From assembly GCA_902494465.1 (NCBI GenBank), contig CABUTH010000020.1, forward strand, positions 1 to 18,006: a DNA stretch of 18,006 nt, given 5' to 3'. Source of the stretch: an uncultured Collinsella sp. Its GTDB lineage: Bacteria > Actinomycetota > Coriobacteriia > Coriobacteriales > Coriobacteriaceae. Positions 1 through 18,006 of the stretch are shown piece after piece (positions within the stretch are counted from its first letter, which is position 1; the number at the start of each line of letters is the position of its first letter). The notes beneath the pieces were generated by a model, which did not search any database, had not been told where the DNA came from, and worked only from the letters and a program-made list of their open reading frames with translations. The position numbers were made by a program, and so were the translations under genes.

Positions 1-629
1 CGCTCAACAACCACTTCCGCTACTACAACACCCAGCCTTGGCTCGCCGCCATCATCCTCGGCGCCTGCGTGGCCATGGAGGAGCGTGACGGCCTCGCGGC
101 GGCGGACGCCGTCCAAGACCTGAAGATCGGCACCATGGGACCGCTCGCCGGCGTCGGCGACTCCCTGCTCATGACCATGATCCCGACCATCATGGGCTCC
201 ATCGCCGCCTATATGGCCATCGAGGGCAACCCCGTGGGAGCCGGCATCTGGTTCGCGCTCATCCTGGCCATCTTCTGGGTCCGCATGCACGCCCTCGAGT
301 TCGGCTACAAGCAGGGTGTGAAGCTCGTCACCGACTTCAGCGAGAAGCTTCCCAACCTCACTGCCGCCGCCTCCGTGCTCGGCCTCACCGTGGTCGGCTG
401 CCTCATCGCCTCGGTCATCGGCGTCACCTGCCCGATTAGCTTCAGCTTCGGCGACGTCTCGATGGAGATTCAGCCGCTGCTCGACAAGATCCTGCCTGCC
501 ATGATCCCCGCCGCCATCACGGGAAGCGCGTATTACCTTCTTACCAAGAAGAACGCGAGCATGACGGCCCTCATCCTCGTGGTGATCGTCCTCGCGATGG
601 TCGCCTCCGCCGCCGGCATCCTCGCCTAG
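1..629 (+). CDS. PTS mannose/fructose/sorbose family IID component (5' end missing)
   Basis: This is the membrane subunit that, with IIC, forms the sugar channel of a mannose-family phosphotransferase system. The reading frame is open from base 3 and the true start lies left of the window. The first visible residues (NTQPWLAAIILG, then AMEE) match the N-terminal part of IID proteins. The family motif GPLAGVGDS is at 138-164 and is followed by several hydrophobic segments, including strongly apolar ones at the C-terminus, as expected for the membrane anchor. The IIA gene starts 26 bases downstream, so the two are surely co-transcribed; IIB and IIC should lie just upstream. The sugar cannot be read from this fragment. 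The neighbouring GH172 enzyme suggests a furanoside rather than plain mannose, which is an inference. Confidence 0.9.
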   Translation, partial: LNNHFRYYNTQPWLAAIILGACVAMEERDGLAAADAVQDLKIGTMGPLAGVGDSLLMTMIPTIMGSIAAYMAIEGNPVGAGIWFALILAIFWVRMHALEFGYKQGVKLVTDFSEKLPNLTAAASVLGLTVVGCLIASVIGVTCPISFSFGDVSMEIQPLLDKILPAMIPAAITGSAYYLLTKKNASMTALILVVIVLAMVASAAGILA

Positions 630-655
630 CTTCGACCCAAGAGATTGGTGAATCA

Positions 656-1039
656 ATGAGAAAGATAGTTGTGGCGAGCCATTCCCTTCTCGCCCAGGGC
701 TTCAAGGACACCCTCGAGTTCCTTACGGGTAAGAGCGACGCCGTCAACGCCGTGTGCGCCTACGTGAACGACAACGGCGAGGGGCTCGACGCGGCGGTCG
801 AGGCTGCGCTTTCGGGCACTGACGAGGTCGTCGTTCTTACCGACGCGCTCGGCGGCAGTGTGAACCAGCGCTTCTCCCGCTTCGCCTCCGACCGGATCCA
901 CGTGATCGCGGGTGTCAACCTCCCGCTCGCCATGACGGTCGCGCTCGCGCGCCCCGACGAGAAACTCGACTTCGACGCCCTCGTCGACGAGGCGCGCCAG
1001 CAGATCGTCTACGTGAACGGTGCCAGTTCCGCCGAGTGA
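656..1039 (+). CDS. PTS mannose-type IIA component
   Basis: A 127-residue cytoplasmic phosphocarrier of the EIIA-Man fold. It takes phosphate from HPr and passes it to IIB. The N-terminal strand and loop MRKIVVASHSLLAQGF carries the expected phospho-accepting histidine at residue 9, and VVVLTDALGGSVNQ near residues 58-71 matches the second conserved loop of the family. The length suits a stand-alone IIA domain with no fused IIB. The gene sits 26 bases after IID and 27 bases before the GH172 gene, inside one operon. The ATG at 656 aligns with the family start; its ribosome site is weak, so translational coupling to IID is plausible. Confidence 0.88.
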   Translation: MRKIVVASHSLLAQGFKDTLEFLTGKSDAVNAVCAYVNDNGEGLDAAVEAALSGTDEVVVLTDALGGSVNQRFSRFASDRIHVIAGVNLPLAMTVALARPDEKLDFDALVDEARQQIVYVNGASSAE

Positions 1040-1066
1040 GAAGACGACGAATAGAGGAGGTCGACG

Positions 1067-2191
1067 ATGAGAGAGTTCCTTAAAGACGTGTGGATGCACG
1101 GCGGTGAGGAAAGCCGCGCCATCACCCCCGAGAACATCACGGGCGAGAAGGGCCGCGCCGCCATGTCGGCCAGCCACCTCGGCGTCGGCCGCAAGGGCTC
1201 GTGCTGCGTGCCCCTTGAGTCCGGCGAGACCATCACGCTCGCGGACATCGAGGGCCCCGGCATCATCCGCCACATCTGGATGACCGTCCCCGACAAGACC
1301 GCCGCCGGCAGCTTCGTCATGCGCGACCTCGTGCTGCGCTTCTACTGGGACGACGAGGAGACCCCCTCGGTCGAGTGCCCTGTCGGCGACTTCTTCTGCA
1401 ACGGCTTCGGTGAGCGCGCCATCGTCAACTCGATGCCCATCTGCGTGAACCCGACGGGCGGCATGAACTGCTACTTCGAGATGCCTTTCAGGAAGCACGC
1501 CAAGGTCACGCTTACGAGCGAGCACCCCGGGTTCATTAAGTACATCTTCTACACGTTCAACTACGCGCTCACCGACGTGCCGGACGACGCCATGTACTTC
1601 CACGCCCGTTTTAACCGCGAGCGCAGCACCCGCAGGGGCGTCGACTACACCGTGCTCGACGGCGTGCGCGGTAAGGGCTACTACGTCGGCACCTACATGG
1701 CCCTGTGCGCTCTGGAGCGCTATTGGTGGGGCGAGGGCGAGATGAAGTTCTTCCTCGACGGCGACGAGGAGTTCCCCACGGTCACCTCGACGGGAGCCGA
1801 GGACTACTTCGGCGGTGCCTGGGCCTTCCTCGACAGGCCGCCCCACGCGCTGCCCGAGGCGCAGTGCTTCAACACACTGTTCGCCGGCTACCCGTACCGC
1901 TCGACGCGCGACGCCACGCGCGACCGCTTCAGCGCGGGCAAGCCGAACCCGAACCCGATGCTCGCGACCAACGACGACGCGCTGCCCAGGCACGGCCTCT
2001 ACAGGTGGCACCTTCCCGACCCGATCTCGTTCAAGGAGGACCTGCGCGTGACGTTCCAGGACCTCGGCAACGACGACATCAAGCTCTACGAGCGCGAGGA
2101 CGACATCTCCACCGTCGCCTACTGGTACCAAAGCGAGCCGCACGCCGTGCTCGCCCCGTTTGCCGCAAGGCAGGACCGCGTGCCCAGGTAG
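1067..2191 (+). CDS. DUF2961 / glycoside hydrolase family 172 protein, cytoplasmic
   Basis: A 374-residue protein with the DUF2961 signature, now classed as GH172, whose studied members act on alpha-D-fructofuranosides (including difructose dianhydride I) or D-arabinofuranosides. Diagnostic stretches are SHLGVGRKGSC near residues 36-46, GPGIIRHIWMT (63-73), VGDFFCNGFGE (106-116), WWGEGEMKFFLDGD (220-233) and TGAEDYFGGAWAF (242-254). The two catalytic carboxylates of the family lie in the last two blocks, so E223 or E225 and E245 are the likely pair (assignment inferred). There is no signal peptide, so the enzyme acts in the cytoplasm on something the PTS brings in. A strong GAGGAGG ribosome site precedes the ATG. 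A hairpin terminator follows the stop, so the downstream kinase may be made at a lower level. Confidence 0.85.
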   Translation: MREFLKDVWMHGGEESRAITPENITGEKGRAAMSASHLGVGRKGSCCVPLESGETITLADIEGPGIIRHIWMTVPDKTAAGSFVMRDLVLRFYWDDEETPSVECPVGDFFCNGFGERAIVNSMPICVNPTGGMNCYFEMPFRKHAKVTLTSEHPGFIKYIFYTFNYALTDVPDDAMYFHARFNRERSTRRGVDYTVLDGVRGKGYYVGTYMALCALERYWWGEGEMKFFLDGDEEFPTVTSTGAEDYFGGAWAFLDRPPHALPEAQCFNTLFAGYPYRSTRDATRDRFSAGKPNPNPMLATNDDALPRHGLYRWHLPDPISFKEDLRVTFQDLGNDDIKLYEREDDISTVAYWYQSEPHAVLAPFAARQDRVPR

Positions 2192-2219
2192 GGTCGCCTC
2201 GAAACAAGCCAACGTTATG

Positions 2220-2256
2220 GGCGCCCGCGGTTGACCATGACTGCGGGCGTTTCTTT
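2220..2256 (+). terminator. Rho-independent terminator or attenuator between the GH172 and kinase genes
   Basis: A nine-base-pair GC-rich stem (2222-2230 with 2241-2249, one G-U pair) with a ten-base loop is followed by TTTCTTT. The kinase ribosome site begins only five bases later, leaving no room for a separate promoter beyond the hairpin. Partial read-through is therefore the simplest reading. Confidence 0.7.
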
Positions 2257-2270
2257 GTAAAGAGGATCAC

Positions 2271-3155
2271 ATGAGCGAAAAGCAAATGAGGCTCGGCGCC
2301 CTCGAGGCCGGCGGGACCAAGATGGTCTGTGCCGTGGTGTCCGGCGACGGCGAGGTCCTCGACCGTATGGAGACCCCGACGCTTACGCCCGCCGAGACCG
2401 TCCCGCAAATGGTCGAGTGGTTCACCGCCCGCAATGTGGACGCGTTGGGCATCGGCGCCTTCGGCCCGACCTGCGTCGACCCCAACGATGAGCGCTACGG
2501 TTCCATCCTCCAGACGCCCAAGCTCGCGTGGCGAGGCTATGGTCTTCGCGCCGCTTTCGCCGACGCCCTCGGGATTCCGGTGACCTACGACACGGACGTG
2601 AACGTTGCCTGCCTCGGCGAAGTGGTCTTCGGCTGCTGCAAAGGGCTCGAGGACGCCGTCTACGTAACCATCGGCACCGGCGTGGGCGCGGGCGTCATGT
2701 GCGCGGGCAGGCTCCTTCACGGCATGCTGCACCCCGAGGCCGGCCACATGCTGGTAAGGATTCGTCCCACCGAGGAGGGACGCTGCGTCTGCCCGAGTCA
2801 CGCGAGCTGTCTCGAGGGCCTCGCCTCCGGCCCCGCCATCGCCGCGCGCTGGGGAAAGCCCGCGGCCGAGCTCGCGGACAACGCTGAGGTGTGGGCGCTC
2901 GAGGGGGATTATCTGGGGCAGATGTGCGCGAACCTCGTGCTCATGTACTCGCCTCGCCGCATCGTCCTCGGCGGCGGCGTGATGCACCAGGAGCAGCTCT
3001 ACGGCATCGTCCGCAAGAAGACCCTCGAATATCTGGGCGGCTACATCCAGACTGCCGAGCTTAAGGACATGGAGAGCTACATCTGCGCCCCGGGCTGCGG
3101 CGGCGACCAAGGAATCCTTGGCGCGGCCGAGCTGGCAAGAAGGACGCTCGCGTAA
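2271..3155 (+). CDS. ROK-family sugar kinase, fructokinase-like
   Basis: A 294-residue ROK kinase that phosphorylates a free hexose with ATP in the cytoplasm. The ATP site motif EAGGTK is at residues 12-17. The catalytic aspartate is D109 in DTDVNVACLGE, and IGTGVGAG is at 134-141. The zinc site of the ROK group is intact: H159, then C174, H177 and C180 in CPSHASCLEG. Overall it is closest to the short zinc-dependent fructokinases such as YdhR/GmuE/ScrK of Firmicutes, so fructose is the best guess; mannose or another hexose is possible. An AGAGG ribosome site sits six bases before the ATG. It is the last gene of the PTS-GH172 locus and would use the sugar released by the glycosidase. Confidence 0.85.
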   Translation: MSEKQMRLGALEAGGTKMVCAVVSGDGEVLDRMETPTLTPAETVPQMVEWFTARNVDALGIGAFGPTCVDPNDERYGSILQTPKLAWRGYGLRAAFADALGIPVTYDTDVNVACLGEVVFGCCKGLEDAVYVTIGTGVGAGVMCAGRLLHGMLHPEAGHMLVRIRPTEEGRCVCPSHASCLEGLASGPAIAARWGKPAAELADNAEVWALEGDYLGQMCANLVLMYSPRRIVLGGGVMHQEQLYGIVRKKTLEYLGGYIQTAELKDMESYICAPGCGGDQGILGAAELARRTLA

Positions 3156-3187
3156 CTTGCGCTCTCTCCGCCATACAACGCGTTAAG

Positions 3188-3240
3188 AAAAGATGAGCGC
3201 TTCTTGCCAATTGGGCGGCAAGAAGCGCTCATCTTTTGCA
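3188..3240 (+). terminator. Strong rho-independent terminator after the ROK kinase
   Basis: A perfect 21-base-pair stem (3188-3208 with 3217-3237) with an eight-base loop ends in TTTT on the + strand and begins with AAAA, so it can work in both directions. It closes the sugar operon and also faces the degV remnant coming from the right. Confidence 0.92.
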
Positions 3241-3271
3241 TTTGTTTTTGGGGCAGGATGCCCCGCCTCCG

Positions 3272-3498
3272 CTAGAGTCTCTGGACCGCCACACCCACGA
3301 GGTTTGGACCGGTGTGGACAAGAAGCGCGGGGCTGATGTCGGAGCGGACGACCTCCACCGCGTTGGCCACGCGCTCGCGCAGGGCCTGCTCCATGCGGTC
3401 ATAGAGGCCGGCGTAGGGTGAGGTGCGGCTCACGGCAAAGCGCACCTTGGGGTGCTTCTCGACGATGGCGGCGATGAGCTTGACCTCGGTGCGATGCG
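3272..3498 (-). pseudogene. C-terminal remnant of a DegV-family protein
   Basis: About 75 residues on the - strand resemble only the C-terminal end of DegV fatty-acid-binding proteins: a helix/strand segment (VRFAVSRTSPYAGLYDRM), then SDISPALLVHTGPNLVGVAV, where HTGP and the following glycine are the conserved end of the fold that contacts the lipid. The N-terminal two-thirds of a usual protein of about 280 residues are missing. To the right the frame runs directly into IS200-type tnpA sequence, so the left part of degV was lost in a rearrangement. The in-frame ATG at 3514 lies inside the tnpA piece, read in a different frame, and is not a native start. Confidence 0.65.
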
Positions 3499-3690
3499 GT
3501 ACTTGCACAGCCATTTCGTGTGCGCGAGGCTGTTGGCTTTCTGGGCCACAGCAATCACCTTCCCCCTAGCATGATGACCTGAACAATCCTCATGCTAGGG
3601 GGAAGGTTTTGTCGCGTAGCGGAAATTGGCCTCCACCCGCTGAGCGGGTGGCTTTCTATGCCGCGCGGCACGGACTAAAGTCCATGAATA
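3499..3690 (-). mobile_element. IS200/IS605-type element remnant: left end plus first 17 codons of tnpA
   Basis: Read on the - strand from a GTG at 3549, 17 codons give VAQKANSLAHTKWLCKY, the N-terminus of IS200-type TnpA; the usual continuation HIVF is replaced by degV sequence, so the HUH-transposase catalytic part is gone. Just upstream is a perfect 17-bp inverted repeat (3558-3574 with 3590-3606) whose arm next to the gene contains the ribosome site GGGGGAAGG. Hiding the ribosome site in a hairpin is typical of IS200. Further out are an 8-bp stem with a TGA triloop (3633-3651) and two short palindromes (3660-3669 and 3672-3683), as expected of a left end recognised as single-stranded hairpins. 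The outer boundary near 3690 is approximate. Confidence 0.7.
3558..3606 (-). repeat. 17-bp perfect inverted repeat, IS200-type ribosome-site hairpin
   Basis: The arms 3558-3574 and 3590-3606 are exact reverse complements around a 15-base loop. On the - strand the second arm ends GGGGGAAGG, eight bases before the GTG of the tnpA piece, so folding would hide the ribosome site and also block transcription entering from outside. Confidence 0.85.
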
Positions 3691-3797
3691 AAACAATCCC
3701 GCGGGTATTTGGGCGCGCACGCATTGACCTTGCCCTTGCGCGCCCAATATGCGCCGTAAAAGCCGTCTTCTTCAACGTCAAAGTGAACGCGCTTCAT
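3675..3797 (-). pseudogene. 5' remnant of a hydrolase gene, possibly acyl-CoA thioesterase/BAAT-like
   Basis: An ATG at 3797 lies nine bases after the stop of the third methyltransferase gene, with a GAGAGA ribosome site, so it was the next gene of that operon. The frame gives MKRVHFDVEEDGFYGAYW and then sequence that belongs to the IS200-type left end, closing at a stop inside the palindrome at 3672-3683 after 40 codons. The short N-terminus, especially EEDGFYGAYW, resembles small alpha/beta hydrolases annotated as acyl-CoA thioester hydrolase/BAAT C-terminal proteins. This rests on about 18 residues only, so the family is tentative. The truncation itself is clear. Confidence 0.4.
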
Positions 3798-3806
3798 TTT
3801 TGTCTC

Positions 3807-4637
3807 TCAAAATCTTATTTTCACGATTTGCATTTTCATCCCGTTGTCACCGACCCTTGCGAGAAACCGGAAAAAGCCGCTGACAGAAGGGTCCCTCAAA
3901 TCGTTGTAGCCCAGCATATAGCCGCGACTTGTGACCTGCAGACGGCTGTCCCACGTGCCGATTTCCTTGGCGGCATCCGAAACCGCAAAATATGCCCCTA
4001 CATCCTTGATTTTTGCAGTCTTAAGCCATGTTTTTGCGATCATCTTTACTGCCGTCCGATTGGCAGCATCAAAGACCAGCACACCGCCGGGGAAAGCGTC
4101 TGCCATCCCCCGTACCAGTTCCCGGACCTGCTGGGTCAGAAAGTAATAGAACACCCCGGAGGCAAAGAACACCGCCCCGCCGGAGGCATCGATTTTGCTA
4201 AACCATGCGGTGTCTTTCAGGTCGCAGGGGATATTATGTTCTCGATCCTCGGCGGGCAGTAACTGCTGCCGCAAGGCAATCACATCCGGGAAGTCCAGAT
4301 TGTAGATCTTGCATCTACCGTTGTCGCAGGTTCTGCCGGTGTTGTCCAGCCCGCAGCCCAGATTGACCATCGCCGCATTGGGGTGGCCTTTCAGGTAATC
4401 CCGCACCTCGAAAGCAAGATCACTCTGCCGTGTGGCCACCTCCAGCGCACCAAAGCGCTGCATCAGGCTGCGGGAGTTTTTCTCTGCCTCTGAAAAGTCG
4501 TAGTCGATTTGGTCGAGCAGACGAACCGCTGTTTCATCCCTATAAAGGTTCGGGTACAGCTCCGTACACAGCTTTCGGGAATACAGCGGGAGGATCAGCG
4601 TCTCCTGAACGGTGTTTTTCTCAATTTTACATTTCAT
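3807..4637 (-). CDS. Class I SAM-dependent methyltransferase, leucine-carboxyl-methyltransferase-like (COG3315 type)
   Basis: A 276-residue protein with the layout of the LCM/PPM1-like O-methyltransferases often linked to polyketide or small-molecule methylation. The SAM-binding glycine loop is VNLGCGLDNTGR (residues 91-102), followed by the acidic stretch YNLDFPDVI (112-120) that binds the SAM ribose. The N-terminal part with repeated charged helices is the family's substrate-side cap. The ribosome site GAGGAAG precedes the ATG at 4637 well. It is third in a - strand operon after two other methyltransferases and was followed by a hydrolase now broken by an IS200-type remnant. Base composition is lower in GC than the flanking operons, which suggests transfer. 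The substrate is unknown. Confidence 0.75.
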   Translation of the reverse strand: MKCKIEKNTVQETLILPLYSRKLCTELYPNLYRDETAVRLLDQIDYDFSEAEKNSRSLMQRFGALEVATRQSDLAFEVRDYLKGHPNAAMVNLGCGLDNTGRTCDNGRCKIYNLDFPDVIALRQQLLPAEDREHNIPCDLKDTAWFSKIDASGGAVFFASGVFYYFLTQQVRELVRGMADAFPGGVLVFDAANRTAVKMIAKTWLKTAKIKDVGAYFAVSDAAKEIGTWDSRLQVTSRGYMLGYNDLRDPSVSGFFRFLARVGDNGMKMQIVKIRF

Positions 4638-4648
4638 AGGTTTCTTCC

Positions 4649-4714
4649 TCAGTGAATAAAAATTGTCACAATTGCCGCCAGCACAGCCGCTATGACCGTC
4701 ATGCCTATCGCCAT
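4649..4714 (-). CDS. Possible very small membrane peptide between two methyltransferase genes
   Basis: The 115-base gap between the second and third methyltransferase genes is open in one - strand frame, and its end encodes a clean hydrophobic helix of about 24 residues (LHMAIGMTVIAAVLAAIVT and on) finishing IFIH. The only ATG outside the upstream gene gives 21 residues, with no convincing ribosome site. It may be a real single-span peptide, perhaps starting inside the upstream gene by coupling, or a decayed membrane-protein tail. No family is recognised. Confidence 0.2.
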   Translation of the reverse strand: MAIGMTVIAAVLAAIVTIFIH

Positions 4715-4752
4715 GTGCAGGATGGATGCAAAAATACCCGTGCTTGATGCCC

Positions 4753-5358
4753 TTACTTCCGCGCCGTGACGCAGAGCCACTTTTTCTTTTTGTGTATCTG
4801 CACCTCGTGAAAACCCGCCTGCTCCAGACATGCCTTTAATTCGATGTCCTTGTAGATGGTCATGCCGCCGATGATCTGCGTCCACCTCTCGTCCTTGTCC
4901 GTATCGCCATTGCTCTCGTTGCAGATAAGAATTGTCCCGCCTGGCTTCAGCGTCCGCCAGACCTCACGGAAGCATTGGGGCAAATCAGGCCAAAAATAGA
5001 CGGTCTCAAAGGCCGTGACAGCATCGAAGTAGCTATTCTCAAACGCCATATCCGCCACACTGCCTTGCAGAACGGCGCAACGCCCCTCCTGAATTGCAGT
5101 TCGGTTGAGCTTTCTAGCCTTCTCCACGCTGACGGGCGAATAGTCGATGCCCTTGACGACGCCATGCGGGCATTTTTTCAGCAGCCGTTTTATGTTTGCC
5201 CCGCCGCCGCAGCCGCAATCCAGCACCTTGGCATTTGGCGCAAGTCGTAGAAATTGAAGTCCCCACTGCGCCACAGGGCTGTGGCCCAGATTCATCATGG
5301 CAACCATAAGTTTTCCGCCGAGGCCCACGGGCTTGCGGGTGTTTTCAAAGAACGACAT
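4753..5358 (-). CDS. Class I SAM-dependent methyltransferase (Methyltransf_11 type)
   Basis: A 201-residue Rossmann-fold methyltransferase. SAM motif I is VLDCGCGGGANI (residues 45-56), the acidic residue after strand 2 lies in GIDYS (70-74), and the post-motif LKPGGTILICNE is clear. The start at 5358 (MSFFENTRKP) is chosen because a GGAGGG ribosome site lies a few bases upstream; a longer in-frame ATG at 5388 lacks one and lies deep inside the upstream gene. The gene overlaps the end of the preceding methyltransferase by 14 bases, so translation is probably coupled. It is middle in the three-methyltransferase operon. Substrate unknown. Confidence 0.8.
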   Translation of the reverse strand: MSFFENTRKPVGLGGKLMVAMMNLGHSPVAQWGLQFLRLAPNAKVLDCGCGGGANIKRLLKKCPHGVVKGIDYSPVSVEKARKLNRTAIQEGRCAVLQGSVADMAFENSYFDAVTAFETVYFWPDLPQCFREVWRTLKPGGTILICNESNGDTDKDERWTQIIGGMTIYKDIELKACLEQAGFHEVQIHKKKKWLCVTARK

Positions 5359-5974
5359 CTGGTCCCTCCGATTTCGTGCATTCCGCATAGGTCAACGGGA
5401 ACGAAGCCTTCAGCACCGCGCTTTTCTGCACCGCCCAGCCGTTTTGACGCAGGAAACACAGGTATTCCTCGCTTGTCCACCTGCTGTGGAGGGGGAATCC
5501 TGCCATACTCATGAAAAAGGCTTTTACCTTGCCGGAAACCGAGTTTCCCGCGTGGGTGAAGGTTGGCGCGATGAGCACGCCGTCGTCCTTCAGCACCCGC
5601 CTGATTTCTTGCAGGGCCTTTTCTGGATGCGGCACTATGTGAAGCGCGTTGGACGCGATCACCACTTCGAAGGACTTCTGTGCATAGGGCAGGCGGAACA
5701 TATCTTGTACGGAAAAGTGCAGCTTTGCGGATTGATTGTCCCGCTTTGCTTCAAGGATCATCTGTGCAGAAGCGTCTGTAGCCTCGATGTGTGCCGCCGC
5801 ATTCACGATGCTCTTTGCGATAAGCCCCGTGCCGGTGGCAACCTCCAGTACGGTTTTTGCTTTCACTACCGGCCTGATCAGTCCATACATCTTCTCATAC
5901 GCCGCCCGGTCGTTTCGCATGAAACGGTCGTATCGACCGGCATTCTTGTCCCAGAAGCCCTTGCGTTCGTGCAT
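5345..5974 (-). CDS. Class I SAM-dependent methyltransferase
   Basis: A 209-residue methyltransferase, first gene of the - strand trio. SAM motif I is VLEVATGTGLIA (residues 42-53), the acidic residue is in EATDAS (D67), and ALHIVPHPEKALQEIRRVLKDDGVLI has the usual motif IV region. The N-terminus HERKGFWDKNAGRYDRFM is like the small ubiE-related enzymes of Firmicutes. The ATG at 5974 is chosen, with GGGGG eight bases upstream; a TTG at 5989 in frame is possible. Two perfect or near-perfect palindromes precede it and may be operators. Its composition is less GC-rich than the flanks. Confidence 0.78.
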   Translation of the reverse strand: MHERKGFWDKNAGRYDRFMRNDRAAYEKMYGLIRPVVKAKTVLEVATGTGLIAKSIVNAAAHIEATDASAQMILEAKRDNQSAKLHFSVQDMFRLPYAQKSFEVVIASNALHIVPHPEKALQEIRRVLKDDGVLIAPTFTHAGNSVSGKVKAFFMSMAGFPLHSRWTSEEYLCFLRQNGWAVQKSAVLKASFPLTYAECTKSEGPDVVL

Positions 5975-5991
5975 GGCTATCGCCCCCAAAC

Positions 5992-6009
5992 AGTTAGAGC
6001 CATCTAACT
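5992..6009. promoter_or_regulatory. Operator-like palindrome upstream of the methyltransferase operon
   Basis: AGTTAGAGCCATCTAACT has seven-base arms that are exact complements around GCCA. It lies 18 bases before the first methyltransferase ATG, next to a TATAGT-like -10 on the - strand, the position of a repressor site. No regulator gene is adjacent. Confidence 0.5.
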
Positions 6010-6033
6010 ATAACACGCGAATCGTGCAGCAAG

Positions 6034-6049
6034 ATAAGGCTAGCCTTAT
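6034..6049. promoter_or_regulatory. 16-bp perfect palindrome upstream of the methyltransferase operon
   Basis: ATAAGGCTAGCCTTAT is its own reverse complement. It lies 60 bases before the methyltransferase start, roughly where the -35 region or an upstream operator would be. With the palindrome at 5992-6009 it brackets the probable promoter. Confidence 0.45.
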
Positions 6050-6059
6050 TTTCTTGGCA

Positions 6060-6360
6060 AAGACGCATCTCTCCGGCTTTCGCCTATAGCGGCGCGAGCC
6101 AGATGCTAGGCTGGAGCTGAAGAAGGGGCTTGGCGGACAGGTAGGTCGATTCCGGTTCCCGGAACGGTGGTCCAGCCAATTACACCAGGGCTCTAGTCAT
6201 TGAGTGGGAATAGAAAATTCCTTAGTTATGGGGGTATAAATTTGATTTCCTTCAGGATAAACCCCCATGACTATATGAATTGACCTGCTGACTTCAATGA
6301 AGATTGGAGGGTAACGGTCAGGGGTGACGGCCCAGCGAGTGTTATTTTGCGAGCTATGCG
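6060..6360. other. Non-coding stretch with one long hairpin
   Basis: I see no convincing gene on either strand. The base composition is mixed, with an AT-richer centre. The only clear structure is an inverted repeat, 6225-6235 with 6261-6271 (11 pairs, one G-U, arms carrying TATGGGGGT), around a 25-base AT-rich loop. It could be a mobile-element end or a terminator-like stem. Shorter palindromes such as GTTCCCGGAAC (near 6158) are present. No tRNA can be folded from it. Confidence 0.4.
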
Positions 6361-6362
6361 CA

Positions 6363-6390
6363 TTGAAAGCGACCTTTCGTGGTATAAACT
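6363..6390 (+). promoter_or_regulatory. Candidate promoter of the type III toxin-antitoxin locus
   Basis: TTGAAA at 6363 and TAAACT at 6385 are separated by 16 bases; TATAAA at 6383 is an overlapping alternative with shorter spacing. Transcription would begin near 6396, giving an RNA of about 115 bases before the hairpin at 6490-6513. Confidence 0.4.
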
Positions 6391-6395
6391 ACTTG

Positions 6396-6513
6396 CCGGA
6401 AGCCGCGGCTTTCAGAGTACGGCTTACGTGTACGTTTAACCTCCGTGGGCGACGGGGTGCCGCAAGGCGTAGAATATCGCCCACCTGTAGGGGCCTGCAG
6501 CGATGCGGGCCCC
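6396..6513 (+). ncRNA. Candidate type III antitoxin RNA with terminator hairpin
   Basis: The leader before the toxin gene is rich in structure. A large hairpin (6445-6484) has an 8-bp outer stem (6445-6452 with 6477-6484) and an inner stem (6457-6461 with 6466-6470) capped by GCAA. A second hairpin (6490-6513) has a 10-bp stem capped by GCGA and acts as the likely attenuator before the toxin ribosome site. Type III systems have this order: promoter, antitoxin RNA, leaky terminator, toxin. I could not find clean tandem repeats of 35-45 bases, the usual hallmark, so the RNA identity rests on position and structure. Confidence 0.45.
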
Positions 6514-6538
6514 GCTTCGTATGAAGGGGGCGTAACCG

Positions 6539-6988
6539 ATGAAGATCGTATCCATCTCTCAGGATTTCTTCGACCTCGTCGAGGGCGACCGCGAGCTCAT
6601 GCTTAAGCACAATCGCCCCTGCATCGTGGTGGTGAGGCTGCGTTTCCGCGGGAAGCGCAGGGACTTCGCCGTGCCGCTGCGTTCCAACATCGCCCCTAAC
6701 GTGCCCAAAGACCAGTACTTTGCGTTGCCACCCCGCCCCACGACGCGCCCCGGCTGCCGCCACGGCATCCACTACATCAAGATGTTCCCCATAACCAAGG
6801 CCTACCAGCGCCGCTTTAGGACCGAGGGCTCGGCCTACTACGAGACACTCCAGCGCATCATCGACGGCAACACCAAGCGCATTGTCTCCGAGTGCCAGGC
6901 ATACCTCGACCGCTACGAGCGCGAGGGAAGGCCTCGCTTTGCCGTCGACATCGACCGCATCGTGGGGCTGCTGGAGGGCGAGAAGTAG
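6539..6988 (+). CDS. ToxN/AbiQ/TenpN-like type III toxin (endoribonuclease)
   Basis: A 149-residue protein that follows the ToxN/AbiQ/TenpN layout. An N-terminal block (SQDFFDLVEGDREL) precedes the hydrophobic strand and platform RPCIVVVRLRFRGKRRDFAV into PLRSNI (residues 46-51), equivalent to the APLTSPK/IPLRSNI segment of known toxins. Then comes HYIKMFPIT (78-86), where ToxN has its FMIPI strand, and a final helix YETLQRIIDGNTKRIVSE (101-118) like the QLQFIRANSDKI helix of ToxN. Such toxins cut mRNA or the antitoxin precursor and are held by the antitoxin RNA; many cause abortive infection. AAGGGGG at 6524-6530 is the ribosome site. A GNRA-capped hairpin just upstream fits the locus type. 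The protein is GC-rich in codon use, so it is well adapted to the host. Confidence 0.6.
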   Translation: MKIVSISQDFFDLVEGDRELMLKHNRPCIVVVRLRFRGKRRDFAVPLRSNIAPNVPKDQYFALPPRPTTRPGCRHGIHYIKMFPITKAYQRRFRTEGSAYYETLQRIIDGNTKRIVSECQAYLDRYEREGRPRFAVDIDRIVGLLEGEK

Positions 6989-7012
6989 GGCACCTCGGCT
7001 CAGTCTCGAGCC

Positions 7013-7035
7013 ATGCGGAGTCGCTCCGCATTTTT
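7013..7035 (+). terminator. Rho-independent terminator after the toxin gene
   Basis: A seven-base-pair stem (7013-7019 with 7025-7031), five-base loop, then TTTTT. It closes the toxin transcript 25 bases past the stop codon. Confidence 0.8.
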
Positions 7036-7196
7036 GAACGCTGCGTGTGCGTCCCAAATACTTGAGAAACAAGCTGTGAAGTGCGGTGGCGCGACCGTGC
7101 CCGTGCATAGCCGTCACCATTAGCGTCTACGCGGCGTCGGCTTCAAGTGGAACTGGCGCCGCTGCTGTATATGGTTTGCCTTGCTGCAAATGGCGA

Positions 7197-7616
7197 TCAG
7201 TGCCCACGATGCTTCTGCTTGCGCTTCAGCTTTCGCTGCTCGAAGCGCGCCTCCGCCTCATCCGCGCGACGCTGGCTTCTTGCTTGAGCCGACTCCCGCT
7301 TCATCGCTTCCCGCTGTGCCGCGAGAGCCTGCTGCGCCTTGGTGCTCATCGCTGGCTGCTTGAGGGCTTTCGCCGCCTCGCGAGCGCGCCGCTTGGGGTT
7401 CTTCGCGGGCTTGCTTGCCTCAGCCGGTTCGCCACCGAAGAACGAGAGCTTCTCCCATTCACTTGTAACGAATCGCAGAATCTCCTCATCGGACGGCTCC
7501 GCGCCGAAGACGATGCGGGCGACGCCATACCTTCCGCCCTCGACGTGCTCCGCCAGCCCGACCCAGAATTGGCCGTCGTGATATACGGTCAGGGTGGACG
7601 ACACGCTGATCTGCAT
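7197..7616 (-). CDS. yjdF: YjdF family protein (DUF2992)
   Basis: A 139-residue protein of the YjdF family. The N-terminal part has the typical STLTVYHDGQFWVGLAE and VARIVFGAEPSDEEI; the C-terminal half is a highly charged, coiled-coil-like Lys/Arg/Glu/Ala segment (NPKRRAREAAKALKQ, STKAQQALAAQREAMK) ending KHRGH, as in other members. The start at 7616 is chosen for the AAAGGAGG ribosome site at 7624-7631; a longer frame to 7784 lies in the leader. The molecular function is not known. In Firmicutes the gene is controlled by the yjdF riboswitch, which binds azaaromatic compounds, so a role in handling such compounds is inferred. A matching structured leader is present here. Confidence 0.85.
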   Translation of the reverse strand: MQISVSSTLTVYHDGQFWVGLAEHVEGGRYGVARIVFGAEPSDEEILRFVTSEWEKLSFFGGEPAEASKPAKNPKRRAREAAKALKQPAMSTKAQQALAAQREAMKRESAQARSQRRADEAEARFEQRKLKRKQKHRGH

Positions 7617-7629
7617 GGCTGGTTCCTCC

Positions 7630-7739
7630 TTTATGTAGATGACCATGCAGAGAAGGGACAACCAAGGAGGCAGGTTACTGATGCGGACTCCCGCACGCCC
7701 ACGACTACCCGACGGGGACTGTGTTTTCATCTCTGATGT
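7630..7739 (-). promoter_or_regulatory. Probable yjdF riboswitch in the leader of yjdF
   Basis: The leader can close into one domain: CATCAGAGA at 7738-7730 pairs with TCTCTG(C)ATG at 7653-7644 (nine pairs, one bulged C). Inside lie a small hairpin TGCGGGAGTCCGCA, an AACC/GGTT stem enclosing TGCCTCC, and unpaired GATGAAAACACAG. Position, length and the purine-rich joining segment fit the yjdF motif (azaaromatic riboswitch). The ribosome site AAAGGAGG lies just beyond the closing stem. A covariance-model search was not possible, so the class is assigned by context and fold. Confidence 0.55.
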
Positions 7740-7743
7740 CCGC

Positions 7744-7752
7744 ATTGTAGCA
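7744..7752 (-). promoter_or_regulatory. Extended -10 promoter of the yjdF leader
   Basis: On the - strand TGCTACAAT gives a TG extended -10 with hexamer TACAAT at 7749-7744. Transcription would start near 7738, exactly at the first base of the closing stem of the leader RNA. The -35 region is poor, as is usual for extended -10 promoters. Confidence 0.5.
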
Positions 7753-7832
7753 CGCGTGAATGCGCCCGGCATCGCTGCCGACATGGCGCGACTGGGATTC
7801 GCTCCCCGACGCGCCCTTGTGTATATTGTCTT

Positions 7833-7875
7833 CTCGGTTTCGAAACTTTAGAAATATTCGAGTTTCGAAACCGAG
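7833..7875. promoter_or_regulatory. 15-bp inverted repeat with nested TTTCGAAA palindromes
   Basis: CTCGGTTTCGAAACT (7833-7847) and its exact complement (7861-7875) flank a 13-base AT-rich core. Each arm contains the 12-bp palindrome GGTTTCGAAACC, and the core carries the related TTTAGAAA. It ends ten bases before the ATPase ATG and overlaps its probable promoter, so an operator for self-control of the ATPase gene is likely; a hairpin in the RNA is an alternative. Confidence 0.6.
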
Positions 7876-7884
7876 AGGGAGCGG

Positions 7885-8454
7885 ATGATGGCATGGGTGG
7901 ACCGCACTACGTACATGGAGCGGCTTTGGGCGCTCGAGGGCACCCGGGACATCAAGGTGATCACGGGGATGCGCCGCTCTGGTAGGTCCGAGCTTATGAA
8001 GGCGTTCTCCGCCTCCGTTGCTCGGAGGGACCCATCCTCCAACAACGTCTACATCGATCTGCTGGACCTCGACAACGAGCCGCTGCTTGAGTATCACACG
8101 CTGTATCACGAAATCATCGAGCGGCACAAAGAGGGCACCCGCAACCGTCTCTTCATCGACAAGGTGCAGCTGTGCGAGGGTTTCGAGAAAGCAATTAACA
8201 GCATTCACGCACGTGGCGGATGGGATATCTACCTCACGGGATCGAACGCGTTCCTCCTGAGTTTGGACCTGGCAACCCTGTTCACAGGGCGCCACGGGGA
8301 GGTACACATCCTCCCCTTCAGCTTCGGCGAATACCGCTCCTACTTCGACGAGCAGGGGGCCGTCGACGACGACTTCGACGGATTCATCAGGCGCGGCGGG
8401 CTCGCCGGGTCCTACGATTACGATGACATCTCGGAGTCGTACGGTTTCCTTCGG
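7885..8454 (+). pseudogene. Truncated AAA ATPase (AAA_14/DUF4143 family) with degenerate Walker motifs
   Basis: About 190 residues match the N-terminal AAA_14 domain of the large ATPases that normally carry a C-terminal DUF4143 domain and run to about 400 residues. The domain order is clear: Walker A region VITGMRRSGRSELM (residues 26-38), Walker B region LFIDKVQ (89-95), IYLTGSNAFLLS (115-126), FTGRHGEVHILPFSFGEY (133-150) and GGLAGSY (171-177). The Walker A lysine is arginine (GMRRSGRS rather than GxRRxGKS) and the Walker B glutamate is lysine (FIDKVQ rather than FIDEVQ), so ATP hydrolysis should be lost. Family similarity stops near 8454 and the frame runs on antisense into the alcohol dehydrogenase end at 8483. 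DUF4143 is absent. This is a decaying gene left by a rearrangement at the ADH end. Confidence 0.75.
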
Positions 8455-8482
8455 CGCGGGCGGATTGGGACCGAGCGCCGAT

Positions 8483-9646
8483 CTAGAGACACTCGGTCAG
8501 AATCTGGAACACCTCGCTGCGCTCCAGTTTCTTGGCGCAGCCGCCGGTGAGCATGCAGGTGTCCGCAACCTTGTGCAGCGTCTCGTCGGACGTGTCTGAG
8601 CCCATCTCGGCGAAGCTCGTGGGAAGCCCCATCTCGCCGATGAACGTCTGCAAGCGCTCGATGCCCTCGAGCGCCACCGTAAGGTCGTCTTTGCCCTTGG
8701 CGTCGACGCCCCACACCTCGCGCGCCCAGCGGGCGAACTGCTCGGGCGCCTCAGGGGCAAGGTGACGGTAGAGCGCAGGATGGATGACCGCGAGCCCCAT
8801 GCCGTGGTTGGTGTGGGTGTACGCGCCGTACTGGTGCTGGATCATGTGCGCCTGGAAGTCCGTTGACTTGCCGATCTTGAGCACGCCGTTCTCGGCCATG
8901 GCGGAGTCATAGACGAGCTCGCTTCGGGCATCGAGATTCTGGTCGTCGTCCGAGATGACGCGCATGTTGCGGATGACGTTGCGCTGGATGGCGAGGTTGA
9001 TGTCGTCGGTGACGTTGCGTCCGCGCGGGCTTCCGAAATAGCTCTCCATGCAGTGCGAGAGCGTGTCGAACGCGCAGCTCATGAACTGCGCGTGCGGTAC
9101 GGTGAGCGGGAGCGCCGGGTCGAGCGCCGCCCACATGGGCATTGCCCCCAGATAGGCGCCCTTCATGTGCGTCTCCTCGTTGGTGATGACGGCGCCGTTG
9201 TTCTGCTCGGCGCCCGTACCGGAGAGTGTCACGATGCAGCCCATGGGGATGAACGAGCTCGGCATCTTGCCGTCGGCGTGCTCGAACGTCTCGATGTCCT
9301 CGTCAAGCATCGCCTGCGCGGAGACCACCTTGCAGCAGTCGAAGACCGACCCGCCGCCGACGGCGAGAATGATGTCGACCTGCTCCTCGCGTGCGAGCGC
9401 AGCGCCTTCCTGGCACTTCTCGTAGGTCGGATTGGGCATGATGCCGCCGAAGTCCACCACGCGCTTGCCCGCGCTCGTGAGCTTATCGACCACGTGGCCG
9501 TAGACGCCGGTTCGTTTGACCGAGCCTCCGCCGTAGGCGAGCATCACTGTCTTGCCCATGGCGCCCATCTCGGCGTCGAGTGCCTGGTCCATGGCCCCCT
9601 CGCCGAAGTAATTTCTGACCGGGTAGTCGTACGTGAATGAGTTCAT
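8483..9646 (-). CDS. Iron-dependent alcohol dehydrogenase (group III, YqhD/butanol dehydrogenase-like)
   Basis: A 387-residue cytoplasmic NAD(P)H-dependent enzyme that interconverts aldehydes and alcohols. The N-terminal dinucleotide domain has MLAYGGGSVKRTGVY (35-49) and AVGGGSVFD (95-103). The metal ligands fall in the expected places: D194 and H198 in FDTLSHCMESY, H267 in DFQAHMIQH and H281 in TNHGMG. The start at 9646 (MNSFTYDYPVRNYFGEG) is taken because AGGAGG precedes it and the conserved N-terminus begins there; a longer frame to 9721 overlaps the upstream gene. It lies 44 bases after the aldo-keto reductase gene on the same strand, so the two likely form one operon reducing aldehydes or ketones. 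A short inverted repeat (8451-8457 with 8475-8481) follows the stop without a T-tract. Confidence 0.9.
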   Translation of the reverse strand: MNSFTYDYPVRNYFGEGAMDQALDAEMGAMGKTVMLAYGGGSVKRTGVYGHVVDKLTSAGKRVVDFGGIMPNPTYEKCQEGAALAREEQVDIILAVGGGSVFDCCKVVSAQAMLDEDIETFEHADGKMPSSFIPMGCIVTLSGTGAEQNNGAVITNEETHMKGAYLGAMPMWAALDPALPLTVPHAQFMSCAFDTLSHCMESYFGSPRGRNVTDDINLAIQRNVIRNMRVISDDDQNLDARSELVYDSAMAENGVLKIGKSTDFQAHMIQHQYGAYTHTNHGMGLAVIHPALYRHLAPEAPEQFARWAREVWGVDAKGKDDLTVALEGIERLQTFIGEMGLPTSFAEMGSDTSDETLHKVADTCMLTGGCAKKLERSEVFQILTECL

Positions 9647-9690
9647 GGCAGTTCCTCCTAGTAAGTTATCAGTGCGGTCTGACCGCTCGT

Positions 9691-10542
9691 CTACACGTTG
9701 CGCACGAGCCCGGACATCCATTCGATGGTGGCGGGGTCGTGGTGGTCGAAGAACGCGCTGCGCCCGGTGTCGAGCGCGGCGATGGCGACCATCTCGTCTT
9801 CGCCCAGCGCGAAGTCGAAGACGTCGAAGTTCTGCTCCATGCGATCGCGGTGCGTGCTCTTAGGGATGCAGACCACACCGCGCTGCAGCAGCCAGCGCAA
9901 CACGACCTGGGCGACCGTCTTGCCGTGCGCCTCGCCGATGCGAGCGAGGACCTCGTTGCGGAAGAGGTCGTTTCTGCCCTCCGCAAAGGGCGCCCAGCCC
10001 TCCATGGCCACCTCCTTGCCGGCCATGTACTCCTGCGCCTCGCGCTGCTGGAAGAACGCGTTGCACTCGACTTGGTTCACGGCGGGGGCGATGCGGTTGA
10101 ACGAGATGAGGTTTGCAAGGTGATCGGGGTAGAAGTTAGCTGTACCTATGGCGCGGATAACGCCCTGCTCGTAGAGCTCCTCCATGGCGCGCCACGCGCC
10201 GAAGACGTCGCCGAACGGCTGGTGGATGAGGTAGAGGTCGACGTAGTCGAGCCCCAGCCGCCTGAGCGACGCGTCGAAGCCGCGCTTGGCCCCCTCGTAG
10301 CTCGCATTCGACATCCACAGCTTAGTCGTCACGAACACCTCGTCGCGCGGCAGGCCGCTCGCGCGAACGGCGGCCCCGACCGCCTCCTCGTTGGCGTAGC
10401 TTGCGGCCGTGTCGAGCAACCGGTAGCCGACCGAGAGCGCGTCCTCCACGGCGCGCTGGCATTCCGCGGCGTCCGGGATCTGGTACACGCCGAAGCCGAG
10501 CTGGGGCATCCTGACGCCGTTGTTCAAGGTGATGTAGTCCAT
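9691..10542 (-). CDS. Aldo-keto reductase, 2,5-diketogluconate reductase-like
   Basis: A 283-residue (alpha/beta)8-barrel oxidoreductase using NADPH to reduce aldehydes and ketones. The catalytic tetrad is intact: D44 and Y49 in [12 protein letters not shown]74 in TTKLW and H107 in [24 protein letters not shown] near residues 228-245 holds the NADPH phosphate-binding residues. The start at 10542 ([18 protein letters not shown]) is preceded by AAGGAAGG; an upstream in-frame ATG at 10560 lacks a ribosome site. It is first in a two-gene operon with the iron-dependent alcohol dehydrogenase and faces away from another AKR operon at 10828 across a 285-base control region. The substrate is not known. 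Confidence 0.9.
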
Positions 10543-10827
10543 GGCCTTCCTTTCTCGCAACTTGACGTATCCACCGTACGAGGGACGCCGCGCCGGCGGA
10601 AGTTTCCGTTGGTGAGGGTCCTATAACGCTGGGGTGCGCACGGGGTTATAACCCGCGGGTTCAGGGCACCGCACCAAAGGGGGATTCCGCCGAGCGCTCC
10701 GAGGTCGTACGCTTGGCGATGAGAGAGCGCAAGCCACCGACAGGGGGTGTGCCTAACGGAACTCGATGAACGGGCGGACGTGGGCTTCGCAAACAAATGA
10801 CGGATATCATAGACAGGGAGAACAGGA
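10543..10827. promoter_or_regulatory. Divergent control region between two AKR operons
   Basis: No gene is seen in these 285 bases. A perfect 12-bp palindrome GGGTTATAACCC (10643-10654) has a TATAAC half-copy 20 bases to its left (10622-10627), a spacing typical of paired regulator half-sites. The same TATAACC word occurs in the LysR-AKR intergenic region (17752-17758) and before the flavodoxin gene (complement at 13725-13731). It may be the operator of both operons. Confidence 0.4.
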
Positions 10828-11817
10828 ATGGACAAGCGCGTTTTGGGAAAGAGCGGCATCGAAGTCAGCCCGCTCGGCATGGGCTGCATGGGAATCACGC
10901 ACGCGAGCGGAGACCCGATGCCCGACGACGAGGCCGTGAGCGTCGTCCGTCAGGCCCACGAGATGGGCTATACCTTCTTTGACACGGCGGAGTGCTACGT
11001 TGGCACGTGCGCCGACGGGACCGAGGCGCACAACGAGGACGTGGTGGGCAAGGCGCTCGCGCCCGTGCGCGACGAGGTTGTCATTGCCACCAAATTCGGC
11101 GTCACGCACGCCCCGGACAAGACCATCCTCGTGGACTCGCGCCCCGAGGTTATCCGTATCTCGGTGGAGAATAGCCTGCGCCGGCTGCGCACCGACCACA
11201 TCGACCTCTACTACCAGCACCGAATCGACCCAAAGGTCGAGCCTGAGGTCGTTGCAGGCACCATGGCAGACCTCATCAAGGAAGGTAAGATCCGCGCCTG
11301 GGGAATCTCCGAGGCGACGGAGGAGTACCTGCGTCGCGCCGATGCGGTGTGCCCCGTCTCCGCCGTCCAGAACCGCTACTCCATGATGGCGCGCTGGAAC
11401 GAATCCCTGTTCCCCGTGCTCGAGGAGCTGAATGTCGCCCTCGTGGCATTCTCTCCCATGGCGAACGGCTTTCTGACGGGCGCGTACAGCCACAACACCA
11501 GATTCGAGGGCGCCCAAGACTACCGCGATGGCATGCCGCAGTACACAGAGGAAGGCGAAAGGCGCGCCGAGCCCCTCATGCGGTTCGTTCGCGAGCTGGC
11601 TGAGCTGCACGCGGCGACGCCCGTCCAGGTCTCCCTTTCCTGGATGCTCGAGAAGAAGCCCTATATCATCCCCATCCCGGGCAGTCGCAAGCCCGAACGA
11701 CTGCTCGAGAACCTCGGTGCCGCCGAGGTCAGGCTCACCGACGATGAGGTTGCCAAGGTCGACGGGCTGCTCAACGGACTCGACCTCATGGTATTCGGCG
11801 GGCACGCGGTAAGGTAG
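10828..11817 (+). CDS. Aldo-keto reductase, YakC/AKR13-like
   Basis: A 329-residue aldo-keto reductase of the longer type that begins RVLGKSGIEVSPLGMGCMG. The tetrad is D52 and Y57 (FFDTAECYVG), K89 (IATKFG) and H131 (YYQHRID). The C-terminal PIPGSRKPERLLENLGA is the NADPH-binding segment. GGGAG eight bases before the ATG is the ribosome site. It heads a + strand operon: the RibD-C reductase gene starts six bases after its stop and the lipoprotein hydrolase overlaps that one. It differs clearly from the two shorter AKRs nearby, so it is not a recent duplicate of them. Likely acts in the cytoplasm on a carbonyl compound. Confidence 0.9.
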   Translation: MDKRVLGKSGIEVSPLGMGCMGITHASGDPMPDDEAVSVVRQAHEMGYTFFDTAECYVGTCADGTEAHNEDVVGKALAPVRDEVVIATKFGVTHAPDKTILVDSRPEVIRISVENSLRRLRTDHIDLYYQHRIDPKVEPEVVAGTMADLIKEGKIRAWGISEATEEYLRRADAVCPVSAVQNRYSMMARWNESLFPVLEELNVALVAFSPMANGFLTGAYSHNTRFEGAQDYRDGMPQYTEEGERRAEPLMRFVRELAELHAATPVQVSLSWMLEKKPYIIPIPGSRKPERLLENLGAAEVRLTDDEVAKVDGLLNGLDLMVFGGHAVR

Positions 11818-11823
11818 GGAGCC

Positions 11824-12531
11824 ATGAACATTAGACCCTATGTCGTCTGTCACATCTTTGCCGGGCTCAACGGCCGCATCGACGGCGCGTACATGCTCGA
11901 CCCCGCTGCCTCGCCCGCACGCGCCGCGTACTCTCGCATGCAGGTCGAGTTCGGGGCGGACGCCGTGGCGTACGGGGCCGTGACCACGAAGGGCTTCGTC
12001 GGGTCGCGCCCCCTTGCGCTCGGTACCCACGGGAGCGCGCCCAAGGGGGACTTCGTGGCGCCTCACGCCGAACGATCGTTCTACGTCTCCGTCGACCCCG
12101 CCGGGGAGATTGCATGGGATTCTGCGACCTATCGTCGCGCCGGCCGTGCGAACGCGCACGTCATCGAGGTCCTCACCGAGGCGGCGTCGCCGGCGTATCG
12201 CGACTATCTGCGAGAGCGCGGCGTCTCATACGTGCTTGCCGGCTCGCGCGGGCTAGACCTCCCGCTCGCCCTGCGCAAGCTGCGCGAGCTTTTCGGCATC
12301 GAGCGCCTGCTCGTGTGCGGCGGCGGAAAGACGGACATGTCGTTTCTTGCCGCGGGCGTGCTTGACGAGCTGAGCCTCGTTCTCTCCCCGACGGTCTCGG
12401 GGGAGCCCGAAACGGCTTCCGTCTTCGACGAGATGCCTCGCTCAGCCGGCGGTTCGCACGCATTCTCGCTCGAGCGCGTCGAGCGCCTTGCCGGCGACGG
12501 CCTCCACCTCGTCTATCGAGTGCAGCGATGA
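11824..12531 (+). CDS. RibD C-terminal domain reductase (dihydrofolate-reductase fold)
   Basis: A 235-residue protein with the RibD_C/DHFR-like fold. N-terminal YVVCHIFAGLNGRIDG and the glycine-rich LLVCGGGKTDMSFLAAGVLDELSLVL (about residues 160-185) match the substrate and NADPH-binding regions. There is no deaminase domain, so this is not a full RibD; stand-alone members are often NADPH reductases of unknown substrate. The gene follows the AKR by six bases and its stop overlaps the next ATG by four (ATGA), so the three are translated together. A riboflavin gene cluster is not present, which argues against a riboflavin role. Confidence 0.85.
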   Translation: MNIRPYVVCHIFAGLNGRIDGAYMLDPAASPARAAYSRMQVEFGADAVAYGAVTTKGFVGSRPLALGTHGSAPKGDFVAPHAERSFYVSVDPAGEIAWDSATYRRAGRANAHVIEVLTEAASPAYRDYLRERGVSYVLAGSRGLDLPLALRKLRELFGIERLLVCGGGKTDMSFLAAGVLDELSLVLSPTVSGEPETASVFDEMPRSAGGSHAFSLERVERLAGDGLHLVYRVQR

Positions 12532-13529
12532 TGTCGCGCCGTTCGTTTCTGGAGGCTGCCGCGTGGTTGGCCGCTGCGGGCAGCCTTGCCGGCTGCTCGT
12601 CGGACGGGACCGCCGGAGTCGCGCGCGGCTCCGCTCCGGGCACGGTCACGGCGGACACTCCCATCTACGACGTCATCAACAACCCTTTGTTCGATGGCTA
12701 CGGGCGTCTGCTCTTCCCCACAACGCTCCATCCGCCGACAGAGGATATGGCGCTCGACGACCTTTCCGCTTGCCTGCCGTGGTACTCGGAGATCCATACG
12801 AGCACCACGGTCGATATCGTCAGCTATCTGCTGTCAGAGCGCGCAGCGGAACGGACGGTCTTCTACGACATCTACACGGATGCCGAGAAGACCGCCGACC
12901 CCTCGCTCGCCAACACGGGGCTCTTCCGCTTCGCTGCCGAGGGAGTGGGCGGCGCGTCTGCACCGTTTGCCGTGGTAAGCGCGGGCGGCGGATTCGCCTA
13001 CGTCGCTGCCATGCACGACTCCTTCCCGCACTGCCTGCACTTGGCTCGCGCCGGTATCAACGGGTTCGCAGTGATTTACCGTCCGGATGCACGGCTTGCC
13101 TGCGAGGACTTGGCCCGTGCCGTCTCCTTCATCTTCGAGCATGCCGATGAGCTCGGCGTGGACACGTCGGGCTATTCGCTGTGGGGCGGCTCGGCCGGTG
13201 CGCGCATGGCGGCATGGGTCGGCGGCTACGGCCCGGCCGCCTTTGGCGCGCCGGCAGGAACGCCCCAGCCCGCGGCGGCCATCATGCAGTACACCGGCAT
13301 GAGCGAGCTGACGGGTGCCGACCCCGCGACCTACACCTGCGTAGGTGATCGCGACGGCATCGCCAGCTGGCGCACAATGCAGGGACGTATCGACGCGCTC
13401 GCCAAGACGGGCGTGCCCACGGAGTTTCATGTTTACGAAGGCCTGAGCCACGGCTTTGGCCTGGGTGTCGACACCGTGGCAGAGGGCTGGATCGACGATG
13501 CCCTCGCGTTTTGGAAGGCGCAGCGATGA
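12528..13529 (+). CDS. Tat-exported lipoprotein alpha/beta hydrolase (esterase-like)
   Basis: A 333-residue hydrolase. The N-terminus MMSRRSFLEAAAWLAAAGSL with lipobox LAGC (C23) is a Tat signal ending in a lipidation site, so the folded enzyme sits on the outer face of the membrane. The body has the esterase layout: oxyanion region SAGGGF (151-156), nucleophile S222 in LWGGSAGA, probable acid D274 or D276 in VGDRDG and H308 in GLSHGFG. This is like small BD-FAE/acetyl-esterase lipoproteins of Coriobacteriia. The gene overlaps the RibD-C gene by four bases. A second Tat-lipoprotein hydrolase sits at 14341-15249 in the facing operon. The substrate is unknown; an ester or small acyl compound is likely. 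Confidence 0.85.
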   Translation: MMSRRSFLEAAAWLAAAGSLAGCSSDGTAGVARGSAPGTVTADTPIYDVINNPLFDGYGRLLFPTTLHPPTEDMALDDLSACLPWYSEIHTSTTVDIVSYLLSERAAERTVFYDIYTDAEKTADPSLANTGLFRFAAEGVGGASAPFAVVSAGGGFAYVAAMHDSFPHCLHLARAGINGFAVIYRPDARLACEDLARAVSFIFEHADELGVDTSGYSLWGGSAGARMAAWVGGYGPAAFGAPAGTPQPAAAIMQYTGMSELTGADPATYTCVGDRDGIASWRTMQGRIDALAKTGVPTEFHVYEGLSHGFGLGVDTVAEGWIDDALAFWKAQR

Positions 13530-13662
13530 GGAGACAAGACGTATCTTCCTTGCGGCGGCGGCCGGCGCAACCTCCGCCCTACTTGCCGGGTGCGGCTGGG
13601 ATAACACCGGCGAAGAGCAAGGGTCGGATCGAGGCCAGGCGTCGCTCGTCGACGTTGCGTGA
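13526..13662 (+). pseudogene. Remnant of a second Tat-lipoprotein gene (signal peptide only)
   Basis: Directly after the hydrolase, a frame encodes TRRIFLAAAAGATSALLAGC and then GWDNTGEEQGSDRGQ before a stop at 13660: a complete Tat motif, hydrophobic core and lipobox with only about 20 residues behind it. The matching ATG at 13526 overlaps the previous stop as ATGA, the same coupling seen at 12528, but it is in another frame, so a small indel separates start and signal peptide. This is a decayed gene whose body has been deleted. The former product cannot be named; the exported flavodoxin at 16148 has a similar signal. Confidence 0.6.
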
Positions 13663-13817
13663 GGGCTGCGGCGGTTGTGTCAGCGATGGAGCCGATGCGC
13701 CGGTAGTGGCCGGACCACACCCACGGTTATAAGCTGCCTACGATCAGGAACTTCTCACCGGATCTTCTCACGCCTATGGTAAAGGCGGTATCAGACAATA
13801 CGTAAGGAGTGAGACGT

Positions 13818-14267
13818 ATGATTCTCTTCATCAACGGAAGCCCCAACAAGGATGGCAACACGGCGCGCCTGGCGCGCGAGCTCATCGGCGATCGCCCGTA
13901 CGAGCAGCTGAATCTTGCCGAGCACAAGGTCTACGGCTACGGCCAGAGCTACGGCGACGATGACTTCGAGGACGTGCTCGCGCGCATCGAGGCGGCGGAC
14001 ACCCTGATCGTGGGGTCGCCCGTCTACTGGCACAGCCTCTCCGGCATGCTGCGCAACCTGCTCGACCGCTTCTACGGTCCGGTGCGCGAGGGCAGTATGA
14101 GCGGCAAGACGCTCTATTTCGTGTTCCAAGGTGGCGCGCCCACGCGCGAGATGCTCGATTGGGGCGAGTACACCATGAAGCGCTTCGCCGCGCTCTACGG
14201 CATGACCTACGGCGGCATGGTCGACAACACGCACGAGGCACGGGCGCTCTCGAAGAAGCTTGCGTAG
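13818..14267 (+). CDS. NADPH-dependent FMN reductase / flavodoxin-fold protein
   Basis: A 149-residue cytoplasmic flavodoxin-like protein. MILFINGSPNKDGNTARL at the N-terminus is the FMN phosphate-binding loop, and TLIVGSPVYWHSLSGMLRNL (about residues 63-82) is the usual second flavin contact region of NADPH-dependent FMN reductases. ATG 13818 is chosen because AAGGAG (13804-13809) is correctly spaced; the in-frame GTG at 13809 overlaps that ribosome site. It closes the + strand redox group but has its own upstream region of about 150 bases with the TATAACC word, so it may be separately controlled. It probably supplies reduced flavin or acts as a quinone or nitro reductase. Confidence 0.85.
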   Translation: MILFINGSPNKDGNTARLARELIGDRPYEQLNLAEHKVYGYGQSYGDDDFEDVLARIEAADTLIVGSPVYWHSLSGMLRNLLDRFYGPVREGSMSGKTLYFVFQGGAPTREMLDWGEYTMKRFAALYGMTYGGMVDNTHEARALSKKLA

Positions 14268-14293
14268 TCCCGACTTGCGTAACTCAGTTCGGC

Positions 14294-14332
14294 GGCGGTG
14301 GGCCCGTGAAGACGGAGGCCCACCGCCCCTTT
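14294..14332. terminator. Terminator shared by two convergent operons
   Basis: A perfect 11-base-pair stem (14294-14304 with 14317-14327), a 12-base loop and a following CCTTTT. It lies between the flavodoxin stop at 14267 and the facing hydrolase stop at 14341. Confidence 0.88.
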
Positions 14333-14340
14333 TCGTTCGC

Positions 14341-15249
14341 CTAGCGTATGATCGGACGGGCGCTGCGGACGACTACCCGCATGAGCAGGGCACCCAGAAA
14401 TGCGAAAAGCCATCCCATGATGTCCTTGTCACGGGCAAAGAGGTAGCCGCCCGCTCCGTGCTGGCCCGCGTCCGCAGCAAAGCCCCGCTCAGTGAAGTAG
14501 CTCGTGGGCTTGACATCGAGCACGACTAGCTCGCTGATGCGCTCCTCGGAAAGCCTGCGAGCTCGATAGGCGGCGCGAATCTCCTCGTACGCCTCGCGCG
14601 CGGGCCCGGAGCCGTAATAGTCGTCGTTCTCGCCGATAGCCATATACACGGGAACCTCAGCTGCGGTGAGCGTCTCGATGTCGCCGTCCCAGCGCGAGAT
14701 GGTGTGAAGCGCGCGTCGGTAGAGCTCGGGGCGCGTTCCCAAGACGATGGAGATGGTCTCGCCGCCGCCCGAGCATCCGCTCAGGTACACGTGGTCCGCA
14801 TCGATGCTGTAGGCGCCGAGCAGCCATTCGGTGAGCTCCACCACGTCAGCCGCGGATTGCTCGCCCCAGTCGTCGAGCTGGGGCGAGGCCACGATCGTGT
14901 CGGCGATGTAGTCGTTCGCCACAAAGGGATAGTCCTCCTGGAGGTTGGCGCCCACGCCCTGGAAGTAGAGCCCCTCCCAGCCGGGGCAGGCCACGTAAAG
15001 CGCATAGGGCACGGACCCGTCGTAGGAGTCCGGCACATGGAGCGAGAAGTGCAGCGTCCTGCCCGATGGCGTCTGCAGGGCGTCGTCAACGACGAAGCCG
15101 CGGTCTGTCTGCGACCCCTCCGTGAGGACGTAGCCACCAAGCTCACGGACATCCGTGCAGCCGGCCAGGCCTCCCCCGAGTACCAGCCCGCCCGCAGCGA
15201 ACGCGGCAGCCTCGATAAAGGACCTGCGTGAAAGATGGCTCACGTGCAT
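14341..15249 (-). CDS. Tat-exported lipoprotein alpha/beta hydrolase (PHB-depolymerase/esterase-like)
   Basis: A 302-residue protein. MHVSHLSRRSFIEAAAFAAG with lipobox LAGC (C31) marks Tat export and lipid anchoring. The fold shows ALYVACPGWEGLYF (83-96) near the oxyanion site, nucleophile S160 in LSGCSGGGE, acid D209 or D210 in IGENDDYYG and H264 in AGQHGAGG. It is unrelated in detail to the hydrolase at 12528. The C-terminus adds a hydrophobic helix (MGWLFAFLGALLM) and a basic tail, an unusual ending that may press the protein to the membrane. The start at 15249 is chosen for AGAGGA upstream and because the twin-arginine motif begins there. It is last of a four-gene - strand operon headed by an AKR. 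Confidence 0.82.
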   Translation of the reverse strand: MHVSHLSRRSFIEAAAFAAGGLVLGGGLAGCTDVRELGGYVLTEGSQTDRGFVVDDALQTPSGRTLHFSLHVPDSYDGSVPYALYVACPGWEGLYFQGVGANLQEDYPFVANDYIADTIVASPQLDDWGEQSAADVVELTEWLLGAYSIDADHVYLSGCSGGGETISIVLGTRPELYRRALHTISRWDGDIETLTAAEVPVYMAIGENDDYYGSGPAREAYEEIRAAYRARRLSEERISELVVLDVKPTSYFTERGFAADAGQHGAGGYLFARDKDIMGWLFAFLGALLMRVVVRSARPIIR

Positions 15250-15310
15250 AGTTCCTCTTTCTGAATGAATCAAGCCGAAGCCGCAGGCTTTCGGCATGGC
15301 GAGAAGCGCA

Positions 15311-16105
15311 TCAGCGGCCGCAGTTGGCCTCTTGCAGCTCGGCAAGGGTTACGTGCTCGTTGCGGAAGCGCGCCGCGGGATTCTTGTCGCCCGCCGCGCA
15401 GGTGATGGCGTGCGCGGGACAGGCGTGCATGCAGGCGAGGCAGGCGTTGCAGCCAAAGCCCGCCTGCGCGTTACGGACAGCCTTGCCGCCCTCGAGTGCG
15501 ATGCAACCAGCCGGGCACACCTTTGCGCACGCCCCGCATCCCACGCACTTCTCGGAATCAACGGTCAGGAATCCGCCCAGCATCGCCGGCTCGAAGCGCA
15601 AGCCCCGGCTCATGAACTGCTCGTGCGCCGCGCGGTCCTCGTCGGTCACCGGCTCGATCCAGCGGCGGCGCGTGGACACGGCCGCGCGGATGCGCTCGAG
15701 ATTCTCGCCTATCTTCTTCTCGGGGATGCGGGCGCGTTGCTCGTCCATGTCGAAGTTGGGCAGCCAGTTGTCTACCATGAGGAGCGTGGTCACGTAGGCG
15801 GGGTTGAGCCCCGCCGCCCGCGCATCCTCCAGGCACAGCTCGACTGCGTTGGCGTGCCGGTTGCCGTAGGTGCAAACGAAGTAGAGGTAGGGCGTGTCGA
15901 GCGTCGCGCGCTCGAGGAACGTCTTCACCATGTCGGGCATCATGTGCCCATAGATGGGGTACACGATGCCAATCGCATCGTCCGCGTAGGCGAGCTCGCC
16001 CTCGCGGCGCAGCTCCTGCGGGATGCTCAGGACCTTCTCGCCCTCCGCGGCCAGCTCGCGCGCCACGTAGAGGCAGTTGCCCGTCCCGGTGAAGTACAGG
16101 ATCAT
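15311..16105 (-). CDS. EFR1 family flavodoxin-ferredoxin protein
   Basis: A 264-residue fusion of a flavodoxin domain and two [4Fe-4S] clusters. The N-terminus MILYFTGTGNCLYVAREL is the FMN loop, and VYPIYGHMMPDMVKTFL (48-64) the second flavin contact. The ferredoxin part has C187, C190, C193, C197 (CVGCGACAKVCPAGC) and C219, C222, C225, C229 (CNACLACMHACPAHA). Electrons would pass between FMN and the clusters, a role seen for EFR1 proteins in anaerobes. It lies 42 bases after the exported flavodoxin gene and 61 before the lipoprotein hydrolase. No signal peptide, so it is cytoplasmic. Confidence 0.92.
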   Translation of the reverse strand: MILYFTGTGNCLYVARELAAEGEKVLSIPQELRREGELAYADDAIGIVYPIYGHMMPDMVKTFLERATLDTPYLYFVCTYGNRHANAVELCLEDARAAGLNPAYVTTLLMVDNWLPNFDMDEQRARIPEKKIGENLERIRAAVSTRRRWIEPVTDEDRAAHEQFMSRGLRFEPAMLGGFLTVDSEKCVGCGACAKVCPAGCIALEGGKAVRNAQAGFGCNACLACMHACPAHAITCAAGDKNPAARFRNEHVTLAELQEANCGR

Positions 16106-16147
16106 TCGAAACTCCCAGATTGTCAGCGGTCTGCCATCTCTAATTGC

Positions 16148-16774
16148 TTATGCCAGGCCGAGACCGGCGACCCAATCACGAGCCCCGGACTCGTCCACAC
16201 TGGACGAGAAGCGCTGGCCCTCCTGCCACTCCCCGCTGCCCGCGGCCTCGGCGAGTAGCTCGCCGCTCCGGCCAAGACCAGAGGAGGAAGAGGTGCAGAA
16301 CGGGACCACCGTCTTGCCGTCCCAGCCGTTGCCTGAGATGAAGCTGTCGATGGGCCAGGCCGCGATGCCCCACCAGATGGGATACCCCACGAGCACGGTG
16401 TCGTAGTTCTCCCAGCCGCTCGGCGTGACCTGCGTAAGCTCGACGTCGCGCAGGCTCTCGTCCTCGTGCTCGCGGGTCACGCGGCTATTGTCGTCGGTCC
16501 AGTCGAGGTCATCGTCGGAGTAGGGCTCCGTAGGCGTCACCTCAAAGAGATCGGCACCGAGATCGTCGGCGATGGCCTGAGCTACGACAGCGGTGTGGCC
16601 CTGTGCCGAGTAGTAGGCCACGAGGACGTTGCCGCCTGCAACGGACGCGGCGGCGGGCTGGTCCTCGGCGGCGGCTTGGTCGCCGTCACCCTGGCTGCAA
16701 CCGGAGAGCATCGTTGCGCACAGCGCGGCTCCGAGCAGGAAGTTTCTTCTGGTCACGGTCGGGTTTGCGGTCAT
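16148..16774 (-). CDS. Tat-exported flavodoxin lipoprotein
   Basis: A 208-residue flavodoxin with an export signal. TVTRRNFLLGAALCATMLSG with lipobox LSGC (C26) is a Tat signal and lipidation site; a Gln/Ala/Asp-rich linker follows. The flavodoxin begins at about residue 48: VLVAYYSAQGHTAVVAQAI (50-68) is the FMN phosphate loop, VLVGYPIWWGIAAWPI (127-142) the 60s loop, and VVPFCTSSSSGLGRS (156-170) the third flavin loop of the Flavodoxin_4 group. Tat transport moves folded proteins and so can carry FMN outward. Placed between an AKR and EFR1, it likely takes part in redox work on the outer face. Its AGGAG ribosome site fits the start. Confidence 0.88.
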   Translation of the reverse strand: MTANPTVTRRNFLLGAALCATMLSGCSQGDGDQAAAEDQPAAASVAGGNVLVAYYSAQGHTAVVAQAIADDLGADLFEVTPTEPYSDDDLDWTDDNSRVTREHEDESLRDVELTQVTPSGWENYDTVLVGYPIWWGIAAWPIDSFISGNGWDGKTVVPFCTSSSSGLGRSGELLAEAAGSGEWQEGQRFSSSVDESGARDWVAGLGLA

Positions 16775-16820
16775 GGGGCATCTCCTCCGTTGGCTTGGTT
16801 GGTCCGTTATCGTTTGAGCG

Positions 16821-17669
16821 CTACTCCTGCGCGTCGAAATCGGGGCGTATGGCCAGGTAGCCCGCGAGTGCTTCCTCAGTGGCGGTGTAGTAGGTCATGG
16901 TCCCGTCGAGCTTGGCAATCTCGGCCATCTTGTCTTCGGTGAGGGAGAAGTCGAAGATGTTCGCGTTGTCGGCGATGTGGGCGGGGTTCTTGGAGCCGGG
17001 GATGATGGAGGTACCCATTTGCACGTGCCAGCGCAGAATCACCTGGGCCGGGGTCTTGCCGTACTTCTCGGCGAGAGCGACGAAGACGGGCTCCTCCAGA
17101 AGACCTTTGTCGCCGTGGCCGAGCGGGTACCACGCCTCGATCACCGTGCCGTACGGCGCGAGGTAGGCGCGCAGGTCGCGCTGGGCGTGGTAGGGGTGGC
17201 ACTCAACGGTCACGAGCTGCGGCTTGATGTCGGCGACCTCGATGACCTCGGCGATCTTGTCTTGCGGGAAGTTGGAGAGGCCGAGGGCGCGCACCTTGCC
17301 CGCGCGGTATGCCTCCTCCATCGTGCGCCACGCGGCCAGGTAGTCGCCTACCGGCTGGTGCAGGATGAGCATGTCGACGTAGTCGAGCCCCAGGCGCTGG
17401 AGCGTGGCGTCCACCGCCGGCATGCCCGCGTCGTAGACACTCGGCCAGAGCTTGGTGGAGATGAAGATCTTGTCGCGCGCGATGCCGCTTTTGGCGATAG
17501 CACGGCCCACGGCGCGCTCGTTCATGTAGGCGTTGGCGGTGTCGATGTGCTCGTAGCCAGCCGCGAGCGCGGCGGTTGCGGCTGCCTCGGCCTCGGCCGG
17601 GGTCATGAGGAAGGTGCCCAAACCCTCGATGGGCATCTCTACGTCGTTGTTGAGCTTCAGATACTCCAT
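16821..17669 (-). CDS. Aldo-keto reductase
   Basis: A 282-residue aldo-keto reductase of the short AKR5-like type. The tetrad is D43 and Y48 (HIDTANAYMNE), K73 (STKLW) and H104 (LILHQPVGDY); the NADPH segment is IIPGSKNPAHIADNANIFDF. It resembles the 9691 gene in domain plan and in the phrase [20 protein letters not shown], so the two are related members of one subfamily, though not near-identical. AAGGAGGAG gives a strong ribosome site. It is first in the operon AKR, flavodoxin lipoprotein, EFR1, lipoprotein hydrolase and is transcribed away from the LysR gene at 17799, the usual arrangement of a LysR target. Confidence 0.9.
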   Translation of the reverse strand: MEYLKLNNDVEMPIEGLGTFLMTPAEAEAAATAALAAGYEHIDTANAYMNERAVGRAIAKSGIARDKIFISTKLWPSVYDAGMPAVDATLQRLGLDYVDMLILHQPVGDYLAAWRTMEEAYRAGKVRALGLSNFPQDKIAEVIEVADIKPQLVTVECHPYHAQRDLRAYLAPYGTVIEAWYPLGHGDKGLLEEPVFVALAEKYGKTPAQVILRWHVQMGTSIIPGSKNPAHIADNANIFDFSLTEDKMAEIAKLDGTMTYYTATEEALAGYLAIRPDFDAQE

Positions 17670-17798
17670 GGTCTCCTCCTTAATGGTGACTTTTCAAATA
17701 CAAGGCTACGGCGTTTACTGACGTGCGAGAAGTTCACGTTGGAATGATGGATATAACCATGGGGTATATACGGCACATAATGCGTGACAGGAGGATCG
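17670..17798. promoter_or_regulatory. Divergent LysR-AKR control region
   Basis: The imperfect palindrome ATATAACCATGGGGTATAT (17751-17769) lies between the two starts and has the A/T ends and spacing of LysR boxes. CATAAT at 17776 could be the -10 of the LysR gene. TATAACC within it recurs in the 10543-10827 region. Confidence 0.45.
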
Positions 17799-18006
17799 AT
17801 GTACAACCCACAGCTTGACACTTTCATCCGCGTGGCGGAGGCGGGCAGCTTCTCCAAGGCGGCACAAGAGTCCTTCATCACGCCCACGGCCGTCATCAAG
17901 CAGATGAACCTGCTGGAGTCGCGGCTAGGCCTTACGCTGTTCCACCGATCGCATCAGGGGCTTTCGCTTACGCGAGCAGGCAGGTCGCTGCTCGCCGACG
18001 CCCGCC
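17799..18006 (+). CDS. LysR-type transcriptional regulator (3' end missing)
   Basis: The first 69 residues of a LysR regulator, truncated by the window edge. The whole winged-helix DNA-binding domain is present: LDTFIRVAEAGSFSKAAQES, then ITPTAVIKQMNLLESRLGLT with LFHRSHQGLSLTRAG. This is the standard helix-turn-helix and wing of the family. CAGGAGG (17788-17794) is the ribosome site. Divergent from the AKR-flavodoxin operon, it is the natural candidate for controlling it and itself, with a small-molecule inducer binding the missing C-terminal domain. The inducer cannot be inferred. Confidence 0.93.
   Translation, partial: MYNPQLDTFIRVAEAGSFSKAAQESFITPTAVIKQMNLLESRLGLTLFHRSHQGLSLTRAGRSLLADAR

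Follow-up and report, generated by a model that had tools for sequence, protein, structure and literature searches.

A probable TenpIN-like type III toxin-antitoxin locus with two unlike pseudoknot units in Coriobacteriia and Bacillota

Background

In the accessible text of a review of these systems (PMC5086642), type III antitoxins are runs of like repeats. Those of ToxIN and AbiQ measure 34-36 nt and come in 2.8-5.5 copies, and the same text cites tests in which two CptIN systems had no phage effect. The accessible part of PMC8040213 reports three candidate structured RNAs (HMP2_3156, HMP2_5421 and HMP2_14852) that precede ToxN in Clostridiales and Leptotrichia, and that of PMC12373285 describes AbiF of C. 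difficile as another RNA-regulated system. On the phage side, the pseudo-ToxI of phage PhiTE is a phage sequence that resembles a type III antitoxin and can act as an RNA decoy; according to the accessible text of PMC3475682, escape required repeat expansion or recombination under selection.

The locus studied here lies in an 18,006-nt stretch of DNA from an uncultured Collinsella sp. (the window, meaning the whole stretch analysed). An original prediction, made from its letters, had proposed a type III toxin-antitoxin locus in it. The gene order, the predicted toxin fold, the pairing and covariation of the RNA and the co-occurrence of RNA and toxin were computed here, and we consider it very probable that this is a type III locus of a TenpIN-like family that scores under the current model's cut-off, in which a two-pseudoknot RNA would hold an endoribonuclease of ToxN fold. 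The elements of the locus are the following:

6363-6390, + strand: promoter-like TTGAAA-16 nt-TAAACT (weak evidence)
6395-6425, + strand: first antitoxin unit (unit 1), an H-type pseudoknot in which 6395-6398 pairs with 6406-6409 (stem 1) and 6400-6405 with 6420-6425 (stem 2); its third loop is short
6426-6440, + strand: conserved linker ACGTGTACGTTTAAC, the putative processing place
6441-6483, + strand: second antitoxin unit (unit 2), an H-type pseudoknot in which 6441-6445 pairs with 6453-6457 (stem 1) and 6446-6452 with 6477-6483 (stem 2)
6484-6489, + strand: conserved tail after unit 2, ending in TGTA
6490-6513, + strand: GC-rich hairpin between RNA and toxin, 10 bp with a GCGA loop, proposed attenuator
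6524-6529, + strand: ribosome site AAGGGG (sequence, by eye)
6539-6988, + strand: toxin gene, 149 aa, predicted ToxN/AbiQ/CptN fold, TenpIN-like

The toxin gene and its product

The open reading frame at 6539-6988 is conserved: 439 of 468 candidate homologues match at E <= 0.01 (120 of them among the matches listed). Across 53 toxin sequences R48, S49, N50, I51, H75, G76, H78 and K81 are invariant, and the motif blocks quoted in the original prediction fall in the most conserved part of the protein. The ToxN/AbiQ-type fold that it proposed is also the one obtained by structure prediction and comparison (ToxN/AbiQ/CptN), and the TenpN affinity that it saw agrees with the nearest named family, TenpIN (NCBIfam NF047358). 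The window protein matches this model with an E-value of 8.9e-8 and 32.5 bits, which does not reach the curated cut-off of 90, and all 53 relatives match it at E <= 0.01. The expected link to PF13958 (ToxN_toxin) did not materialize, as the window protein has no match at E <= 1 and 2 of the 53 relatives match weakly (best E 0.019). The CptIN model (NF047359) is likewise unmatched by the window protein at E <= 1 and weakly matched by 10 of the 53 relatives; PemK_toxin is matched by 1 of the 53 and AbiQ by 6 of the 53 (best 9.1e-7). The ToxN_toxin, PemK_toxin and AbiQ matches fit the predicted toxin fold. In Pfam the window protein has no match near the cut-off, it is unmatched in PADLOC, and single-sequence and profile searches of the PDB found no solved structure. 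The protein thus escapes Pfam, PADLOC and the NCBIfam cut-off, and its RNA escapes Rfam, whose covariance models found no match in 6000-7200 up to E 5. Several low-scoring hits were taken as chance: ERM_C of Pfam for the window protein, BrxC helical, SSXT and others among the relatives, DNA polymerase III delta in 6 of the 53 relatives, and Csx23 and others.

The antitoxin RNA

About 95 nt of RNA-like sequence separate the promoter-like site from the hairpin at 6490-6513. Two units were first seen in the 260 nt upstream of the toxin in the window and its relatives, and their positions in the window come from a script searching for H-type pseudoknots. The long third loop of unit 2 contains a GCAA hairpin (6459-6468, 3 bp) and TAGAATA. 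The original prediction had found tandem repeats not evident and had suggested a single-unit antitoxin; both statements have to give way to two tandem, diverged pseudoknot units of unlike shape. Repeat finders run on the window reported neither tandem antitoxin repeats nor direct repeats, because the units differ in sequence. That the region encodes a structured RNA is backed by covariation and by its presence in relatives, whereas its minimum free energy is ordinary (z -1.5; 15 of 200 shuffles fold as well). Plain folding was discarded as evidence for the RNA, since a minimum-energy structure cannot show pseudoknots.

Covariation was studied in an alignment of the window with 34 other loci, picked for both units being visible; near-identical Collinsella copies except L034, other array types and short or broken loci were left out, and the structure was supplied by hand and compared with 500 shuffles. 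Among the 839 alignment cells, 97.9% are paired, a value biased upward by this choice of loci. Two-sided changes occur in 138 cells against 38.6 +/- 6.7 in shuffles (none of the 500 as high), and sliding the partners by 1-3 columns lowers pairing to 32.9-47.5%. Two other measures lie little above the shuffles: pairs with two-sided changes number 14, against a shuffle mean of 11.2 (4/500 as high), and further pair types 36, against 32.6 (34/500 as high). The small hairpin inside unit 2 is paired in 86.5% of its cells.

The two units are unlike in every aligned locus. Unit 1 has a third loop of 7-10 nt and unit 2 one of 16-21 nt in all 35 rows, and no row has the same stem 2 sequence in both units. 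Stem 1 is GCCG/CGGC in unit 1 of 17/35 rows and TTCCG or CTCCG with CGGGG in unit 2 of 34/35. The linker after unit 1 reads ACGTGTATGTTTAAC in 16/35 rows, and the other rows shown have a similar sequence there; unit 2 is followed by an AC-N-TGTA tail in 23/35. Thus, tandem pseudoknot units upstream of the toxin, by which type III systems are recognized, are present in the window, are borne out by covariation and recur among relatives (71 of 73 loci, see below), while near-identical direct repeats, the usual type III feature, are absent from all 35 rows.

The order of promoter, structured RNA, hairpin and toxin agrees with what had been predicted, as do two GNRA-capped hairpins: GCC-GCAA-GGC at 6459-6468 (by eye) and the 10-bp hairpin with its GCGA loop at 6490-6513. 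A promoter-like site lies where a promoter had been predicted, but its evidence is weak, as 2 such sites were found on both strands of 6200-7100 against 0.4 in shuffles; TGG-TATAAA at 6380-6388 can also be read as an extended -10 (by eye). In the window no T tract follows the hairpin at 6490-6513 and no terminator-like site was found there. A hairpin occupies the position before the toxin in 34/35 aligned loci, and at least 5 T in the next 9 nt were counted in 8/35, a number lowered because the script pairs T in the stem. Upstream of the promoter-like site lies an inverted repeat (6223-6273) with 16-nt arms, 88% complementary and 19 nt apart.

Distribution among relatives

The association of RNA and toxin was assessed in 76 loci whose toxin start was usable (68 of 78 genome loci, four viral, three plasmid and the window), from which three with less than 190 nt upstream (L053, L089, L097) were dropped. 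By a stem-2 test, one or more units were recognized in 71 of the remaining 73 and two or more in 56, against 3 positives in 1460 shuffles (20 per locus); the 73 loci are not independent, since they include about a dozen near-identical Collinsella copies and L102 repeats L058. L086 and L141 have no unit by this test. Other arrays occur: L092 has three like units, and L062, L093, L099 and L105 have three units each. Distant toxin relatives were found in 24 plasmid records (16 Apilactobacillus, 8 Enterococcus). Two Enterococcus faecalis plasmids (L140, L142), whose toxins are distant relatives annotated as hypothetical protein, carry A-B-A arrays with the outer units recognized by the stem-2 test and the middle one by eye; the Apilactobacillus plasmid inspected, one of the three plasmids, has no unit. 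Since other relatives carry different arrays, the unlike pair may be a feature of one branch. The relatives that carry the locus belong to Coriobacteriia and Bacillota.

The closest of the genomes compared shares 35% of the window's sampled words; in its genus, the toxin is present in 16 of 43 genomes and the unit-2 pattern in 15, of which 14 carry the toxin. The remaining toxin genomes, G042 and G021, do have the RNA, with AGAGTA replacing AGAATA. Of the 16 toxins, five (G019, G021, G024, G037, G041) look broken or are without a normal start.

Genomic context

The Coriobacteriia-like host of the original prediction is supported by Collinsella records that contain copies 95-100% identical. The predicted placement of the locus between two scarred mobile regions holds in part: there are apparent remnants on either side, but immediately next to the locus are ordinary methyltransferase genes and yjdF (DUF2992). 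The surrounding features are:

3272-3514, - strand: DegV C-terminal piece, 80 aa, apparent gene remnant on the left side
7197-7784, - strand: yjdF (DUF2992) gene, domain match
7638-7740, - strand: azaaromatic (yjdF) riboswitch RF01764, 61.3 bits, preceding the yjdF gene, a known pair
7885-8550, + strand: AAA_14-domain open reading frame, 221 aa, looks truncated, apparent gene remnant on the right side

The block shared with the window varies among 14 Collinsella loci (for example 6254-7887, 6202-7205, 6320-7785 and 3735-7795), its limits being partly set by contig ends. Because these limits differ, the cassette occupies more than one genomic context. Several of the shared blocks start at 6254, near the inverted repeat at 6223-6273.

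Antitoxin units in viral contigs

Searched with a strict unit-2 pattern, IMG/VR yielded 11 stretches, and in three of these the DNA examined also encodes a toxin of the family. A wider pattern, in which all stem-2 letters but one are free, found 32. Stem 2 has 6/6 pairs in 30 of these, five in L119 and three in L121, which was taken as a chance match. The toxin accompanies 11 of the 32 and is missing from the DNA examined for 21, which leaves 20 toxin-free units without L121:

Toxin-free viral units, candidate RNA counter-defence: L107, L108, L110-L112, L114-L116, L119, L120, L122, L125, L126, L129-L132, L136-L138

Some of these sequences are repeated (L112/L115, L120/L122, L125/L137/L138), and the viral alignment retains 16 of the 20, repeats dropped. 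A TGTA-like tail, which lies outside the search pattern, is kept in many of them. In a PHROGs scan of 20 proteins neighbouring toxin-free units, two were unmatched and four matched families of unknown function only. L126 also encodes a MazF-like growth inhibitor (9705-10376, +; PHROG 1936, E 1.3e-11) about 2 kb upstream of its unit.

The sequences suggest that most toxin-free viral units are candidate RNA decoys, and complete antitoxin units standing apart from the toxin in viral contigs suggest a natural RNA-based counter-defence against type III systems. Alternatively, they could be leftovers of decaying loci, or host DNA at contig edges, an explanation that we find somewhat unlikely. The unit of L107 adjoins an apparently cellular metK gene (judged by eye), and less than 600 nt of DNA lie downstream of four of the 20 (L112, L119, L126, L129). 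G035, a genome of the Collinsella genus, has a two-unit RNA (L174) about 1.6 kb from a contig end; it lacks a toxin, and stem 2 of its second unit contains a mismatch. Named phage records gave no convincing match by DNA or protein: the one match of a typed unit, to a Salmonella phage polymerase gene (E 3), was taken as chance, and that of the L110 region to two unannotated phage records covers query positions 215-301, beyond the unit. In the viral alignment, moreover, pairs with two-sided changes (5 against a shuffle mean of 3.7; 82/500) and further pair types (10 against 9.8; 312/500) are not above shuffles. Against this alternative, stem 2 lies outside the search pattern and yet keeps all its pairs in 19 of the 20 units; in the 16 aligned units 98.9% of 176 cells are paired, with 22 two-sided changes against 7.3 +/- 2.0 in shuffles (0/500 as high). 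The pattern read backwards found four stretches against 32. The neighbourhood also speaks for phages. In L108 a terminase large subunit gene lies some 40 nt downstream of the unit, in L119 a gene for a terminase-like protein lies 20 nt upstream, and in L110 an integrase gene adjoins the unit. Genes within roughly 3.5 kb encode a terminase in L125, an endolysin in L115 and exonucleases in L114, L122 and L130.

Proposed mechanism and alternative explanations

One promoter would drive a predicted transcript made up of two tandem unlike H-type pseudoknots, the hairpin and then the toxin, with the hairpin limiting read-through into the toxin gene. By analogy with ToxIN and CptIN, the ToxN-fold protein, presumably a toxic RNase, would cut the precursor in the conserved linker and keep the products, and the cut units would hold it inactive in a closed ring. 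This ring may be made up of two toxins and one unit of each kind, after the two-toxin two-RNA ring of CptIN, which is the least certain step. If the RNA supply were lost, for example when a phage takes over transcription, the toxin would be freed; this putative defence response to phage infection is drawn from ToxIN_Pa, AbiQ and TenpIN_Pl. Against this explanation count the TenpIN score of 32.5 of 90 bits, the lack of a sequence match to any solved structure, the ordinary folding energy, the two covariation measures little above shuffles, the missing T tract, the two loci without a unit by the stem-2 test (L086, L141) and, in the accessible text of PMC5086642, the tests in which CptIN, the model for the ring, was without phage effect. 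A more far-reaching reading, tentative and leaning slightly towards doubt, would see here a fourth type III family, frequent in gut Coriobacteriia and Clostridia, whose fixed unlike pseudoknot pair closes an asymmetric ring and which phages counter by carrying a complete single unit as an RNA decoy.

It could also be that unit 2 alone is the antitoxin, that unit 1 is a leader aiding start, stability or processing, and that the toxin is held by one kind of unit. The toxin-free viral units belong to the unit-2 type and mostly occur singly (16 aligned), which is partly built in by the unit-2 search pattern; a scan of the viral sequences for unit 1 with its linker gave three stretches, and two of the three match the unit-2 pattern as well. 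Nevertheless, covariation in unit 1 is as strong as in unit 2 (unit 1 stem 2 paired in 100% of cells, two-sided changes at 6/6 pairs), both units finish in a like motif, AC-N-TGTA, and L114 keeps both in the absence of toxin, so that we regard a mere leader role of unit 1 as unlikely. A cis-regulatory leader of the downstream gene, with no antitoxin and a protein that acts otherwise, would account for an RNA lying directly upstream on the same strand with a hairpin in between. It seems very improbable, as the predicted fold is that of toxins binding pseudoknot RNA, one to three tandem units fit antitoxin arrays and not a leader, and units occur away from the gene in viral contigs. The type III reading with two pseudoknot units leaves two testable points: the reason for two unlike units and whether phages carry an antidote.

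Comparison with known type III families

TenpIN (NF047358) has the nearest toxin and a like gene order, and the motif FRSSI of a canonical TenpN (L143) resembles the LRSNI of the window protein (by eye, one canonical sequence read). Yet the canonical protein, from G101, scores 174.3 bits, seven members of the present family 40-53 and the window protein 32.5 against the cut-off of 90, and the RNA of L143 consists of two near-identical repeats of other sequence (by eye, one locus). The genome G101 holds both this canonical locus and one of the present family (L148, 46.2 bits), with different RNAs. The locus therefore does not belong to TenpIN as curated, whereas there is good support for its working in the manner of a type III system. 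The CptIN loci over the cut-off (NF047359; PDB 4RMO) have two near-identical repeats of about 45 nt, unlike the present RNA, as seen by eye in six of seven loci (L171 left out). From ToxIN and AbiQ (PF13958; PDB 2XD0, 4ATO, 7D8O, 4GLK) the locus differs by the lack of a Pfam match of its protein and by two unlike units in place of the repeats reviewed in PMC5086642. One of the RNAs HMP2_3156, HMP2_5421 and HMP2_14852, which the accessible text of PMC8040213 gives by description and not by sequence, could be the present RNA.

A literature search, whose scope stopped short of preprints and most subscription papers, found no naming of this toxin-antitoxin family, no unlike units within one antitoxin and no complete natural antitoxin units in phages. 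This suggests that the locus is a variant of type III toxin-antitoxin with two unlike units, previously undescribed in the literature searched. According to the accessible text of PMC3475682, wild-type PhiTE has 1.5 repeats and no full unit and its published RNA decoy was active only after laboratory selection, whereas the viral units found here are already complete pseudoknots. The unlike pseudoknots lie side by side in all 35 aligned loci of Coriobacteriia and Bacillota, which makes it testable whether the toxin ring needs two kinds of RNA.
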